From: Solirubrobacterales bacterium
Lineage (GTDB): Bacteria; Actinomycetota; Thermoleophilia; Solirubrobacterales; 70-9
Assembly (NCBI GenBank): GCA_023958085.1
Contig: JAMLGI010000004.1
Span: forward strand, 62,001 to 126,000
Direction of reading: 5' to 3'
DNA: 64,000 bases
Position numbers and translations under genes: made by a program. The first letter of the stretch is position 1. Each line of letters begins with the position of its first letter. Positions 1 through 64,000 of the stretch are shown one piece after another. Below the pieces are notes generated by a model that made no database searches, was not told the DNA's origin, and worked only from the letters and a program-made list of their open reading frames with translations.

Positions 1-1638
1 GGGCGCTTTGCCCCGAAGTCGCCTGACGTTCCAGCAGATTCGTCCCCGGCTGAGCCGGCCGCCCCCCCGGTTTGTCACGACCATCCGTGGGGCGATCCGG
101 TCACATACCCGCAGATTCTTCGCCACCGAGCCCTTCCTGCGATTGCGAACCGACACCGTCCATCGCACCCGCTGTCCCGGGCGGGCAACCGCACGGTTGG
201 CTTTCACCCGGAGCTGCAGCTTCGGGGTCGGCTTCCGGCGTGGTTTCGTGACCGGTTTCTCGCCCGGGTTCGGCGCTGACCGCTGGCAGACCACCTGGGC
301 AGTAGCCCGCAGCTCCTCGACGTCGATCGCCGACACGGCCGCGGTACTCAGGTAGGTGCCGCAGTCCTGCTCGGAGGTCGGGGCCCTGACGGTGACGCTG
401 CGGAACTCACCCGGGCCCAGGTTCCCGTAGCTGCAAGTGAGGACTCCGCTCACGATCTGGCAGAAGCCGTCTCCCGCCTGGGTGCCGGTTGCGATCTGCC
501 ACGGTCCGGCAGTCCCGTCCGGCAGTGGGTTGGTAAGGACCGGGCTCTTCACCCCGATGTCGCCGGGGTTCGAGGTCACGACCGTGAAGGAAACAGGCTC
601 GCCGGGGTTGATCACGGGGTCTTGTGCGGTGTTGGTCAGTGCCAGGATGGGTGGCAGCTGCTGCCGGCAGGTGACGGTGGCTTCAGCCGTCGCGGCCGGT
701 AGCGGGTCGCGCACCTCCTGGCTCTGGTAGACCTCGGCCGTGTTGTGGTAGGTGGAGCAGTGGTCCACGCTGGTCGGCGCCCGGACCGTCACCACGAACG
801 ATTCGCCGGGAGCGAGATCTCCCAGCGGTCCGCAGCTGAGCTGGAGCTCTTCCCCCTCTGATTCGTAGATACCGCAGATCGGATTCCCTTCCCCATCCTC
901 AGGTCCGTTGACGATCTCCCAGGGTGCAGCGGTGTCACCGGGCAGTTCGTCGATGAGATAGAGCGACGCCCAGATCGTCCCCGGATCGGGATCCTCACCG
1001 GACGGTGGAGTCGTGTTGGTGAAGGTCATCGTGAAGGTGACATCCTGGCCGGCCACCACAGTCTCGCTGCCCGGGATCTTGGTCAGTTCGATCTCGGGAC
1101 CATCGCAGTTGACCGTCGCCCCGTCGGTCAGCTCGACGGTTCCGGAGCCGTCGGTGGCGGTGACCGAAGCCTGGTTCGAATAGGTCGAGCAGCGCCCGAT
1201 CCCGGTCCACGCCCAGATGTTGACCATGACCGCTTCGCCGGCCGGGACCTGATCGAACTGGCAGGACAGGGACTGGGCACCACCCTCGCCGGTGATCTCG
1301 CACTCCTGGGGATCGGCATAGTCGTTCGGACTCCAGTCGACCTGCCAGTTAAGCTCGGCACCTCCCGGCAACGGATCACTGATCATGATGTCGGCCGGCA
1401 TGGAGCCGTTGTTTGTGGCCGAGATCGTGAACTCGGCCCGATCGCCGGCGTAGATCTCGAGGACCTCCGCGGAGCCGTCGCCGTAGCCGGCGACCTTGCT
1501 CAGGCTGACGTCGGGTGCGGCCGAAGCCTGCTCCGGCAGGGCCCCCAACATCCCCAGCAGCAACAGCAGCAGGACGAAGCCAGCTGCGCCGGAGAGAAGC
1601 GGCCTGCCGCCGCCGGCCGACTGCCTCAATGCACGCAT
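1..1638 (-). CDS. Secreted DUF11-type repeat protein, N-terminal part (cut by window edge)
   Basis: The minus strand is one uninterrupted reading frame from an ATG at 1638 to the window edge (546 codons, no stop), so the C-terminus lies outside. A GAGGAG-like ribosome site sits about a dozen bases upstream. The first 40 residues form a signal peptide with a Leu-rich core ending near EQASA. After it come repeated beta-sandwich modules with the DUF11 hallmarks: GDRAEFTI, GQDVTFTMTFTN, GEPVSFTVVTSNPG, then a last module with KANRAVARPGQRVRWTV. Many paired cysteines suggest an extracellular, disulfide-stabilised protein. DUF11 repeats are common in large surface or secreted proteins; the ligand is unknown. 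Confident about secretion and fold, not about function. Confidence 0.8.
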   Translation of the reverse strand, partial: MRALRQSAGGGRPLLSGAAGFVLLLLLLGMLGALPEQASAAPDVSLSKVAGYGDGSAEVLEIYAGDRAEFTISATNNGSMPADIMISDPLPGGAELNWQVDWSPNDYADPQECEITGEGGAQSLSCQFDQVPAGEAVMVNIWAWTGIGRCSTYSNQASVTATDGSGTVELTDGATVNCDGPEIELTKIPGSETVVAGQDVTFTMTFTNTTPPSGEDPDPGTIWASLYLIDELPGDTAAPWEIVNGPEDGEGNPICGIYESEGEELQLSCGPLGDLAPGESFVVTVRAPTSVDHCSTYHNTAEVYQSQEVRDPLPAATAEATVTCRQQLPPILALTNTAQDPVINPGEPVSFTVVTSNPGDIGVKSPVLTNPLPDGTAGPWQIATGTQAGDGFCQIVSGVLTCSYGNLGPGEFRSVTVRAPTSEQDCGTYLSTAAVSAIDVEELRATAQVVCQRSAPNPGEKPVTKPRRKPTPKLQLRVKANRAVARPGQRVRWTVSVRNRRKGSVAKNLRVCDRIAPRMVVTNRGGGRLSRGRICWNVRRLRGKAP

Positions 1639-1878
1639 ATTCAAGAAGTTCTCCTCTGGACTGAGTTCTGGACTGTGACCGCACTCTAGCCCCGGAAGGG
1701 GGTCCCCGCACGGAGCCGTCTGATTAACCGGATCCCGCGACTCACTGTTCGCTGGCCGAGGGTGCTGTCGGGAGCAGCCTAACGCAGGGGCCGTTTGGCC
1801 CAACTCCGGGATTGCTCCCGCCGGACCTGGATCACCCCCCGGGGCCCGGACGGCTCCCGGGAGGGTCCTTGGCCCCGC

Positions 1879-3111
1879 CTAGAGCCCGGCGGCGTCCTTC
1901 AGCTGCTCGGCCCGGTCGGTGCGCTCCCAGGTGAAGTTCTCGTTGTTGCGCCCGAAATGCCCGTAGGCGGAGGTGTCCCTGTAGATCGGCCGGTGCAGAT
2001 CGAGGTACTGGCGGAACGCACCGGGACGCAGATCGAAGTTGTCTGCGACCAGCTGGGAGATCTCCCAGTCGCTCTTGCGGCCGGTGCCGAAGGTCTCGGC
2101 CATGATCGAAACCGGCCGGGCCACGCCGATCGCGTAGGCGACCTGAACCTCGCAACGGTCGGCCAGACCGGCGGCGACCACGTTCTTCGCGGCATACCGG
2201 GCGGCGTAAGCGGCGGAACGGTCCACCTTCGAGGGGTCCTTGCCGGAGAAAGCACCACCACCATGGCGGGCGGCGCCACCGTAGGTGTCGACGATGATCT
2301 TGCGGCCGGTAAGGCCGGCATCACCGACCGGACCGCCGATCACGAAGATCCCGGTCGGATTGATCAGCAGATCCTCGTAGAGCGAGTTTTCGTCGAGCAG
2401 TTCGCCGTAACCGTCACGCAGAACCGGCAGGATCACGTTCTCCCAGAGATCGGGCCGGATCGTCTTCTCGTTGTCGACATCCGGGTCGTGCTGGGTCGAG
2501 ATCAGGACCCGGTCGATCGAGATCGGCTTGCCGTCCGCGTACCGGATCGTGACCTGGGTCTTGCCGTCCGGACGCAGGTAGTCGAGGGTGTCGTTCTTGC
2601 GGACCAGGGTGAGACGTTCGGCCAGCCGGTGGGCGATCTGGGCCGGCATCGGCATCAGCGCCTCGGTTTCGTTGGTGGCGTAACCGAACATCATCCCCTG
2701 GTCGCCGGCCCCGTCGAGGTCGAACTGGTCGGTGGAGCCACCAACCCGGGTCTCGATTCCGGAGTCCACACCCTGGGCGATGTCGGGTGACTGCTTGTCA
2801 ATCGCGGAGATAACGGCGATGTGATTGCCGTCGTAGCCCAGTTCACCCCGGTCGTAGCCGATCTCGCAGACCGCCTCCCGGACCAGGTCAGCCACGTCGA
2901 TCCGGGCTTCGGTCCGGATCTCCCCGGAAACGACCGCCATGCCGGTGTTGACCAGGGTCTCGCATGCCACCCGTGACTGCGGGTCCTGCTCGAGACAGGC
3001 ATCAAGGACGGTGTCGGAGATCCGGTCGGCGATCTTGTCCGGGTGCCCCTCGGTCACGGACTCCGAGGTGAAGAGGTGCTCACCCTCGGCGAGCTTCAGC
3101 GAGTGGGTCAT
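1879..3111 (-). CDS. metK: S-adenosylmethionine synthase
   Basis: Makes S-adenosylmethionine from methionine and ATP in the cytosol. The 410-residue product has EGHPDK at 21-26, the GAGDQG signature at 134-139 and the glycine-rich GGGAFSGKD signature near residue 290, all typical of MetK. An upstream in-frame start would add 44 Arg-rich residues not found in the family. The ATG at 3111 is preferred because it begins the usual N-terminus ([13 protein letters not shown]) and follows an AAGGAG site. It stands apart from der by 189 bases, in which I recognise no SAM riboswitch, so it is probably transcribed from its own promoter. Confidence 0.96.
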
Positions 3112-3300
3112 TCGGTTCTGGTTCTCCTTGCGCTTCGTGGCCTTCGTCGCGGCACGGCGAAGCCTGATCGGGCGAAATCTGATCAGAAAGCCTAGTAATT
3201 TCCGGGCGTTCCGCGCTTGGCCCTTCGCTCGGGCACCGAACAACCAACCACCCCTGGCCGCATCGAAGCCGAGAGGACGGTCGCGATCGGAAGCAGAGTC

Positions 3301-4647
3301 CTACTCGGCGGAGCGGTTCCGCCGGGCGACATAGTCGATCACCAGCGGGATCCCCTCAAGCCCCCAGGTTTCCCGGAGCCGGTTCTCGAGGTGGTATGCC
3401 CAGTCACGGGTGATCAGGCGGCGATCGTTCACCTGGATCGAGAAGCGGGGAGGCGAGACCTCGATCTGGGCCCCGTAGAGCAGCTTCAGCCTTCGTCCCC
3501 GTCTGGCCGGCGGTGGCGTCGTTGCCACCACCTCGCTGAGAAAACGGTTCAGGGCCGGGGTCGGGATCCTTCGGGTTGCCCGCTCGGCCAGGCCGAGTGC
3601 CCGGGAGACCAACCCGGCGACGTTGCGCCCGGTCAGGGCCGACGCGGTCACCACCTCGGGACGGAGGCGGAGCTTGCGGGCCACCCGGGCCCGGGTGTCG
3701 TCGATGTCGGTCTCGGTCAGATCCCACTTGTTCATCACCAGAAGCGTCGCGCAGCCGGCCCGCATCGCCGCCTCGCCCACCTTCAGGTCCTCCGACCGGA
3801 CCCCTTCGGTCGCGTCACAGACGACGATCGCCACGTCGGCCCGTTCGATCGCCCGCTCGGAGCGGAGCTGGGCGTAGTGGTCGACCGTCCCGGCCACCTT
3901 CGAGCGGCGGCGGAGACCGGCCGTGTCGACCAGGGTGACCGCCTGGCCGTCGATCTCGATCTCGGTATCGATCGCATCCCGGGTGGTTCCGGCGATCTCG
4001 GAGACGATCACCCGGTCGTCATCGAGGATCCGGTTCACCAGCGAAGACTTGCCGACGTTGGGCCGGCCGATCAGGGCGATCCGGACCGACTCCGGTCCCG
4101 CCTCCCGGTCGGGGCTTTCCCCAAGCGCCTCGACCATCCGGTCGAGCAGGTCACCGGTCCCGAGCCCGTGGGTGGCCGAGACCGCGTTCGGTTCACCAAG
4201 CCTCAGGGCGTGGAACTCGGCCGCCCCCCAGACGTCGTCCGGGCGATCAGACTTGTTCACGGCGAGGATCACCGGGACCGGGGAGTCCTGGAGGCTCCGG
4301 GCCATCTCCTCGTCACCGGGCCGCAGCCCGGCCTGGCCGTCCACGACCAGAACCACGGCATCCGCCTCTCCCATGCCGAGTCTGGCCTGGCGACGGATGT
4401 CGGCCGCCAGTTCCGATTCGTCCTCGAGGTCGATCCCCCCGGTGTCGAGCAGATCAAACTCCCGGCCGTTCCATTCACAGCGGATCCGTTTGCGGTCCCT
4501 GGTCACCCCGGCCTCGGAGTGAACCACCGCCTCGCGGCCGCCGGCCAGCCGATTGACCAGGGTGGACTTGCCGACGTTGGGAAAGCCGACCACGGCAACG
4601 GTCGGGACCCGCCGGCCCCGGGCACCCTCCGGCACGACGGCTTCCAT
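3301..4647 (-). CDS. der: Ribosome-associated GTPase Der (EngA)
   Basis: Double-domain GTPase required for 50S subunit maturation. The first G domain has GFPNVGKST at 21-29, DTGG near 69 and NKSD at 131-134. The second has GRPNVGKSS at 194-202, DTAG and MNKWD. A C-terminal KH-like domain covers about 345-440. Length (448) is normal. The ATG overlaps the stop of cmk by one base (TGATG), so the two are probably translationally coupled. The cmk-der pairing is common in bacteria. Confidence 0.97.
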
Positions 4648-5285
4648 CAGGCCAGACCCCGGTCACGGGCGAGCGCGGCAATCCGGGCGACCACCTCGTC
4701 AGCGGTCAGCTCGCTGCTGTCGAGTTCGACCGCGTCGTCGGCAGCCCGCAGGGCGCCGTGCTCCCGTTCCCGGTCGCTGCGATCGCGTTCCTCCTGGGCG
4801 GCGAGCACCTCGTTCACGTTTCCCCCGGTCTGGCCGACTCGCCGCCTCGCCCGTTCCTCCGGCGAGGCATCGAGAAAGATCTTGAGCGGTGATTCGGGCG
4901 CGACCACGGTCCCGATGTCCCGCCCCTCGGCGACGAAGTTTCCGGACTCGATCAGCCGCCGCTGGCCTGCCACCATCGCCTGCCGCACCCCTGGATGGAC
5001 GGCAACCTGCGAGGCCGCCTCGGTTACCTCCGGGCTGCGGATCTCGTCGCTGACGTCCACCCCGTCGATCAGCACCGCTTCGCCCTCAAAGGAGATCTCG
5101 ATCGACTCCGAGGTCGAGGTCGCCTCACCGGATGCGGTCGGGTCGGCTCCCCACTCGAGGCAGGTCAGGGCCACACAGCGGTACATCGCCCCGGAATCGA
5201 GGAATGTGAAGCCGAGTTCCGCCGCGACCCCACGGGCCACGGTGGACTTGCCGGCCCCGGCCGGGCCGTCGATCGCTATGACCAT
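4647..5285 (-). CDS. cmk: Cytidylate kinase
   Basis: Phosphorylates CMP and dCMP to the diphosphates in pyrimidine nucleotide supply. The 212-residue protein starts directly with the P-loop GPAGAGKST at 7-15, followed by [17 protein letters not shown] and the lid-like ERDRSDRER segment, all standard for Cmk. The stop codon shares a base with the start of der. The neighbouring acyltransferase is transcribed divergently from just upstream. Confidence 0.96.
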
Positions 5286-5373
5286 GATCTGCTGCTCCTG
5301 AGGAAACGCACGGCGTCACGATGACAGGTTGAGGTCGATCCGGGCGGGGAACCGTACCGGTGCCCGACCCGAA

Positions 5374-5379
5374 TACGAT
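5374..5379 (+). promoter_or_regulatory. Candidate -10 box of a leaderless promoter
   Basis: TACGAT ends six bases before the ATG at 5386, and no ribosome-binding site is visible. The same arrangement (TANNNT, six bases, ATG) precedes the two plus-strand genes near 40-41 kb, which supports leaderless transcription. No convincing -35 was found. Confidence 0.4.
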
Positions 5380-5385
5380 CCCCGA

Positions 5386-6471
5386 ATGCGAGTCCAGACC
5401 CCGGGGCGGGGACCGCTATTTCCGGACCGTGGCCCGTTGGGAGCACGGATCAAGCGGCGGTTGATCGGGGCGAGCGCCGAGATCTTCGGGTTCGTCCTGC
5501 TGACCGTGCTCTCGCCGCTCTTGATGCTGGCCGCGGCCACGGTCGATCTGGTCCTCTGGACCCGGCGGCGGAAGCCCTGGGTCGGGGTGCGGATGGTGCC
5601 GGCGATCTGGTGGTTCCTGTTCGGAGAGATGAAGGCCGGCCTCAAGCTGATCTTCATCTACCTGTTCACCGGCGGTCCCTTCGGAACCGGATCGATCCGA
5701 CGACGTCGCTGGGTGTACGCACTCCGGATCGCCTGGGCACGAAACCATCTCGGGGCGGTCAAGGTGCTGTTCGGCCTCCGGTTCGAGGTCGAAGGCGGGG
5801 AACACACCGCACCGGGCCCGTACATCCTGATGCTCCGTCACGCCAGCATCCTCGACAACCTGCTGGCCGACACCCTGATCGGCAAGCGACACGGGATCGG
5901 GGTCCGGTTCGTGATCAAGCAGGAGATCCAGGCCCTGACCCCGATCGACATCGGTGGTCGCTGGATCCCGACCGTGTTCGTCCGGCGCGGCTCGCTCGAT
6001 CCGGATACCGAGATTGCGGCGGTCCGCTCCCTCACCCACGACATGAGCCCCGGCGAGATCGTCGCGATGTACCCCGAGGGAACCCGCCCCACCCCGGCCA
6101 AGCTCGCCCGGGCACAGGAGGTGATCGCGGAACGCCAGCCGGAAATCGCCCCGCTCGCCGCCCGGCTGAATCACCTGCTGCCGCCACGGCTGGGCGGGCC
6201 ACTGGCCCTGCTGGACGAGGCTGCGGCCGGCACCGATGTCGTGTTCTGCGCCCACACAGGTTTCGACGGGCTGCGCTCGGTTGGCGACATCTGGAACGGG
6301 ATCCTCGTTGGGCAGACCATCCGGGTGAAGTTCTGGCGGATTCCCGCCGACCGGATCCCGTCGGACGAGGAACACCGCACCGAGTGGCTTTACGACCGCT
6401 GGCAGGAGCTTGACGACTGGGTCGGGGAGAACCTCGCAGGCCGCCCGGACCGGATACCCGCCCCGGCCTGA
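5386..6471 (+). CDS. Lysophospholipid/1-acyl-glycerol-3-phosphate acyltransferase family protein
   Basis: Membrane-bound PlsC-type acyltransferase, expected to transfer an acyl chain to a lysophospholipid. The catalytic HX4D motif is RHASILD (His152, Asp157) and the PEGTR glycerol-phosphate motif is at 230-234. Two hydrophobic segments precede the domain (about 32-57 and 72-97). The protein is longer than typical PlsC (about 240 residues) because of this N-terminal membrane region. I chose the ATG at 5386; a TTG at 5329 would add 19 residues but has no ribosome site. It is the only plus-strand gene in the first 40 kb. Actual acceptor lipid is unknown. Confidence 0.85.
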   Translation: MRVQTPGRGPLFPDRGPLGARIKRRLIGASAEIFGFVLLTVLSPLLMLAAATVDLVLWTRRRKPWVGVRMVPAIWWFLFGEMKAGLKLIFIYLFTGGPFGTGSIRRRRWVYALRIAWARNHLGAVKVLFGLRFEVEGGEHTAPGPYILMLRHASILDNLLADTLIGKRHGIGVRFVIKQEIQALTPIDIGGRWIPTVFVRRGSLDPDTEIAAVRSLTHDMSPGEIVAMYPEGTRPTPAKLARAQEVIAERQPEIAPLAARLNHLLPPRLGGPLALLDEAAAGTDVVFCAHTGFDGLRSVGDIWNGILVGQTIRVKFWRIPADRIPSDEEHRTEWLYDRWQELDDWVGENLAGRPDRIPAPA

Positions 6472-6479
6472 CCGGACGG

Positions 6480-7844
6480 TCAGGGGTTGACGAGCCCGGC
6501 CAGGTCCCGTTCGAATCCGGGGTAGCTGACCGCCGCCGCTTCCATCCCGTCGACGGTCACCCCGTCCCGGGCGAGGAGTCCGGCGATCGCCCCGAGCATG
6601 GCGATGCGGTGATCGCCGTGGGAGTCGATCCGGCCCCCGGTGAGCACGCCGGTACCGGTGATCCGCATGCCGTCGGCGGTCGCCTCGATCTCCGCGCCCA
6701 GACCGGCGAGGGCGTTGACCACGACCTCGATCCGGTCCGACTCCTTGTGGCGGAGATCCCCGGCATCGGCGATCACCGTCTCGCCCTCGGCGAAACAGGC
6801 GGCCAGTGCGACCAGCGGAAGCTCGTCGATCGCCAGTGGAATCTCGTCACCCTCAACCCGGGTCGCCTTGAGCCCGCGGTGCCGGACGGTGATCCGGCCG
6901 AGCGGCTCTCCGGCCCCGCCATTCAGGGACTCAACCTCGATCCCGGCCCCCATCCGTTCGAGGATCCGGACGATGCCGGTGCGGGTCGGGTTGATCCCGG
7001 TGCGGTCGAGCACCACTTCGGAGCCGGGAACCAGAGCCGCCGCCACCATGAAGAACGCCGCCGAGGAGATGTCGGCCGGGACCTCGACCCGCCCGAGGAC
7101 GAGCCCGGACGAAGGCCACACCGTCACCTGTCCGTCGCCGCGTTCGATCCGGGCTCCGGCGGCCTCCAGCATCACCTCGGTGTGATCCCGGGTCGGGACC
7201 GGCTCGATCACCGTGGTCGGCCCGTCCGCCCCGAGGCCGGCCAGCAGCAGGCAGGACTTCACCTGGGCCGAGGCGACCGGCAGCTCGTACTCGATTCCCT
7301 TGAGCCTCCGGCCATCGATCCGGATCGGCGGGAACCGCTCACCGGTCAACTCGATCTCCGCCCCCATCCGGGCCAGCGGGATCGCGACCCGGTCGACCGG
7401 ACGACGTCGGATCGACGCATCCCCATCCATCCGCCAGAGGCCGCCGTCGCATCCGGCCAGCCAGCCGGGGAGCAGCCGCATCAGGGTTCCGGCGTTACCG
7501 ACGTCGATCCGACCAAGGCTCCGCGGGCCGGTGGGTCCCACCCCCTCGATCGTGAACCTGTCCGGCATGGTGTCGAGCGGTTCGGGGCTGACCATTGCCC
7601 CGAGGCCCGCCACCGCACTCAGGGTCGAACGGGTGTCATCGGAGTCGAGAAAGTTCGTGACCTCGGTGGGACCGTCACAGATCGCCCCGAGAATCGCCGC
7701 CCGGTGAGAGATCGATTTGTCGGCCGGCGGGACGATCCGCCCCCGGAGCGGCCCGACCGGTGAAAACCGGGCGCTCCGGCCGCGTCCGGCGCCGTTGCCG
7801 CTGCCGAGCTCACCCGGGGCCGGCTCGATCCCGGGGGAGTTCAA
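6480..7844 (-). CDS. aroA: 3-phosphoshikimate 1-carboxyvinyltransferase (EPSP synthase)
   Basis: Sixth step of the shikimate pathway, joining shikimate-3-phosphate and PEP. Diagnostic segments are ADKSISHRA (Lys43), GNAGT at 116-120 in the PEP-binding GNAGTxxR motif, DHTEVML, DELPLVALAA with the catalytic Asp, and RHKESDRI. The start is a TTG overlapping the tyrA stop (TTGA), giving 454 residues with a short disordered N-terminus. It is the last gene of aroF-tyrA-aroA, in which each junction overlaps. Confidence 0.95.
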   Translation of the reverse strand: MNSPGIEPAPGELGSGNGAGRGRSARFSPVGPLRGRIVPPADKSISHRAAILGAICDGPTEVTNFLDSDDTRSTLSAVAGLGAMVSPEPLDTMPDRFTIEGVGPTGPRSLGRIDVGNAGTLMRLLPGWLAGCDGGLWRMDGDASIRRRPVDRVAIPLARMGAEIELTGERFPPIRIDGRRLKGIEYELPVASAQVKSCLLLAGLGADGPTTVIEPVPTRDHTEVMLEAAGARIERGDGQVTVWPSSGLVLGRVEVPADISSAAFFMVAAALVPGSEVVLDRTGINPTRTGIVRILERMGAGIEVESLNGGAGEPLGRITVRHRGLKATRVEGDEIPLAIDELPLVALAACFAEGETVIADAGDLRHKESDRIEVVVNALAGLGAEIEATADGMRITGTGVLTGGRIDSHGDHRIAMLGAIAGLLARDGVTVDGMEAAAVSYPGFERDLAGLVNP

Positions 7845-8914
7845 CCGTCGTCCTCCAGACGAATCACGGAGTGGCCCAGACCGTCGATCACGGCCTCGGC
7901 CCGGGTCGCCTCCTCCCCGCCCGCGATCCAGAGCGAGATCGCCCCGGAACTCATGTCGGGCGCCGGGTCGAGTGACATGTCGGCGATGTTCACGCCCTCC
8001 CGGCTGAGCGCGATCGCCAGCTCGGCGAGCACCCCGGGCCGGTTGGGCACCAGAACCCGGAGCTGATGGGTGGCCAGGGTTCCCGCCTCGGCGGCGGAAA
8101 GGGCGGCGCGATCGGCGGCGGCAGCCGCCTGCCAGGCCCGGATCTGCTCCGGGTCACCGGACTCGATCACCTCCGCGGCAGCCTCCAGGCCACCGATCGT
8201 TTCCCGGATCGCTCCGGCCAGGGCCTCCCGGTTGCTGGTGTAGATCTCGGTCCAGATCGCCGGATTCGCTCCCGCCACCCGGGTCCCGTCCCTGAGGCTG
8301 GGGGCCAGAGCCCCGAGCCGTTCGGTACCGGAACGCCCCTGGGCGGCAAGCTGGTTGGCGAGAACGTGAGGCAGATGACTCGCCAGGGCGACCGCCTCGT
8401 CATGCTCGACCGCGTCGATCGCGACCGGGCGGGCCCCGAGGTCCTTGACCAGCCGCTGGAGCCGGTCGTAGAGCACTCCGGACGAGTTCTCGCTCGGGGT
8501 CAGGTACCAGCGTGCCCCCTCGTAAAGGTCGGCCCGGGCGTTCGCCACCCCGGCAGTCTCGGCCCCGGCGAGGGGATGGCCACCGATGAAGCGCTCGTCG
8601 CCGGCACAGGTCGCCACCAGTTCGCGTTTGGTCGAGCCGACGTCGGTGACCACGCAGTCCGGGCCCGATGCGGCCAGTGCCTCAAGGGCCATCTCCGGGA
8701 GTGCCCCGACTGCCGCACAGCAGAACACGATGTCGGCACCTTCGACCGCGGCCGGGATCGAGGTCTCGATCCAGTCGACCACCCCGAGCTCGACACACTC
8801 CGCCGCCCGCTCCGGGTTGCGAACGTAACCGGAGACCTCGCCCAGCCCCCGTTCCCGCACGGCCAGACCGATCGAGCCGCCGATCAGTCCGACCCCGAGG
8901 ACGGCGACCTTCAT
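7841..8914 (-). CDS. tyrA: Prephenate dehydrogenase with C-terminal ACT domain
   Basis: NAD(P)-dependent oxidative decarboxylation of prephenate to 4-hydroxyphenylpyruvate for tyrosine. The Rossmann motif GVGLIGG is at 7-13, the substrate loop [12 protein letters not shown] at 111-122, and [12 protein letters not shown] lies in the helical dimer domain. Residues about 284-355 form an ACT domain ([16 protein letters not shown]), a likely tyrosine-sensing feedback module. It overlaps aroF by one base (TGATG) and aroA by the TTGA junction. Confidence 0.94.
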
Positions 8915-9936
8915 CAGACCGAGATCGTCTTGCCGGTCACCGCGACCACCGCCTCCAGCCGGTCCACCAGACCGCCGAACTCGGAGGTCGGCACCTGCTG
9001 GGCGGCATCACAGATCGCCTTCTCCGGCTGGTTGTGCACCTCGATGATGATCCCGTCGGCGCCGGAGGCGGCTGCCGCCAGTGCCATCGGTTCGACCCAG
9101 TCACGGCGACCGGGAGCATGGCTCGGATCGACGATCACCGGCAGATGGGTCTGCTCCTTCAGCGCCGGGACGGCAAGCAGGTCGAGGGTGAACCGGTAGG
9201 CGGTTTCGTAGGTGCGGATCCCGCGCTCGCACAGCATCACGTCCTCGTTTCCTTCCTTCAGCACGTACTCGGAGGCCATCAGCAGCTCCTCGACCGTCGC
9301 CGAGAGTCCCCGCTTCAGCAGCACCGGCTTGCCGGAACGGCCGATCTCGGAGAGCAGAGCGTAGTTCTGCATGTTGCGGGCCCCGACCTGGATCACGTCG
9401 GCCACCTCAACCACGTCCTCGAGATCACGCAGATCGAGCAGTTCGGTCACGATCGGCAGGCCGGTCCGCTCCCGGGCTTCGGCCAGCAGGCGAAGCCCCT
9501 CCCGGCCCAGGCCCTGGAAGCTGTAAGGCGAGGTGCGGGGCTTGTAGGCACCACCCCGGAGCATGGTCACGCCGGCCGCGGCCACCTCGTCGGCCGAGGC
9601 CAGCATCTGGTCCCGGCTTTCGACCGTGCAGGGTCCTGCCATCAGGGCGAAGTTGGTGCCGCCGACCTTGCGCCCTCCGATCTCGAGAATCGAGTCGGCA
9701 CCCTTGCGGAACTCCCGGGAAGCGAGCTTGTACGGTTTGGCTATCGGGACCAGGTGATCCACCCCGGGGGCACCTTCAAGCCCGAGTTCGGTGACCTTCT
9801 CCCGGTCCCCGATCGCCCCGATCAGGGTCAGGAGCTCACCCTTGGAAACGTGCGCGGAGCAGCCGACGCTTTCGACTCTCTCCACCACCTGGGCGATCTG
9901 ATCCTCGGTCGCCCCTTCTTTCATCACGATCATCAT
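8914..9936 (-). CDS. aroF: 3-deoxy-7-phosphoheptulonate synthase (DAHP synthase, type I)
   Basis: First committed step of the shikimate pathway (PEP plus erythrose-4-phosphate). An N-terminal ferredoxin-like/ACT-like regulatory domain fills about 1-70 ([14 protein letters not shown]). The barrel has GPCTVES at 101-107, [16 protein letters not shown] at 127-142 and [12 protein letters not shown]. This is the long form with an N-terminal regulatory domain, as in Thermotoga-type enzymes. The first two codons are both ATG, so the start could be 9936 or 9933. It leads the aroF-tyrA-aroA unit. Confidence 0.95.
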
Positions 9937-10304
9937 GCTCTTGTCTGCCTTTCCGTTACTGCCAGGACTTTACTTTCCGGGTCCGAATCACAGTTCGATG
10001 TCCCGTTCCGCGGTTGCCGTCGCCCGCCACCGAAAGGGTGATCGGGGGTACCGCGTTAACCGATACGGCGCCCGGCGGTTGTGGAGTTGCCTTCGCGGGA
10101 CAGCCCCGCGACACCGGACGGACGCCTAGACGGTTCGCCAATAGGGATAAAACGAAGCCGGCATGAGGCCGCGGCGGTCGCAACCTGTGACCGTTGAAGC
10201 AGAGGGGCGGCTGTTGATCTGCGGCTTCACTGGAACCCGGGTTGTATCAGGTGGGGGCTCCCGGCAAGGGTTCAGTCGGTCGAGGGGCGCGTGGCCGCGA
10301 CTCG
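9937..10304 (-). other. Intergenic region upstream of aroF, no gene seen
   Basis: About 370 bases lie between the amine oxidase and aroF, and should hold the aroF promoter. I see one short perfect hairpin at 10094-10110 (CGCGGG and CCCGCG arms, five-base loop) with no T-run after it. I recognise no T-box, tryptophan leader or conserved small ORF. Confidence 0.5.
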
Positions 10305-11855
10305 TCAAGCCGGGGTCCTGATGGTCACCGAGGGAGTTCCGAGCAGGCGTTTGGCTTCCCGGATTCCGCTGGACAACGCCCCGTCGGTGGTCGAGGGCCG
10401 GCCGTCGAGGTTGGTTGCCTCACCGGCAAACAGGATTCTTCCGGCGACCGGCCTGGAGAGCACGGCTCTCTCATCCCCGTTGCTCTTCATCACGGTGGCG
10501 CTGTAGGAGCCGAGGCTGTACCGGTCCACGCCCCAGCCGCTGACCTCGACTCCGGTCGGTGCCGGAATCTTCCCGTAGACCTCCCTCAGCACCGCCAGCG
10601 CCTCGCGACGGGCCGTCGCCGGCCCGGATCTGGCCAGGCGGAGCGCTTCCGCCCCGGCGTTCAGTGCGACCAGAACCGGCTTCCCCTTGATCTTCTGGAG
10701 GTCGAGAAACATAGGGAAGTGACTGGAGTCCCGTCGGTCGATGTGAAGCATGTGGGTCCGGCCTCCCTCCTGCCAGAAGGGTTCCCTGAAGCCGAGCGCC
10801 ACCTTTTCGAAGTTGCCGAAACCGAGACTCCCGATCGCTGCCTGCTTTCTCCCCGGCAGTCCCGGAGTGAACCGGATCAGTCCCGCCTTGAGCACTCCGA
10901 GCGGAACCGTCACCAGGACGTGGGATCCCTCCAGCACCCGCTTCCGGCGCTTCCGGCCCCAGCCGGTCCAGGCCATCACCCGAACCCCGGATTCACCGGC
11001 CCAAACGCGTTCGACCCGGTGATCACGCTGGATCCGCGTTCCAGCGGCGAGCGCCTTGATCAGTTTCCTGTAACCGTGGGCCGGGAAATCTCCGAGTCCA
11101 TCACCGCTGTAGGCGGGGTGGTTCGGGACGGGCAGGGCGATCCCGCCCCGTGGTTCGACGAGGGGCAGGTGCTGCCACGATTTTGCTCCCTCGAGTTCTG
11201 CGTAGAGCTGGATCAGGAAGCTGGTCCAGCGACGACGGCCGTCCTTCAGAGCCTGGTCATCCAGAAAGCGCCTGACCCCTTCGGGGAACCGTGCCCCGGC
11301 GCCGAGTTCTGCCGAGATGTCGCCCAGCCGAGCGTCGAACTCCTGTGCCTTGAGCAGGGCCAGGATCTTTTCACTGTCCCTGACCGGTCCGGTCCGGTCG
11401 TCGTGGAGCAGCACGGTCGGCGCGTCCGACTCGGGACTTGCCGGTATCAGCGGGACCCCGGCCTGAGCGGCGAGTGCTTTCATCGGGTTGCCATCCGGCT
11501 CATGAACCCAGGAGGCACCGAGATCAACCGGGGTTCCACCGACCCGTCTCGTGTCGATGCGGCCACCGATTCGATTTCGGGCTTCCAGCACCACGGTCGG
11601 GACCCCGGCGGAACGAAGCGCGTTGGCGGCTGCGAGGCCGGCAAATCCGGCCCCGATCACGATCACCTTCCGGGGTTCCCCCTTCAAGCCCCCGGGAATC
11701 CGATCGGATCCGTCGTCGTATCGGCCGCTGACCGGGGCCGCAGCCGGTCCGATCACAGATCCCGCCCCGAGGTCCGGCAGGCCGAGTGCGAGCGCGGCCG
11801 CACCGAGGCCCCCGTAGGCCAGGAGCTGCCGCCTCGTGACCGCTTCCGGATCCAT
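10305..11855 (-). CDS. Tat-exported flavin monoamine oxidase family protein
   Basis: FAD-dependent oxidase resembling polyamine/monoamine oxidases and related flavoproteins. The N-terminus has a twin-arginine signal (TRRQLLAYGG, Arg8-Arg9, then an Ala/Leu-rich stretch to about 30), so a folded, FAD-loaded enzyme is probably exported. The dinucleotide motif GAGFAG is at 68-73, followed by EARNRIGGR and DLGASWVH. The C-terminal FAD motif is GRILFAGEATN with a Ser/Thr-rich stretch after it. At 516 residues it has normal family length. It lies between hisC and aroF, but with gaps of 112 and 368 bases it may be independent. The amine substrate cannot be told from sequence. Confidence 0.85.
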   Translation of the reverse strand: MDPEAVTRRQLLAYGGLGAAALALGLPDLGAGSVIGPAAAPVSGRYDDGSDRIPGGLKGEPRKVIVIGAGFAGLAAANALRSAGVPTVVLEARNRIGGRIDTRRVGGTPVDLGASWVHEPDGNPMKALAAQAGVPLIPASPESDAPTVLLHDDRTGPVRDSEKILALLKAQEFDARLGDISAELGAGARFPEGVRRFLDDQALKDGRRRWTSFLIQLYAELEGAKSWQHLPLVEPRGGIALPVPNHPAYSGDGLGDFPAHGYRKLIKALAAGTRIQRDHRVERVWAGESGVRVMAWTGWGRKRRKRVLEGSHVLVTVPLGVLKAGLIRFTPGLPGRKQAAIGSLGFGNFEKVALGFREPFWQEGGRTHMLHIDRRDSSHFPMFLDLQKIKGKPVLVALNAGAEALRLARSGPATARREALAVLREVYGKIPAPTGVEVSGWGVDRYSLGSYSATVMKSNGDERAVLSRPVAGRILFAGEATNLDGRPSTTDGALSSGIREAKRLLGTPSVTIRTPA

Positions 11856-11967
11856 GCGATACGACCTCCTGCTGACCTCTCCTGTTTCGCTCGCCAGCCA
11901 ACGAACACCCTGCCCGGCCCCGCCGAATCAAACCGACGGGATCGTATCGCCCCGACGGGGCGACAGC

Positions 11968-13080
11968 TCAGGACTCGGTTCGGACTGCCGTGGAGAGTGC
12001 CGCGAGAAAACGGTCGTTCTGTGGGGGCGTGCCGTAGGAGACCCGCAGTCGTCCCGGGCCACCGAGCAGTTTTCCGGGGCGGACCACGATTCCGGCTGAG
12101 GCCAGCGCCGCGACCACTTGATCTTCAGCCTCCGCCCCGCTCTCACCAAGCGAGATCCAGGAGAAGTTTGCCTGGGACTGTGTGGTCGTGAGGCCGAGCT
12201 CGGCCACCCCGGCCTCGACCCGGACCCGTTCGATGATCGCCTGCTCGATCTGACGCTCGATCCGGTCGCCGTGGCGCAGCGCCTCGGTCGCCGCGGCCTG
12301 GGCGAGCGCGTTCACCGAAAATGGCTGGCGGACCGCGTCGACCGCGGACCGGAATTCCGGTGAGCAGAGCGCGTACCCGACCCGGAGTCCGGCCAGGGAG
12401 TGTGACTTCGAGAAGGTCCGGAGAATGACCAGGTTGGCGTGATCGGCGAGCAGATCGACCGAGTCCTCCGGGTCGTCGAACTGCTGGAACTCGATGTAGG
12501 CCTCGTCGAGGATCACGGTCACGTAGTCGGGCACCTGCTCGATGAAGGCCCGGATCTGCTCCAGGGGCAGGTAGGTGGCGGTCGGGTTGTTCGGATTGCA
12601 GACCAGGACCAGCTGGGTCGCGGCGGTGATCTCGGCCAGCATCGCGTCAAGATCGTGGACCTCACCCTCAGCCAGGGGGACCCGGATCTCACGTGCCCCG
12701 GTCATCGCGGCCAGGTTGGGGTACATCGAGAAAGCGGGCCAGGCGTACACGATCTCCGCCCCGGGTTCGAGCAGGGCCTCGGCGGCGGCGAGCAGGATTT
12801 CACAGGAGCCGTTGGCCACCGCGATTCGGGCGGGATCGGTCTCGTGCCGGTCGGCCAGGCTGCGGCGCAGGGCCGTGGCCTCGGGATCCGGATAGCGGTT
12901 CATCGAGGTGGCGGCGACCGAGATCGCTTCGACCACCTCCGGCAGCGGCGGGAACGGGGACTCGTTCGAGGCGAGTTGCAGCAGGTCCGAGTCGGCCACG
13001 TCCTCGGCCGAGTGCCCTTTTGGAACCCCCGGGGTGTAGCCGGGGATCGAGGCGAGTCGCGAACTGAAGCGGACCGTCAC
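11968..13080 (-). CDS. hisC: Histidinol-phosphate/aromatic aminotransferase (HisC family)
   Basis: PLP-dependent fold-type I aminotransferase of 370 residues. ASNESPFPP is at 37-45, CNPNNPT at 161-167, DEAY at 192-195, and the Schiff-base lysine is Lys225 in TFSKSHSLAGLRVGYA. The GTG at 13080 is preferred: it follows a GGAGG site and overlaps the aroH stop (GTGA); a longer frame to 13224 would add a non-conserved Pro/Arg-rich extension. The position next to chorismate mutase and near tyrA suggests it may transaminate phenylpyruvate or hydroxyphenylpyruvate rather than, or in addition to, histidinol phosphate. Family is certain; substrate is inferred. Confidence 0.88.
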   Translation of the reverse strand: MTVRFSSRLASIPGYTPGVPKGHSAEDVADSDLLQLASNESPFPPLPEVVEAISVAATSMNRYPDPEATALRRSLADRHETDPARIAVANGSCEILLAAAEALLEPGAEIVYAWPAFSMYPNLAAMTGAREIRVPLAEGEVHDLDAMLAEITAATQLVLVCNPNNPTATYLPLEQIRAFIEQVPDYVTVILDEAYIEFQQFDDPEDSVDLLADHANLVILRTFSKSHSLAGLRVGYALCSPEFRSAVDAVRQPFSVNALAQAAATEALRHGDRIERQIEQAIIERVRVEAGVAELGLTTTQSQANFSWISLGESGAEAEDQVVAALASAGIVVRPGKLLGGPGRLRVSYGTPPQNDRFLAALSTAVRTES

Positions 13081-13463
13081 TGCGCGGCCTCCAGATCGGA
13101 GCGCAGCTTGCGGGTCTCGCCGAGGTAGACGTGGCGGGCCGGGCGGTCGGCCGGCAGGTAGGCGTGGAGCATCACCCTGATCACCGAAGGCATCGCGCCC
13201 GGCACCGGAATCTCCCGGGCACACATCAGGGGGACCTCGTTCAGCCCGATCCGGCGGGCGGCGGCGGCAGGGAACTCGGCGTCGAGGTCCTCGGTGGTGG
13301 TGAAAAGGGCGCTGATCATCCCGGCCGGCTGCAACCCGTTCACCCCGATCACCTCACGCATCAGGTGCTCGGTGGCACGGAGGATTCCGGCTGCGGTGTT
13401 CTCCTCAGCCTGGACCGCCCCCCGGATCGCCACGACTCTTTCCGCTTCACTCACGACCGGCAT
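13077..13463 (-). CDS. aroH: Chorismate mutase, AroH type
   Basis: Converts chorismate to prephenate, the substrate of the nearby TyrA. The 128-residue product matches the trimeric AroH fold: VAIRGAVQAEENTA (Arg14), then LMREVIGVNGL, and a late Arg region RHVYLGETRKLR. The ATG at 13463 gives the normal AroH length; an upstream start would add 38 residues absent from the family. The stop overlaps the hisC GTG, indicating coupled translation. Confidence 0.92.
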   Translation of the reverse strand: MPVVSEAERVVAIRGAVQAEENTAAGILRATEHLMREVIGVNGLQPAGMISALFTTTEDLDAEFPAAAARRIGLNEVPLMCAREIPVPGAMPSVIRVMLHAYLPADRPARHVYLGETRKLRSDLEAAQ

Positions 13464-13536
13464 CTTGTCAAAGCCGGGCACCTCCCCGCGAGGCTGGCGG
13501 GTTCGCCCGCCATCGGCTACAGCCGGCTGGAACCCT

Positions 13537-14229
13537 TTACCGGGCGGCTTCGCGGAGGCGCTCGACCTCGGCATCACTCAGCAGGCGGCTCCGGCCACGA
13601 CCGAGCCGGCCCAGCCGGAGTGGACCGAAGGAGATCCGTTCCAGTTCGGTCACCCGGTTCCCGATCGCTTCGGCCATGCGCCGGACCTGGCGGTTCCGAC
13701 CCTCCCGCAGGGCGATCTCGAAGCTGCTCTCCCCGAGCCTGCGGACGCGGGCCGGAGCGGTCGGGCCGTCATCCAGCTTCACCCCTTGTTCGAGTCGCTT
13801 CAGCGCCTCGTCCGAGACCGGCTTTCCGGCCTTCACCCGGTAGGTCTTCTCCACCCCGTACCGCGGGTGGGTCAGTCGGTTGGCCAGCTCGCCGTCGTTC
13901 GAAAGCAGGATCAGGCCGGTCGAGTCGGCATCGAGTCGGCCGACCGGATAGAGCCGGGCTCCGGAACTGACCAGATCGACCACCGCGATCCGCTTTCCCG
14001 GCTCGTCGGCGGTTGAGATCACGTCGAGCGGCTTGTTCACGGCCCACACCTCCCGACCCTCCGGGACCGCCGGGCGGCCGTCAACCCGGACGTCATCCCC
14101 GATCTCGACCGGGAAGGCCGGATCGGTGACCTTACGTCCGGCGACCCGGACCCGGCCGGCAGCGATGATCGCCTCCGCCTTGCGACGTGAGGCCACCCCG
14201 GAATGTGCCAGATACTTGGCCAGGCGCAT
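13537..14229 (-). CDS. rRNA pseudouridine synthase, RsuA/RluB family
   Basis: Isomerises a uridine in rRNA, probably in the 23S subunit. Residues 1-50 are an S4 RNA-binding domain (RLAKYLAHSGVASRRKAEAI). The catalytic aspartate is Asp100 in PVGRLDADSTGL, followed by the YRVKAG and EGRNRQVRRM motifs. 230 residues is normal. In many Gram-positives rluB lies directly after scpB; here a lipoprotein gene separates them. Target position is inferred only from family. Confidence 0.92.
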   Translation of the reverse strand: MRLAKYLAHSGVASRRKAEAIIAAGRVRVAGRKVTDPAFPVEIGDDVRVDGRPAVPEGREVWAVNKPLDVISTADEPGKRIAVVDLVSSGARLYPVGRLDADSTGLILLSNDGELANRLTHPRYGVEKTYRVKAGKPVSDEALKRLEQGVKLDDGPTAPARVRRLGESSFEIALREGRNRQVRRMAEAIGNRVTELERISFGPLRLGRLGRGRSRLLSDAEVERLREAAR

Positions 14230-14257
14230 GGTGATCTGAGTAAACAGGCAAACGGGA

Positions 14258-14292
14258 TCCGCCGCGGGCCGGGGTCGCGGCTCCGCGGCGGA
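14258..14292 (-). terminator. Hairpin terminator candidate after the lipoprotein gene
   Basis: A perfect 10-bp inverted repeat (TCCGCCGCGG and its complement) with a 15-base loop lies 27-61 bases beyond the stop at 14319. The minus-strand sequence after it is T-richer than its surroundings (CCCGTTTGCCTGTTTACTC). Confidence 0.5.
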
Positions 14293-14318
14293 ATGCCGAT
14301 CGGGTACTCAGCAGCGGA

Positions 14319-15473
14319 CTACTCCGCCTTGGGAATCGGGTAGTAGCCGGAGAATCGGTAGTGGCCGCCCGAACCCGGGACGTGGATCATCGAGATCACC
14401 CAGTCGTACCTGCTGCCCTCCAGGAAGTAGAAACCCCAGGTGGAGTTCAGGCCCAGCTGGACCGGCTCCGCGTCCGAGTTACGGATGTCCTCGATGAACT
14501 CCCGGTTGAACTTGCCCTTGCCGAAGGACTCGAACTTCTCGCCGTCGACCCAGAAGGCGCTCGATTTGCCGGGCAGGGTCTCGTTGAAGGCAGCGGCATC
14601 GCTGTCGCGGATCGCCCGCACGGTGTCCTCCGCGGTTGCCTCGGCATCATTGCCTTCCGGTGCCGGGCGCAGCCCGCCACCGTCATGGATCGCATCACCG
14701 CCGTAGCGGAGGGTTCCGTCCAGGTCGGTGACGAAGTAGGTCGGGTAGTGGGTCCCGTCCCGGCCCACGATTTCGGCCTGCCCGACCGGACCGTACTGCT
14801 CGGTTCCGGCCACCTTGGCCCCGCCGAGGACGGTTGCGACCTGTTTGCAGGCGGCTTCGTCGAGCTCGCCCGCGTCGGTGTGTCGGGCGGCGTTGATCGT
14901 CTTGCAGTCACCTGACCCGATGGCCTTGAGGTGGCCCGCGGCGGCAGCCTCGATCCCGTTCTTCGGTTCGACCGCCTTCAGGTCGGCGGGGGGCTCGGTC
15001 CCGGTAGGTTCGACCTTGAGTTCGGGGGTGCTGCCGCAGACCTTCAGGCCGAGCTCCTTCGCCACCGCCGTCCGCTCTGCGTAGGCCGCGTTGAAGTCCT
15101 TGAAGGCCCGATTCACTCCGGCGGTATCGTCCTGTTTCGCGGCCGCGACGATCTGGCGGTCGTAGGGCAGGATCGCTTCCGACGCAGCGATGTACCGGTC
15201 CAGTCCGGTCTGGGCATCCTGATCGGCATCGACGCCCTTGAACGCCTCGATGACCTGTTTGCGGACCTCGCTGGTGCCCTCGATCTCGAGCGCCACCTGA
15301 TCGTTTTCGATACCCCGGACCCCAAGCTGGTCGAATTTCGGGTTGAAGTCGGTGCAGATCTGGTCCATGGTCGAGGCCAGATTCTCCTTGGTCACCTGGT
15401 CCGATCCGCCGCAGGCAGTCAGGGCCGCGGTGGACGCGATCGACACAGCCAGTACCGCTATCAGCTTCTTCAC
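14319..15473 (-). CDS. Putative lipoprotein of unknown function
   Basis: A 384-residue exported lipoprotein. The GTG at 15473 follows a strong AGGGGGAG site and starts a signal peptide KKLIAVLAVSIASTAALTAC with the lipobox cysteine at residue 21. Residues about 30-160 look helical (LASTMDQICTDFNPKFDQLG onwards), with alternating charged and hydrophobic residues. The C-terminal half (about 190-384) contains segments resembling a ketosteroid-isomerase-like fold (GHLKAIGSGDCKTINAA, DTVRAIRDSDAAAFNETL), possibly duplicated. I do not recognise a named family. A hairpin follows the gene, suggesting it is monocistronic. Confidence 0.75.
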   Translation of the reverse strand: MKKLIAVLAVSIASTAALTACGGSDQVTKENLASTMDQICTDFNPKFDQLGVRGIENDQVALEIEGTSEVRKQVIEAFKGVDADQDAQTGLDRYIAASEAILPYDRQIVAAAKQDDTAGVNRAFKDFNAAYAERTAVAKELGLKVCGSTPELKVEPTGTEPPADLKAVEPKNGIEAAAAGHLKAIGSGDCKTINAARHTDAGELDEAACKQVATVLGGAKVAGTEQYGPVGQAEIVGRDGTHYPTYFVTDLDGTLRYGGDAIHDGGGLRPAPEGNDAEATAEDTVRAIRDSDAAAFNETLPGKSSAFWVDGEKFESFGKGKFNREFIEDIRNSDAEPVQLGLNSTWGFYFLEGSRYDWVISMIHVPGSGGHYRFSGYYPIPKAE

Positions 15474-15642
15474 TCGAGCTCCCCCTTTTGTTGATGTTGG
15501 CGGGCATTCCGGGAGGATGAATTCCTTGCGGCCGCCCACCGTTCCCCTGAGACGCGTTGCGGAATAGTAATTAACCGCGCGGCGGTGAAGACGACGGTTT
15601 GGGCGGAAGCCTCCGGTCGGAGACGGGATGCTGTCGGCGCTA

Positions 15643-16245
15643 TTACTGCTCGGCCCGCTGCTCGCCGGCGGCCAGCAACCGCTCCCGGATCGCCCGTTCG
15701 TCCTCCGGGGTCGGGTCGAACTGTGAAGGATCGGGCAACCCGTCGAGGCCTTCCAGCCCGAACACCTTCTCGAAAAGCCCGGAGGTTCGATAGATGGTCG
15801 CGCCGAAACGGGACCGACCGGCTTCCTCGATCAGCCCGCGTTCGGACAGGCTGTTCACCGCCGACTCCGAGGAGACGCCGCGGATCCGGGCGATCTCGGG
15901 ACGGGCCACCGGCTGCAGGTAGGCGACGATCGAGAGGGTTTCCGCCTGGGCCTGGGTGAGCGGCGGGGTGCGGGGCTTCGCCAGCAGGCGGCGGGCGGCG
16001 CCCTCGGCGGCCGGATCGGTGGCAAGGGTGAGGCCGCCGGAAACCCGGCGCAGCACCAGACCCCGCCGGCCGGGGGCGAAGGCTGCTTCCAGCTCCCCGA
16101 CGGCTTCCTCGATCAGTTCGAGTTCAACCTCACACGCTTCCGCGAGGGCCATCTCCGGGACCGGGTGAGGTGACACGAAAAGTAGTGCCTCCACTTTCCG
16201 GGCCAGTTCGCTTGAGGTGGGGCCGCCCGCGCCGATCGTTTCCAT
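15643..16245 (-). CDS. scpB: Segregation and condensation protein B
   Basis: Winged-helix partner of the SMC-ScpA complex in chromosome condensation. The 200-residue product has two winged-helix regions: ARKVEALLFVSPHPVPEMAL at the N-terminus, and TQAQAETLSIVAYLQPVARPEI followed by SSESAVNSLSERGLIEEAGR in the centre. The start overlaps the scpA stop by one base (TGATG), the usual coupled scpA-scpB arrangement. Confidence 0.95.
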   Translation of the reverse strand: METIGAGGPTSSELARKVEALLFVSPHPVPEMALAEACEVELELIEEAVGELEAAFAPGRRGLVLRRVSGGLTLATDPAAEGAARRLLAKPRTPPLTQAQAETLSIVAYLQPVARPEIARIRGVSSESAVNSLSERGLIEEAGRSRFGATIYRTSGLFEKVFGLEGLDGLPDPSQFDPTPEDERAIRERLLAAGEQRAEQ

Positions 16246-17000
16246 CAGCCGGTCCTCGCGATCGCCTGCTGGGCGGTGCTGCGAACCGTGATCGGCCCGC
16301 AGACCTCGGTCTGGTCCCAGACCAGTTCACCCTTTGCGTACAGGTCCAGCAGCGCGAAGATCGTCACCGCCTGGGTCATCCGGTCCTCGCCACCGAACAC
16401 CTCGTCAAAATCGAACCGGGGCCGCCGGGCGAGCGCCGACCGCAGCACCGAGAGCCGCCGCCTGAAGGAGACGGTGGCCCGCATGTGGGACAGGTCCGGG
16501 CGCGGCGGCGGTTCCAGCAGATCGCCCAGGCTGGCGGCCAGCTGGTCGGGGTCGTAGATCGGCTCGGCAGCATCAAGTTCGATCCGGCGCAGATCCGGTG
16601 GCAGCGGCGCCGCGCGGTAGAGATAGCCACGCTGGGATTCGTGGTGCTCCCGCATCATCTGCCCCAGATCCCGGTAGCGCCGATACTCGAGCATCCTGGA
16701 AACGAGCTCCTCGACCGCGGCCTCGGGTTCGATCTCCTCGAACTCATCCTCGCTGCCGGGAAGCATCAGGCGGGTCTTCAGTTCCAGGAGCGAAGCGACC
16801 AGGACCAGGAACTCGGTTGCGACTTCGAGATCGAGTTCTCCCTGGTCTTCCAGCACTCCGACGTAGCTGGCAACGATCTCGCCCAGCTCGACCTCGAGCA
16901 GGCTGATCTCCTCGCGCAGCACGATGCTGAGCAGAAGGTCGAACGGCCCGGTGAATACGTCAAGGTCCAGTTCGAGGTCCAAATCCAGTCTGGAAGCCAC
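16245..17000 (-). CDS. scpA: Segregation and condensation protein A
   Basis: Kleisin subunit bridging SMC heads. The N-terminal FTGPFDLLLSIVLREEISLLE segment and the helical VATEFLVLVASLLELKTRLM segment are characteristic. A middle acidic linker (SEDEFEEIEPEA) is followed by a C-terminal winged helix (TQAVTIFALLDLYAKGELVW). 251 residues is normal. It lies 58 bases after trpS and is coupled to scpB. Confidence 0.95.
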   Translation of the reverse strand: MASRLDLDLELDLDVFTGPFDLLLSIVLREEISLLEVELGEIVASYVGVLEDQGELDLEVATEFLVLVASLLELKTRLMLPGSEDEFEEIEPEAAVEELVSRMLEYRRYRDLGQMMREHHESQRGYLYRAAPLPPDLRRIELDAAEPIYDPDQLAASLGDLLEPPPRPDLSHMRATVSFRRRLSVLRSALARRPRFDFDEVFGGEDRMTQAVTIFALLDLYAKGELVWDQTEVCGPITVRSTAQQAIARTG

Positions 17001-17058
17001 GAAAACAGGTTAGAGGGGCCGGCGGTCGGGTTCCCGCCGGAAAGACGCTATTTGCGGC

Positions 17059-18048
17059 TCAACGGGGTACGCCGACACCCATCGCTTCGCGGACGTCGGC
17101 CAGTGTCTCGCCGGCCAGAACCCGGGCCTTTTCGGCCCCGCGGGCGAGAATCCGCTCCAGCCCGGCTTCATCTTCGCGGATCCCCTGGTAGGCCTCCCTG
17201 ACCGGCGCCAGCCAGGCGACCACCGCGTCGGCGACGGCCTTCTTGAAATCGCCGTACCCGGCACCCTCGAACTCGGCCTCGACCTCACCCTCGGTCATGC
17301 CGGTAGCCACGGCGTGGATGCCGATCAGGTTGCTCACCCCCTCCTTGCCCTCGCCGCGTCTGACCTCACGACCGGAATCGGTGACCGCGCTGCCGAGTTT
17401 CTTGCGGGTCTCCTTCTCGCTTTCGAGGACGTAAACCCGGTTGGCGTCGGCTCCGACCGAGGTCGACATCTTGCGGTTCGGTTCCTGGAGGTCCATCACC
17501 CGCGCCCCGATCTCCGGGATCCGGTGATCGGGCACCACCAGGGTTTCGCCGAAGCGTTCGTTGAAGCGCCGGGCGATCTCCCGGGTCAGTTCGACGTGCT
17601 GGCGTTGATCGTCGCCGACCGGAACCTCGTCGGTCCGGTAGGCGAGGATGTCGGCCGCCATCAGCATCGGGTAGATGAAGATCCCCGCGGAGACGAAGTC
17701 CTTCTGCTGCGCGGACTTGTCCTTGAACTGGGTCATCCGGTTGAGATCACCGTGAGAGCAGACCGAGGAAAGCAGCCAGGAGAGTTCGGTGTGCTCGTGA
17801 ACGTCGGACTGCCGAAAGAGGATGCAGCGGTCCGGATCAAGCCCTGCCGCCAGCAGCAGCGCGGTCGTGTCGTACAGGTAGCCGCGCAGTTCCTTCGGCT
17901 CGTAGGCAACCGTGACCGCGTGCAGGTCCACGATCGAGTAGATCGCCGGATCGCCCCGGTCCTGACCCTCGACGTACTGGCGAATCGCCCCGATGTAGTT
18001 GCCGAGGTGCTTGCGCCCGGTTGGCTGTATCCCCGAAAAGATCCTCAT
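17059..18048 (-). CDS. trpS: Tryptophan--tRNA ligase
   Basis: Class I aminoacyl-tRNA synthetase charging tRNA-Trp. The HIGH-equivalent is PTGRKHLGNYIG (9-20), the adenylate-site segment is GDDQRQHVELTR (145-156), and KMSTS is at 193-197. At 329 residues it is the compact bacterial form. The upstream region holds palindromic repeats and no recognisable T-box. Confidence 0.96.
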   Translation of the reverse strand: MRIFSGIQPTGRKHLGNYIGAIRQYVEGQDRGDPAIYSIVDLHAVTVAYEPKELRGYLYDTTALLLAAGLDPDRCILFRQSDVHEHTELSWLLSSVCSHGDLNRMTQFKDKSAQQKDFVSAGIFIYPMLMAADILAYRTDEVPVGDDQRQHVELTREIARRFNERFGETLVVPDHRIPEIGARVMDLQEPNRKMSTSVGADANRVYVLESEKETRKKLGSAVTDSGREVRRGEGKEGVSNLIGIHAVATGMTEGEVEAEFEGAGYGDFKKAVADAVVAWLAPVREAYQGIREDEAGLERILARGAEKARVLAGETLADVREAMGVGVPR

Positions 18049-18097
18049 TCAAAGCAGAACCCTAGACCTTCCCACAAACCGAGCAACCCCCGATCTG

Positions 18098-18144
18098 TTC
18101 TGGAGCCGATTGTGGCGGCCATATGGCATAAACCGGCTCCAGAA
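18098..18144. repeat. 47-bp palindromic element, copy 1
   Basis: Arms TTCTGGAGCCG and CGGCTCCAGAA are a perfect inverted repeat around a 25-base centre containing GCCATATGGC. Two further copies of identical length lie at 18169 and 31895. The sequence CGGTTCAC follows copies 1 and 3. Confidence 0.85.
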
Positions 18145-18168
18145 CGGTTCACATCAGCCACGTAGCCG

Positions 18169-18215
18169 TTCTGGAGCCGATAGTGGAGGCTATATCGCCT
18201 AAATCGGCTCCAGAT
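18169..18215. repeat. 47-bp palindromic element, copy 2
   Basis: Same outer arms (TTCTGGAGCCGAT with ATCGGCTCCAGA). The centre differs from copy 1 but keeps self-complementarity (AGGC and GCCT), and the outer pair next to the centre changes on the right side (AAATCGG instead of AACCGG). Confidence 0.85.
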
Positions 18216-18232
18216 CCGTTTCGGGTGGGAGT

Positions 18233-18375
18233 GCGGGTGATGCGCGGGATCTCCAGCTGTTCGCTGGCAAGGATTTGAGCGCAGGCGGTGCAGGGGGCGT
18301 ACTTCTGTACGTTCCCGAACCGTCAAGCGAATGACGCCGCCAGCGGGACGCTGGTGGTCCCGCCGGACCGCCCGC
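18233..18375. repeat. 143-bp long-hairpin repeat, locus A
   Basis: The first and last ~68 bases are imperfect reverse complements (GCGGGTGATGCGCGGGATC against the complement of the end, GCGGGCGGTCCGGCGGGACC). The tip is CGTAC-TTCT-GTACG. Related copies lie at 31.4-32.4 kb. Its last base is the first base of the acyl-CoA dehydrogenase stop codon on the minus strand, so it lies directly 3' of that gene. Confidence 0.8.
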
Positions 18376-19532
18376 TACATGAGGTTGCGGGCGATCACTA
18401 CGCGCTGAATCTCGTTGGTGCCCTCGTAAATCTGGGTGAGCTTCGCGTCGCGCATCATTCGTTCCACCGGGTACTCCTTTACGTAGCCGTAACCGCCCAG
18501 GACCTGGACCGCCTCGGTGGTCACCTCCATCGCCGTATCGGAGGCAAACAGCTTCGCCATCGCCGAGTACTTGCCGAGACCGGGATCGCCGGATCCGGCC
18601 ATCGAGGCGGCCCGGTAGAGGAGTTCGCGGGCGGCGGCGGTCTTCGTTTCCATGTCGGCGAGTTTGAACTGGATTCCCTGGAGCTGGTTGATCGGTTTGC
18701 CGAAGGCGATCCGTTCCTTCGCGTAGCCGGCGGCGTAGTCGGTCGCCCCCTGGGCGATCCCGACCGACTGGGCGGCAATTCCGAGCCGGGAGCGATCGAG
18801 TGTCTGCATCGCGACCGCGAAGCCCTTGCCGACCTCGCCGATCACGTCCTCGTCGGGGACGAACACCTCCTCGTAGACCGGCTGGCCGGTCGGGGATCCC
18901 TTCATGCCCATCTTCTTCTCAAGGGCATCGATCCGGAATCCGTCGGCGTCAGCCATCACCGCGAAGCAGGTGATCCCACGGGAGAACTTCACTTCCGGGT
19001 CGGTCACGGCGAAGGTCACGTAGACGTCGGCGACGCTTGCGTTGGTGATCCAGTTCTTGGCTCCACTCAGCTTCCAGCCGCCATCCACCTTCTCGGCCCG
19101 GGTCCGCATCGCTCCCGGGTCCGAGCCGGCGTCCGGTTCGGAGAGGCAGAACGCACCGAGCCACTCGCCTGATGCCATCCTCGGGAGGATCCGGTCCTTG
19201 ATCTGGTCCGAGCCGGCCAGGCGGATCGGCAGCGAGGAGAGATCCTGAGCGGCCAGCATCAGGGACGAGGAGGCGCATCCCTTGGCCACCTCTTCGATCG
19301 CCGCGACCAGGGTCAACTCGCCGGTGCCGGTTCCGCCGTGGCGTTCCTCGAAGGGCAGGCCGAACAGATCGTGGGCCGCAAACAGCTCACGGATGTCCTG
19401 CGGGAACTCGCCGCTCTCGTCGATCGCGGCGGCCCGGGGAGTGACCTGATCGACCACCATCTGGCGGATCACCTCGAGAAAGTCACGCTGATCCTGGCTG
19501 AGCCCGTACTGGGGGGTTGCATCGGCATTCAT
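18375..19532 (-). CDS. Acyl-CoA dehydrogenase
   Basis: FAD enzyme introducing the alpha-beta double bond of acyl-CoA. The 385-residue chain shows FCLSEPDAGSD (substrate/FAD segment), WITNASVADVYVTFA, RIAFGKPINQLQGIQFKLADM, and a C-terminal IYEGTNEIQR with the usual catalytic Glu at 370. This is the short/branched or butyryl-CoA dehydrogenase subgroup; chain length cannot be read from sequence. It starts 10 bases after gcvPB and is probably the last gene of the glycine cleavage transcript. A long hairpin repeat begins at its stop codon. Confidence 0.93.
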   Translation of the reverse strand: MNADATPQYGLSQDQRDFLEVIRQMVVDQVTPRAAAIDESGEFPQDIRELFAAHDLFGLPFEERHGGTGTGELTLVAAIEEVAKGCASSSLMLAAQDLSSLPIRLAGSDQIKDRILPRMASGEWLGAFCLSEPDAGSDPGAMRTRAEKVDGGWKLSGAKNWITNASVADVYVTFAVTDPEVKFSRGITCFAVMADADGFRIDALEKKMGMKGSPTGQPVYEEVFVPDEDVIGEVGKGFAVAMQTLDRSRLGIAAQSVGIAQGATDYAAGYAKERIAFGKPINQLQGIQFKLADMETKTAAARELLYRAASMAGSGDPGLGKYSAMAKLFASDTAMEVTTEAVQVLGGYGYVKEYPVERMMRDAKLTQIYEGTNEIQRVVIARNLM

Positions 19533-19542
19533 GCCGGGGAAC

Positions 19543-21060
19543 CTACCTTTGCTGGCGGATCACCGGCTTGCGGGTGGCGGCGACCTCGTCGAGACGGCGC
19601 ACCGGTGTCGAGTACGGGGCCTGACGGGCAATCTCGGGGTCCGACTCGGCCTCCTCGAGAATCCGCTCGATTGCCTCGGCGAAACCGTCGAGCTGCTCCT
19701 TTGGCTCGGTCTCCACCGGTTCCACCATCAGCGCCTCTTCGACCAGCAGCGGGAAGTACACGGTTGGCGGGTGGAAGCCGAAATCGAGCAGCCGCTTGGC
19801 GAGATCGGTTGTCCTCAGCCCCAGCTCGCGTTTCATCGCTGCCCCGGACAGCACGAACTCATGCATGCAGTGCCGATCGAATGCGACCGGCAGGTACCGT
19901 CCGGCCCGCCCCTCGGAGAGCCGCTTCTTCAGGTAGTTGGCGTTGAGCACGGCCAGCCGGGAAGCCTCGGCCAGGCCGTCGCCACCGAGACTGAGAATGT
20001 AGGCGAGCGAACGCACGAACACGCCGAAGTTGCCCTGGAACCCGCGCACCCGGCCGATCGACCTGGGCCGGTCAAAGTCGAGGTCGAACTTGAGCAGTCC
20101 GCCCTCGGTCACCTCGAACACCACCTGCGGACGGGGCAGATACGGCTCAACCCGGTCGGAGACCGCGATCGGTCCGGCCCCGGGGCCGCCACCGCCGTGC
20201 GGCTGGGAGAACGACTTGTGGAGGTTGACGTGGACGATGTCGAAGCCCATGTCTCCCGGCCGGGTCTGACCCATCACCGCGTTCAGGTTGGCACCGTCGT
20301 AGTAGAGCAGCGCCCCGCACTCGTGGGCCAGACGGGCGATCTCGGTGATGTTGCGGTCGAACACTCCGAGTGTGTTCGGGTTGGTCAACATCAGGCAGGC
20401 GACGTCGTCGTCGATCTTCGAGCGGAGATCCTCCAGATCGACTCCGCCCTCGGAGTCGGTCGCAACCTTCACCACCTCGTAGCCGGCCATCGTGACCGAA
20501 GCGGGATTGGTCCCGTGGGCGGTGTCAGGGGTTAGCACCTTGCCCGGATTCCGGCCCTGATCGGCGTGATACGCGCGGGCGAGAAGCAGACCGGTCAGCT
20601 CACCCTGGGAGCCGGCCGATGGCTGGAGGCTGACGTGAGGCAGTCCGCAGATCTCCGAAAGGCTCGACTGGAGCAGAAACATCACCTCCAGCGCCCCCTG
20701 GGCGTCATCCGCACTCGTTCCGGGATGCAGGGCGGCAAACCCGGGCAACGACGCAACCCGCTCGTTGACGCGCGGGTTGTACTTCATGGTGCATGAGCCG
20801 AGCGGGTAGAAGCCGGTGTCGAGATCGAAGTTCCGCCGGGAGATCCGGTTGTAGTGCCGGACGATTTCCGGTTCCGACACCTCGGGCAGCTCTGCCGGCG
20901 TCTCGCGCAACAGGTGACCGGGGATCAGTTCGGCGATCGGGGTGTCCTCCTCCACCCCGGCGGCGGGAAGCTGTGCCGCCCGGCGACCCGGAACCGACTT
21001 CTCGAAAATCGTCACGGCCCGGTCGGCCTGCTGTGGCGTTTCCGTTGCTGCACCCTTCAT
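19543..21060 (-). CDS. gcvPB: Glycine dehydrogenase (decarboxylating) subunit 2
   Basis: PLP-carrying half of the split P protein of the glycine cleavage system. The Schiff-base lysine is Lys282 in VHVNLHKSFSQPHGGGGPG; GSCTMKYNP (88-96) and DTAHGTNPASV are also typical. 505 residues is normal for subunit 2. The start overlaps the gcvPA stop (ATGA). A two-subunit P protein is less usual among actinobacteria than the single-chain form. Confidence 0.96.
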   Translation of the reverse strand: MKGAATETPQQADRAVTIFEKSVPGRRAAQLPAAGVEEDTPIAELIPGHLLRETPAELPEVSEPEIVRHYNRISRRNFDLDTGFYPLGSCTMKYNPRVNERVASLPGFAALHPGTSADDAQGALEVMFLLQSSLSEICGLPHVSLQPSAGSQGELTGLLLARAYHADQGRNPGKVLTPDTAHGTNPASVTMAGYEVVKVATDSEGGVDLEDLRSKIDDDVACLMLTNPNTLGVFDRNITEIARLAHECGALLYYDGANLNAVMGQTRPGDMGFDIVHVNLHKSFSQPHGGGGPGAGPIAVSDRVEPYLPRPQVVFEVTEGGLLKFDLDFDRPRSIGRVRGFQGNFGVFVRSLAYILSLGGDGLAEASRLAVLNANYLKKRLSEGRAGRYLPVAFDRHCMHEFVLSGAAMKRELGLRTTDLAKRLLDFGFHPPTVYFPLLVEEALMVEPVETEPKEQLDGFAEAIERILEEAESDPEIARQAPYSTPVRRLDEVAATRKPVIRQQR

Positions 21061-22475
21061 CGGGAACCTCCGTTTCGGCTCGGGGACCCGCTGTCCCGGG
21101 TGGAGGCAAGGTCCTCCAGGCTCAGCTCGAGATCCTCGGCCAGACCTTCGATCTCGATCGGGCTCCGCTTCTCGGTGATTGCGACCAGGAACGCGTCCTC
21201 GTACTCGGGGTAGTCCCGGCCGAGGGGGTAGACCTGGATTCCCGGTTCACCCGGGTGGAGGTCGCTGCCTGCCCGGGCGAGCAGATCCGCTACCGGATAC
21301 CGGTTCGAGCGCACCGCGAACTCCCGGACCACCGGAGCGTCGTGCAGAAGTTCAAGCCCGTCGATGCCGCGCAGTCGCTCCCGGGCGAAGGCGGTCCGGC
21401 GGACCAGCAGTTCACCCAGTTCGATGAAGCCCCGCTTGCCGAGCCAGGCCAGGTGGACCATCGCCGCGAGGGCGTTCAGGGCCTGGGCGGTACAGATGTT
21501 GCTGGTCGCCTTCTCGCGCCGGATGTGCTGCTCCCGGGTCTGGAGGGTGAGGACGAAGCCGCGACGACCGTCGAGATCGGTGGTCTCTCCGGCGATCCGG
21601 CCCGGCATCTTGCGGATGAACCGCTCTGCGGCGCAGAAGAACCCGAACGACGGCCCGCCGAAATCGAGCCGGTTGCCGAGTGGCTGACCCTCGCCGTAGG
21701 CGATGTCGGCCCCGCACTCGCCGGGGGGACGGAGGATGCCGAGGGTCATCGGATCGACCGCAACCACCAGCAGTGCCCCCGCTGCCTTGACCGCTTCACC
21801 GAGGGCGGTGATGTCCTCCACCGCCCCGAGGAAGTTGGGGTTCTGCAGGAACACGGCGGCGGTCTGTTCGCTGACCGCGGTGAGCAGCTGGTCGGGGTCG
21901 GTGAGTCCGTCTTCGAGGCCGACCTCGATGATCGAGGCACCGAACCCGGCGGCGTGGGTGGCCAGGGTCTCGCGACTGTGGGGATGGAGTCCGCGGGACA
22001 CGACCAGCTCGCTGCGACCGGTAGCACCCATCGCCAGATAGGCGGCCGAGGCCGCCGCGGATGGACCCTCGTAGAGACCGGCGTTGGCGACCGGTAGTCC
22101 GGTCAGCTCGCTCATCGCGGTCTGGAACTCGAACATCACCTGGAGCCCCCCCTGGGAGACTTCCGGCTGATACGGCGTGTAGGGGGTGAGGAACTCCGAC
22201 CGGCTGGTGATCGCATCGACGATCGCCGGCACGTAATGGTCGTACATCCCGGCACCGAGGAAGCTCGACACCCGGTCGGTCGAGATGTTCTGTGAGGCCA
22301 GGTACTCAAGCTGGTCGAAGACCTCGGATTCACTCAGTCCCGGGTCGAGCTCGAGCGGACGGTCGAGCCGGACCTCCGGCGGAATCTGTTCGAACAACTC
22401 CTCGATCGAGGCAACCCCGATTGCCGCCAGCATCTCCGCCTGGTCATCCGGCGTCGCCGGTGTGTATCCCCCCAC
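21057..22475 (-). CDS. gcvPA: Glycine dehydrogenase (decarboxylating) subunit 1
   Basis: Non-PLP subunit of the split P protein. Typical segments are FLGAGMYDHYVPAIVD, TPYTPYQPEVSQGGLQ, GLYEGPSAAASA, QNPNFLGAVED and a late EKATSNICTAQAL. 472 residues fits subunit 1. The start is GTG, six bases after gcvH; the stop is coupled to gcvPB. Confidence 0.96.
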   Translation of the reverse strand: MGGYTPATPDDQAEMLAAIGVASIEELFEQIPPEVRLDRPLELDPGLSESEVFDQLEYLASQNISTDRVSSFLGAGMYDHYVPAIVDAITSRSEFLTPYTPYQPEVSQGGLQVMFEFQTAMSELTGLPVANAGLYEGPSAAASAAYLAMGATGRSELVVSRGLHPHSRETLATHAAGFGASIIEVGLEDGLTDPDQLLTAVSEQTAAVFLQNPNFLGAVEDITALGEAVKAAGALLVVAVDPMTLGILRPPGECGADIAYGEGQPLGNRLDFGGPSFGFFCAAERFIRKMPGRIAGETTDLDGRRGFVLTLQTREQHIRREKATSNICTAQALNALAAMVHLAWLGKRGFIELGELLVRRTAFARERLRGIDGLELLHDAPVVREFAVRSNRYPVADLLARAGSDLHPGEPGIQVYPLGRDYPEYEDAFLVAITEKRSPIEIEGLAEDLELSLEDLASTRDSGSPSRNGGSR

Positions 22476-22481
22476 GCGCCG

Positions 22482-22868
22482 CTACTCCAGACCGTCGGCG
22501 TAGGCTCCGGCGTCCATCAGGCTCCCGGCCTCGGCCGGATCGGCCAGCCGGATTCGCACCAGCCAGCCGGAGCCGTAGGGATCGGCGTTGATCGATTCAG
22601 GCGCGTCGGCCAGGGTCTCGTTGACCGCGACCACTTCGCCGGAGAGCGGGGCGATCACGTCGGAAACGGATTTGACCGACTCGACCTCGGCATATGGCTC
22701 ACCCTGTTTCAGCTCATCGCCGACGTTCGGTCCCTCGAAAAAGACCACCTCACCAAGCGCATCCTGGGCGTACCAGGTCACTCCGAGCACTGCTTCATCG
22801 CCCTCGATCCGGGCCCAGTCATGTTCCGGGTGGTATTTCAGATCTTCGGGGTAGCTGGCCTCGGCCAC
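22482..22868 (-). CDS. gcvH: Glycine cleavage system H protein
   Basis: Lipoyl carrier shuttling the methylamine group between P, T and L proteins. The lipoylation lysine is Lys66 in AEVESVKSVSDVIAP. The 128-residue length and the N-terminal KYHPEHDWARIEGDEAVLGVT are typical. It lies two bases after gcvT. Confidence 0.97.
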   Translation of the reverse strand: MAEASYPEDLKYHPEHDWARIEGDEAVLGVTWYAQDALGEVVFFEGPNVGDELKQGEPYAEVESVKSVSDVIAPLSGEVVAVNETLADAPESINADPYGSGWLVRIRLADPAEAGSLMDAGAYADGLE

Positions 22869-22870
22869 GG

Positions 22871-23956
22871 TTATCTCTCCTTCGGGTAGAGGGGCTTGGA
22901 GCTTACGCGGGCGTCCCGACGCTTGCCGCGGACATCGATCTCGATCGCGGTTCCCTGTCCGGCAGCCCCGCTCTCGATGTATGCCATGCCGATCCCCCGT
23001 TCGAGCGACGGAGAGAAGGTGCCGCTGGTCACCTCACCGACCACTTCTTCGTTGAAGATCACCGGATTGCCCGGCCGCGGGATGCCGTCACCCTCGATCA
23101 GGAACGGGACCAGGCGCCGCCCGGTGCCCTGTCGGCGGAGTTCCGCGACCCGGTCGGAACCGATGAACCCGGTGGCCTCGACACAGGCCCAGCCGAGACC
23201 GGTCGAGATCGGATCCGTCTCCGGACCGATGTCGTTGCCGTGAAGCGGAAAGCAGGCTTCAAGTCGCAGTGTGTCCCGCGAGCCGAGGCCGCAGGGCACC
23301 ACCCCGGCGTCGACCAGCTCGCTCCAGACCGCCGGGCCGACATCCGGGTCGATCATCAACTCGACCCCGTCCTCGCCGGTGTAACCGGTTCCACAGACGA
23401 AGGCCGGCCGGCCGCCGACCCTCTGGACGGTGAGCCCCATCCGTGGTGGCAACTCGATCCGGAGCTGGCTCTCGATCGTGCGTCTGGCGTGGCGACCCTG
23501 GATCGCGAGCATCACGTAGTCCAGGCTGACATCGCGCACGTAAACGTCGAACTCGCGGGCGATCTGCCCGAAACGGGCGAGGTCGTCGGCGTGGTTGCCG
23601 GCATTGGTCACGACGAGATAACGGTCCCCACCGATCCGGTAGAGCAGCAGATCATCGAGGATGCCGGCTTGCTCGTTGAGCAGCAGCGTGTACTGGGCCT
23701 CGCCCTCCTCAAGGCGGGCGGCATCGTTGCTCAGCAGGCGCTGCAGGAAGGCGAGCGAGCCACGCCCCTCGATCTCGATCCGTCCCATGTGGGAGACGTC
23801 GAAGATCCCGGCGTGGGTGCGGACCGCGATGTGTTCCTCCTTGATCCCGTCGTAGAAGACGGGCATCTCCCAGCCTGCGAACGGGACGATCTTCGCCTCC
23901 GCCTCCAGGTGAGTCTCGTAGAGCGGGGTTCGGCGAAGTCCGGGATCCAAAGTCAC
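22871..23956 (-). CDS. gcvT: Aminomethyltransferase (glycine cleavage T protein)
   Basis: Transfers the methylene unit from lipoyl-H to tetrahydrofolate, releasing ammonia. The segments LYETHLEAEAKIVPFAGWEM, HAGIFDVSHMG and GYTGEDGVEL are typical, and RDTLRLEACFPLHGNDI is the folate-site region. 361 residues is normal. It starts only 54 bases after ftsZ, leaving no space for a glycine riboswitch, so expression may come from the upstream division cluster or a short local promoter. Confidence 0.96.
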   Translation of the reverse strand: MTLDPGLRRTPLYETHLEAEAKIVPFAGWEMPVFYDGIKEEHIAVRTHAGIFDVSHMGRIEIEGRGSLAFLQRLLSNDAARLEEGEAQYTLLLNEQAGILDDLLLYRIGGDRYLVVTNAGNHADDLARFGQIAREFDVYVRDVSLDYVMLAIQGRHARRTIESQLRIELPPRMGLTVQRVGGRPAFVCGTGYTGEDGVELMIDPDVGPAVWSELVDAGVVPCGLGSRDTLRLEACFPLHGNDIGPETDPISTGLGWACVEATGFIGSDRVAELRRQGTGRRLVPFLIEGDGIPRPGNPVIFNEEVVGEVTSGTFSPSLERGIGMAYIESGAAGQGTAIEIDVRGKRRDARVSSKPLYPKER

Positions 23957-24010
23957 CGGGGAATCCTAACCGGCCTCCCGCCATTCAGCCGGGACGCCGA
24001 CCCTGTACAG

Positions 24011-25090
24011 CTAGTCGCGCAGGAAGGGCGGTACCTCAATGTCGGAATCACCGACCCGGAGGTTGCTGAGGTCGGTGTCCTCCGGCGAAACCCGCTTGCG
24101 GGATTCGTAGCGCCGCCTGACCCTTTGGGGCGAGCGGGCAAGCAGCTCGAATCCCTCGAAGCCGGTCGCGATCACCGTGACCCGCACCTCGTCGACCATC
24201 GACTGGTCGACGACCGACCCGAAAATGATGTTCGCGTTGGGGTCGGCCTCGGCCTGGACCAGCTGGGCCGCCTCGTTGACCTCGAACAGCCCGAGCTCCT
24301 CGGGGCCGGTGATGTTCAGCAGCATTCCGGTGGCACCCTTGATCGACTCCTCGATCAGCGGCGAGGTGATCGCCGCCTTGGCTGCGTCGAGCGCACGGTT
24401 CTCACCCTGGCCAGCGCCGACCCCCATCAGGGCCGATCCGGCATCCCGCATGATCGTGCGGACGTCGGCGAAGTCGAGGTTGATCAGGCCGGGGATGGTG
24501 ATCAGGTCGGTGATCCCCTGGACGCCCTGCCGGAGAATGTCATCCGCCATCTTGAAAGCATCGAGCACACTGGTCCGGCGCTCAACTGCCTCCAGCAGTT
24601 TCTCGTTCGGCACGATGATCAGCGTGTCGACGTGACCGCGCAGCTTCTCGATGCCTTCAATCGCCTGCTGCATCCGTTTCTTGCCCTCGAACTCGAACGG
24701 CTTGGTCACCGCTCCGACGGTGAGGGCCCCGATCTCCTCCTTGGCGATCTCGGCGATGACCGGGGCTGAGCCGGTCCCGGTGCCACCGCCCTCGCCGGCG
24801 GTGACGAAGACCATGTCGGCGCCCTTCAACGCCTCCTTGATCTCGTCCCGCGATTCGGCTGCCGCGCCAGCCCCGATTTCCGGCTTGCCGCCGGCCCCGA
24901 GACCCCGGGTCAGCTCCTGTCCGATCGAGATCTTGATGTCGGCGTCGCAGGCCTGAAGCGCCTGGGCATCCGTGTTGACCGCGATGAACTCGACGCCGCG
25001 GACTCCGGCGTCGACCATGCGACTTACCGCGTTGGTTCCGCCGCCGCCACAGCCGACGACCTTGATTACTGCCAGGTAGGTGGAGTCCAT
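24011..25090 (-). CDS. ftsZ: Cell division protein FtsZ
   Basis: Tubulin-like GTPase forming the division ring. [10 protein letters not shown] (13-22) and the tubulin signature [10 protein letters not shown] (101-110) are present, as is the T7 synergy region ([15 protein letters not shown]). After a short Arg-rich linker the protein ends in the conserved tail [10 protein letters not shown], the docking site for partners such as SepF or FtsA. No ftsA gene is present here. 359 residues is on the short side because the linker is brief. Confidence 0.98.
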
Positions 25091-25412
25091 CTTCCGATCC
25101 GAATCGTTGCTTTTGAGTTGAGCCGCCGCCCGCCACTCTGACAGGCTGGTTGAAGTTCCGTTCCGTCAAACCTACAGCCGTGCTTCAGGGTTCGCTAAGA
25201 GGCCGGTCTTCCGGAAATTGGGCTCAAGGTAGGGCATCTTGGCTCCGCTGTCAACGGGCCGCAGGACATCCTGCAAACTGCAACTCTCGACCCGGACTGA
25301 AGGGTTTTGTGAGGCTCACTTTAAACTCGAGGGTTAGGGAGAGATCGGCTGCCGGACCCACCCTCGCGGGCCGCGAGTCGTGGCAGGGAGCCATTCCCGG
25401 GTGTTCAGGTAC
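25091..25412 (-). other. ftsQ-ftsZ intergenic region
   Basis: About 320 bases with no gene. It holds the ftsZ promoter (25226-25254) and a short hairpin at 25363-25377 (CTCGCG and CGCGAG arms) just after ftsQ that may mark its transcript end. Confidence 0.6.
25226..25254 (-). promoter_or_regulatory. Sigma-70-type promoter of ftsZ
   Basis: On the minus strand TTGACA (25254-25249) and TACCTT (25231-25226) are separated by exactly 17 bases. The predicted transcript would start near 25219, giving a leader of about 130 bases before the ftsZ ATG. The -35 matches consensus perfectly, which stands out in this G+C-rich sequence. Confidence 0.7.
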
Positions 25413-26288
25413 CTACCCGGCCGGGGCCGTCTCAACCGTGGTCGATTCGTCTGCTTCGGGATCGACAGTTTCGTCTTCCGCCCCGCGAACCGCCGGGCGA
25501 CGGGGCACCGAGAGGTCTACATAAACCGCGTTGACGAGCTCCGGGTCGGCGATCACCGCCGCCGCAGCCCGCCACTTGTGATCGATCTGCCCCGGGTTCC
25601 CGAAGCCCAGAACCAGTCCGTTGGAGAGGGTCACCTCAACCCCGTCGGGGCCGGTCCGGCTGTACCTGACGTAGGGCCGCAGCTTGTCCGGAGCACCACC
25701 GAGGACCAGGGCCTGGGCCAACTCATCGCCCTCCAGCCGCCCCTCGGCCGGAGGGACCCGGGAGGAACGGATCTCCGGCAGCTGTGCGGCGCGTTCCCCG
25801 CCGGGTCCGAGCACGGTCCCGTCGGTGGCGATCAGCCGTTCGGCGGCGCCCGATCCGATCCGGGACCCGTCCCGGCGCAACCTGACGGTAACCGTTGCCG
25901 AGTCCGGCAGCGAGGTCTCGATGTCCGAGGAAGCGACCCGGGGGAACCGCGCGAGTTCCTCGGCCAGCAGATCCGGGCGGGGGTCCAGGGTCGTCATCTG
26001 ACCAACCGCCAGGCGCACCGCTTCCGCCACCGGCTTCTGTTCCGGATCCTTCTGGTCCACCCCGCGGATAGTCAGGTTCCTGACCTCGACCAGCGAGGAG
26101 TCCCGCAACCAGAACTGGTAACCGGCGGCCAACGCCAGGGCCAGGATGACGCCACCCAGCAGCCCCAGACGCCAGAGACGACCCCGCCGCTCCCGCCGCC
26201 GGGCGATCTGGAGGGTCCGGTCCACCGGGTTGCCCCTCCGGCCTCCCCGCCGCTTCCCTCCCGCTTGATGCCGGGGCCGCTCAGTCAT
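25413..26288 (-). CDS. ftsQ: Cell division protein FtsQ/DivIB
   Basis: Bitopic septum protein linking FtsZ-ring assembly to septal peptidoglycan synthesis. A basic cytoplasmic N-terminus (1-38) is followed by one membrane helix (40-58), a POTRA domain (about 66-135: SLVEVRNLTIRGVD) and a beta domain containing VRYSRTGPDGVEVTLSNGLV. The tail is acidic and Thr-rich. It overlaps the murC stop by eight bases. 291 residues is normal. Confidence 0.92.
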   Translation of the reverse strand: MTERPRHQAGGKRRGGRRGNPVDRTLQIARRRERRGRLWRLGLLGGVILALALAAGYQFWLRDSSLVEVRNLTIRGVDQKDPEQKPVAEAVRLAVGQMTTLDPRPDLLAEELARFPRVASSDIETSLPDSATVTVRLRRDGSRIGSGAAERLIATDGTVLGPGGERAAQLPEIRSSRVPPAEGRLEGDELAQALVLGGAPDKLRPYVRYSRTGPDGVEVTLSNGLVLGFGNPGQIDHKWRAAAAVIADPELVNAVYVDLSVPRRPAVRGAEDETVDPEADESTTVETAPAG

Positions 26289-27606
26289 CCGGCAGCCAGT
26301 CGGAGATCACGGTCACATCACCGGCCCCGATCGTGGCCAGTACCCGCCCGGGACCGAGCCGGGTGCGGGCGGCCCGCTCGGCAGCCTTCAGGTCCGGAGC
26401 CCACCAGACCGGTCTGCCGCCGTTGCGGGAAGCGGCCTCACGCAGCACGTCCAGTCCGGAGACTCCGGCAAGCGGGCCGACCGGTTCCTCCCGGGCCGGA
26501 TAGACCTCCAGCACGATCAGCTCGTCTGCTTCGGCGAGGGCGGCACCGAACTCCTGGCTGAACACCTTGGTCCGCGAGTAGAGATGGGGCTGGAAGACCA
26601 CGATCAGGCGCTCCGGGTCGAGTTCGCGAAGGGCCGCCATAGCCGCCACCACTTCGGTCGGGTGGTGGGCGTAGTCATCGTAGATCCGGGTTCCGGCGAT
26701 CTCGCCCTTGTACTCAAGCCGGCGACGCACGCCCGGGAAGGAGGAAAGGGCCGCGACGGCATCTTCGGCATTCACACCGATCGCGGTCAGGGCGGCGAAG
26801 GCCGCACGGGCATTCAGCCGGTTATGGGCTCCGGGCACGGCGAGGCCGAGCCGATCCGGGCCGGGCGAGGCTTCATCGAACCGGGTCGCGTCACGCCCGA
26901 GCAGGTCGGTGAGCTCGGGATCATTGGCAGGGGCGATCACCCGGTCGGCCTTCGCGGCGAAATCCCGGAATGCCTCCCGTAACTCGGTCAGGTTCGACCA
27001 GCGCCCGTGGTGGTCCATCTCGACGTTGGTGATCACCGCAACCTCCGGCTCCAGCCTGAGGAAGGAGCCGTCGGACTCGTCCGCTTCGACCACCACCCAG
27101 TCGCCCTGGCCCCAGCCGGAGTTGACCGGAGCGGCACCGGGGTCGGCCGAGGGCAGCTCGCCCCCGACGAAGAAGGCGGGATCCATCCCCAGCTCCCGAA
27201 GGGCGTGGACGAGCATTCCGGTGGTTGTGGTCTTGCCGTGGGTCCCGGCGACCGCGACCGTGCGGCGGGCGCGACAGAGTTCGGCCAGGAGTTCCGAGCG
27301 ATGGATCACCCGGGCGTCCCGTGCCCGGGCCAGTGCGAGCTCCGGATTGTCTTCCCAGATTGCGGTCGAGACGACCACCTCGGCACCCTCCGGCAGGTTC
27401 TCGGGGGCATGGCCGACCTCCGGCCGGAGTCCCTCGTTCCGGAGTCGTTCGAGGTAGGAGGAGTCGGTGCGATCGCTGCCGGTCACCTCGGCGCCCAGGC
27501 GGTGGGCCACGGCGGCCAGGCCGGACATTCCGGCACCACCAATCCCGATGAAGTGAAGTCGGCGGCCGCTCCAGCCGGGACCGTCCCTTTCGCTGCTCAG
27601 GTTCAT
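26281..27606 (-). CDS. murC: UDP-N-acetylmuramate--L-alanine ligase
   Basis: Adds the first residue of the peptidoglycan stem peptide. The UDP-binding GIGGAGMSG is at 21-29 and the ATP loop GTHGKTTTT at 121-129. VEADESDGSF and DDYAHHPTEV are also diagnostic. The C-terminal domain is complete. Start and stop overlap murG (ATGA) and ftsQ. Confidence 0.97.
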   Translation of the reverse strand: MNLSSERDGPGWSGRRLHFIGIGGAGMSGLAAVAHRLGAEVTGSDRTDSSYLERLRNEGLRPEVGHAPENLPEGAEVVVSTAIWEDNPELALARARDARVIHRSELLAELCRARRTVAVAGTHGKTTTTGMLVHALRELGMDPAFFVGGELPSADPGAAPVNSGWGQGDWVVVEADESDGSFLRLEPEVAVITNVEMDHHGRWSNLTELREAFRDFAAKADRVIAPANDPELTDLLGRDATRFDEASPGPDRLGLAVPGAHNRLNARAAFAALTAIGVNAEDAVAALSSFPGVRRRLEYKGEIAGTRIYDDYAHHPTEVVAAMAALRELDPERLIVVFQPHLYSRTKVFSQEFGAALAEADELIVLEVYPAREEPVGPLAGVSGLDVLREAASRNGGRPVWWAPDLKAAERAARTRLGPGRVLATIGAGDVTVISDWLPDD

Positions 27607-28694
27607 ATCACTGCCATTACCTCGTCGGCGATCGCGTCGGCCGCGTCGATCCGGGCCAGGGAGGCCGAAGCTGCGGACATTGCGGCAAGACGTTCCGGGT
27701 TTCCGAAGATCCCCTCCACCTCACCCAGGAGCCGGTCGGGGTCGAGCTCGCTGTCGCTGACCGTGACCGCGGCTCCGGCGGACGCCATCCAGTCGGCGTT
27801 CGCCCGCTGGTGGTCACCGGTTGCGTGAGGGTATGGAACGAGGATCGCCGGCCTTCCCCGGGCGGCGAGCTCGAATACCGACCCTCCCGACCGGCCGAGG
27901 ACCAGATCGGTGGCCGCGAGGCAGTCCCCCATGTCGGGTTCGTACTCGAGCAGGTGGTAACTCTCGCTGCATCCGGAGGAGGCAAGCATCTCCCGGAGCT
28001 CCCGATAGTCCCGGCGTCCGGCAACGTGAATCACGTGGAACTTTCGTCCCGGGCGCCGGGCCAGAGCCTCGATCGCAGCCAGATTCACGGTCCTGGCCCC
28101 GAGGCTCCCGCCCATCACCAGCAGACAGCGGGCCTCGTCCGGAATCCCGAACCTTGCCCGAGCCTGACCGCGATCGGCCGCGAGCACCGCCCGGTTCACC
28201 GGGCGGCCGGTCACCCGCACGTTCACGCCCTCGACCCCGGGGATCTCGAAAGCGAGACAGACCCGATCCGCCCTCCGGGCCAGCAGGCGATTGGCCAGAC
28301 CGAGATGACGGTCAGCCTCGGTCAGCACCAGCGGTTTCCCGCCGAGCCTTGCGGCCAGTCCCGCCGGTCCGGCAACGAAACCGCCACCGCCGATCACCAC
28401 GTCTGCCCCGCGTCGGCGCAGCATCCGACGGGCGCGGGGAACCGCAGCCAGCGCCTGAAGTGCGGCGCGAACCGCCTTGAGCGGGTTGCGGCGGTCGATT
28501 CCGGAGAGGTCGAGCAGGTCGATCTCGTATCCGGCCGCCGGGACCAGTTCGGCCTCGGTGCGACCTCTGGCCCCGAGGAAGCTGACCGCTGCCCCGCGGT
28601 CACGAAGCTCGTCGGCTATCGCCAGGGCGGGGACGACGTGTCCCGCTGTGCCGCCGGCGGCCAGGACGACCGTCGGCGTTCCGGCTTGAGGCAT
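27603..28694 (-). CDS. murG: UDP-N-acetylglucosamine--undecaprenyl-pyrophosphoryl-MurNAc-pentapeptide GlcNAc transferase
   Basis: Makes lipid II from lipid I at the inner face of the membrane. AAGGTAGHVVPALAIA lies at 12-27, and the GT28 C-domain shows VMGGSLGARTVN and VLGRSGGSVFELAARGRPAILVPYP. The ATG at 28694 follows a strong AGGAGAAGGA site, so I prefer it to a TTG at 28736. The N-terminus overlaps the end of ftsW by 95 bases, much more than other junctions in the cluster. Confidence 0.95.
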   Translation of the reverse strand: MPQAGTPTVVLAAGGTAGHVVPALAIADELRDRGAAVSFLGARGRTEAELVPAAGYEIDLLDLSGIDRRNPLKAVRAALQALAAVPRARRMLRRRGADVVIGGGGFVAGPAGLAARLGGKPLVLTEADRHLGLANRLLARRADRVCLAFEIPGVEGVNVRVTGRPVNRAVLAADRGQARARFGIPDEARCLLVMGGSLGARTVNLAAIEALARRPGRKFHVIHVAGRRDYRELREMLASSGCSESYHLLEYEPDMGDCLAATDLVLGRSGGSVFELAARGRPAILVPYPHATGDHQRANADWMASAGAAVTVSDSELDPDRLLGEVEGIFGNPERLAAMSAASASLARIDAADAIADEVMAVI

Positions 28695-29997
28695 CTGCTG
28701 TCCTTCTCCTGTTCGGGATCTGACCCTGACCTTCAATCACCCGGAGTCTGGCAGGACCAGGGGTGCGCCCGCGGGCATCCGGTCTGCGCACGGTGGCCGC
28801 ACACCCGCCACGGGCGACATTGAGAATCAGGCCGATCGCGACCAGACTGACGATCAGGCTGTTGTTTCCGTACGAAACCAGCGGCAACGGCACCCCGGTG
28901 AGCGGGGCCATCCCCATGACCGCGTAGAGGTTGAGGCAGGCCTGGATCAGGATCAGGGAGGTCAGTCCCCCGGCCAGGATCCGCCCGTAGCTGTCCTTTG
29001 CCTTGATCGCGATCCGGTATCCCGACCAGGAGATCATCCCGAACAGGGCGATCACTACCGCCAGCCCGACGAACCCGAACTCCTCGCCGATCACCGCCGG
29101 AATCATGTCGGTGTGGGCCTCCGGCAGATAGAAGGCCTTCTGGACCCCGTTCCCGATCCCGACTCCGCCCAGACCACCCGAACCGATCGCAATCTTTGCC
29201 TGGATAGTCTGGAAGCCGGTTCCAGCGACGTCTCCATCGGGGTTCAGGAAGGTGAGCAGGCGATCGCGCCGGTACGGAGCTGCCAGTGCGAACAGGAGCC
29301 CGCCGACGCTGACCGCACCGATGAGCAGACCGAGATCCCGAGGCCTCGCCCCCGCTGCGACCAGGGTGGCGCCGACCGCGAACATCGCGATCAGGGCCGA
29401 CCCCATGTCCGGCTGGAGCAGGACCAGAAAGCAGCTCACTCCGGTGAAAACCAGATACGGACCCATCTCCCGTACCGACTTCAACCGGTCGGGACGGTCT
29501 GCCAACAGGTTGGCCCCGTACAGCACCAGGGCCAGCTTCAGGAACTCGACCGGCTGGAACTGCACAGGCCCCAGGAAGAACCACCCCTTGGTGCCGGCGA
29601 CCCGAGTTCCGAGCAACAGGACGGCCAGCAGGGCGAGGATGCAGGCCATCCCGAAGGCCGGGGTCAGTTCCCTGACCCGGGACAGATTCACCCTCGTCGC
29701 GAAGGTGAAGAGGATCATCCCGATCACCACGGCGATCAGGGTCTTCTTGAGGAAGGTGGTGCTGGCCGCCAGCCCGCCGTTGTCGAGGATCTGGGTGGTT
29801 GAACTGGCCGAAAAGACCATCACCACCCCGATCGCGACCAGGGCCAGGCAGGCCGTGAACAGCAGCTGGTACTCGGCGGTCGCAACCAGCCGTTTCACGC
29901 CGGCGGCCGACGAGTCACGTGCTCCGGACCGCCTCCTTCCACGGTCCGGCTTGCGACGGCCCCCCGGACGAGCGGCTGCTCTGCGCCGGTCAGCCAC
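28600..29997 (-). CDS. ftsW: Lipid II polymerase FtsW (SEDS family)
   Basis: Polytopic septal glycosyltransferase. About ten membrane helices are visible, with SEDS motifs KGWFFLGPVQFQPVEFLKLALV, LQPDMGSALI, HTDMIPAVIGEEFGFVG and GVPLPLVSYGNNSLIV. A basic cytoplasmic N-terminus precedes the first helix. I place the start at the GTG at 29997, overlapping the murD stop by eight bases; an earlier ATG at 30030 is possible. The C-terminus extends some 75 Arg-rich residues past the last helix (after NVARGG) and overlaps murG by 95 bases. Confidence 0.92.
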   Translation of the reverse strand: MADRRRAAARPGGRRKPDRGRRRSGARDSSAAGVKRLVATAEYQLLFTACLALVAIGVVMVFSASSTTQILDNGGLAASTTFLKKTLIAVVIGMILFTFATRVNLSRVRELTPAFGMACILALLAVLLLGTRVAGTKGWFFLGPVQFQPVEFLKLALVLYGANLLADRPDRLKSVREMGPYLVFTGVSCFLVLLQPDMGSALIAMFAVGATLVAAGARPRDLGLLIGAVSVGGLLFALAAPYRRDRLLTFLNPDGDVAGTGFQTIQAKIAIGSGGLGGVGIGNGVQKAFYLPEAHTDMIPAVIGEEFGFVGLAVVIALFGMISWSGYRIAIKAKDSYGRILAGGLTSLILIQACLNLYAVMGMAPLTGVPLPLVSYGNNSLIVSLVAIGLILNVARGGCAATVRRPDARGRTPGPARLRVIEGQGQIPNRRRTADASSRNADGRPGRRRHSGTRRPRPGDSRRAS

Positions 29998-31375
29998 GGA
30001 GCCCGGCCACCAGTTCACGGAATACGTCACCGCGATGTTCGAAGCTCGAGAACTGATCGAAACTGGCGCAGGCCGGGGAGAGCAGGACGGTCTCCCCCGG
30101 GGTCGCGGCGCCCGCCGCTTCGCTCACCGCGGCCTCCAGATCCTCGCAGTAGCGCACGATGCCGATTCCGGCAGGGGCGAGCGTCTCACCGATCCGGTCG
30201 GCAGTCTCCCCGATCAGGTAGATCCCACGGCAGGTCCGGCGAACCGCCGGGATCAGGCGATCGAACGATTCGCCCTTGTCGATCCCGCCCAGGATCAGGT
30301 GGACCCCATCCTCGAACGACCCGAGAGCCGCCAGCGTCGCCTCGACGTTGGTCGCTTTGGAGTCATTGATGAAATCGACCGCCTCGATCTCCGCCACCGG
30401 CTCGAATCGGTGGGCGACCGGCTTGAAATCGCGCAGTCCCGCGGCAACCCGGTCGGCCGGGATCCCACAGGCCAGGGCGGCTGCCGCAGCAGCCATCGCG
30501 TTGCTGACGTTGTGGCTGCCCTTCACTCCGAGATCGTCCGCCGACAGAAGCGGCTCTCCCTCAACCATGATCCGGCCGTCGGCCAGCACGAGCTCGGCAT
30601 CGTCGACCTGGCCCGTACCGGTGGAATCGACCCGGACCGGTCTCGCCGCCCCGCCGGGAGTCCCCCCCGGAAGCCCGGTCGCAGTATCAAGCACGGCCAC
30701 GTCATCGGCCGTCTGGTTGCGAAAGATGTTCAGTTTCGCCCGTTGGTAGGTCTCGATGTCACCGTGGCGGTCGATATGGTCCGACCCCAGGTTGAGCAGG
30801 ACGGCCACTTCCGGGGCGAACCCGGTGCTGTCCTCGAGTTGGAAGCTCGAGCACTCGCAGACCACCGTCAGGCCGTCTGGATGCGGGGCCGAACGGAGCC
30901 CCGGCGCCAGCCCGCAGAGCGGATGACCGACGTTTCCGGCCGGTTCGACCGGAAGTCCGGCCTGACGAAAAATGTGGGTGGTGAGTTCGGTCGTGGTGGT
31001 CTTGCCGTTCGTGCCGGTAATCGCAACCGTGCGGTGGGGGACGAGTCGCCAGCCGAGCTCGAGCTCGCCGATCACCTCGAGGCCACGTTCTCTCGCCTTG
31101 AGGATCACCGCGGCATCGGACGGAACCCCGGGGCTCTTGATCACCGTCCGGGCCCGGTCGAGCTGCGCAACCCCGTCGGTCCCGAGTTCGCACTCGATCC
31201 CGGCCTCGACCAGATCGGCGATCGTTTCCGGATCGCCGGAATCCACGCCGATGACGGTCTCCCCCCGGGCTCGCAGGGCCAGGGCAGCGGCCCGTCCGGA
31301 GCGGGCCAGTCCGACCACCAGAAAGGGTCCGGCCGGAAGCGACGGGCGGGACCTGATGGCACGGACGTACTCCAC
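29990..31375 (-). CDS. murD: UDP-N-acetylmuramoyl-L-alanine--D-glutamate ligase
   Basis: Second ligase of stem-peptide synthesis. GTNGKTTTT lies at about 121-129, with VVGLARSGRAA near the N-terminus, FINDSKATN in the C-domain and the closing LLSPACASFDQFSSFEHRG typical of MurD. I take a GTG at about 31375, with GGAG about ten bases upstream, as the start; an in-frame GTG at 31453 would run into the tandem repeats. About 1 kb of repeats separates it from mraY. Confidence 0.95.
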   Translation of the reverse strand: MEYVRAIRSRPSLPAGPFLVVGLARSGRAAALALRARGETVIGVDSGDPETIADLVEAGIECELGTDGVAQLDRARTVIKSPGVPSDAAVILKARERGLEVIGELELGWRLVPHRTVAITGTNGKTTTTELTTHIFRQAGLPVEPAGNVGHPLCGLAPGLRSAPHPDGLTVVCECSSFQLEDSTGFAPEVAVLLNLGSDHIDRHGDIETYQRAKLNIFRNQTADDVAVLDTATGLPGGTPGGAARPVRVDSTGTGQVDDAELVLADGRIMVEGEPLLSADDLGVKGSHNVSNAMAAAAAALACGIPADRVAAGLRDFKPVAHRFEPVAEIEAVDFINDSKATNVEATLAALGSFEDGVHLILGGIDKGESFDRLIPAVRRTCRGIYLIGETADRIGETLAPAGIGIVRYCEDLEAAVSEAAGAATPGETVLLSPACASFDQFSSFEHRGDVFRELVAGLRG

Positions 31376-31417
31376 CGGTAAGGCTTCTCCACCGCCCACC
31401 GGACTCCTCCCCCGGGG

Positions 31418-31787
31418 CCGCCAGCCGCCCGCTGGCGGCGTCATCAACCTCACGCGGAACCCTCACGGACCGGGGTCCTATCGCGCCCCGCGCTCGGCGG
31501 ATTCCTTGCCAGCGAACGGCTGGACGACCCCGGGAAACGGCCGCCAGCCGCCCGCTGGCGGCGTCATCAACCTCACGCGGAACCCTCACGGACCGGGGTC
31601 CTATCGCGCCCCGCGCTCGGCGGATTCCTTGCCAGCGAACGGCTGGACGACCCCGGGAAACGGCCGCCAGCCGCCCGCTGGCGGCGTCATCAACCTCACG
31701 CGGAACCCTCACGGACCGGGGTCCTATCGCGCCCCACGTTCAGCGGATTCCTTGCCATCGAACGGCTGGACGACCCCGGGAAACGGC
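31418..31787. repeat. Three tandem 123-bp repeats upstream of murD
   Basis: Units begin near 31418, 31541 and 31664, each opening with a strong hairpin (GCCGCCAGC and GCTGGCGGC). The first two are nearly identical; the third has a few substitutions near its end, and a partial fourth follows to about 31800. Read on the minus strand, each unit matches the long-hairpin repeat at 18.2 kb (GTTCGCTGGCAAGGA, then GACGCCGCCAGCGGG), with a GGACC-CC-GGTCC tip. As 123 is a multiple of three, frames stay open through it, but this is not evidence of coding. Confidence 0.9.
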
Positions 31788-31805
31788 CACCAGCCGCCCC
31801 TGCCG

Positions 31806-31869
31806 CCCCAATCGTCAGTGCTGCCGATCCAAGCCCGACCAGGTCCCCAATCGCCAGTGCTGCCGATCC
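31806..31869. repeat. Short 39-bp tandem duplication
   Basis: CCCCAATCGTCAGTGCTGCC at 31806 recurs 39 bases later with one substitution (CCCCAATCGCCAGTGCTGCC at 31845). It is noncoding. Confidence 0.7.
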
Positions 31870-31894
31870 GAACCGCAAACCTCCCCCTCCACCA

Positions 31895-31941
31895 TTCTGG
31901 AGCCGATAGTGGCGGCCATACCGCCCAAACCGGCTCCAGAA
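31895..31941. repeat. 47-bp palindromic element, copy 3
   Basis: Same outer arms as the two copies at 18.1 kb. Here the inner part is a perfect second stem (GGCGG-CCATA-CCGCC) inside the GGAGCCG/CGGCTCC stem. CGGTTCAC follows, as in copy 1, and a long-hairpin repeat lies just downstream, as at locus A. Confidence 0.85.
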
Positions 31942-31958
31942 CGGTTCACGGGGGACTC

Positions 31959-32100
31959 GCGGGTGGTTCGCAGGGACCTCCTGCGCGGATGGATCCAAGG
32001 AATCGGCCGAGCGGGAGCAGCGAACGTACTTCGGTACGTGAGCAAACCCGTGAGGTCGATGACGCCGCAGACGCCGCCGCTTCGATGATTTCCCCAGCGA
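31959..32100. repeat. Long-hairpin repeat, degenerate copy B0
   Basis: It begins GCGGGTGGTTCGCAGGGACC like the better copies and has a CGTAC-TTCG-GTACG tip, but outer pairing is poor. Its right half instead resembles the 123-bp tandem unit (GGCGTCATCGACCTCACG on the complement). It looks like a hybrid or decayed copy. Confidence 0.65.
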
Positions 32101-32112
32101 ACGGTTCAACAG

Positions 32113-32258
32113 GCGGGTGGCTCGCAGGGGCCTCCAGAGCGGATGGATGCAAGGAACCGGAAGGAAACGGCCCGCGATCGTACTCACGTACCTGAGCTGG
32201 TCGTTTCCTTCCGGTGACGAAGCAGACGCCGCTCTGGTGGTTCCTGCGGACCGCCCGC
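32113..32258. repeat. Long-hairpin repeat, copy B1 (146 bp)
   Basis: The arms pair along about 68 bases. The left arm contains CCAGAGCGG and CCGGAAGGAAACG; the right arm contains their complements, CGTTTCCTTCCGG and CCGCTCTGG. The tip is GTAC-TCAC-GTAC. Confidence 0.85.
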
Positions 32259-32262
32259 CCCC

Positions 32263-32407
32263 GCGGGTGGTTCGCAGGGGCCTCCAGCCGTGCGCTGGCG
32301 AGGACTCAGCCGGAAACGGCCCGCGATCGTACGTTGGTACCTGAGCTGGTCGTTTCCGGCTGCTGACGAAGCCAGCGTGCGGCTGGTGGTTCCTGCGGGC
32401 CGCCCGC
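32263..32407. repeat. Long-hairpin repeat, copy B2 (145 bp)
   Basis: Same plan as B1, but the arm core differs on both sides together: CAGCCGGAAACG pairs with CGTTTCCGGCTG, and CCAGCCGTGCGCTGGC pairs with GCCAGCGTGCGGCTGG. The tip is GTAC-GTTG-GTAC. Its last base is the first base of the mraY stop codon (minus strand TAG, then CGGGCGG), exactly as at acyl-CoA dehydrogenase. Confidence 0.85.
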
Positions 32408-33378
32408 TATCCGATTGAGTGTTGATAGATCGCAAACCCAATACCGGAACAGACCGCCGCGATAATCCAGAACCGGAGCATGATCTTGGTTTCGGACCAG
32501 GCCATCATCTCGAAGTGGTGGTGAAGCGGCGCCATCATCAGCACCCGACGTCCGAATGCCTTGAAGCTGAAAACCTGAACCAGCACCGAGAGGGCCTCGA
32601 TCACGAAGATGCCGCCGATCAGGATCAGCAGGATCTCGGTCTGGGTCATCACCGCAAGCGCACCGATCGCTCCTCCCAGGCCGAGCGAGCCGGTGTCTCC
32701 CATGAAGATGGTGGCGGGGAAGGCGTTGAACCAGAGGAACCCGATGCAGCCACCGACCAGACAGACCGCGAAGAGGGCCAGATCGTTCTGTCCGACCGTG
32801 ATGTAGGAGATCGCGGTGTAGGTGAGCAGCACGATCGCACTCGAGCCGGCGGCCAGCCCGTCCAGCCCGTCGGTCAGATTGACCCCGTTGGTGGCCCCGG
32901 CAAGAACCAGGAACACAAGGATGAAGTAGAGCACCGGGCCGATGTAGAGAGTCGAGTCCCCGATCCGGAAGTGGATCACCGGTTCGAGACCCACCTCGTG
33001 CCGGGCAACCCACCAGAGGATCAGGGCCAGAATCACCTGGCCGAGCAGCTTGTATCGCCCTGGGAGTCCGAGCGATCGCCGCTTGACGATCTTGATGAAG
33101 TCGTCTGCAAACCCGATGCCGGCGCAACCAAGCGCTACGAGAAACACGGTCATCGCGGCAACGTCGTGTTCGGAGAGCACCACGAACGGGACGATGATCG
33201 CGGCGAAGATGATCAGTCCGCCCATGGTCGGGGTGCCGGCCTTGGTCTGATGGCCGGCCGGACCTTCCTCCCGGATGTGCTGGCCGAACTCACGGCGGCG
33301 CAGGGCCTCGATGAACCGGGGGGACAGAAAGAGGCAGATCAGCATCGAGGCCATCGCTCCGATCACGATCTCACCCAT
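32407..33378 (-). CDS. mraY: Phospho-N-acetylmuramoyl-pentapeptide transferase
   Basis: Integral membrane enzyme making lipid I from UDP-MurNAc-pentapeptide and undecaprenyl phosphate. About ten helices are visible. Signature loops are KAGTPTMGGL, ADDFIK (91-96), NLTDGLDGLA (167-176), MGDTGSLGLGG and PLHHHFEMM. 323 residues is normal. The start shares one base with the murF stop. The gene ends in a long-hairpin repeat rather than running into murD as is usual. Confidence 0.97.
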   Translation of the reverse strand: MGEIVIGAMASMLICLFLSPRFIEALRRREFGQHIREEGPAGHQTKAGTPTMGGLIIFAAIIVPFVVLSEHDVAAMTVFLVALGCAGIGFADDFIKIVKRRSLGLPGRYKLLGQVILALILWWVARHEVGLEPVIHFRIGDSTLYIGPVLYFILVFLVLAGATNGVNLTDGLDGLAAGSSAIVLLTYTAISYITVGQNDLALFAVCLVGGCIGFLWFNAFPATIFMGDTGSLGLGGAIGALAVMTQTEILLILIGGIFVIEALSVLVQVFSFKAFGRRVLMMAPLHHHFEMMAWSETKIMLRFWIIAAVCSGIGFAIYQHSIG

Positions 33379-34763
33379 CAGCCAGCCCTTCCTTCGGTCC
33401 GGACCAGGGATTCGGCGACCGCTTCGAGTCCGGCCGCCCGGGATCCCTTGATCAGAACCACGGTATCGGGGCCGAGCAGCGCCCGCACCCGGTCGGCGGC
33501 GGTCCCGGTGTCGGCTGCCGTCTGGTCGGGCCGATAGGACCGGGCGGTCTCACCGACCCCGATCACGGTTCCGATCCCGAGTTCACGGGCAAAATCTCCG
33601 ATCTCGTGGTGGAAGCGCCCGGACTCCGGCCCGAGTTCGGCCATCAGGCCCAGCACGGCGACCTTCCGGGGCCGTTTCTCGGCGGCGAGGTGTTCGAGCG
33701 CTGCCCGCATCGAGATCGGGTTGGCGTTGTAGCAGTCGTTCAGGAGGAGCCCCCGCTCCCCGGCCTCTCCACCCAGCCGGATTCGTTCGCCGCGCAGTTT
33801 CGAGAAGGCGATTCCGGCGCTGCGTACCGCCATCTCGGCCGGTCGGGCGCCGACCGCGAGGCCGGCGGCGACCGCCGCCAGGGTGTTGGTCAGGTTGTGG
33901 CGTTCGGTGAAGGGAAGGTCGAAGACCTGCTCACCTTCCGGGGTCAGGATGTTGGCTTCGGTCCCGGGTGGTCTTCCCGTTTCAGGATCTTCCGGCAGGG
34001 GCCGGAATCCACCCAGCTCGACCGTGCCACCGGGACCGAACCGGGTCAACCCCCGGATTCCCTGAAGGTGAGGTTCGAGCGCCCCGGCGTCGGTACTTGC
34101 GACCACCGTTCCGCCTGCCCGGAGACCACCGATCAGCTCTGCCTTGGCTGCGGCCACCGCCTCGATCGAGCCGAGCAGTTCCACGTGGACCGGACCGACG
34201 TTCGTGATCACCGCCACATCGGGCTCGGCGATCTCGGCCAGCTCGGCGATCTGACCGGTTCCGCGCATTGCCATCTCGAGCACGAGGATCTCGGTACCGG
34301 CCGGTGCGGCAAGCACGGTGAGTGGCAGGCCGATCTCGGTGTTGAAGTTCTCTTCCGAGGCATGTACCCGGCCGGGCAGGATCGCCCGGGTGATGTCCTT
34401 TACCGAGGTCTTGCCGACCGATCCGGTGACCCCGATCACCTTGGCGCCGAGTTCACGCCGCCAGGCACGGGCCAGCATCTGCATCGATCGCAGCGGGTCC
34501 TCGGACGAGTAGACGAAATGTCCGGATTCCGTCAGCGCCTCGGCCTCCCCGGGGGTTGTGACCACGCCCCAGGCACCGGCCGCCAGCGCGTCCCCGGCAA
34601 ACCGGCCTCCGTCACCGCTGGTTCCGGTCAGTCCGAAAAAGAGCTCGTCCGGGGCCACGGTCCGGGAGTCGATCGACGCCGACCGGGGGAATCCGCCTTC
34701 ACCGCGGGCAAGCAGGTCCGCTCCCATCACCGCGGCCATGCGTTCGGCGTCGAGTTCGATCAT
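33378..34763 (-). CDS. murF: UDP-N-acetylmuramoyl-tripeptide--D-alanyl-D-alanine ligase
   Basis: Adds D-Ala-D-Ala to finish the cytoplasmic stem peptide. The ATP loop TGSVGKTS is at 113-120, ENFNTEIGLPLT and EMAMRGTGQIAELA follow, and the C-domain has LLNDCYNANPISMRAAL. 461 residues is normal. Start and stop overlap murE (4 bases) and mraY (1 base). Confidence 0.97.
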   Translation of the reverse strand: MIELDAERMAAVMGADLLARGEGGFPRSASIDSRTVAPDELFFGLTGTSGDGGRFAGDALAAGAWGVVTTPGEAEALTESGHFVYSSEDPLRSMQMLARAWRRELGAKVIGVTGSVGKTSVKDITRAILPGRVHASEENFNTEIGLPLTVLAAPAGTEILVLEMAMRGTGQIAELAEIAEPDVAVITNVGPVHVELLGSIEAVAAAKAELIGGLRAGGTVVASTDAGALEPHLQGIRGLTRFGPGGTVELGGFRPLPEDPETGRPPGTEANILTPEGEQVFDLPFTERHNLTNTLAAVAAGLAVGARPAEMAVRSAGIAFSKLRGERIRLGGEAGERGLLLNDCYNANPISMRAALEHLAAEKRPRKVAVLGLMAELGPESGRFHHEIGDFARELGIGTVIGVGETARSYRPDQTAADTGTAADRVRALLGPDTVVLIKGSRAAGLEAVAESLVRTEGRAG

Positions 34764-36214
34764 CGGGCGCCGCCGATCCGGTCGAGGAGATGACGCCGGG
34801 CGACATCGCGGTCATCGAACTCGATCCTGCGGCCCTGCTCGAACTCCTGCCCCTGTTCGTGTCCCTTGCCGGCAATCACGATCGTGTCCCCGGGCTCGGC
34901 GATCTCGATCGCCAGGGCGATCGCGTGGTCACGGTCGGGTTCGACCTCGACCCCCGATCGATCGTCGATTCCGCTCAGGATCTCCTCGATGATCGCCTCG
35001 GGACGCTCCGACCGGGGGTTGTCGGAAGTGATTACGGCGAGATCGGCCAGGTTGGCTCCCGCCCGGCCCATCAACGGTCTCTTGGTCCGGTCGCGGTCGC
35101 CACCGGCCCCGAACACGGTGATCAGGCGGCCGGGGGTGAACTCTCGGGCAGCCAGCAACACGTTCTCAACCGAGTCCGGCGTGTGGGCGTAGTCGACCAG
35201 CACCGCAAAGTCCTGTCCCTCCTCGATCGGCTCCATCCGGCCGGGAACCCGGCCCACACCGGCCAGCGACTCAATCGCACTCTCGGGAGCAACTCCCAAC
35301 CGGATCGCCCCGGCCAGTGCCGCCATCGAGTTGGCCACGTTGAAGCTCCCCGGCAGTTCGGTGTGGACCTCGAAAGAACCGTGTTCGGACAGAACGGTGA
35401 AGTCTGCCCCGGCCGCATCGAAGCGGACATCGGTCGCGGTGAAGTCCGCCGGCTGGCCGGCGGCAGAGAAGGTGACGGTGTCGAATTCGGCCGCGAGCCG
35501 CCGCCCGTACTCGTCGTCAAGGTTGACCACGGAAACGGCCGGATCGGCCTCGAACAGGAGCCGCTTGGCCTGAAAGTAGTCCTCCATGTCGGTGTGGAAG
35601 TCGAGGTGGTCCTGGGTGAGGTTGGTGAATATCGCCAGGTCGAACCGGATCGAGTCGGCACGGTGCATCGCCATCGCGTGGGAGGAGACTTCGATCACGC
35701 AGGCGGTGTCACCGCGGTCGAGCATCCGCCGGAAGGTGTGCTGAAGGTCGATCGCTTCCGGTGTGGTCCGCTCGAGACTCTCTTCCTGCCCGCCGACGAT
35801 CTGCTTGACGGTGCCGATCAGGCCGGTCCGGTGATCGTCCCGTTCGAGAATGTCGCGGAGCAGGAAGGCGGTTGTGGTCTTGCCGTTGGTTCCGGTGATG
35901 CCGGTCATGACCAGATCGCCGGTGGGATCTCCGAAAAAGGTTGCCGCGGCGGGTGCCATCGCCGCCCGGGCGTCCTCCACCACCACCTCCGGGACGCCGC
36001 TCGAGAGGGGACGTTCGCAGACCAGGGCGGCTGCGCCGGCGGCGACCGCAGCAGCAGCAAAATCATGCCCGTCGCTGCTCAGGCCCCGCACACAGAAGAA
36101 CAGGGAGCCGGCAGCGACCCGTCGACTGTCGAAGGCAAGCGAAGAGACGTCTGTGCCGGGGTCCCCCGTGAGCCGGGCCGAGTCCAGCTCCCCGACGATC
36201 CGATCCAACCGCAT
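34760..36214 (-). CDS. murE: UDP-MurNAc-L-Ala-D-Glu:meso-diaminopimelate ligase
   Basis: Adds the third stem residue. GTNGKTTT is at 108-115, TTPEAIDLQ and EVSSHAMAMHRADSI are present, and SDNPRSERPEAII near residue 400 carries DNPR, the motif linked to meso-diaminopimelate rather than lysine. The wall is therefore predicted to be A1gamma-type. It is separated from ftsI by 14 bases and coupled to murF. Confidence 0.96.
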   Translation of the reverse strand: MRLDRIVGELDSARLTGDPGTDVSSLAFDSRRVAAGSLFFCVRGLSSDGHDFAAAAVAAGAAALVCERPLSSGVPEVVVEDARAAMAPAAATFFGDPTGDLVMTGITGTNGKTTTAFLLRDILERDDHRTGLIGTVKQIVGGQEESLERTTPEAIDLQHTFRRMLDRGDTACVIEVSSHAMAMHRADSIRFDLAIFTNLTQDHLDFHTDMEDYFQAKRLLFEADPAVSVVNLDDEYGRRLAAEFDTVTFSAAGQPADFTATDVRFDAAGADFTVLSEHGSFEVHTELPGSFNVANSMAALAGAIRLGVAPESAIESLAGVGRVPGRMEPIEEGQDFAVLVDYAHTPDSVENVLLAAREFTPGRLITVFGAGGDRDRTKRPLMGRAGANLADLAVITSDNPRSERPEAIIEEILSGIDDRSGVEVEPDRDHAIALAIEIAEPGDTIVIAGKGHEQGQEFEQGRRIEFDDRDVARRHLLDRIGGAR

Positions 36215-36228
36215 GCCGGAAAGTGTAG

Positions 36229-37917
36229 TTAGCCCGTGGGGACGCCGAGGTAGGGCAGGGCGAACGCCGCGATATCACCGAACACCGGGGCGGCGACCTC
36301 GCCGCCGCTGTGTCCGTTCCGGGGTTCGGTCACCATCACCGCAACGGCGATCGCCGGACGTTTGGCCGGGGCCAGACCGACGAAGGAAGCCACGTACCTG
36401 GTGTCGGAGTAACCGTTCTCGGTTGCGATCTGGGCGGTCCCGGTCTTCCCGGCCAGGGTGTAGCCGGGGACCTCGACCTCGGAAGCGGTTCCGCCCGGGG
36501 CGAGCACCCCTTCCAGCATCTGGCGTACCTCCGAAGCGACGTTCGGGGAGATGATCCGCTTGCCGGAGTCACCACGGATCTTGCGGCCTCCGATCGACTT
36601 GATCAGTTTCGGACTGCGGAGAATCCCCCCGTTGGCGAGAGCGCCGTAGGCCTGGACCATCTGGATCGGGGTGACCGACAGTCCCTGGCCGATCGGCAGG
36701 TTGCCCATGGTCGAGCCGGACCAGTCGCTGTAGGGATGAACGATGCCCCGTTCCTCGCTCGGAAAGCGGATTCCGGTTGTCCGGCCGAATCCGAAACGAT
36801 CGATCCAGCGCGAGAAGCGCCGGCCGCCGAGCTCGAGGCCGACCGTCACTGCCCCCACGTTCGAGGACTGGGCGAGGATGTCGCCGACGCTCAGGTTCAC
36901 GGTTCCCCGGGGGTGGCTTTCCTCGATCGTGCGGTCGTAGAGGGTGATCGAAGGGGGCAGGGTGAAGGTGCTTTCCGGGGTCACCGTCCCGGTCTCGAGG
37001 GCGGCCGCCACCGTGAACGGCTTGAAGGTGGAGCCGGGCTCGTAGGTGTAGGAGGTGCCGATGTTGCGGAGCGACTCGGGGGTCGTTCGATCAAGGTGGT
37101 CGAGATCCGCCGGCGGCCAGTTGGCCATCGCCAGGATCTGGGAGTTCCTGGTGTCCATGACGATCGCCGAGGCGTTGACCGGGTCGTGCAGGGCGGCCAT
37201 CCGGTCGAGCGCCTGTTCGGCCTCGGCCTGGATCGTCGCGTCAAGCGTGAGCTGGACCGAGGCCCCGTCCCTGGAGTCCCGAACGGTGTCCAGCCTCAGC
37301 GGACGACCCTTCGCGTCGGAGACCAGCCGTTGCTGACCGTTGGTGCCATGGAGCACCGTTTCTTCGGCCGCCTCGAGGCCGGTCAGTCCACGGATCTCGG
37401 GGGCATCCAGACCCAGTTTTTCTTCGTCTTCAGCTCCAACCGCACCGATCACCTGTGAGGCGAGGTCCCCCTGCGGGCGAACCCGAAGGGTGTCGGGATG
37501 CTGACCGATCCCTTTCAGTTTGAGCCGCTGCACCGCCTGGGCCCGCTTCAGACTCACCTTCCGTGCCACGTAGGAAAAGCCGCCCGGGGCGGTCAGGGCC
37601 TCCAGCACCTGTTTGGGGTCGGCGTCGAGCGCCTTTGCCAGCTTCTCCGATTCCCCTGCGGGATCGGTCACCTGGTAGGGCGTGGCGAAGATGCTGGCCC
37701 CGGCTTCAGAACCGGCCAGAGCCTGGCCGTTGCGATCGAGAATCGACCCTCTCAGTCCGGGGACCTCGATCAGGTCCTCCTGCTGGCTGGTTGCCTGCGA
37801 GGCGAGTGACTCCCCGCGAATCACCTGGAGCTGAAAGGCCCGGCCGACCAGAACCAGGAGCAGGAAGAGGCTTGCCGCAAAAAGCAGACCGGCTCGCCGG
37901 TGAAGGTGGCGCGACAC
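36229..37917 (-). CDS. ftsI: Septal penicillin-binding protein (FtsI/PBP2B class)
   Basis: Monofunctional class B transpeptidase. One N-terminal membrane helix (about 10-28), a pedestal/dimerisation domain (LRGSILDRNGQALA) and a transpeptidase domain with STFK (296-299), SSN (351-353) and KTG (491-493). There is no C-terminal PASTA domain at 562 residues, unlike many actinobacterial relatives. The GTG start directly abuts the stop of the preceding FtsL-like gene (TGA then GTG). Confidence 0.96.
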   Translation of the reverse strand: MSRHLHRRAGLLFAASLFLLLVLVGRAFQLQVIRGESLASQATSQQEDLIEVPGLRGSILDRNGQALAGSEAGASIFATPYQVTDPAGESEKLAKALDADPKQVLEALTAPGGFSYVARKVSLKRAQAVQRLKLKGIGQHPDTLRVRPQGDLASQVIGAVGAEDEEKLGLDAPEIRGLTGLEAAEETVLHGTNGQQRLVSDAKGRPLRLDTVRDSRDGASVQLTLDATIQAEAEQALDRMAALHDPVNASAIVMDTRNSQILAMANWPPADLDHLDRTTPESLRNIGTSYTYEPGSTFKPFTVAAALETGTVTPESTFTLPPSITLYDRTIEESHPRGTVNLSVGDILAQSSNVGAVTVGLELGGRRFSRWIDRFGFGRTTGIRFPSEERGIVHPYSDWSGSTMGNLPIGQGLSVTPIQMVQAYGALANGGILRSPKLIKSIGGRKIRGDSGKRIISPNVASEVRQMLEGVLAPGGTASEVEVPGYTLAGKTGTAQIATENGYSDTRYVASFVGLAPAKRPAIAVAVMVTEPRNGHSGGEVAAPVFGDIAAFALPYLGVPTG

Positions 37918-38436
37918 TCAGCCTCCCTCGGCCGCCAGTCGGGCGGCAGCAGCATCGATGTCGCCGGGTTCGTAGCTGATGTACCGGATCTGGTCGGGGG
38001 CCGGCATCGCCATACCGGCGGCGGCGGCCTCACGTTGGATACGCGGCATCGAGAGCACCTCGGTCTGGGCTGAACGAAGGATGGCGCTCCTGCTCTCCAG
38101 CTTCTGGATCCCGGTTTCGAGTTTTCCGGCGCTCGACCCGTAGAACATCGCGGCGACGTTGATGAAGACGATCGCGATAACCAGACCGCTGATCGCACAG
38201 ATCCAGAGCGGTGGCCAACGAACCAGGCCCCGGACCACACCGGTTTCCGGAAGGTGCCCGACTGCGTGAACCGTGCGGCGCAGCGCGAGCCCCCGATTTC
38301 GGCGGGCCGCCGGACGTACCCGGGGTCGGCGGGCCGGACGGGCAGGAGCGCGTCCGGGCAGCAGCCGCGGCCGGGCGGGCCGAGGTGCCCTGAGCGGCCC
38401 GGGCATCGGATCCAGTTGCCGGGCGGGAGCACCCAT
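37918..38436 (-). CDS. FtsL-like bitopic division protein
   Basis: Placed where ftsL lies in mra clusters, between rsmH and ftsI. The 172-residue product has a long Pro/Arg-rich cytoplasmic N-terminus (1-73), one membrane helix (about 75-98) and an extracytoplasmic helical segment that may form a coiled coil (SSAGKLETGIQKLESRSAIL), ending in DAAAARLAAEGG. These are the expected FtsL features; sequence conservation in this family is low, so the call leans on position. The ATG at 38436 overlaps the rsmH stop (TGATG). Confidence 0.75.
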   Translation of the reverse strand: MGAPARQLDPMPGPLRAPRPARPRLLPGRAPARPARRPRVRPAARRNRGLALRRTVHAVGHLPETGVVRGLVRWPPLWICAISGLVIAIVFINVAAMFYGSSAGKLETGIQKLESRSAILRSAQTEVLSMPRIQREAAAAGMAMPAPDQIRYISYEPGDIDAAAARLAAEGG

Positions 38437-39428
38437 CAGCCTTCCTCCTCCCGTTCGGCCAGTTTGAGAGCCCCCCGCAGGCGAGCCGATCGTGAACGGG
38501 GATTGACCGCCAGCTCGGCGTCGTCCGGGGTGATCGCCCGACGGGTGAGGATCGTGGCTTCCGGCTGGTGGCCACAGATGCAGACCGGCAGGTCCGGCGG
38601 ACACTTGCAGCCGACGGCGAGGTCCGCAAAGAACCGCTTGACCCGGCGATCTTCCAGTGAGTGGAAGGAGATCGCGGCCATTCGCCCGCCGATCACCAGG
38701 GTGTCCCAGGCCAGGGGCAGGGCGGCGTCCACCGCCTCCAGTTCGCCGTTCACCGCTATCCGCAGCGCCTGAAAGGTGCGGCGGGCCGGATGACCGGCCC
38801 CGAAGCGGGCGGCAGCCGGCACCCCGGCACGAACCGCTTCGACCAGGTCGGCGGTGCTCTCGAGTGGTCGACGGGCCGTGATTTCACGGGCGATGCCTCC
38901 GGCGTAGCGCTCCTCGCCCAGTTCACGCAGGATCCGCGCGATACGGTCCTCCGGCCACTGGTTGAGGATCTGGCCCGCGGTCAGCTCCTGGCGGGGATCC
39001 ATCCGCATGTCGAGCGGAGCCTCGTGGGCGTAGGAGAAGCCCCGTTCGGACGCATCCACCTGGAGCGAGGACATCCCGAGATCCATGTAGATCACGTCGG
39101 CGCGGATCCCCTCGGCGAAGAGCTCCGCCAGCGCCAGGCTGAACTCGGACGGAATGAATCGGGTCCGGCAGATCCGTTCGGACTCGAACTCGTGAAATCG
39201 GGCCCGGGCGACCGGGTCCCGGTCGATCCCGATGTAGAGCCCTTCCGGCCCGATCCTTGCGGCGGCGAGACGGGCGTGCCCACCGGCCCCGAAGGTGCAG
39301 TCGATGACCGTCTCCCCCGGTTTCGGGGAGACCAGATCGACCAGATCGGTCGCCAGCACCGGAATGTGGGTGCCGGGGGCGGGCGTCCGGGACTCGTGAT
39401 CACGGTCGATCCGGGCGGCAGCGCTCAT
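38436..39428 (-). CDS. rsmH: 16S rRNA (cytosine(1402)-N(4))-methyltransferase
   Basis: SAM-dependent methyltransferase acting on the 30S P-site. HIPVLATDLV leads into VIDCTFGAGGHA (42-52, SAM site), and YMDLGMSSLQVDASERGFSY and ISFHSLEDRRVKRFF are typical. 330 residues is normal. A CxCx12CxC-like cluster (CKCPPDLPVCICG) lies late in the chain, as in many RsmH. The start overlaps mraZ (ATGA). Confidence 0.97.
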   Translation of the reverse strand: MSAAARIDRDHESRTPAPGTHIPVLATDLVDLVSPKPGETVIDCTFGAGGHARLAAARIGPEGLYIGIDRDPVARARFHEFESERICRTRFIPSEFSLALAELFAEGIRADVIYMDLGMSSLQVDASERGFSYAHEAPLDMRMDPRQELTAGQILNQWPEDRIARILRELGEERYAGGIAREITARRPLESTADLVEAVRAGVPAAARFGAGHPARRTFQALRIAVNGELEAVDAALPLAWDTLVIGGRMAAISFHSLEDRRVKRFFADLAVGCKCPPDLPVCICGHQPEATILTRRAITPDDAELAVNPRSRSARLRGALKLAEREEEG

Positions 39429-39862
39429 TCGGCCCCTCCGGCGAAGCTTTCGGCGATCTCCCCGAACTCATCGGCCAGAAGTTCACTCTCCTTCTGCCAC
39501 GACTCGGCGTTCCAGATTTCGACGTACTCTCCGGCACCGACCACGGCGCAGGTCCCGTCGAGGCCGGCCGTTTCGGCCTGCTTGCGGGTCACCCGGATCC
39601 GGCCGGCCGAGTCCAGCTCTCCTTCCGTGGCGTTGGAGTTGAGTACGCGGCGCAGACGGCGGGCGTCGGCCCCAAGCAGGCTGTGCGGGGCGATGTAGCG
39701 CTCGGCGATCCGGTCGAAGTCCTCTTTTGCCATCAACCAGAGGCAGGGATCCGGCCCTTTGACCAGAACCACCTCTCCGGCGAGCTGGTCGCGGAAGGCG
39801 GACGGGACCGTGAGGCGGTCCTTCACATCGAGGCTGTGTTCGTACTGGCCTCTGAATGCCAC
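39425..39862 (-). CDS. mraZ: Transcriptional regulator MraZ
   Basis: First gene of the cluster and probable repressor of its own promoter. The 145-residue product has two SpoVT/AbrB-like halves (FRGQYEHSLDVKDRLTVPSAFR and the later ELDSAGRIRVTRKQAETAGL). A ribosome site GGAAAGGA lies about 15 bases upstream. A matching operator array lies at 39981-40016. Confidence 0.95.
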   Translation of the reverse strand: MAFRGQYEHSLDVKDRLTVPSAFRDQLAGEVVLVKGPDPCLWLMAKEDFDRIAERYIAPHSLLGADARRLRRVLNSNATEGELDSAGRIRVTRKQAETAGLDGTCAVVGAGEYVEIWNAESWQKESELLADEFGEIAESFAGGAE

Positions 39863-39974
39863 CGCGTCTGTCCTTTCCGATGTCCTCGTCCTTGGCGGGC
39901 GGTGAAGAGTTGGGCCGGGGTGGTGAAGGCGGGAGGAGCCTCATCACCCCGGCCCTGGCTTCAACTCGGCGAGA

Positions 39975-40003
39975 AACATACCCCACATCGTCCCACCTTG
40001 CAA
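39975..40003 (-). promoter_or_regulatory. mra cluster promoter
   Basis: On the minus strand TTGCAA (40003-39998) and TATGTT (39980-39975) are spaced by 17 bases. Transcription would start near 39968, about 105 bases before mraZ. The MraZ boxes lie across and just upstream of it. Confidence 0.7.
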
Positions 40004-40016
40004 CACAATCTCCCAC
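39981..40016 (-). promoter_or_regulatory. MraZ operator: four boxes at 10-bp spacing
   Basis: On the minus strand GTGGGA (40016), GTGTTG (40006), GTGGGA (39996) and GTGGGG (39986) start exactly 10 bases apart, so all face one side of the helix. MraZ of other bacteria binds direct TGGG-type repeats of this period. The array overlaps the -35 to -10 region, consistent with repression. Confidence 0.8.
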
Positions 40017-40106
40017 ATCTCCTTCCCGGCCTGACCCCGAGTCCGATCGGAGGCGTCCTGCGGCCTTCCCGCAATCCGGCTTACGGCGCGGAATCCCGCA
40101 TCACAA

Positions 40107-40124
40107 CACGAATGTACGTTCGTG
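40107..40124. promoter_or_regulatory. LexA-like palindrome
   Basis: An 18-base near-palindrome (CACGAATGTACGTTCGTG) contains CGAAT-GTAC-GTTCG, one mismatch from the Gram-positive LexA box CGAACNNNNGTTCG. It lies 50 bases before the plus-strand gene at 40174 and about 100 bases upstream of the mraZ -35. It could also be bound by another dimeric regulator. Confidence 0.5.
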
Positions 40125-40161
40125 CTGCAATCTTTTTCGGCAATTTTGCTTTCATCTGCTG

Positions 40162-40167
40162 TAGGTT
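40162..40167 (+). promoter_or_regulatory. Candidate -10 box of a leaderless promoter
   Basis: TAGGTT ends six bases before the ATG at 40174; no ribosome site is present. The paralogue at 41132 has the identical hexamer at the same distance. Confidence 0.5.
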
Positions 40168-40173
40168 CCTCGC

Positions 40174-41028
40174 ATGCCAGACCCAAGCGATGCCAACGCC
40201 CTGCGGGGCGCCGAGTTCCGAAAACTGACGCGAACGCCCAAGACCTGGATCTGGATCGGCCTGGCAGCGGCTCTGAGCCTGGCCGTCGGCATCGGCATTT
40301 CCGGGGTCGCCGTGGTCGGCCTTTTCATCGCGGCCGTGGTAACCCTCATCGGCATCGGCATCGTGTTCTGGATCGCCGATCACCGCGCCGCCAACGCCTT
40401 CTTCAGTTCGTACGCCGAGCAGCGTGGACTCACCTGGCAGAAAGGCGTGAAGACGCTTGACGGCACCAGCAGCTTCCTGCGGAAGGGCGACAGCCGACAG
40501 GTGAATCAGCTTTTCACCGGACCGATCGCCGACGGGATCGATGGCTCACTCGCGCTCTACACCTACACGGTCGAGTCAACCGACTCGGACGGCAACCGCG
40601 ACGAGACCAACTACCCGTTCACCGTGGTCACGGTGAAGATGCCCGAGACAGTCGCCCACGTGAAGGACCTCCGGGTGCAAAGGAAGTCCGGCTTCAAGGC
40701 CCTGGAGGGATTCGAGGATGCATTCCGTCGCAGCCATGAGCGGGTCACCTTCGAATCGGAAGCGCTCCGCGACCGTTACGAGATCTTCGTCGAGAAGGAA
40801 CAGGACCAGGTCTGGCTCCGACGACTGTTCTCCCCCTCCTTCATCGTCTGGCTGACCGAGTCCCCGCCGAAGAAGTTCGCCTTCGAGATCGAGAACGGCT
40901 ACTTCGTGGCCTATGTGCCAAAGCACCGGGAGAGCACGAAAGCCCTGGACGAGATGTGTGACGTCTCCTGCCGGGTGGCCGACCGCATCCGCTCCGAGGC
41001 GTCCGAGACCACGCCGACCGGCACCTGA
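40174..41028 (+). CDS. Two-helix membrane protein of unknown function, paralogue 1
   Basis: 284 residues. A short polar N-terminus with LTRTPKTWIWIGL leads into two adjacent membrane helices (about 25-42 and 43-67). Then comes a soluble domain with LDGTSSFLRKGD, TGPIADGIDGSLALYTYTVE, FTVVTVKMPETV and a late FSPSFIVWLTESPPKKFAFE. Both ends are probably cytoplasmic. I see some likeness to DUF3137-type proteins but cannot place it firmly. A near-identical architecture follows at 41132, so this is a tandem duplication. A LexA-like palindrome lies upstream of this copy only. Confidence 0.8.
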   Translation: MPDPSDANALRGAEFRKLTRTPKTWIWIGLAAALSLAVGIGISGVAVVGLFIAAVVTLIGIGIVFWIADHRAANAFFSSYAEQRGLTWQKGVKTLDGTSSFLRKGDSRQVNQLFTGPIADGIDGSLALYTYTVESTDSDGNRDETNYPFTVVTVKMPETVAHVKDLRVQRKSGFKALEGFEDAFRRSHERVTFESEALRDRYEIFVEKEQDQVWLRRLFSPSFIVWLTESPPKKFAFEIENGYFVAYVPKHRESTKALDEMCDVSCRVADRIRSEASETTPTGT

Positions 41029-41119
41029 CCCGAATCGCATCCGCGGACGGGACCACTTCGGGTCTGCCCCGCCCCGCAACGATGCGGATAAACCCGCAGT
41101 TTCCCCGGTCCGGTTGCGG

Positions 41120-41125
41120 TAGGTT
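41120..41125 (+). promoter_or_regulatory. Candidate -10 box of a leaderless promoter
   Basis: TAGGTT ends six bases before the ATG at 41132, within a shared GGTAGGTTCC context like the first paralogue. This suggests each copy keeps its own promoter. Confidence 0.5.
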
Positions 41126-41131
41126 CCGGCC

Positions 41132-42028
41132 ATGTCCGGGACCCGGGATTCCGCTGCCTCGACCACCTCCGACGGAAAGGAGGTCAGCCACGCGAACGCG
41201 CTGCGCCGACAGGAGTTCGCGAACCTGCTGAGGAAGCCCAAGACCTGGATCTGGATCGGCCTCGTGACCGCGATCGGTTGCGCCATCGGATTCGCCGCCG
41301 CCGGCCCCGGGGTCGCGGCGGGGGTCGGGGTGGTGCTGATCCTGCTCGGCCTGATCATCACCTTCGCGGTAGCCAGCGGCCGTTCGGAACGAGCGTTTTA
41401 TCGGGCATACGCGGAGGCACATGGTCTCACCTGGCATGAGACCTACGACCCACTTGACGGCACCAGCCCGCTGCTCCGAAAGGGAGACAAGCAGAAGGTC
41501 AACGAGCTCTTCACCGGGCCGATCGCCGAGGGAATCGAGGGATCGCTGGCGCTCTACACCTACACGGTGGAGACCAGGGACACCGACGGAACCACCGACG
41601 ACACCGACTATCCGTTCACCGTTGTGACGGTGAAGATGCCGGAAACGATCGCCCACATGAAGGAGCTCCGGGTTCAGCGGAAATCCGGACTGAAGGCCCT
41701 CGAGGGATTCGAGGACTCCTTCCGCCGCAAGCACGAGCGGGTCACCCTCGAGTCGGAGGCGATGCGTGACCGCTACGAGATCTTCGTCTCCAACGAGCAG
41801 GATCCGGTCTGGACCCGACGTCTCTTTTCCCCCTCGTTCATCGTCTGGCTGACCGAGCAGCCACCGAAGAAGTTCGCGTTCGAACTGGAGAACGGCTACT
41901 TCGTCGCGTACGTCCCGAAACACCGCAAGAGCGCCGCCCTGCTCGACGAGATGCGGGAGGTTTCCTGCGAGGTTGCGGGTCGAATCCTGAAAGAGGTAGC
42001 CGAGACAACCTCACCCGCGGTCGAGTAG
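41132..42028 (+). CDS. Two-helix membrane protein of unknown function, paralogue 2
   Basis: 298 residues, closely related to the product at 40174 along its whole length (shared KPKTWIWIGL/TPKTWIWIGL, LDGTSPLLRKGD, GSLALYTYTVE, YPFTVVTVKMPET, FSPSFIVWLTE, KKFAFELENGYFVAYVPKHR). The N-terminus is about 13 residues longer. Two membrane helices lie at about 38-56 and 60-82. No catalytic motif is apparent. It is convergent with the Tad operon, ending six bases before tadC. Confidence 0.8.
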   Translation: MSGTRDSAASTTSDGKEVSHANALRRQEFANLLRKPKTWIWIGLVTAIGCAIGFAAAGPGVAAGVGVVLILLGLIITFAVASGRSERAFYRAYAEAHGLTWHETYDPLDGTSPLLRKGDKQKVNELFTGPIAEGIEGSLALYTYTVETRDTDGTTDDTDYPFTVVTVKMPETIAHMKELRVQRKSGLKALEGFEDSFRRKHERVTLESEAMRDRYEIFVSNEQDPVWTRRLFSPSFIVWLTEQPPKKFAFELENGYFVAYVPKHRKSAALLDEMREVSCEVAGRILKEVAETTSPAVE

Positions 42029-42034
42029 CCCGGC

Positions 42035-42808
42035 TCAGATCCCGGTCGGAAGCACTGTGTCGGCGTTCGCGATCAGGGCGGCGACCATCAGAAGCAACAC
42101 CGAGGGGACCAGGATCAGGGCGATCACCAGCTGGATCTTGGGCGCCGCCCGGGCCGCCTCCTCCTCGATCGCCCGCCGTTGATCCTGTCGCAGGGTGGCC
42201 GACTGGCGGCGAAGCAGATCGGCCAGCGGTGAACCCAGCCTCCGGGAACGCTCCAGCGTGGCGACCAGCGCGGCCATCTCGGGGCCCCCGACCCTTCTCC
42301 TGAGCGCATCCAGTGCCCGGGCCTGCCCGCTGCCCCAGGCGATGTCCTCCCCCACCCGGGCCAGTTCCTCGATCAACGGACCCCGGCCGGATCGAGCCAG
42401 GTCGGTCAGACTGCCCCCCAGCCCTCGCCCCGAGGCGACCGATACCGCAAGCAGGTCCAGGGCGTCGGGGAGAGCGACGATCATCCGGCGATGGCGGATC
42501 CGGGCGGATCTGGCCCGGAGCAGATCCGGCAGAAGGAAACCGGCCAGCACAGCGGCGGCGAGGACCAGCGGTCCCAGTCGCCCCGGAAGCAGTTGCGAGG
42601 GTGGAAAACCGAGCATCACTCCGGCCGAAGCCCCGACCAGCCGCAGGGTGCCGGCGCCGCCCCGGCGCCGCCCGGAGGGGCCGGCGGACAAAGCTCTTCG
42701 GTCCACGTCCGCCCCCCTCTGCCCCGACCCACCCCGGAAGAGTTCCGAGCCCCCGATCAGGGCCAGTACAACTGCCGTCAGCGCCAGGGCAAGGGGCCAG
42801 AGGCTCAC
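42035..42808 (-). CDS. tadC: Tad/Flp pilus inner-membrane platform protein TadC
   Basis: Type II secretion F-domain protein, 257 residues. Membrane segments are visible near the N-terminus, about 75-95 and at the C-terminus (IQLVIALILVPSVLLLMVAAL). The F-domain core is ALPDALDLLAVSVASGRGLGGSL and LERSRRLGSPLADLLRRQ. It is the last gene of the Tad operon and overlaps tadB by four bases. Confidence 0.88.
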   Translation of the reverse strand: MSLWPLALALTAVVLALIGGSELFRGGSGQRGADVDRRALSAGPSGRRRGGAGTLRLVGASAGVMLGFPPSQLLPGRLGPLVLAAAVLAGFLLPDLLRARSARIRHRRMIVALPDALDLLAVSVASGRGLGGSLTDLARSGRGPLIEELARVGEDIAWGSGQARALDALRRRVGGPEMAALVATLERSRRLGSPLADLLRRQSATLRQDQRRAIEEEAARAAPKIQLVIALILVPSVLLLMVAALIANADTVLPTGI

Positions 42809-43650
42809 GGTTCACCGACCCGGGCCAGTTTCGAGATCGCGAGGAAACCGGCCAGTTGGAGGCAGACCGAGAGTCCGGCGATGATCAACGCCGCCGACGA
42901 GCCGAGAATCGAGCCGATGAAACCGGGACGGATCAGCTCGACGAACAGTGCCGCCCCGGCCGGCATCGCCACCACCAGATACCCGGTGAAGCGGGCCTGG
43001 GCAGTCGCCGAACGGGCATCCTCCGCAATCCGGTCCCGCTCGGCTGCACCCTCGGCGAAGCGTCGGAGCAGACCGGCCAGATCGCCGCCCGCGAGTTGCT
43101 GGCTGATCAGCGCGGTGGCGAATGCGTCCACCCTCGAGGAACTGAACCGGGCCGCCATCGCCCGGATCGCATCGGCGGTCGGGCGACCGGTCTCGAGTTC
43201 GTAACGCAACGCGGAAAACTCGTTTCGCGCGGGACCTTCGAGTGACGAGGTTGCTGCGGCGATCGCCCCACGAGGTGAATGGCCGGCGCTGAGGCAGTCG
43301 GCGATCGCCCGCGCGATCTCCGGAAGTGAACGCTCCACCGAGCGTCGGTAGCGGCGCCGTCCCCGGGCGATCATCCAGCCGGCCAGAAGCGGCGCCGCGA
43401 CGGCCAGGAGCAGCCCCGCAACGGGGCCGACGAACCACCAGCCCCCGGCAACTGCGACCAGGGCGATCAACGCGGCCAGCCGAAGCCGCTCACGGGAATC
43501 GGGCAGATACCCCTCCAGCCGGGCTCGGCTCACCGGCTCCAGGGCCCGGCGGATCCAGGCGGTGAGCGCCGGGCTGTCCGCAACCGCGTCACGCAGGGCC
43601 AGCACCGCCGCGATCCCGGCCAGGGCAGCGAGGACCGGAGCGACACTCAT
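42805..43650 (-). CDS. tadB: Tad/Flp pilus inner-membrane platform protein TadB
   Basis: 281-residue F-domain membrane protein with N-terminal helices (about 3-22 and 55-90), the cytoplasmic RSLPEIARAIADCLSAGHSPRGAIAAA core, and two C-terminal helices (VVAMPAGAALFVELI; SAALIIAGLSVCLQLAGFLAI). It pairs with TadC to form the platform on which the CpaF ATPase acts. It overlaps both neighbours by four bases. Confidence 0.88.
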   Translation of the reverse strand: MSVAPVLAALAGIAAVLALRDAVADSPALTAWIRRALEPVSRARLEGYLPDSRERLRLAALIALVAVAGGWWFVGPVAGLLLAVAAPLLAGWMIARGRRRYRRSVERSLPEIARAIADCLSAGHSPRGAIAAATSSLEGPARNEFSALRYELETGRPTADAIRAMAARFSSSRVDAFATALISQQLAGGDLAGLLRRFAEGAAERDRIAEDARSATAQARFTGYLVVAMPAGAALFVELIRPGFIGSILGSSAALIIAGLSVCLQLAGFLAISKLARVGEP

Positions 43651-44813
43651 CCTGGCCCCGATCCACGAATCCCGGCGGGGAGACCGGTCTGTATAGCGGC
43701 CTCCCCGACTGCCTCGATCGACTCGACCCGGCGCCGACCGTCCTCGACCCGGGCGATGTGGACCACGAAGTCGATTCCGCGGCGCAGCTGCGCCCCGATC
43801 ACCTCGACCGGCAGTCCGACCCCGGCCATCAGGGCCAGCACCTCGATCCGGGCGAGTGCGTCGCCGGCCGAGCTGGCATGAACCGTCGAAAGCGCCCCGT
43901 CATGGCCGGTATTGAGCGCGGTGAGCAGGTCGAGCGCCTCGGCTCCGCGGACCTCACCGATCACGATGCGATCGGGGCGCATCCGGAGCGCGTTCCGGAG
44001 CAGGGCCCGGATCGTCACCTCTCCTCGCCCCTCGATCGACGGGGGCCGTGATTCAAGCCGGACCACGTGACTCTGGGCGAGGCGCAGCTCGGCCGCATCC
44101 TCGATCGTCACGATCCGTTCGCGATCCCCGATGAAGGCCGAGAGTGCGTTCAGGAGGGTGGTCTTTCCGGACCCGGTGCCACCGCTGATCAGGATCGAAC
44201 GGCGTTCCGCGATCCGGTCTCCGAGGAAATCGGCCTGATCGCGGGTGAGGGTCCCGTTCGCGACCAGGTCGCCGACCCCGGGCCGGCTCTCCGGAAACCG
44301 GCGGATCGAGATCGCCGGTCCGTCCACCGCCAACGGCGGAATCACCACATTGACCCGGGAGCCGTCGGCCCGCCTGGCGTCCGCCATCGGACTCAGCTCA
44401 TCGACCCGACGGCCCAGCGGGGCGAGGATCCGTTCGATCGTGTTGCGCAGGTGATCCTCGCTTTCGAACCCCGTTTCCAGGGCCGGCTCGATCCGTCCGT
44501 TCCGCTCGACGTAGATCTCGTCCTGACCGTTGACCATGACCTCCTGGACGGACCCGTCCTGAAGCAGATCCTCAAGCGGACCGAGCCCCGAAGCGTCGCG
44601 TTCGATTCGCTCGACCAGCAGGTCCCGGGTCGAGGTTGAAAGCAGGGAGGCGCACTCGTCAACCGCGTCCCGGATCGCTTCGGACACGGTCTGCTCCGCC
44701 CCGGCGCCCTTTCCGGCGTCGCGCCGGCGGTCGACCAGCGAAGCATGGATCTCTCCCGCCAGCGAAGCGATCAGCTGCTCGCGTGTCGGTCCGTCCTGAG
44801 GCAGTCCGGTCAC
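43647..44813 (-). CDS. cpaF: Tad/Flp pilus assembly ATPase CpaF/TadA
   Basis: Hexameric secretion ATPase of the VirB11/GspE family, 388 residues. Walker [10 protein letters not shown] is at 211-219; [37 protein letters not shown] and [16 protein letters not shown] (Walker B) follow. The N-terminal domain has [17 protein letters not shown]. No prepilin or prepilin peptidase gene lies nearby, so pilins must be encoded elsewhere. Confidence 0.94.
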
Positions 44814-45460
44814 CGGAACCCGCCCCGGGGCAGAACGGTCATCCGGCGGGCGAAGCTCTCCGCCTGGATCAGACGTCGGGCTTCGGATCGGGTCAGGCCG
44901 AGGGTCACCTGGGTCAGGCCGGGTCCGGCGTCGCTCTCTCCGGTCCGCCCGACCGCAAGCAGGGGCACCGCCCTGGCCGCGGTCACGGTGCGACCGTTAC
45001 CGCCGGTGGTCGGCTCCGAGGTGACCAGCACATCCACCCTGCCGCGAGCGCCGTTGAGTGCCCCGGCTCCCGAGACCGCCAGTTCAACCGGGGCACGTCC
45101 TCTCCCCGCCGGCCGGATCCTGCGCCGGGTGCCGCCCGGAACCCGCAACAGATTCCCGGTCAGGTAGCTGCCCGCCGGAACCGGCGCGGCCAGCTCCAGG
45201 CCGGTCGCATCGGCCATCTCCCCGAGCGCCGCGACCGGAACAAAGCGGATCGGGACCCGCCGCAGCTCGAGGCTCCGGGAAACCGTTTCGGGAGTTATTC
45301 GCTCGCCCGGAGGCAGATCCCGGGTCACCACCACCACCGGTCTCAGCTCGCCGTAGCGATCGGCCACCGAGGAGCTGTACCCGGAGACCAGCATCATCGC
45401 CATGGCTCCCGCCCCGATCGCCCCGGCGAGCAGAAGCAGGGCCCGGCGCCGCCGACTCAC
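44810..45460 (-). CDS. Flp pilus assembly protein CpaB/RcpC (SAF domain)
   Basis: 216 residues with one N-terminal membrane helix (RALLLLAGAIGAGAMAMMLV) and a SAF domain (about 38-105: RPVVVVTRDLPPGERITPETV and GSYLTGNLL). The C-terminal half is beta-rich, as in RcpC/CpaB. Position directly before cpaF supports the Tad role. It overlaps both the upstream kinase and cpaF by four bases. Confidence 0.85.
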   Translation of the reverse strand: MSRRRRALLLLAGAIGAGAMAMMLVSGYSSSVADRYGELRPVVVVTRDLPPGERITPETVSRSLELRRVPIRFVPVAALGEMADATGLELAAPVPAGSYLTGNLLRVPGGTRRRIRPAGRGRAPVELAVSGAGALNGARGRVDVLVTSEPTTGGNGRTVTAARAVPLLAVGRTGESDAGPGLTQVTLGLTRSEARRLIQAESFARRMTVLPRGGFR

Positions 45461-46197
45461 CAGTTCACCCGGACACTTCCCGCGGGGCGACGGATCCGGG
45501 AGCAGGGCAGAGCGAGAGCCGCAACCGAGCCGGACTCATCGAAGGTGAGTTCAAGCCGGCCACCGTGATTCTCGATCGCTTCACGGGCGATTCCGAGACC
45601 GTGCCCGTGGTTCTCGTCCCCGCGCTGCCGGGCCATGATTTCCGCCGGTGAACCCTGTCTTTCCGGCGGCCGTGAACTCCGGCCGGAATCGGTGATCTCC
45701 ACCCGGACCCACCGGCCGATCGCCTTCGCCTCGACCCGGATGTCCGGTCCGCCGTGTTCGATCGCGTTCAGGATCAGGTTTTCGATCGCCCCGCAGAGCA
45801 CGACCCCGTCGCCCCGAACCAGGACGTCACCGCCGAGCCACGAGAGCTCGATCTCGGCTCCCGCGAGATGGGCCCGGGAACGCCACCGCCGCACGCAGGA
45901 ATCGACCATCAGCCGGCAGGCGATCAGTTCGGAGCGATCCACCCCGGGTCCGCCTCCGTTCAGGGTACGGTCGAGGCGGCCCACGGCCTGGATCGCCTGC
46001 CGCACCGACGGCCCCGGGCCCTCCAGGGCCAGAACCTGAAGCGGACGACGGACCTCGTGGAGCGCCCGGTTCAGTGATGTCCGCAGGCGGAACAGCCTGA
46101 TCTCGCGCCCGGTCAAAGCCAGGATCAGTCCGCACATGACGACCAGAAACGGCTGATCCAGCGGCTGGACGGCCAGGATCGGGACCACCGCACTCAC
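45457..46197 (-). CDS. Small membrane-anchored histidine kinase without a sensor domain
   Basis: 246 residues from a GTG that overlaps the response regulator stop (GTGA); a longer frame upstream merely reads through the regulator gene. One or two N-terminal hydrophobic segments (4-29) are followed by an H-box with His47 (LHEVRRPLQVL), an N-box (ENLILNAIEHG, Asn144) and a G2-like HGHGLGIA (197-204). The D-box is DSGRSS instead of DxGxG, a weak G1. There is no extracytoplasmic input domain. It probably senses through the membrane or a partner and acts on the adjacent regulator. Confidence 0.82.
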   Translation of the reverse strand: MSAVVPILAVQPLDQPFLVVMCGLILALTGREIRLFRLRTSLNRALHEVRRPLQVLALEGPGPSVRQAIQAVGRLDRTLNGGGPGVDRSELIACRLMVDSCVRRWRSRAHLAGAEIELSWLGGDVLVRGDGVVLCGAIENLILNAIEHGGPDIRVEAKAIGRWVRVEITDSGRSSRPPERQGSPAEIMARQRGDENHGHGLGIAREAIENHGGRLELTFDESGSVAALALPCSRIRRPAGSVRVNW

Positions 46198-46934
46198 GGG
46201 CCCACCAGCCGGTACCCGACACCCCAGCAGTTGGTCACGAATCTCCCGTTCTCCGGGTCCAGCTTGCGACGCAGCCGGCTGGCATGGGATTCGAGCGTTC
46301 GGGTGTGCCCGAGTGACCGGTACCCCCAGACCTCCCGCAGAAGTTCCTCCTTCGAGAAGACCCTGGTCGGCTCGCCCGCCAGCACCGCGAGCAGCTCGAA
46401 CTCCTTGGCCGACAGCCGGAGCAGCCTGCCGTCGATCCGGGCTGCCCGCTGTCTTCGGTCGACCTCGATCCCCTCGACCCGGAGGATCGCTTCCATCTGG
46501 CCGCAGCGTCTCAGCACCGCCCCGATCCGGGCCAGCAGTTCGCTGTAGCTGAACGGCTTCAGAACGTAGTCGTCCGCTCCCTGCTCCAGCCCGCGGATCC
46601 GGTCCCGTTCGCTGCTCCGCCCGCTGATGATGATCACCGCGAGGTTCACGTCGAAACCATTTCCGTTTCCGCCGATTCCCCTCACCTCCCGCAGCAGGTC
46701 GAGCCCGGAACCGTCGGGAAGCGACAGGTCGAGCAGCAGCAGGTCGGGCCGACAGTATTCGCACTGGTGCAGGGCGTCGGCGGCGGTCGGGGCCGCCAGC
46801 ACCTCGAAGCGGTCGGCGGTCAGATGGTCGCAGAGCAGCTCGAGGGTCGGGCGATCGTCCTCGCAGACCACGACCCGGGCTCCACGGATCGCCTGCCGAC
46901 TGAGTTCATCCGGAGTGGCGAGCACGGGACTCAT
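46194..46934 (-). CDS. OmpR/PhoB-family response regulator
   Basis: 246 residues. Receiver domain: acidic pocket Asp26-Asp27 (CEDD), phosphoacceptor Asp69 in LLLLDLSLPDGSG, and LKPFSYSELL with the conserved Lys. The C-terminal winged helix has LSAKEFELLAVLAGEPTRVFSKEELLREVWGY and HASRLRRKL. The ATG at 46934 lies one base after the DUF192 gene. As the DNA-binding partner of the kinase it probably controls this Tad operon or its pilins. Confidence 0.9.
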   Translation of the reverse strand: MSPVLATPDELSRQAIRGARVVVCEDDRPTLELLCDHLTADRFEVLAAPTAADALHQCEYCRPDLLLLDLSLPDGSGLDLLREVRGIGGNGNGFDVNLAVIIISGRSSERDRIRGLEQGADDYVLKPFSYSELLARIGAVLRRCGQMEAILRVEGIEVDRRQRAARIDGRLLRLSAKEFELLAVLAGEPTRVFSKEELLREVWGYRSLGHTRTLESHASRLRRKLDPENGRFVTNCWGVGYRLVGP

Positions 46935-46935
46935 C

Positions 46936-47304
46936 TCAGATCCCCGCCCCGTCCAGCCGGCGGGCCCCCGCAAGCAGCGTTCGGACTCCGTCCAGGTCGA
47001 ATATGTCGCGGGGGACGAGCTCCACCACCAGATCCGCGCCGGGAGTGCGAAGGAAGATGCCGGGCCGAACCCCGAGAGTGAATCGCTTCAGGCCGCCATC
47101 CGCGGTCAGGAAGGCGACGTGGATCGGAAACCTCATCCCGTGGGTGTGGATCGAGTGGCAACGGGGGATGATCAGCCCTGGTCCTGCCTGGTCCCGGTCG
47201 AGCAGGGCCAGCCCGAGCAGACGCACTCTCCCCGAGGCAACCGGGAGGCTCAACCCTCCGACCCGTCGCCGTTCCAGTTCCGCGAATCTCGGCGTTTCGT
47301 TCAT
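46936..47304 (-). CDS. DUF192 family protein
   Basis: 122-residue small beta-rich protein. The family core is visible: RCHSIHTHGMRFPIHVAFLTADG, followed by GVRPGIFLRTPGADLVVELVPRD. DUF192 proteins are usually exported; this copy has no clear signal peptide. It is the first gene of the unit leading into the regulator, kinase and Tad genes. Biochemical role unknown. Confidence 0.82.
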   Translation of the reverse strand: MNETPRFAELERRRVGGLSLPVASGRVRLLGLALLDRDQAGPGLIIPRCHSIHTHGMRFPIHVAFLTADGGLKRFTLGVRPGIFLRTPGADLVVELVPRDIFDLDGVRTLLAGARRLDGAGI

Positions 47305-47490
47305 GTCCCTCTAAGGCACGGAGAGCAAGGACTCTCCCCCCTGTCGGCTCCATCACCGCCTGCAACAAAGCGCCCGGGGTGCAACCCGGCGTTCACCGAC
47401 CCCGAACCGGGAGTGGCAGTCTCCTGCCCGCGGCATGATGCCCCGAGTGCATGGGTCGGCTGGGGGTCGACCACGCATCAAGGCTTCAAC

Positions 47491-47958
47491 GTGAATCGAA
47501 AGACCACCCGAAGAGGGAATTACGAGTCGGGCACCGACTACGTGCTCGAGTACGGCGAGCTCCGCTTTGCCTTCAACGAACGCGACTTCAGTCAGCGGGT
47601 CGAACAGGCTGCGGTACGGCTCGGTTTCACCTCTCCCGGTCTCACCTACGGAGAGATGCACGACCTGCTCCAACTCGCCGTCAGTGGCGAGATCGAGGAG
47701 CCGTCATCGGACCTCGGCGTTCATGTGGCCCACCACTGGGAGGATCTGGCCGGACCCTCCAGCCAGAGCTTCGTCCACTGGATCAGGCGTCTGGTATTCC
47801 GGGGCGCCTGGCTGGATCAGCGGGTCAAGGAAGGTGAACTCGATGTGGTTTTCGACGAGCAGCGGCAGAGCTTCGGCTACATCCAGCCGGAACGTGGCCC
47901 GGACCTGATCGAGCTGGCCAAGGAACCTTCCTGGCGGAGAGTCGCCTACCGCAGATAA
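47491..47958 (+). CDS. Uncharacterised small soluble protein
   Basis: 155 residues from a GTG at 47491 with AAGG about ten bases upstream; an in-frame GTG at 47413 is possible. The protein is acidic and soluble, with YVLEYGELRFAFNERDFSQR, LTYGEMHDLLQLAVSGEIE and HHWEDLAGPSSQSFVHWIRR. I recognise no family. The gene stands alone on the plus strand between the Tad unit and rho, convergent with rho. Composition and third-position bias resemble neighbouring genes, so I believe it is real. Confidence 0.65.
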   Translation: MNRKTTRRGNYESGTDYVLEYGELRFAFNERDFSQRVEQAAVRLGFTSPGLTYGEMHDLLQLAVSGEIEEPSSDLGVHVAHHWEDLAGPSSQSFVHWIRRLVFRGAWLDQRVKEGELDVVFDEQRQSFGYIQPERGPDLIELAKEPSWRRVAYRR

Positions 47959-47975
47959 CGGGCCGGCCGGCCCGT
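47958..47975. terminator. Perfect 18-base palindrome between convergent genes
   Basis: ACGGGCCGGCCGGCCCGT begins on the last base of the stop codon of the plus-strand gene and lies eight bases from the rho stop. It can form a G+C-only stem on either transcript and probably acts as a bidirectional terminator; no T-run follows. Confidence 0.45.
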
Positions 47976-47982
47976 CTCGCGG

Positions 47983-49356
47983 TCAGAGCCGGCTTCTCAG
48001 CTCCTCGTTGCTGGACGTTCCGCGGACCAGTTCGGCCAGCCGGGAGGCAGCCGCCGCACCGTCGAGCTGCTCCAGTTCGGCCCGCAGTCGCCCGATCGCC
48101 TCAAGTCCACCTTCATCATGGATCTGGCTGCGCACCGTGACCACGCATCCGGCCAGGTCGAAGGCCGGGGTGATCCCGGAGGCGGCCAAGGCGGCATCGA
48201 GCCGCATCGTCGCGGTTTCGCTGGTGTGAACCGCGTAGAGCACGTCCTGGTCACCTGGCGCCCCGAGCAGGGCGGTGGCGATCACCGTGACTGATCCGGC
48301 GCCCTCCTCTTCGAGCTCACGGCCAACACCGAAGAACGGCTTGACCGATCCGGCATCCCCGAAGGCGCTGCCGAGCCTGGTCAGGGAATCGATGATCAGA
48401 ACCACGTCCTCACCGGCCTCGGCCTGGCGCTTGGCCCGGGTGAGGGTGCGCTGGGCAAGCTTCACCTGTTCGTGGGCGCCGAGGTCGGCCGGGGCGGCGG
48501 AGATCTCGGCCTGCGGGACTTCACGGTTCCAGGCGGTCACCTCTTCCGGACGTTCGTCGACCAGAAGCACCGAAACCCGGGTCTCCGCTCCGCCGGCAGC
48601 AATGGCCTTGGCGAGGGCCCGAAGCAGCGTGGTCCGGCCGGACCGCTGCTGGGCCTGAACCAGGATCCTCTGTCCGAAGGCCAGCGGGACCAGCAGGTCG
48701 GTCGCCCGGGCGAGCACGTCTTCACCCTCGATCGCAAGCGGGATCGGCCGATGTGGCGTGACCGGGGTCAGGCTGTCAAACCGGGGCTGGCGGTCATCCG
48801 AGGGCTCGCCCCCGTTGACTTTCTCGACCCGGACCAGTGAGGGTCGTCGCTCACCGCGGCGGGCCGGACGGACCGGACCCGACACCTCGTCTCCCGCGCG
48901 CAACTCGCAGCGACGGATCTGGGCCGGAGAAACGTGAATACCGGCTTCCGGGGCACCCTCGCCCCGGATCACGCCGCTACCGCGGGGAAGGATGTCAAGC
49001 ACACCGGTTATTTCCGTCAGTTCGGGTTCGGTCGACGCATCCTCGCTGCGACCTTCATCCGCGGACTGCTTGTGTTTCTCCCCGGTTTCGCCACCCCGTT
49101 CGCGATCCTCGCCCGTAGATCCTTCGCGATCCGAACGGCGCCGTCGGGAGCGTCGGGAGCGCCGGGAGCGGGACCGACCGGAATCCGGGCCGGAGTCCGG
49201 ACCGTCGCCCGCAGCTTCACGCTCCGCACCATCCCCGTCGGAATCCCCCAGCCGCTTGATCAGTTCCTCGCGTCGAAGCGTCCGGAACTTCTCGATCCCG
49301 GCGCGGTCGGCGAGCTTGTGAAGTTCGGCCAGCGATCTGGCTTCGAGGTCTCCCAT
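47983..49356 (-). CDS. rho: Rho termination factor homologue with altered P-loop
   Basis: 457-residue RecA-type protein of the Rho family. An N-terminal SAP-like helix pair (1-37) is followed by an Arg/Asp-rich low-complexity insert (40-110; RSRSRRSRRSRRRR), a cold-shock-like RNA-binding domain (about 115-180: GVLDILPRGSGVIRGEG) and the ATPase domain. DERPEEV (267-273) and IIDSLTRLGSAF are kept. The Walker A region reads QQRSGRTT, so both P-loop lysines of canonical Rho (PKAGKT) are arginine (Arg238, Arg241). The R-loop GTGNME and the SGTR region near the end are also not conserved. It may be a second, divergent Rho. Confidence 0.85.
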   Translation of the reverse strand: MGDLEARSLAELHKLADRAGIEKFRTLRREELIKRLGDSDGDGAEREAAGDGPDSGPDSGRSRSRRSRRSRRRRSDREGSTGEDRERGGETGEKHKQSADEGRSEDASTEPELTEITGVLDILPRGSGVIRGEGAPEAGIHVSPAQIRRCELRAGDEVSGPVRPARRGERRPSLVRVEKVNGGEPSDDRQPRFDSLTPVTPHRPIPLAIEGEDVLARATDLLVPLAFGQRILVQAQQRSGRTTLLRALAKAIAAGGAETRVSVLLVDERPEEVTAWNREVPQAEISAAPADLGAHEQVKLAQRTLTRAKRQAEAGEDVVLIIDSLTRLGSAFGDAGSVKPFFGVGRELEEEGAGSVTVIATALLGAPGDQDVLYAVHTSETATMRLDAALAASGITPAFDLAGCVVTVRSQIHDEGGLEAIGRLRAELEQLDGAAAASRLAELVRGTSSNEELRSRL

Positions 49357-49359
49357 CGA

Positions 49360-50058
49360 TCAGCCCTGGCCCTTGGCCCGGTGATCCTCGACCAGCCCGC
49401 TCAGCCACCTGCCGAACTCCGGCCGGCTGCCCCAGTCCTCGCCGAACTTGGCGATCCCGGCGGTGGTCAGGGGGTGGTTCAGCATCTGCTTGAAGACCTT
49501 GTAGGGGACGGTGGCGATGTCGCAGCCGAGCGAGGCCGCGACGACCATGTGTTCAGGATGCCGGATCGAGGCGGCCAGCACCTCGGACTCGAACCTGCCT
49601 TCGCCGACCACGTCGATCATCTCCTCCAGCACGGAGGTCGAGTTGACCGAGATGTCATCCAGCCGCCCCATGAAGCAGGAGACGATCCCGGCTCCGGCCG
49701 AGGCTGCGAGCAGGGCCTGGTTCGGGGAGAAGACCAGGGTCATGTTGATGTGGGTTCCCTCGTCGGTGAGGGTGCGGCAGGCGGTCAGACCGGCCTCGCC
49801 GAACGGAACCTTGACCGTGATGTGCTTGTGAAGCTCGCGCAGGGCGCGGCCTTCCTCGATCATGCCCTCGGCCGTTTCGGAGACGACCTCGGCCGAGGTG
49901 GAGCCACCAACGAGGTCGGCGATCCGCTTGATGCTCTCGCCGGGATCATGGTCTTCCTTGGCCAGCAGCGATGGGTTGGTGGTGGCGCCGGAGAGGACGC
50001 CCCAGGCGGCGATCTCCTCAACCTCGGCGACCGAACCGGTGTCGATGAAAAGTTTCAT
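49360..50058 (-). CDS. tal: Transaldolase, small (fructose-6-phosphate aldolase-like) type
   Basis: Pentose-phosphate enzyme of the compact single-barrel subfamily, 232 residues. MKLFIDTGSVAEVEEI starts the barrel, TTNPSLL follows, and the Schiff-base lysine is Lys83 in ITVKVPFG. FMGRLDDI and HPLTTAGIAKFGEDW are typical. An upstream in-frame ATG would add 21 unconserved residues. There is no ribosome site; TAACCT ends seven bases before the ATG, so transcription may be leaderless. The rho start follows three bases after its stop. Confidence 0.92.
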   Translation of the reverse strand: MKLFIDTGSVAEVEEIAAWGVLSGATTNPSLLAKEDHDPGESIKRIADLVGGSTSAEVVSETAEGMIEEGRALRELHKHITVKVPFGEAGLTACRTLTDEGTHINMTLVFSPNQALLAASAGAGIVSCFMGRLDDISVNSTSVLEEMIDVVGEGRFESEVLAASIRHPEHMVVAASLGCDIATVPYKVFKQMLNHPLTTAGIAKFGEDWGSRPEFGRWLSGLVEDHRAKGQG

Positions 50059-50195
50059 GTGGTGAAGGTTATTGAACCCGGTCCCGCACCCACTTCCCAT
50101 GGTGGGCACCGATGCCGTCAAATGCGCCGGTTCCGGCGCCGACCGCCCGGGAGGTGGTGATGATCGAGAGTCCCGACCCGGGAATGAACGCCGGA

Positions 50196-51884
50196 TCAGA
50201 ACGCCGGACCGCCGGCGGCCGGGTTGAGACCCTCGGCCTTGACGGTGGTCAGCCAGGCTTCGGCCTGACGGTTCCGTTCCGTCTCGGACCAGCCGAGTCG
50301 GTCCCCCATCACCCCGACAACCCCGGCCACCGATTCAGGGCTCGCCAGGTGGACTGCCGCGGTCAGCCCCAGCCTGGTTCGCCGAAGCAGCACATCGGCG
50401 ATCGTGACCGCCTGCTCCCGTTCGATCGCCACCGCGACTTCCGCCAGGAGGTCCGGAAGGCCGGGGACGATCGGGGATCCCAGCGCCGGCTCCGCCTCGA
50501 CCAGCTGAAGAACCCGGCGGGCGGTGTGGCCGTAACGAAAGGCGAGCTGTTCGGCAACCTCGGAACCGAGTTCCCCGGGGAGTTTCAGTGTGGCCGGATC
50601 GATCTCCATGCCAAGCGGAATCTCGGCGGTCTGGCAGCGGGCCATGCGGCCCGAGCGGTGGACGATCCGGTCGACCGTATCTTTGGCCATTCGCCGCCAG
50701 GTGGTCAGCTTGCCACCGGTGATGGTCAGCATCCCCGACGAGGTTTCGTACAGTTCCGCCTGCCGTGAGATGTCCACCGACTTGCGGGGATCTCCGGTCG
50801 AGATCAGCGGGCGGACCCCGGCGTAGGCCCCGACCACATCCGACTCGGTCAGTGACCTGCCGGTGAACTCGTTAACCGCCTCGAGCAGATAGGTGATGTC
50901 GTCCCCGGTCGGGGCGACCTCCTCGATCCCGCCGTCGTGGTCGACGTCGGTGGTCCCGACCAGGGTCCGTCCGTACCAGGGCAGGGCGAAGATCCGGCGC
51001 CCCTCACCGGCCGGGATCACCGCCGCCGCCCGGCCCATGTCAAAGACTTCCGGGTCAAAAAGCAGGTGGGTTCCCCGGCTCGGGGCGATCCGCGGGATGT
51101 CCTCCTCGTGCTCGATCTCCCCCGGCCGGATCCGGTCGGCCCAGACCCCGGTCGCGTTGACCACGTTGTCGGCACCGACCCTCACGGTCTCCCCGCCGAG
51201 GGCATCGGTGAACTCGACCCCGTCGGCCCTGCCGTCCTTCACGGTCACCTTCGAGACCGGGGCGTAGTTCAGACTCACCGTGCCGAAACGCTCCGCCTCC
51301 CCGAGCACGGTCAACACCAGCCGGACGTCGTCGGTCTGGCAGTCGTAGAAGAGATACGCCGACTCCGGGTCACGATCGGCCAGCGAGGGCACCAGCTCGA
51401 GGATCTCGTCACGGTCGATCGTGCGATGCCGGTCCGGTGACCAGGACTCCTCCGCCTCGGCCGGACGCCGTCGCCACCGTGCCGCGCGTTTCTGGCGTCC
51501 GGTCCGCACCCCGGCCAGCACGTCGTAGGCGTTCAGGCCCAGCCCGACAAAGCGATCCGGTTTCTCGTCCTTGAAGCTGGGAACGAGAAAGGGGGTCGGA
51601 TAGACCAGATGCGGGGCCAGCTCGACCATCAACTGGCGTTCGAGCAGGGCCTCCCGGACCAGGCCGAGGTCGAAGTTCTCGAGATAGCGAAGTCCGCCGT
51701 GGACCATTTTCGAGGATCGGGAAGAGGTCCCTATCGCGTAGTCCCTGGCTTCCAGCAGGGCCACCGAGTAGCCGCGGGATGCGGCATCGAGCGCAACTCC
51801 GGCCCCGGTGATTCCCCCTCCGATCACAACCACCTCGAACTGTTTGCCGGCGATGTTCTCGAGCGCTTCGGTCCGGTTCAGCAT
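50196..51884 (-). CDS. glpD: FAD-dependent glycerol-3-phosphate dehydrogenase
   Basis: Membrane-associated oxidation of glycerol-3-phosphate to dihydroxyacetone phosphate. FEVVVIGGGITGAGVALDAA near residues 18-37 is the FAD site; SSRSSKMVHGGLRYLE and TTDVDHDGGIEEVAPT are typical, and the C-terminal helical domain (about 420-540) is present. 562 residues is normal. The start is only ten bases after the ECF S-component gene, so it may share the riboswitch-controlled transcript although its metabolism is unrelated. Confidence 0.94.
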   Translation of the reverse strand: MLNRTEALENIAGKQFEVVVIGGGITGAGVALDAASRGYSVALLEARDYAIGTSSRSSKMVHGGLRYLENFDLGLVREALLERQLMVELAPHLVYPTPFLVPSFKDEKPDRFVGLGLNAYDVLAGVRTGRQKRAARWRRRPAEAEESWSPDRHRTIDRDEILELVPSLADRDPESAYLFYDCQTDDVRLVLTVLGEAERFGTVSLNYAPVSKVTVKDGRADGVEFTDALGGETVRVGADNVVNATGVWADRIRPGEIEHEEDIPRIAPSRGTHLLFDPEVFDMGRAAAVIPAGEGRRIFALPWYGRTLVGTTDVDHDGGIEEVAPTGDDITYLLEAVNEFTGRSLTESDVVGAYAGVRPLISTGDPRKSVDISRQAELYETSSGMLTITGGKLTTWRRMAKDTVDRIVHRSGRMARCQTAEIPLGMEIDPATLKLPGELGSEVAEQLAFRYGHTARRVLQLVEAEPALGSPIVPGLPDLLAEVAVAIEREQAVTIADVLLRRTRLGLTAAVHLASPESVAGVVGVMGDRLGWSETERNRQAEAWLTTVKAEGLNPAAGGPAF

Positions 51885-51894
51885 CGACTTCCTT

Positions 51895-53892
51895 CTACCA
51901 CCGGAAGCGGCGGGCCAACCAGATGGTGCCGCCGCAGAGCCCGCCCGACACAGCCAGGCAGATCAGGATCGCGATCCACGGTGACGGGGTCGGCCCGGGA
52001 GCCGAAGCGGCCAGCACTGCCTCGCTGGGCACGACCGGGGTGACGGTCGGCAGCGGCGTGGAGGACTCACCGGTGGCGGGTGGCACGGTCGTGCTGCCCG
52101 AGGATCCCGAACCGGATGCGGAACCGGATCCACCCGAACCGGAACCGCCCGATCCGGTACCGCCCGATTTTCCGGATCCACCCGAACCGGATCCACCCGA
52201 AGAAGACGAGGGTGTGGAGCCGGCTGCCGACCCGGGGCTGTAGGTCGGGGTCGAGCTTCCGGTCGAGCTGCCGGTCGAGCTGCCTCCGGAGCCGGAATCG
52301 GTTTCCGACTGCTTCGCTTTCACGAAGTCGTTGCAGTTGCGCGGCTTGCCGTAGAAGTACGGCACCTGGGCCAGGGAGGGCAGCGCCTGCGCGGTCACCC
52401 AGATCGAATCCATCTGACCGGAGTCCCCCTTTCGGCGGATGTATCCCTTCGGGGTCTGCATCGATCTCAGATAGTCGAGCGCGGTGAACCCGCCGTCTCT
52501 CATCGCCTTGACGTCGTACCGGGCACCCAGCATCCCCTGAATCGCCAAGGCGGTGGACTGGCTGTTGGTGCCGCCGCTGGCCCCGTTGTCGAAACCGCCG
52601 TTCTTGTGCTGCTGGCGCTGGAGGTATCCGATTCCCTTGCCGGCGAAACCCTTCCCGCCGACCACCAGCATCACGGCCCCGGTTGTGTCCGGGTTGCTCG
52701 GCGCCTTCCGGCTGATCCCCCATCCGCCATTTTTGTGCTGGGACTTGCACAGCCACCGTTCGGTGTCGGCCACAGTCGAACGTTTCTCACCGACCGACCG
52801 CAGCGCCATGACCGCCCAGGCTGCCGTGTTGATCCGGCCGCCGGCGGTGCCGTTGCGTTTGATCTGCCGCACCAGCTTACGGACCAGATTGGTGCCGCCC
52901 AGCGAACGTGGATCCCGGTTCGCAGCCTTCATCGCCAGCACCGTCTTCGCCAGGTTGCCGATCGCCTCGGCCGGTGGCGAGACGTTGTAGATCCCGTTCC
53001 TGTTTCTCTTCAGCCACTGAATCGGGTCGGAGCCACCGTTGACCTTCACCGTGTCGATGCTGCGGCCGAGCCGTCCCAGGGCGAGAATCGAGTCCGTGGT
53101 CATCCCGAGGCTGGAGTCCATCCCGGGCTCGCGACCGAATCCGCCGTCCGGGTTCACCTGCTTGGCCAGCCACTGCTTGCCGTTGGTAACCGGGCTGGCC
53201 GCGGACGCGTCCCGGGGTGTCGCAAGGCCACCCAGGGCCAGCCCGGCCAGGGAGAAAACCACCAGAGTGGGTCCGGCCGCGCCGGCTGCCCGGCGCCACT
53301 CGAACCGTTCCCGGAACCGGGTGAGCGCGGCGATCATCGCCGGTCCGGCGACCAGGGCGAAGATGATGTTGCCGGTCATGTGTGCGAGATCGAAGGGAAT
53401 CGCTCTTACCTCAAGTGCAAGGTATCGGGCGAGGGACATCTCGCCACCGTAGGAAACCATTGTCTGCAGGTTCATCAGCGCCCCGAAGGCGATACCGACC
53501 AGACCGCAGACCGCGGCCAGCGTAAAGCGTCCGGCCCGGCCCGAGGTCAATTTCCAGAGTGCTGCACCGGCGATCCCGGCCAGCCCCCAACCCAGCATCT
53601 GCCAAGGGGTCCAGGCGCCCTGCCCCAGCCAGAAGTTCGAAACCAGTCCGCTGATCGCCCCGACCGCGAAACCGGCCGCCGGACCGAGCACGTAACCGGC
53701 GATGAGCACGATGTCGGTCGTCGCGACCACATTCGGAATCGGAGCGAGGACGATCCGTCCGGCGACCGCCAGCGCCGCCAGTACCGCCACCAGGGCGACG
53801 GTCCGGGAGGGTGGACGTGAGCGTTCGTACCAGATCATCCCGCCGCCGAGGGCGAGGGTGAGCAGGAGGAAGCTGGTGATCTGCCAGCTCAC
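51895..53892 (-). CDS. ECF transporter S-component fused to a transcobalamin-like alpha/alpha toroid
   Basis: 665 residues from a GTG at 53892 (GGAG ten bases upstream; GTGA overlap with the ATPase stop). Residues 5-22 are a membrane helix; about 30-195 form an ECF S-component-like region (PIPNVVATTDIVLIAGYVLG, SNFWLGQGAWTPWQMLGWG). A further helix (207-224) ends in a signal-peptidase-like ATPRDASAAS. Residues about 235-515 are a prenyltransferase/squalene-cyclase-type toroid with repeats NPDGGFG, KNGGWG and KNGGFD. A Ser/Gly/Thr-rich linker (530-625) leads to a last helix (636-657) with a basic RRFRW tail. The toroid should sit outside the cell, tethered at both ends. With the riboswitch, cobalamin or a corrinoid is the likely ligand. 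Confidence 0.85.
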   Translation of the reverse strand: MSWQITSFLLLTLALGGGMIWYERSRPPSRTVALVAVLAALAVAGRIVLAPIPNVVATTDIVLIAGYVLGPAAGFAVGAISGLVSNFWLGQGAWTPWQMLGWGLAGIAGAALWKLTSGRAGRFTLAAVCGLVGIAFGALMNLQTMVSYGGEMSLARYLALEVRAIPFDLAHMTGNIIFALVAGPAMIAALTRFRERFEWRRAAGAAGPTLVVFSLAGLALGGLATPRDASAASPVTNGKQWLAKQVNPDGGFGREPGMDSSLGMTTDSILALGRLGRSIDTVKVNGGSDPIQWLKRNRNGIYNVSPPAEAIGNLAKTVLAMKAANRDPRSLGGTNLVRKLVRQIKRNGTAGGRINTAAWAVMALRSVGEKRSTVADTERWLCKSQHKNGGWGISRKAPSNPDTTGAVMLVVGGKGFAGKGIGYLQRQQHKNGGFDNGASGGTNSQSTALAIQGMLGARYDVKAMRDGGFTALDYLRSMQTPKGYIRRKGDSGQMDSIWVTAQALPSLAQVPYFYGKPRNCNDFVKAKQSETDSGSGGSSTGSSTGSSTPTYSPGSAAGSTPSSSSGGSGSGGSGKSGGTGSGGSGSGGSGSASGSGSSGSTTVPPATGESSTPLPTVTPVVPSEAVLAASAPGPTPSPWIAILICLAVSGGLCGGTIWLARRFRW

Positions 53893-55577
53893 GGGGATCG
53901 ATCTCCGGCTTCGCCTCGGAGCCACTCGATTCCGTCCTCGACCGTGATCACGCCGGGGCGATCGAGGGTCCGGGCGGTTTCGGTGGCGAAGTACCACCCG
54001 CCCGAGAGGATCAGTCCGGTTGGTGCGTCGGCGATCAGCACCCCGTCCCCCAGCAGGATCACCCGGTCGGCGAAGCTGGCGGCGAACTCGACGTCGTGGG
54101 TGGCGATCAGAACGGCCGCCCCGCGGCCGGCGAGGTCCGAGCCGAGGTCGGCCAGGCTCCGTTTCAGGGAACTGTCCATGCCACGGGTGGGTTCGTCCAG
54201 GGCGACCAGCCCCGGCAGCGTCTCCCCCTTCATCCGGCCGGCGAGGGTGATCGCGAGGGCCAGCCGCTGACGTTCCCCGCCGGAAAGATCCCGGGGGTCC
54301 GCGGAGAGATCGATCGAAAGTGATACCGCGTCGAGCGCAGCCTTCCCGTCCGGGCCCGAAAACTCGTCTTCGACCCGATCCCGGACCAGAAAGTCCCCCG
54401 GGTTCTGGGTCAGGAGCGCCATCTCACCGGGGGTCTCGATCCGGCCCTTCACCGGTTCGATCAGGCCGGCGGCGGCCCTGAGCAGAGTGGATTTTCCGGC
54501 CCCGTTTCGCCCCATCAGAGCCACCCGTTCACCCGGCTCGATTCGCAGGTTGATTCCCCGGAGGACGTCCACCTGTCCTTCACCCAGGTCCAACTCCACC
54601 CAGAGCGAGTCTGCTGAAAGTGCAGACTCCGGTCCTGCCCTCCGGCCACGCCGACCCTTCCGGCCGACCGGTGCTGGCGCTTCGCCGAACGAGTGGTGAC
54701 CGGCCTCGTCCCCGGCCAGGCCGAGTTCATGCAGCCGCATTTTCGCTTCCCGCACATCGACCGGGGGCGGAGCCAGCCCGGCCCCGGTAAAGAGGCGGGC
54801 CAGCGGGGTCGAGAACCCGGGGCCGGACGCTTCGGCAAACCCGAGGAACCCGCGTGGCGATCCATCGAACCCGATCCGGCCGTCCATCATCGCCACAACC
54901 CGGTCGCTGATCGGCAGGCAGCGTTCGATCCGGTGTTCGGCCACGATCACCGCCACCCCCCACTCCCGGTTCAGCCGTCGCAACAGCCACAGCAGCTCGT
55001 CCCCGGCCACCGGATCGAGCTGCGAGGTCGGTTCGTCGAGCAGGACCAGCGGCGGGCGGGTGACCAGCGCGACCGCGAGCGCCACCCGCTGGGTCTCGCC
55101 GCCGGACAGATCGTTCACCGACCGGTCGAGCAGGTGGCCGATGTTCAGGGCCAGAGCCACCTCCTCCACCGCCCGGGCCCGGACCGCCGGATGGATCCCG
55201 CGGAACTCGAGCGGCAGGTCGAGTTCCGCCGCCACCGTGGTCGAAACGATCTGGGTTTCCGGGTCCTGGGCGACGTAGCCGACGGATGCCGCCAGTTCAC
55301 CGGGCCCGGTCTCGAGCATGTCCCGACCGTCGACCGTGACCCGGCCGGAGATCGTACCCCCGAAATAGTGCGGCACCAGACCACTGGCGACCCTGAGCAG
55401 CGAGGTCTTGCCGGAGCCGGATTCTCCTGCCAGAAGCAGAAACTCGCCCGGGTTGACAGCCAGATTCACGTTGTCCAGGGTCGGTCTGCCGGCCTGGTTG
55501 TAGGTGAACCCGAGGTCACCGATCTCCAACACCGGGGCACTCGACCGGGGGGTCGAGTCGCGGTCAGCGGGCCGCAC
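53889..55577 (-). CDS. Fused double ATPase of an ECF transporter (EcfA-EcfA')
   Basis: Energy-coupling module with two ABC ATPase domains in one chain, 562 residues. Domain 1: GESGSGKTS, a Q-loop GYVAQDPETQI, signature LSGGETQRVALA, Walker B VLLDEPTSQLD. Domain 2: GRNGAGKST, LLTQNPGDFL, LSGGERQRLALA, LVALDEPTRGMD. The GTG at 55577 is supported by an AAGGGGGA site seven bases upstream and overlaps ecfT by 14 bases; a longer frame exists but overlaps ecfT far more. It should drive transport with EcfT and the downstream S-component. Confidence 0.93.
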   Translation of the reverse strand: MRPADRDSTPRSSAPVLEIGDLGFTYNQAGRPTLDNVNLAVNPGEFLLLAGESGSGKTSLLRVASGLVPHYFGGTISGRVTVDGRDMLETGPGELAASVGYVAQDPETQIVSTTVAAELDLPLEFRGIHPAVRARAVEEVALALNIGHLLDRSVNDLSGGETQRVALAVALVTRPPLVLLDEPTSQLDPVAGDELLWLLRRLNREWGVAVIVAEHRIERCLPISDRVVAMMDGRIGFDGSPRGFLGFAEASGPGFSTPLARLFTGAGLAPPPVDVREAKMRLHELGLAGDEAGHHSFGEAPAPVGRKGRRGRRAGPESALSADSLWVELDLGEGQVDVLRGINLRIEPGERVALMGRNGAGKSTLLRAAAGLIEPVKGRIETPGEMALLTQNPGDFLVRDRVEDEFSGPDGKAALDAVSLSIDLSADPRDLSGGERQRLALAITLAGRMKGETLPGLVALDEPTRGMDSSLKRSLADLGSDLAGRGAAVLIATHDVEFAASFADRVILLGDGVLIADAPTGLILSGGWYFATETARTLDRPGVITVEDGIEWLRGEAGDRSP

Positions 55578-56451
55578 GGGACCGTCCCCCCTTCGCCCGG
55601 GCGGCCAGCCCGGCGGCAGCGAAAGCGACTGCCGACCCGATCGAGAAAGCATCCGGCGACCAGACGACGGCCGGATACGCGTCGAGGCCCCCGACCGCGC
55701 TGATCAACAGCCCCAGGGCGATCACCGCCAGCAGAGTTCCGGTGAGCACAAGCCGCCGGTCGTGGCGGGAGGGAACCGGGGCCGCCCTTCCCGCCGGACG
55801 GTCGAGACCGTATCCGCGCAGCTCCAGCGTGGCAGCCACATCCACCGCCCGGTCAAGCGATCCCGCCAGCAGGCGGTTCGCCATCGCCGCCCGGCCGACC
55901 GGCCGGGCCCCGGGTCCACGCAGACGGGCGGCCTCACCGAGGCGGGCCAGGTCGGCGGAAGCGAGCGGCACCAGCCGGGAAACCAGAGTGGCAGTCAGCG
56001 CCGACCGGTGGGCGATACCCCGGGCAGCCCGCAGGATCCGGTCGGGATCGACACAGGCGGACCAGACCCCGATCACGATCATCGTCGCCATCACCCGCAG
56101 CCCGATCACGAGACCGGCCGCGATCGCCTCCAGGGTGACGTCGACCCGGCCAAGCAGAGGCCACTCACCGAGGCGAAGCAGGACCGTGGCACCCCGGCCG
56201 GTGGTCAGCGCGTTCACGACCACCATCGTGATCATCAGCAAGAGACCGAGCCGGAAGGAGAACCGGACCGCCCGCCCGGCCCCGCACGAGAATCCCGCGA
56301 TCGCCGCACCACACGCCACTCCGATCAGGACCAGCGGATCCGAGGAGAGGAACCCGACCAGCAGAAAAGCTCCGAGATAGACCGAAACCGCAGCCAGCGA
56401 AGCGGTCTGAAGCGGCTCCCGCCGCGGCACATATGCGAGCGGCGAGATCAT
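55564..56451 (-). CDS. ecfT: ECF transporter transmembrane protein EcfT
   Basis: 295-residue coupling protein with several helices (for example LAAVSVYLGAFLLVGFL, PLVLIGVACGAAIAGF, RLGLLLMITMVVVNAL) and two basic coupling motifs typical of EcfT, AARLRGPGARP and LELRGYGLDRP. The ATG at 56451 follows a strong GGAAGGAGG site and lies four bases after the DUF4430 lipoprotein stop. It connects the double ATPase to the S-component. Confidence 0.9.
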   Translation of the reverse strand: MISPLAYVPRREPLQTASLAAVSVYLGAFLLVGFLSSDPLVLIGVACGAAIAGFSCGAGRAVRFSFRLGLLLMITMVVVNALTTGRGATVLLRLGEWPLLGRVDVTLEAIAAGLVIGLRVMATMIVIGVWSACVDPDRILRAARGIAHRSALTATLVSRLVPLASADLARLGEAARLRGPGARPVGRAAMANRLLAGSLDRAVDVAATLELRGYGLDRPAGRAAPVPSRHDRRLVLTGTLLAVIALGLLISAVGGLDAYPAVVWSPDAFSIGSAVAFAAAGLAARAKGGRSRAAR

Positions 56452-56455
56452 CGAG

Positions 56456-57406
56456 TCAGCCGCCTCCTTCCGTCCAGGGCAGCGACCCGACCTTGTCGAC
56501 CACACCGACCGCCGCATACCGACGGGCGAGATCGCCACGATCCAGGATCCCGACAGCCCGTTCAACTCCGGCATCGCTGCCCCCGGTGAGGATCCAGACC
56601 GGCGGGGACTGACCGCGTCTGATCGCGGCAACCAGGCCGGCGTCGGGACCCAGGTCCACAGCCGGACGGGCGTTCCGGTCCAGCCCGATCAGCCGGTCTT
56701 CCTCGAAACGGGCAAACACCCCGCTGCGTGCCGGGCCGGCCGCCAGTTGGCGACCCTCCGCCCGATCAGCGATTTCCGACCACGGGCCGACCAGCACCCG
56801 GATCGCACTCTCCGGCAGGCCGGCGTTCGATGTACCGCCGCCGGCCGTCACCTCCAGGTCCGCCCCGTCCGATCGCAGCCGATCCGAGGCTTCCGTGCAT
56901 GTCCCGTGGTCGGTCAGACAGACGACCCCGGCCGACCAGCGGGTTCCGTCGTAGCCGGTGGTGAACGGTGCCGGGTAGACCCCGACCACCGCCCCTACCT
57001 GCATCGCGTCGGTCCAGTCCCGGTAGTCCCACCACACGGTGTCACCGTCCGCGAGGGGGTAGTCGGCCGAGCCGCGCTCCGCCACCACCCCGTTGACCGA
57101 GTAGAACCAGTCGGAGCTCCGACCCTCCCGGATGGTGCCCGAAAGGCCGTTCACCGACTGGACGAATCCGCCGCCGTAAGCGGTTTCAAGGTCTGTCGCC
57201 CGGTCCAGCAGGCCGAGCGCCGTGGAGGACTCGTTCACCGCGGTCGAGGGATCTTCGACGATCAACTCCCGACCGTAGTCCCGGGTGACGAGCAGGGCCG
57301 CCCTGCCGGTGTCTTCACCCGGTCCGAATCCGCAGCCGGACAGGACGGCGACCAGGATCGCAAGCATCCCGAGGGAGCATCCGACTCTGGCCGCCGTTTC
57401 CTTCAT
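56456..57406 (-). CDS. DUF4430 (transcobalamin C-terminal-like) lipoprotein
   Basis: 316 residues with a signal peptide ending in lipobox LSGC (Cys25), so it is probably anchored outside the membrane. Residues about 36-130 are a DUF4430 domain: LLVTRDYG, a helix TALGLLDRATD, GGGFVQSVNGL, DWFYSVNGVVAERGSADYPL and DGDTVWWDYRDW. This domain family corresponds to the C-terminal domain of animal transcobalamin and intrinsic factor. The remaining half (about 135-316) is unassigned (VGPWSEIADR, PPVWILTGGSDAGVERAVGI). Its place between the first DUF4430 gene and ecfT implies a corrinoid capture role; binding is inferred. Confidence 0.85.
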   Translation of the reverse strand: MKETAARVGCSLGMLAILVAVLSGCGFGPGEDTGRAALLVTRDYGRELIVEDPSTAVNESSTALGLLDRATDLETAYGGGFVQSVNGLSGTIREGRSSDWFYSVNGVVAERGSADYPLADGDTVWWDYRDWTDAMQVGAVVGVYPAPFTTGYDGTRWSAGVVCLTDHGTCTEASDRLRSDGADLEVTAGGGTSNAGLPESAIRVLVGPWSEIADRAEGRQLAAGPARSGVFARFEEDRLIGLDRNARPAVDLGPDAGLVAAIRRGQSPPVWILTGGSDAGVERAVGILDRGDLARRYAAVGVVDKVGSLPWTEGGG

Positions 57407-57425
57407 CCGGTTGTGAGTCCGGCGA

Positions 57426-58157
57426 TCAACGGATTCTGATCAGCGCCCGGTTGGAGGGGATCAGTCCTGCCCTGCGGGCGATCGTCCTGACCTGACGCCT
57501 CACCTTGATCCAGGTGTAGCCGTTGGCATTGGTCCGCCTGGTCGCGCCCATGACCTTTGCGCCCTTGACCGGAGCACGTTTGCCCGCGGTGTTGTAGGCG
57601 AACACCCGAACCCGGACCTTCTTGCCCTTCTTCACGCGGGCCGGGGCCCTGAGGTAAAGCGCGTCCGGGCTGAGCGCTTCCCAGGAGCGGTTCAGGTACA
57701 GCAGGATCGAGTCCCCACTCTTCACGTCGAGGCCCTCGATTCCGACCTGGGCCGACGCGTAGTTGGTGCGGATCTCCCACCACTCCTTGTCCTTGGCGGT
57801 GATTCCGGCGAGTCCGCAGATCCCGAAGCCGTAGTCACCATCGGAGATCTTCAGCGGCCGCAGGGCCGCGTTGTTTGCCGCCGCGTCCGCGAGCAGATTG
57901 ATCGCCTTGGCGCCCTCGATCGTGCGGGCCGGACCGGCACTGCCGCTGAGGCAGCCGGCGTCCGGCTTGATCGTGGCGGTGTCGGCGGTGGCCTCGCCGT
58001 CGAAAACGACCTTGCCCTGCCAGGTCACAACCCTCAGGTTGGCCTTGGCGCCGGCGGCCGAAGCGGCCGGTGCGGCCAGGAACGCCGCGACCAGGGCGAG
58101 CATGAGAGCAAACCCCAGCAGGATGCCCGGAGCGGGAGAAACGGTACGTCTAGTCAT
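57426..58157 (-). CDS. Secreted DUF4430 (transcobalamin C-terminal-like) protein
   Basis: 243 residues; the ATG at 58157 follows an AAAGGA site and ends the riboswitch leader. The signal peptide ends in APAASAAGA (about 36), with no lipobox. Residues 40-165 match DUF4430: LRVVTWQGKVVFDGEAT, AKAINLLADAA, YGFGICGLAGI, EWWEIRTNYASAQVGIE and SGDSILLYLNRSW. A C-terminal Ig-like domain (about 170-243: APARVKKGKKVRVRVFAYNTAG) is rich in Arg and Lys. It is the first gene of the cobalamin-responsive operon, 19 bases before the lipoprotein. Confidence 0.85.
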   Translation of the reverse strand: MTRRTVSPAPGILLGFALMLALVAAFLAAPAASAAGAKANLRVVTWQGKVVFDGEATADTATIKPDAGCLSGSAGPARTIEGAKAINLLADAAANNAALRPLKISDGDYGFGICGLAGITAKDKEWWEIRTNYASAQVGIEGLDVKSGDSILLYLNRSWEALSPDALYLRAPARVKKGKKVRVRVFAYNTAGKRAPVKGAKVMGATRRTNANGYTWIKVRRQVRTIARRAGLIPSNRALIRIR

Positions 58158-58225
58158 CTGTGTCCTTTTGCCGTGCGGCCTGTTCGCGTGGCCGCGGTTT
58201 GTCGGGACGTCCCTTGCAGGGACGC

Positions 58226-58386
58226 GAAGTCGGCAGGTCTTCGGACTTGGACGTGTTCGTGGAGACAGCCTTCCCAGGTCGTGACCCAGTGGCTTTGAGC
58301 CTCCCGGTTCGTCCCTACCGCTGCGCGCCAGTTCCGGATTTCGACCGGATTCCCTGACCCCGCATCTCGGGGGTTGAACCGACTTC
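58226..58386 (-). ncRNA. Cobalamin riboswitch
   Basis: The minus-strand leader carries the class I/II core: GGGAATCCGGTCGAAATCCG, GCAGCGGTA, GCCACTGGG, CTGGGAAGGC and the B12 box AAGTCCGAAGACCTGCC. An 8-bp P1 helix closes it exactly (GAAGTCGG at 58226-58233 on the plus strand with CCGACTTC at 58379-58386). A hairpin follows at 58208-58224 (CGTCCC/GGGACG arms), about 40 bases before the ribosome site, without a T-run, so control is probably translational. High cobalamin is expected to switch the operon off. Confidence 0.92.
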
Positions 58387-58393
58387 ATCGCCG

Positions 58394-58399
58394 ATGATA
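58394..58399 (-). promoter_or_regulatory. Likely -10 box of the riboswitch operon
   Basis: TATCAT on the minus strand ends eight bases before the first base of the riboswitch P1 helix, so transcription would start at or just before the aptamer. The -35 region is weak (no TTGACA-like hexamer at 16-18 bases). Confidence 0.5.
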
Positions 58400-58494
58400 G
58401 GGGTTTCCGGCTAACCTGCACGTTTCGCCGGTAACGGTTGCCGCCCCGACGGGCCAGCCGATCCGATCACCGTCGATCCCCTCAAACCCTGCCG

Positions 58495-59235
58495 ATGGAC
58501 CTCCCTTCCTTCCTGACCAACCTCTTTCCGCTCGCCCTCGGGCCGAGCTGGCTCGATCCCGACCAGCTGATCCGGACCTTCGGCCTGATCGGGGTGCTGG
58601 TGATCGTGTTCATGGAGTCCGGCCTGATGGTCGGCTTCTTTCTGCCCGGGGACTCGCTGCTCTTCACCGCCGGCCTGCTTTCCGCCCACGATGTGCTGCC
58701 GGACATCTGGATTCTGCTGGTCACCATCCCGATCGCCGCGATCGCCGGCGACCAGTGCGGCTACTGGATCGGTCGGCGGTTCGGCCCACCGCTGTTCAAC
58801 CGGCCCGACTCCCGCTTCTTCAAACGGGAGTATGTGGACCAGACCGCCGCCTTCTTCGAGAAGCACGGCACCAAGGCGATCGTGCTGGCCCGCTTCGTGC
58901 CGATCGTCCGGGCCTTCGTTCCGGTGATGGCCGGGACCTCGAGAATGGACTACCGCCTCTTCCTCACCTTCGACATCATCGGTGGCATCCTCTGGGGTGC
59001 AGGGGTGACCGCCCTCGGTTACTTCCTCGGCCAGATCGATTTCGTCCGGGAGAACATCGAGAAGATCCTGATTCTGGTGGTTCTCGTTTCGGTAATCCCG
59101 GTGGCGATCGAGCTGATCCGGGCCCGTCGCAGCGCCCGGACCCACCAGAAGCCGGAACCGTTCGAGAATCCGATCGACGAGCACGGCGAACCGGTCCACC
59201 ACCACGACGCCGCCCCGGCCGACTCCGACGCCTGA
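58495..59235 (+). CDS. DedA/SNARE-associated family membrane protein
   Basis: 246-residue polytopic protein of the family now linked to undecaprenyl-phosphate and phospholipid flipping. Hallmarks: FMESGLMVGFFLPGDSLLF, GDQCGYWIGRRFG, and the amphipathic RFVPIVRAFVPVMAGTSRM followed by FDIIGGILWGAGVTALGY. The C-terminus is a hydrophilic tail rich in His and Asp. The ATG at 58495 gives the normal N-terminus. It is transcribed divergently from the cobalamin operon. Confidence 0.92.
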   Translation: MDLPSFLTNLFPLALGPSWLDPDQLIRTFGLIGVLVIVFMESGLMVGFFLPGDSLLFTAGLLSAHDVLPDIWILLVTIPIAAIAGDQCGYWIGRRFGPPLFNRPDSRFFKREYVDQTAAFFEKHGTKAIVLARFVPIVRAFVPVMAGTSRMDYRLFLTFDIIGGILWGAGVTALGYFLGQIDFVRENIEKILILVVLVSVIPVAIELIRARRSARTHQKPEPFENPIDEHGEPVHHHDAAPADSDA

Positions 59236-59241
59236 AACGGA

Positions 59242-59266
59242 GAAACCCGCGTAGAACGCGGGTTTC
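59242..59266. terminator. Bidirectional terminator hairpin
   Basis: A perfect 10-bp stem (GAAACCCGCG and CGCGGGTTTC) with a five-base loop lies seven bases after dedA and five bases from the 3' end of tRNA-Glu. It can serve both transcripts. Confidence 0.7.
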
Positions 59267-59270
59267 GAGG

Positions 59271-59342
59271 TACCGCTACGGGGAATCGAACCCCGGTTTC
59301 CGGACTGAGAATCCGGCGTCTTAACCCCTAGACGATAGCGGC
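59271..59342 (-). tRNA. tRNA-Glu (CTC anticodon)
   Basis: 72-base cloverleaf on the minus strand. Acceptor GCCGCTA pairs with TAGCGGT; the anticodon stem CCGGA/TCCGG encloses TTCTCAG (anticodon CTC, reads GAG); the T-arm has GGTTCGATTCC. The CCA end is not encoded. Confidence 0.95.
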
Positions 59343-59436
59343 ACGGTCCCGGGATACTAGCAAGGCGGATGGGGTCCGCTCCGGTCTGGCCAGGCCGCGC
59401 TGGAGCGCCCGGAATCGGTAAAGTCCCGACCTCCCC

Positions 59437-59520
59437 GCGGCTGTGGCGGAACTGGTAGACGCGCAGGCTTCAGGTGCCTGTGTCCGAAAGGATGTGGAGG
59501 TTCGACTCCTCTCAGCCGCA
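59437..59520 (+). tRNA. tRNA-Leu (CAG anticodon)
   Basis: 84-base class II tRNA. Acceptor GCGGCTG pairs with CAGCCGC; the anticodon stem CAGGC/GCCTG encloses TTCAGGT (anticodon CAG, reads CUG). The long variable arm is TGTCCGAAAGGATG, and the T-loop has GGTTCGACTCC. CCA is not encoded. Confidence 0.95.
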
Positions 59521-59573
59521 CTCCGCTGGTTGCAGTACGGGCCGGGGGGGGGGGGGCGGCGGCGGCGGCGGTC

Positions 59574-59598
59574 GAAACAGTTGCCGAGCAACTGTTTC
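59574..59598 (+). terminator. Hairpin terminator candidate for tRNA-Leu
   Basis: A perfect 11-bp stem (GAAACAGTTGC and GCAACTGTTTC) with a three-base loop, followed by TCTC, lies 54 bases after the tRNA. Confidence 0.55.
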
Positions 59599-59727
59599 TC
59601 ACCGGGAGTTCCGGCATCCCCGCCCGGCGACCACAGCCGTGAGGCCCGCAACCTCATTTTCACCGGACCCGAGGAACCCCACACCGCCACAGCTCCGTGG
59701 AGCAACTGTTTCTCACCGGGAGTTCCG
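59586..59727. repeat. 28-base direct repeat pair
   Basis: GAGCAACTGTTTCTCACCGG followed by GAGTTCCG occurs at 59586-59613 and again at 59700-59727. The first copy forms the 3' arm of the hairpin at 59574, the second lacks the 5' arm. The repeat is not a piece of either tRNA. Confidence 0.8.
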
Positions 59728-59752
59728 ATCCCACCGGCCCGACTCCAGAGTC

Positions 59753-59794
59753 ATCGAGGGAGACCTTCGGACTATGTGACAGGTCTCCCTCGAT
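59753..59794. repeat. 14-bp perfect inverted repeat
   Basis: ATCGAGGGAGACCT and AGGTCTCCCTCGAT flank a 14-base loop. It might be a terminator or the remnant of a mobile element end; no transposase is near. Confidence 0.6.
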
Positions 59795-59951
59795 GGGTGG
59801 CGGATGGTTTGGGCTCTCCTGGTTGCTTTGGCAGGGCATCCACGCTGGATCGCCGCCCGGACGAGTGTCCTGTTAGGTTTCCGGTCTGCTCGACGGCAAT
59901 CGACATCGGTCTTCGTCCCGTCCCAACGGCTTTCCGGCAAAGGAGCAACGA

Positions 59952-60320
59952 GTGTCCCGTCTTTCCTCACGTTTTTCGGTCGTTCTCGGCACCACCCTCT
60001 GTCTCGGGGCCCTGGCCGTCGTCGGATGCGGCGGCAGCTCCAGTCCGGCTGCTTCCGCCGATGCGACCTGCGCCGACTTCGGCAAGATGTCGGATGAAGA
60101 TCGAGGTCCACGGCGCAGCTGGTCCTCGAAGCCAACAACGTCCCGACCGATGGCCTCGGCGCCGGGGTCAAGATCGACGGAGCCGTGCTCACGCTCAAGG
60201 CGTACCGTGGTCAGCGGTGACACCGCCACGGTGAACAACGTCACCGACATCGGTGACGCCGCCAGAAGCTTTCAGCAGGGCGTCGAGAACTCCTCCGGCA
60301 ACGGCAGTTCCGCCAAGTAG
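59952..60320 (+). pseudogene. Frameshifted small lipoprotein gene
   Basis: A GTG at 59952 with an AAAGGAG site starts a good lipoprotein signal (VVLGTTLCLGALAVVGC). After about MSDEDR the frame loses sense: the coherent continuation (AQLVLEANNVPTDGLGAGVK, then IDGAVLTLKAY) is in another frame from about 60105 to 60210, and the original frame resumes with VSGDTATVNNVTDIGDAARS to a TAG at 60318-60320. Two compensating indels are therefore present. The intact protein would be about 120 residues; its family is not recognised. Either a decayed gene or sequence error. Confidence 0.65.
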
Positions 60321-60411
60321 CCGCCACTCCTCTCGCTCCGGTCCCGACCCCTCCCGTTCCCGCCCGGGCGGAACGGTGGGGACGTCCACGCCTGAGCCCG
60401 GATCAAGTGCC

Positions 60412-61125
60412 GTGAAGATCTACTCCTGGAACGTGAACGGGATCCGGGCGGTGGTCCGCAAGGGTGAGTTCGGCCTTTCGTGGATACTCACTCGCCGGAT
60501 GTCTGCCTGCAGGAAACGAAGGCCACCCGCGGCCAGGCCGAGCTGGATCTGCCCGAGTACGAGGATTCTGGAACTCGGCCGAGCGCAAGGGTTCTCGGGC
60601 ACCGCGATCTTCAGTCGGGAGAAGCCGATCTCGACCATGAACGACTTCGCCGACGGGATCTCGGCCGAGTTCGGCCTGACCGCCGATGAGTACGGCGATC
60701 CGATGCGCGAAGGCGGTACTGACCGCCGAGTACGCAGTTCTTCCTGGTCACCGCCTACGTCCCGAATGCGAAACGGGACCTGACCCGGACTCAAGCTACG
60801 GGAGAAGCAGGATCCGGCGATGCTGGCCCACCTTCAGGAGCTGGAGAGGACCAAACCGGTCGCCTCTGCGGGGATCTCAACGTAGCCCACACCGAGGACG
60901 ACCTGGCCAACCCCAAAGCGAACCGGGGAGAGCACGGCTTCACCGACGAGGAGCGATCCGGCTTTCAGCGGTTCATCGACGCCGGGTTCATCGACACCTA
61001 CCGCGAGTTCAACAAGGGCAACGGCCACTGCTGGTGGTCGTACATGTCGAAAGCGAGGAGCGAAACGCGGGCTGGCGGATCGACTACTTCCTGATCTCCC
61101 TCCCCCGCCCTGACCGGTTTGCGGA
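60412..61125 (+). pseudogene. Exodeoxyribonuclease III (xth) remnant with many frameshifts
   Basis: Fragments of an ExoIII/AP endonuclease follow each other in all three frames: MKIYSWNVNGIRAVVRKGEF, then DTHSPDVCLQETKATRGQAE, then [52 protein letters not shown], and finally [10 protein letters not shown]. The order and content match intact Xth, including catalytic segments (SWNVNGIR, QETK, GDLNVAH). At least five small indels separate them, and the closing SDHCPV motif was not found. Conserved codons between the indels suggest either very recent decay or a low-quality stretch. Confidence 0.8.
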
Positions 61126-61278
61126 GGGTACCCGCGGATGGCTCCGGTCGTCTCGATCGAAAAGGTGGGCGGATGGGTGGTTTGCGGAGGTTACCCGCCG
61201 CTCAGATGTCGGCAGCAGGTTTCTCTCAGTATCCGACGGACAACCCTGTCCTCGGAGCTTCTGGCGGGGCTGTTCTGA

Positions 61279-62460
61279 CTACCTCACCCGCACCCGCTTT
61301 CTGCCAGTTTTCGCCTTGGTGTGGGCCGCCGAGACCCTGAACTTGACGACCGTGCGCCGGTGGCGGCGAGCACTCCGCTTCATCCGCACCGGCACCTTCA
61401 CCCACCGGGTCCGGCCGGGCCAGAGGTTGGCGGCACGGCGGGTGTTCCTGCGCATCCACTTGCCGTAGGCCGTGACCCGGACCCGCTTGGCCACCGCGGT
61501 GCCGTTGTTGCTCACCCGAACGTAGAAGGTTCGCTTCTGGCCGCGCCGCATCTTCCACGGACCTTTGACCTTCACCCACTTCAGGTGAGGGTGCCCTGGC
61601 CGCCCGTAGCACCCTTCAGTCACCGGTGGTGCCGAAACGTTCGAGTCGGGGCTGGTGGGCCTGCCGGCATCGTCACGGGTGCCAAGCACAAAGTCGGCCT
61701 TCATCCTCCAGGTTCCGGTTGAGCATCTGGCCTCGACGTAGCTGCGGTCGCGTCCGACACTTCCGGGAACCGGCTTTCCGTCATACACCACAGGGCTGGT
61801 CGCCGGGATGTTGAGGCTGAACTGGCCGACCGCCGAGTCGAAGGTCAGGACCGGAATCGACATCGTCAGAGTCCCGTTCCGCTGAAGCACTCCGCTCATG
61901 TAGACACCGGCTCCGGTGCCCTTGGAGAACCCGTACACCTTGATCCTTGCGAGACCCGCCCTGGTCCGACCGCCGTTGAAGACAACCAGGACCGGGTCCT
62001 TCAGGTTCGGCCCGGAGGCCGAGTTGATTGCCGCCAGGTAGAGCTGTGCGCTGCCGTTGCCGAGCACCGCCTTCGGACAGCGGGCGATCGCGGTCTGTGG
62101 CGGCACCGAGAGATTCACCGGCGGCGGGCCGATCTGGTTGTCGGGACAGACCGGAAAGTTCCGTTTCGGCACGAACTTCATGTCGGTCGGGAAGTCAACC
62201 GTCACCCGTTTCATCGGCAGGATCTTCGGCGAAGCCGGAAACGGTGCCTTCACCTCGACCCCAAGGCTCAGGTTGGCTGCTTTCGGCAGTTGCCGGTAGA
62301 GCTTGCCCGAGCTGGCCTTCAGACTCATGCCGGCCGTGGCTGTCTCGTCGGCACCACGCGCAACCGGTGGCACGAGAGCCAGACTCACCCCCAAACCGAT
62401 CAGCGCGATCAGCGCGAGGACTGCGTTTCGGGGAAAGTGGACGAGTCGAGGGGAACTCAT
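61279..62460 (-). CDS. Secreted repeat-family protein of unknown function, copy 1
   Basis: 393 residues from an ATG at 62460 preceded by GGAAGGAG. The signal peptide (about 10-37) ends in PPVARGA. The body has a conserved beta-rich domain: FPVCPDNQIGPPPVNLSVPP with paired cysteines, LVVFNGGRTRAGLARIKVYG, SIPVLTFDSAVGQFSLNIPA, VPGSVGRDRSYVEARCSTGT. The C-terminal CARDB/DUF11-like module (VRVSNNGTAVAKRVRV, NLWPGRTRWVKVPVRM) ends in a very basic tail. It is about half identical by eye to the product at 62670. Probably extracellular and wall-associated; no function known. Confidence 0.82.
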   Translation of the reverse strand: MSSPRLVHFPRNAVLALIALIGLGVSLALVPPVARGADETATAGMSLKASSGKLYRQLPKAANLSLGVEVKAPFPASPKILPMKRVTVDFPTDMKFVPKRNFPVCPDNQIGPPPVNLSVPPQTAIARCPKAVLGNGSAQLYLAAINSASGPNLKDPVLVVFNGGRTRAGLARIKVYGFSKGTGAGVYMSGVLQRNGTLTMSIPVLTFDSAVGQFSLNIPATSPVVYDGKPVPGSVGRDRSYVEARCSTGTWRMKADFVLGTRDDAGRPTSPDSNVSAPPVTEGCYGRPGHPHLKWVKVKGPWKMRRGQKRTFYVRVSNNGTAVAKRVRVTAYGKWMRRNTRRAANLWPGRTRWVKVPVRMKRSARRHRRTVVKFRVSAAHTKAKTGRKRVRVR

Positions 62461-62669
62461 GATTTCTCCTTCCGCCGGGTTCACCGACTTGAACATTACT
62501 GTTCTTGGAGTACCCCTTTGGTACAGGTCTAAACCGTGGGGCCGACCTCGTCACTCGATCCCACTCGGAACGCACGCCCGGAAAGCCGGACCCGGATGCC
62601 CGCATTCCGAACGGACACCCGGGTACCGGACGATTCCGATACCTGCTGGCTGAGACGGCGGCTCGGGAG

Positions 62670-63854
62670 CTACCGCACCCGCACCCAGCGGCTGCCGGTT
62701 CTCACCTTGGTCTTCTGGGCGGTGGCCCGGAAGGTGATCCGGGTCGACCGGTTGCGGCGGGCCCGGTTGTTCATCCGGACCGGAACCCGGACCCACCGGC
62801 TCGCACCGGGCCACAGGTTGGTGCCGCCGTTGACGTTTGCCCGGCGGATCCAGGGGCCGTTGGCGAAGACCCGGATCCGGTTCATCACCGCGGTGCCGTT
62901 GTTGGTCACCCGGACCCGGAAGACGGCCCGTCCCCGCGCCTTCATCTTCTTGGGACCACTGGTTCTGAACGCAGCGAATCTCGGTGTGCCGACCGCCCCG
63001 AAGCAGCTGTCACTCACCGGCGCGGCGGTGATCGTGGACTCCTCGCCGACCGGCTGGCCCGCATCGTTGCGGTTACCGAGCAGGAAGGTGGAGGTCATCC
63101 GCCAGCTTCCGGTGGAGCATCGGGACTGAACGTAGGACCGGTCGCGGCCGACCGAGCCGGGCACGGAACGGTTGTTGTAGACGATCGGCTGGGTCGCCGG
63201 GATCGCCAGGTTGAATCGCCCGACCGCAGAGTCCGAGGTGAGCACCGGGATCGAGACCGCCAGGGTGCCGTTGTTCTGGAGGACGCCCTCCATGTACACC
63301 CCGGCACTGGTTCCCTTCGAGAATCCGTAAACCTTGATCTTCGGCAGACCGGCCTTGGTCCGACCACCGTTGAACACGACCAGCACCGGATCCTTGAGGA
63401 ACGGCCCGTCGGCGTTGTTGGCCCCGGCCAGGTAAAGCCCGGCGGTTCCGTTGCCGATCACCGCCCCGGGGCAGCGGGCGATCGCGACATCCGGCGGAAC
63501 CGAGAGGTTCACCGGCGGCGGACCGATCTGGTTGTCCGGGCAGACCGGGAAGTTGCTCTTGGGAACGAACCGCATGTCGGTGGGGAGGCCGAGCGTGACC
63601 CTTTTCATCGGCAACACCTTGGGTGACTCCGGATAGGGTGCCCGGACCTCCACCTCCATGTTGAAGTTGGCCGGTCGCAGGGCCTGCCGAAAGAGGTTGC
63701 CCGACTGGGACTTGATGCTGAACGAGGCGGTCGCGGTTTCATCGGCACCGCGGGCGACTGTCGGCAGCAGCGCCAGACCGAGCGCGAAACCACCCAGGGC
63801 GATCAGGATGATCGACCGGATTCGAAACCTGTCGGGAAGTGAATCGATTCTCAT
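62670..63854 (-). CDS. Secreted repeat-family protein of unknown function, copy 2
   Basis: 394 residues; the ATG at 63854 follows an AAGGAGAG site. Same layout as copy 1: signal peptide ending LLPTVARGA, the FPVCPDNQIGPPPVNLSVPP segment identical to copy 1, LVVFNGGRTKAGLPKIKVYG, VPGSVGRDRSYVQSRCSTGS, and a C-terminal module with VRVTNNGTAVMNRIRV and NLWPGASRWVRVPVRM, ending in WVRVR. Separate ribosome sites and a 209-base gap suggest separate transcripts. GAACAGTAA occurs upstream of both copies. Confidence 0.82.
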   Translation of the reverse strand: MRIDSLPDRFRIRSIILIALGGFALGLALLPTVARGADETATASFSIKSQSGNLFRQALRPANFNMEVEVRAPYPESPKVLPMKRVTLGLPTDMRFVPKSNFPVCPDNQIGPPPVNLSVPPDVAIARCPGAVIGNGTAGLYLAGANNADGPFLKDPVLVVFNGGRTKAGLPKIKVYGFSKGTSAGVYMEGVLQNNGTLAVSIPVLTSDSAVGRFNLAIPATQPIVYNNRSVPGSVGRDRSYVQSRCSTGSWRMTSTFLLGNRNDAGQPVGEESTITAAPVSDSCFGAVGTPRFAAFRTSGPKKMKARGRAVFRVRVTNNGTAVMNRIRVFANGPWIRRANVNGGTNLWPGASRWVRVPVRMNNRARRNRSTRITFRATAQKTKVRTGSRWVRVR

Positions 63855-63939
63855 TTTCTCTCCTTCGGCATGGACTTACTGTTCAAGATAAACCCCCGAA
63901 GCGGGCAAAGCTTCGGCCTCTGGACCACCCCGCTCCCGG

Positions 63940-64000
63940 TCAGCGAACCCGGACCGTCCTGGCAACCCGTTTGGCGCCGCCGTTCCCGCTTCTCACTGTG
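63940..64000 (-). CDS. C-terminal end of a third copy of the secreted family
   Basis: The last 61 bases of the window encode, on the minus strand, VRSGNGGAKRVARTVRVR and a TGA. This matches the ends of the two preceding genes (KTGRKRVRVR and RTGSRWVRVR). The rest lies outside the window, so at least three copies stand in tandem. Confidence 0.65.
   Translation of the reverse strand, partial: TVRSGNGGAKRVARTVRVR

Follow-up and report, generated by a model that had tools for sequence, protein, structure and literature searches.

The BtuB/BtuFCD and Bacteroides BtuG systems capture B12 at the surface or in the periplasm and then import it at the expense of ATP, and similar steps are proposed below for an operon of a Solirubrobacterales bacterium in which both the capture folds and the membrane folds differ from those systems. 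A homologous S-component is found in ECF-CbrT of Lactobacillus delbrueckii, where CbrT has been shown experimentally to transport B12 and cobinamide (PDB 6FNP; PMC5997447); it has 182 residues and no external domains, and its ECF module is shared with other S-components. In animals, the C-terminal domain of the transcobalamins is a DUF4430 domain (PMC4350170; also the accessible text of PMC1796856). The accessible text of Burroughs et al. (2007, PMC1796856) further predicts that bacterial fusions of this domain (there named SLBB) with toroids, paired SLBB proteins and operons with CbiO/CbiQ act as B12 scavengers.

Within the window, by which we mean the whole 64,000-nt stretch analysed, five closely packed minus-strand genes lie downstream of one complete cobalamin riboswitch and encode two exported DUF4430 proteins (A and B), EcfT, a double EcfA and an S-component with an alpha/alpha toroid fused to it (Table 1). 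Covariance-model and profile matches bear out this inventory, which a first-pass annotation had read from the DNA. The end that it gave to the operon is correctly that of the S-toroid gene; on the same strand, glpD follows 10 bp further on.

Table 1. Features of the operon and its leader, in window positions
Feature	Position	Strand	Basis or remarks
Cobalamin riboswitch aptamer RF00174, operon leader	58215..58398	-	cmscan, full length
Protein A, secreted DUF4430 protein	57426..58157	-	signal peptide; DUF4430 about 57821-57690; basic C-terminal region
Protein B, DUF4430 lipoprotein	56456..57406	-	start 57406; lipobox LSGC; DUF4430 about 57226-57023
EcfT, transmembrane coupling subunit	55564..56451	-	295 aa from ATG 56451 (most likely start); hydrophobic segments
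Double EcfA, two ABC ATPase domains in one chain	53889..55652	-	start approximate
CbrT-type S-component fused to alpha/alpha toroid	51895..53892	-	665 aa from GTG 53892
S-component core, residues about 26-197	53302..53817	-	aligned to CbrT residues 10-181; helices in model
Extra hydrophobic helix between S core and toroid, residues 206-222	53227..53277	-	hydropathy and model helix
Alpha/alpha toroid, residues about 230-520	52333..53205	-	pLDDT mostly over 90
C-terminal membrane anchor behind disordered Ser/Gly linker	51907..51981	-	model helix 638-662; low pLDDT 541-636

The riboswitch, the only one in the genome, matches RF00174 along the entire model (positions 1-189 of 189) with 90.5 bits against a gathering threshold of 31.5 (E 4.4e-21). 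No significant structure emerged when the part of the leader RNA on the 3' side of the aptamer was folded (z -1.25). Proteins A and B are the only two DUF4430 (PF14478) proteins of the genome. The profile search confirmed the family in both exported proteins, as the first-pass annotation had it: B scored 54.6 bits, and A, a 243-residue protein whose start codon (ATG, 58157) is preceded by AAAGGA, lay around the cut-off of 23.8, with 22.0 bits by hmmscan, just under it, and 25.2 bits in a six-frame search. The C-terminal region of B is conserved and has no Pfam match; B itself is kept across 26 loci of the order. EcfT belongs to the CbiQ family (PF02361, 26.1 bits against a cut-off of 25, scored on the longer reading frame 56631-55564), and EcfA matches PF00005 in two stretches (166.7 bits) and TIGR04520 (233 bits). 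The S-toroid gene has a start that overlaps the EcfA stop and matches that of its homologues, and both halves of its product exceed their cut-offs (S-component PF07155, 34.4 bits; toroid PF00432, 41.7 bits). PF07155, PF02361 and PF00005 are thus all found above cut-off in adjacent genes of one operon, as in group I ECF transporters.

The S-domain is homologous to CbrT (6FNP chain A, with E 1.7e-15 over 173 residues in phmmer and 9.2e-23 with a profile), and among S-components of known structure no other was matched up to E 10. The suggestion that this route differs from the stand-alone ECF B12 S-components already known is consequently not supported. Unlike L. delbrueckii CbrT, the operon co-encodes its own ECF module, and its S-component bears a toroid and extra membrane helices. 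The helix at residues 206-222 is preceded by a basic segment and should bring the chain to the outside, a topology that would place the toroid there.

In the AlphaFold model of the S-toroid protein (mean pLDDT 80.4) the toroid has the fold of the transcobalamin/intrinsic factor/haptocorrin family, though cyclases score higher: structure comparison gave Z 24.2 with squalene-hopene cyclase and Z 20.3 with intrinsic factor-cobalamin (2PMV; rmsd 3.0, 227 aligned, 18% identity), and by sequence as well the toroid is nearer to the cyclases. Against PF01122, the Pfam cobalamin-binding family to which the first-pass annotation had looked, it scored 14.7 bits, under the cut-off of 25. The operon thus shares with intrinsic factor, transcobalamin and haptocorrin a toroid fold and a DUF4430 domain, but carries the two on separate chains. 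Alignment profiles of DUF4430 matched no solved transcobalamin in the PDB, a result compatible with the Pfam membership, given the short length and the divergence of the domain. A mixed toroid and DUF4430 alignment was discarded, as DUF4430-only rows fell across the toroid.

A survey of the order through the DUF4430 and riboswitch families found a cobalamin riboswitch immediately upstream, within 6 kb and on the same strand, in 45 of the 47 sampled DUF4430-carrying genomes. The median gap to the operon was 409 bp, and for 35 of the surveyed genomes the riboswitch was the only one found. An equivalent gene set is present in Clostridia, Coriobacteriia and Tumebacillus; there, a cobalamin-class riboswitch closely precedes 7 of 19 loci, and riboswitches of other classes are absent from all 19. 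The first-pass annotation had named other riboswitch types in related genomes as grounds for rejecting its reading; among operons of the same type, none occurred. Depending on the lineage, the toroid is encoded by its own gene or fused to DUF4430 or to the S-component, and it bears SLH, dockerin or membrane anchors, a variety consistent with surface display.

The genome encodes the B12-dependent enzymes MetH and two methylmalonyl-CoA mutases and has no corrin-ring methylases. RsmI, which acts on 16S rRNA, is the sole TP-methylase encoded, and de novo synthesis of the corrin ring is accordingly absent. We consider it likely that the operon encodes a dedicated (group I) CbrT-type ECF importer for cobalamin or other corrinoids, equipped with extracellular capture modules. 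That B12 or another corrinoid is the substrate is well supported by the riboswitch linkage, the CbrT homology and the presence of B12-dependent enzymes in a host without corrin synthesis; a FecBCD-type ABC importer, also present in the genome, counts against this explanation. At low B12 the riboswitch would permit expression of the operon, assuming that it is off with B12. Secreted protein A, lipoprotein B and the S-tethered toroid may then form a surface trap for corrinoids, which could be handed to the CbrT-like S-domain and imported via EcfT and EcfA with consumption of ATP, to serve MetH and methylmalonyl-CoA mutase. More tentatively, and with somewhat more doubt than belief, we suggest that an intrinsic-factor-like domain is here tethered to an ECF S-component, and that the toroid and the separate DUF4430 proteins close over the corrinoid at the cell surface, in a putative sandwich of the transcobalamin kind, and deliver it directly to the attached S-domain.

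It may instead be that the operon encodes a CbrT-type corrinoid importer whose toroid and DUF4430 proteins bind no corrinoid and serve as scaffolds by which the transporter is anchored or positioned at the cell wall, or bind a polysaccharide or a partner protein. The toroid is not recognisable in 3 of the 31 operons of the order whose S gene can be recognised, all three from one lineage and with the S-component intact, and DUF4430 went undetected in several operons elsewhere in the phylum, so that neither half is indispensable. The dockerin and SLH domains on toroids elsewhere and the missing sequence match to solved transcobalamins also suit a scaffold, as does the model of a natural toroid-DUF4430 fusion: of low confidence (pLDDT 65), it aligns to transcobalamin over both domains at about 21.7 Å rmsd, a packing unlike that of transcobalamin. 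Set against this are the place of DUF4430 in the animal transcobalamins and the recurrence of the toroid-DUF4430 pair across phyla, single-chain fusions included, in B12-riboswitch operons, and we regard this alternative as unlikely.

The toroid could also be an extracytoplasmic terpene-cyclase-like enzyme fused to a transporter by chance, given that squalene-hopene cyclases are its top structural and sequence matches. A stretch resembling DxDDT, the catalytic motif of cyclases, occurs in the majority of operons from the order's other families; in our protein and its whole family, however, the stretch reads NPDTT or is DxDST-like and the full motif is missing. Moreover, B12-controlled operons have the toroid either fused to a B12-type S-component and DUF4430 or encoded next to them, which makes this the least credible of the alternatives and a very improbable one. 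Uptake of another substrate under B12 control (heme, another tetrapyrrole or cobalt) also seems improbable: heme ECF importers are known in another genus (accessible text of PMC7299338), and EcfT and EcfA resemble the cobalt proteins CbiQ and CbiO, but the S-domain is CbrT-like. Cobalt import was rejected, as the five operon proteins contain no CbiM/CbiN domain and the corrin methylases, which would make use of cobalt, are missing from the genome.

Corrinoid import with surface capture, our preferred reading, is not the new concept for which the first-pass annotation had taken it: B12 capture by toroid, DUF4430 and CbiO/CbiQ was already predicted by Burroughs et al. (2007), in whose accessible text the operons, like ours, have DUF4430 proteins, often two, with toroids and ECF ATPase and EcfT genes. 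Our locus fits that prediction, with exported SLBB proteins, toroid and CbiO/CbiQ genes in a host without corrin synthesis. Of the annotation's interpretation, the B12/corrinoid uptake operon, the exported transcobalamin-type domains and the predicted outside position of the toroid stand, and the distinct S-component and the new concept do not. The same accessible text describes no toroid-S-component fusion, CbrT identity or systematic cobalamin-riboswitch control. In Streptomyces, a toroid of the SCO2321 family (membrane protein, NCBIfam NF053823) precedes EcfT, EcfA and S genes at two loci, but as a separate gene, with no DUF4430 detected and no riboswitch by Rfam; our S-toroid protein scores 87 bits against NF053823 (cut-off 300). 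Literature searches on SCO2321 and on S-component/prenyltransferase fusions returned nothing relevant, and no description of a receptor-importer fusion of toroid and S-domain was found in the literature searched. What looks new is that a CbrT-type S-component is joined directly to a toroid predicted to be extracellular, an arrangement that an actinobacterial order conserves; this fusion, together with its close association with B12 control throughout the order, appears to be a new variant.

Many B12-dependent bacteria have no recognisable B12 transporter, and one paper describes the task of identifying, in gut genomes, the transporters of B12 and its precursors as an open problem (PMC6593275). 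By tying this type of operon to CbrT and cobalamin riboswitches in an actinobacterial order, Clostridia and Coriobacteriia, our results offer a handle for annotating such systems. If the toroid and DUF4430 do bind corrinoid, the animal B12 carriers would be linked to a working bacterial import machine, and the fusion would provide a simple protein for measuring capture and hand-off.

The operon in the window, whose assembly comprises 2.44 Mb in 31 contigs (95% complete, 4.3% contamination), proved to be built as the first-pass annotation had described it: a riboswitch, two DUF4430 proteins, EcfT, a double EcfA and an S-component carrying an alpha/alpha toroid (the S-toroid). Its leader is the only cobalamin riboswitch of the genome, and proteins A and B are its only DUF4430 proteins.

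Features of the cobalamin riboswitch operon in the window
Feature	Position	Strand	Remarks
Cobalamin riboswitch, full length	58398-58215	minus	90.5 bits
Protein A	243 aa from ATG 58157	minus	signal peptide, DUF4430
Protein B	316 aa from 57406	minus	lipobox LSGC, DUF4430 54.6 bits
EcfT		minus	between protein B and EcfA genes
Double EcfA		minus	between EcfT and S-toroid genes
S-toroid	665 aa from GTG 53892	minus	start overlaps EcfA stop

The C-terminal half of protein B (window 56459-57022), without a Pfam match, comprises ~180 residues after DUF4430 that are kept throughout the order Solirubrobacterales, two cysteines (C163 and C170) among the conserved ones. Downstream, also on the minus strand, glpD (glycerol-3-phosphate dehydrogenase, window 50196-51884) starts 10 bp past the stop codon of the S-toroid gene and may be co-transcribed under the riboswitch. 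Many loci of the order likewise have a glpD homologue behind their S-toroid gene, most closely in the same genus.

Four lines of evidence agree on a B12 system, namely riboswitch linkage, related operons, a CbrT-like S-domain, and B12 enzymes without corrin synthesis. Among 61 sampled genomes of the order, 47 carried DUF4430, and 45 of these had a cobalamin riboswitch on the DUF4430 strand no more than 6 kb upstream, at a median distance of 409 bp; in 35 of the 45 no second one was found. The exceptions were G027, with no ECF gene near its DUF4430 in region L122, and G058, with a riboswitch match at the start of another contig. In Clostridia, Coriobacteriia and Tumebacillus, genes related to the S-component belong to operons of the same kind, ordered DUF4430, toroid, DUF4430, EcfT, EcfA, S; Rfam placed a cobalamin-class riboswitch directly upstream in 7 of 19 such loci and no other riboswitch class in any. 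The window's genome has genes for methionine synthase (MetH) and methylmalonyl-CoA mutases, but cannot make the corrin ring de novo, because its sole TP-methylase is the 16S rRNA enzyme RsmI. About 25 kb past the window lies a FecCD/ATPase ABC importer (G000:C4:150130-153100, L159), nearest to heme or siderophore models, whose putative substrates may include B12.

In an AlphaFold model of the S-toroid (25-sequence alignment, mean pLDDT 80.4), one helix precedes a six-helix S-core (residues about 29-196), followed by an additional hydrophobic helix (206-222), the toroid (about 230-520, pLDDT mostly over 90), a disordered Ser/Gly linker and a last membrane helix. The charge order (a basic segment behind the S-core, then the extra helix, the toroid, the linker, the last helix and a basic tail) suggests that the toroid sits outside the cell. 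The S-core matched CbrT (PDB 6FNP; E 1.7e-15 with a single sequence, 9.2e-23 with a profile), the sole S-component of known structure hit in either search; grouping with CbrT, it is not distinct from the known stand-alone ECF B12 S-components, contrary to what had been proposed. CbrT belongs to an ECF importer shown to transport cobalamin and cobinamide (PMC5997447).

The operon holds the ingredients of a split transcobalamin; that they would work as a B12 trap is a proposal. Vertebrate transcobalamins have DUF4430 as their C-terminal domain (PMC4350170). Squalene-hopene cyclases topped the structure search with the toroid (Z 24.2), intrinsic factor-cobalamin reaching Z 20.3 (227 residues, rmsd 3.0, 18% identity), and the Pfam profile of animal cobalamin binders, PF01122, scored 14.7 bits, below its cut-off of 25. 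A natural toroid-DUF4430 fusion (L026) folded with low confidence (mean pLDDT 65); both its domains align with transcobalamin (7QBG, 8IXU; Z 15.9, 334-351 residues) at an rmsd of 21.7 A, so the transcobalamin domain packing is not reproduced in this model, whose confidence is too low to weigh for or against such packing. Bacterial toroids occur as genes of their own, fused before or after DUF4430, or fused to the S-component, the last in 26 of the 31 loci of the order with a recognisable S gene; two more, both from one genus, have a separate toroid gene, and three, all from another genus, no recognisable toroid. What the toroid carries suits surface display: Tumebacillus and one Clostridia bin have SLH domains on it, Ruminococcus has dockerins, and the protein in the window has membrane helices.

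Elsewhere in the phylum, toroid, EcfT, EcfA and S genes form operons without detectable DUF4430 (L177, L178, L181, L182, L184, L186). Cobalamin riboswitches accompany the toroid gene of L186 and precede a DUF4430-ECF-toroid operon (L185), and an AdoCbl riboswitch lies at the toroid gene of the short contig L183. A toroid alone is not diagnostic, since L180, found only through its toroid, has glycine riboswitches and no detected ECF genes. Between the toroid and EcfT genes of L186 (8920-9918) and L177 (about 9200-9960), in the expected place of protein B, is a secreted, membrane-anchored protein, possibly a very divergent SLBB domain; that of L186 gave no Pfam match. In Ruminococcus/Clostridia loci (L015-L019, L022-L024, L043 and similar), EcfA and a CbrT-like S-component appear as one ORF of about 800-1050 aa (e.g. 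L043:5451-8603), a covalent fusion that would be odd if the S-component must leave the ECF module. Type I dockerins end Ruminococcus toroid and toroid-DUF4430 proteins (L061:2134-4209, L043:3110-4246, L016:2934-4775), suggesting that these putative B12-capture proteins dock on scaffolds resembling those of cellulosomes or amylosomes. Companilactobacillus and relatives (L028, L049, L069-L077) have EcfT-EcfA-S operons without a toroid, several with a short DUF4430-like ORF (126-138 aa) nearby on the opposite strand.

The central idea of the operon as a B12 scavenger is already published. Burroughs, Balaji, Iyer and Aravind (2007; PMC1796856) placed DUF4430 in a transcobalamin-like clade of SLBB domains, described SLBB-toroid fusions and paired SLBB proteins, and proposed B12 scavenging for SLBB operons that also contain CbiO and CbiQ and occur in bacteria that do not synthesise B12. 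The S-component, judged by its sequence, belongs with CbrT. In the open-licence literature searched we found no description of a CbrT-type S-component covalently joined to a toroid, of the conservation of this fusion across an actinobacterial order, or of the near one-to-one link of its operon to cobalamin riboswitches; this does not prove novelty.

The operon probably encodes an importer of corrinoids that is equipped with capture modules outside the cell. Scarce B12 would lead to its expression; outside the cell, proteins A and B and the tethered toroid would catch the corrinoid, which the CbrT-like domain would take over for import powered by EcfT and EcfA. A true toroid-DUF4430 sandwich, handing its ligand directly to the attached S-domain, is a more tentative reading, somewhat short of an even chance.
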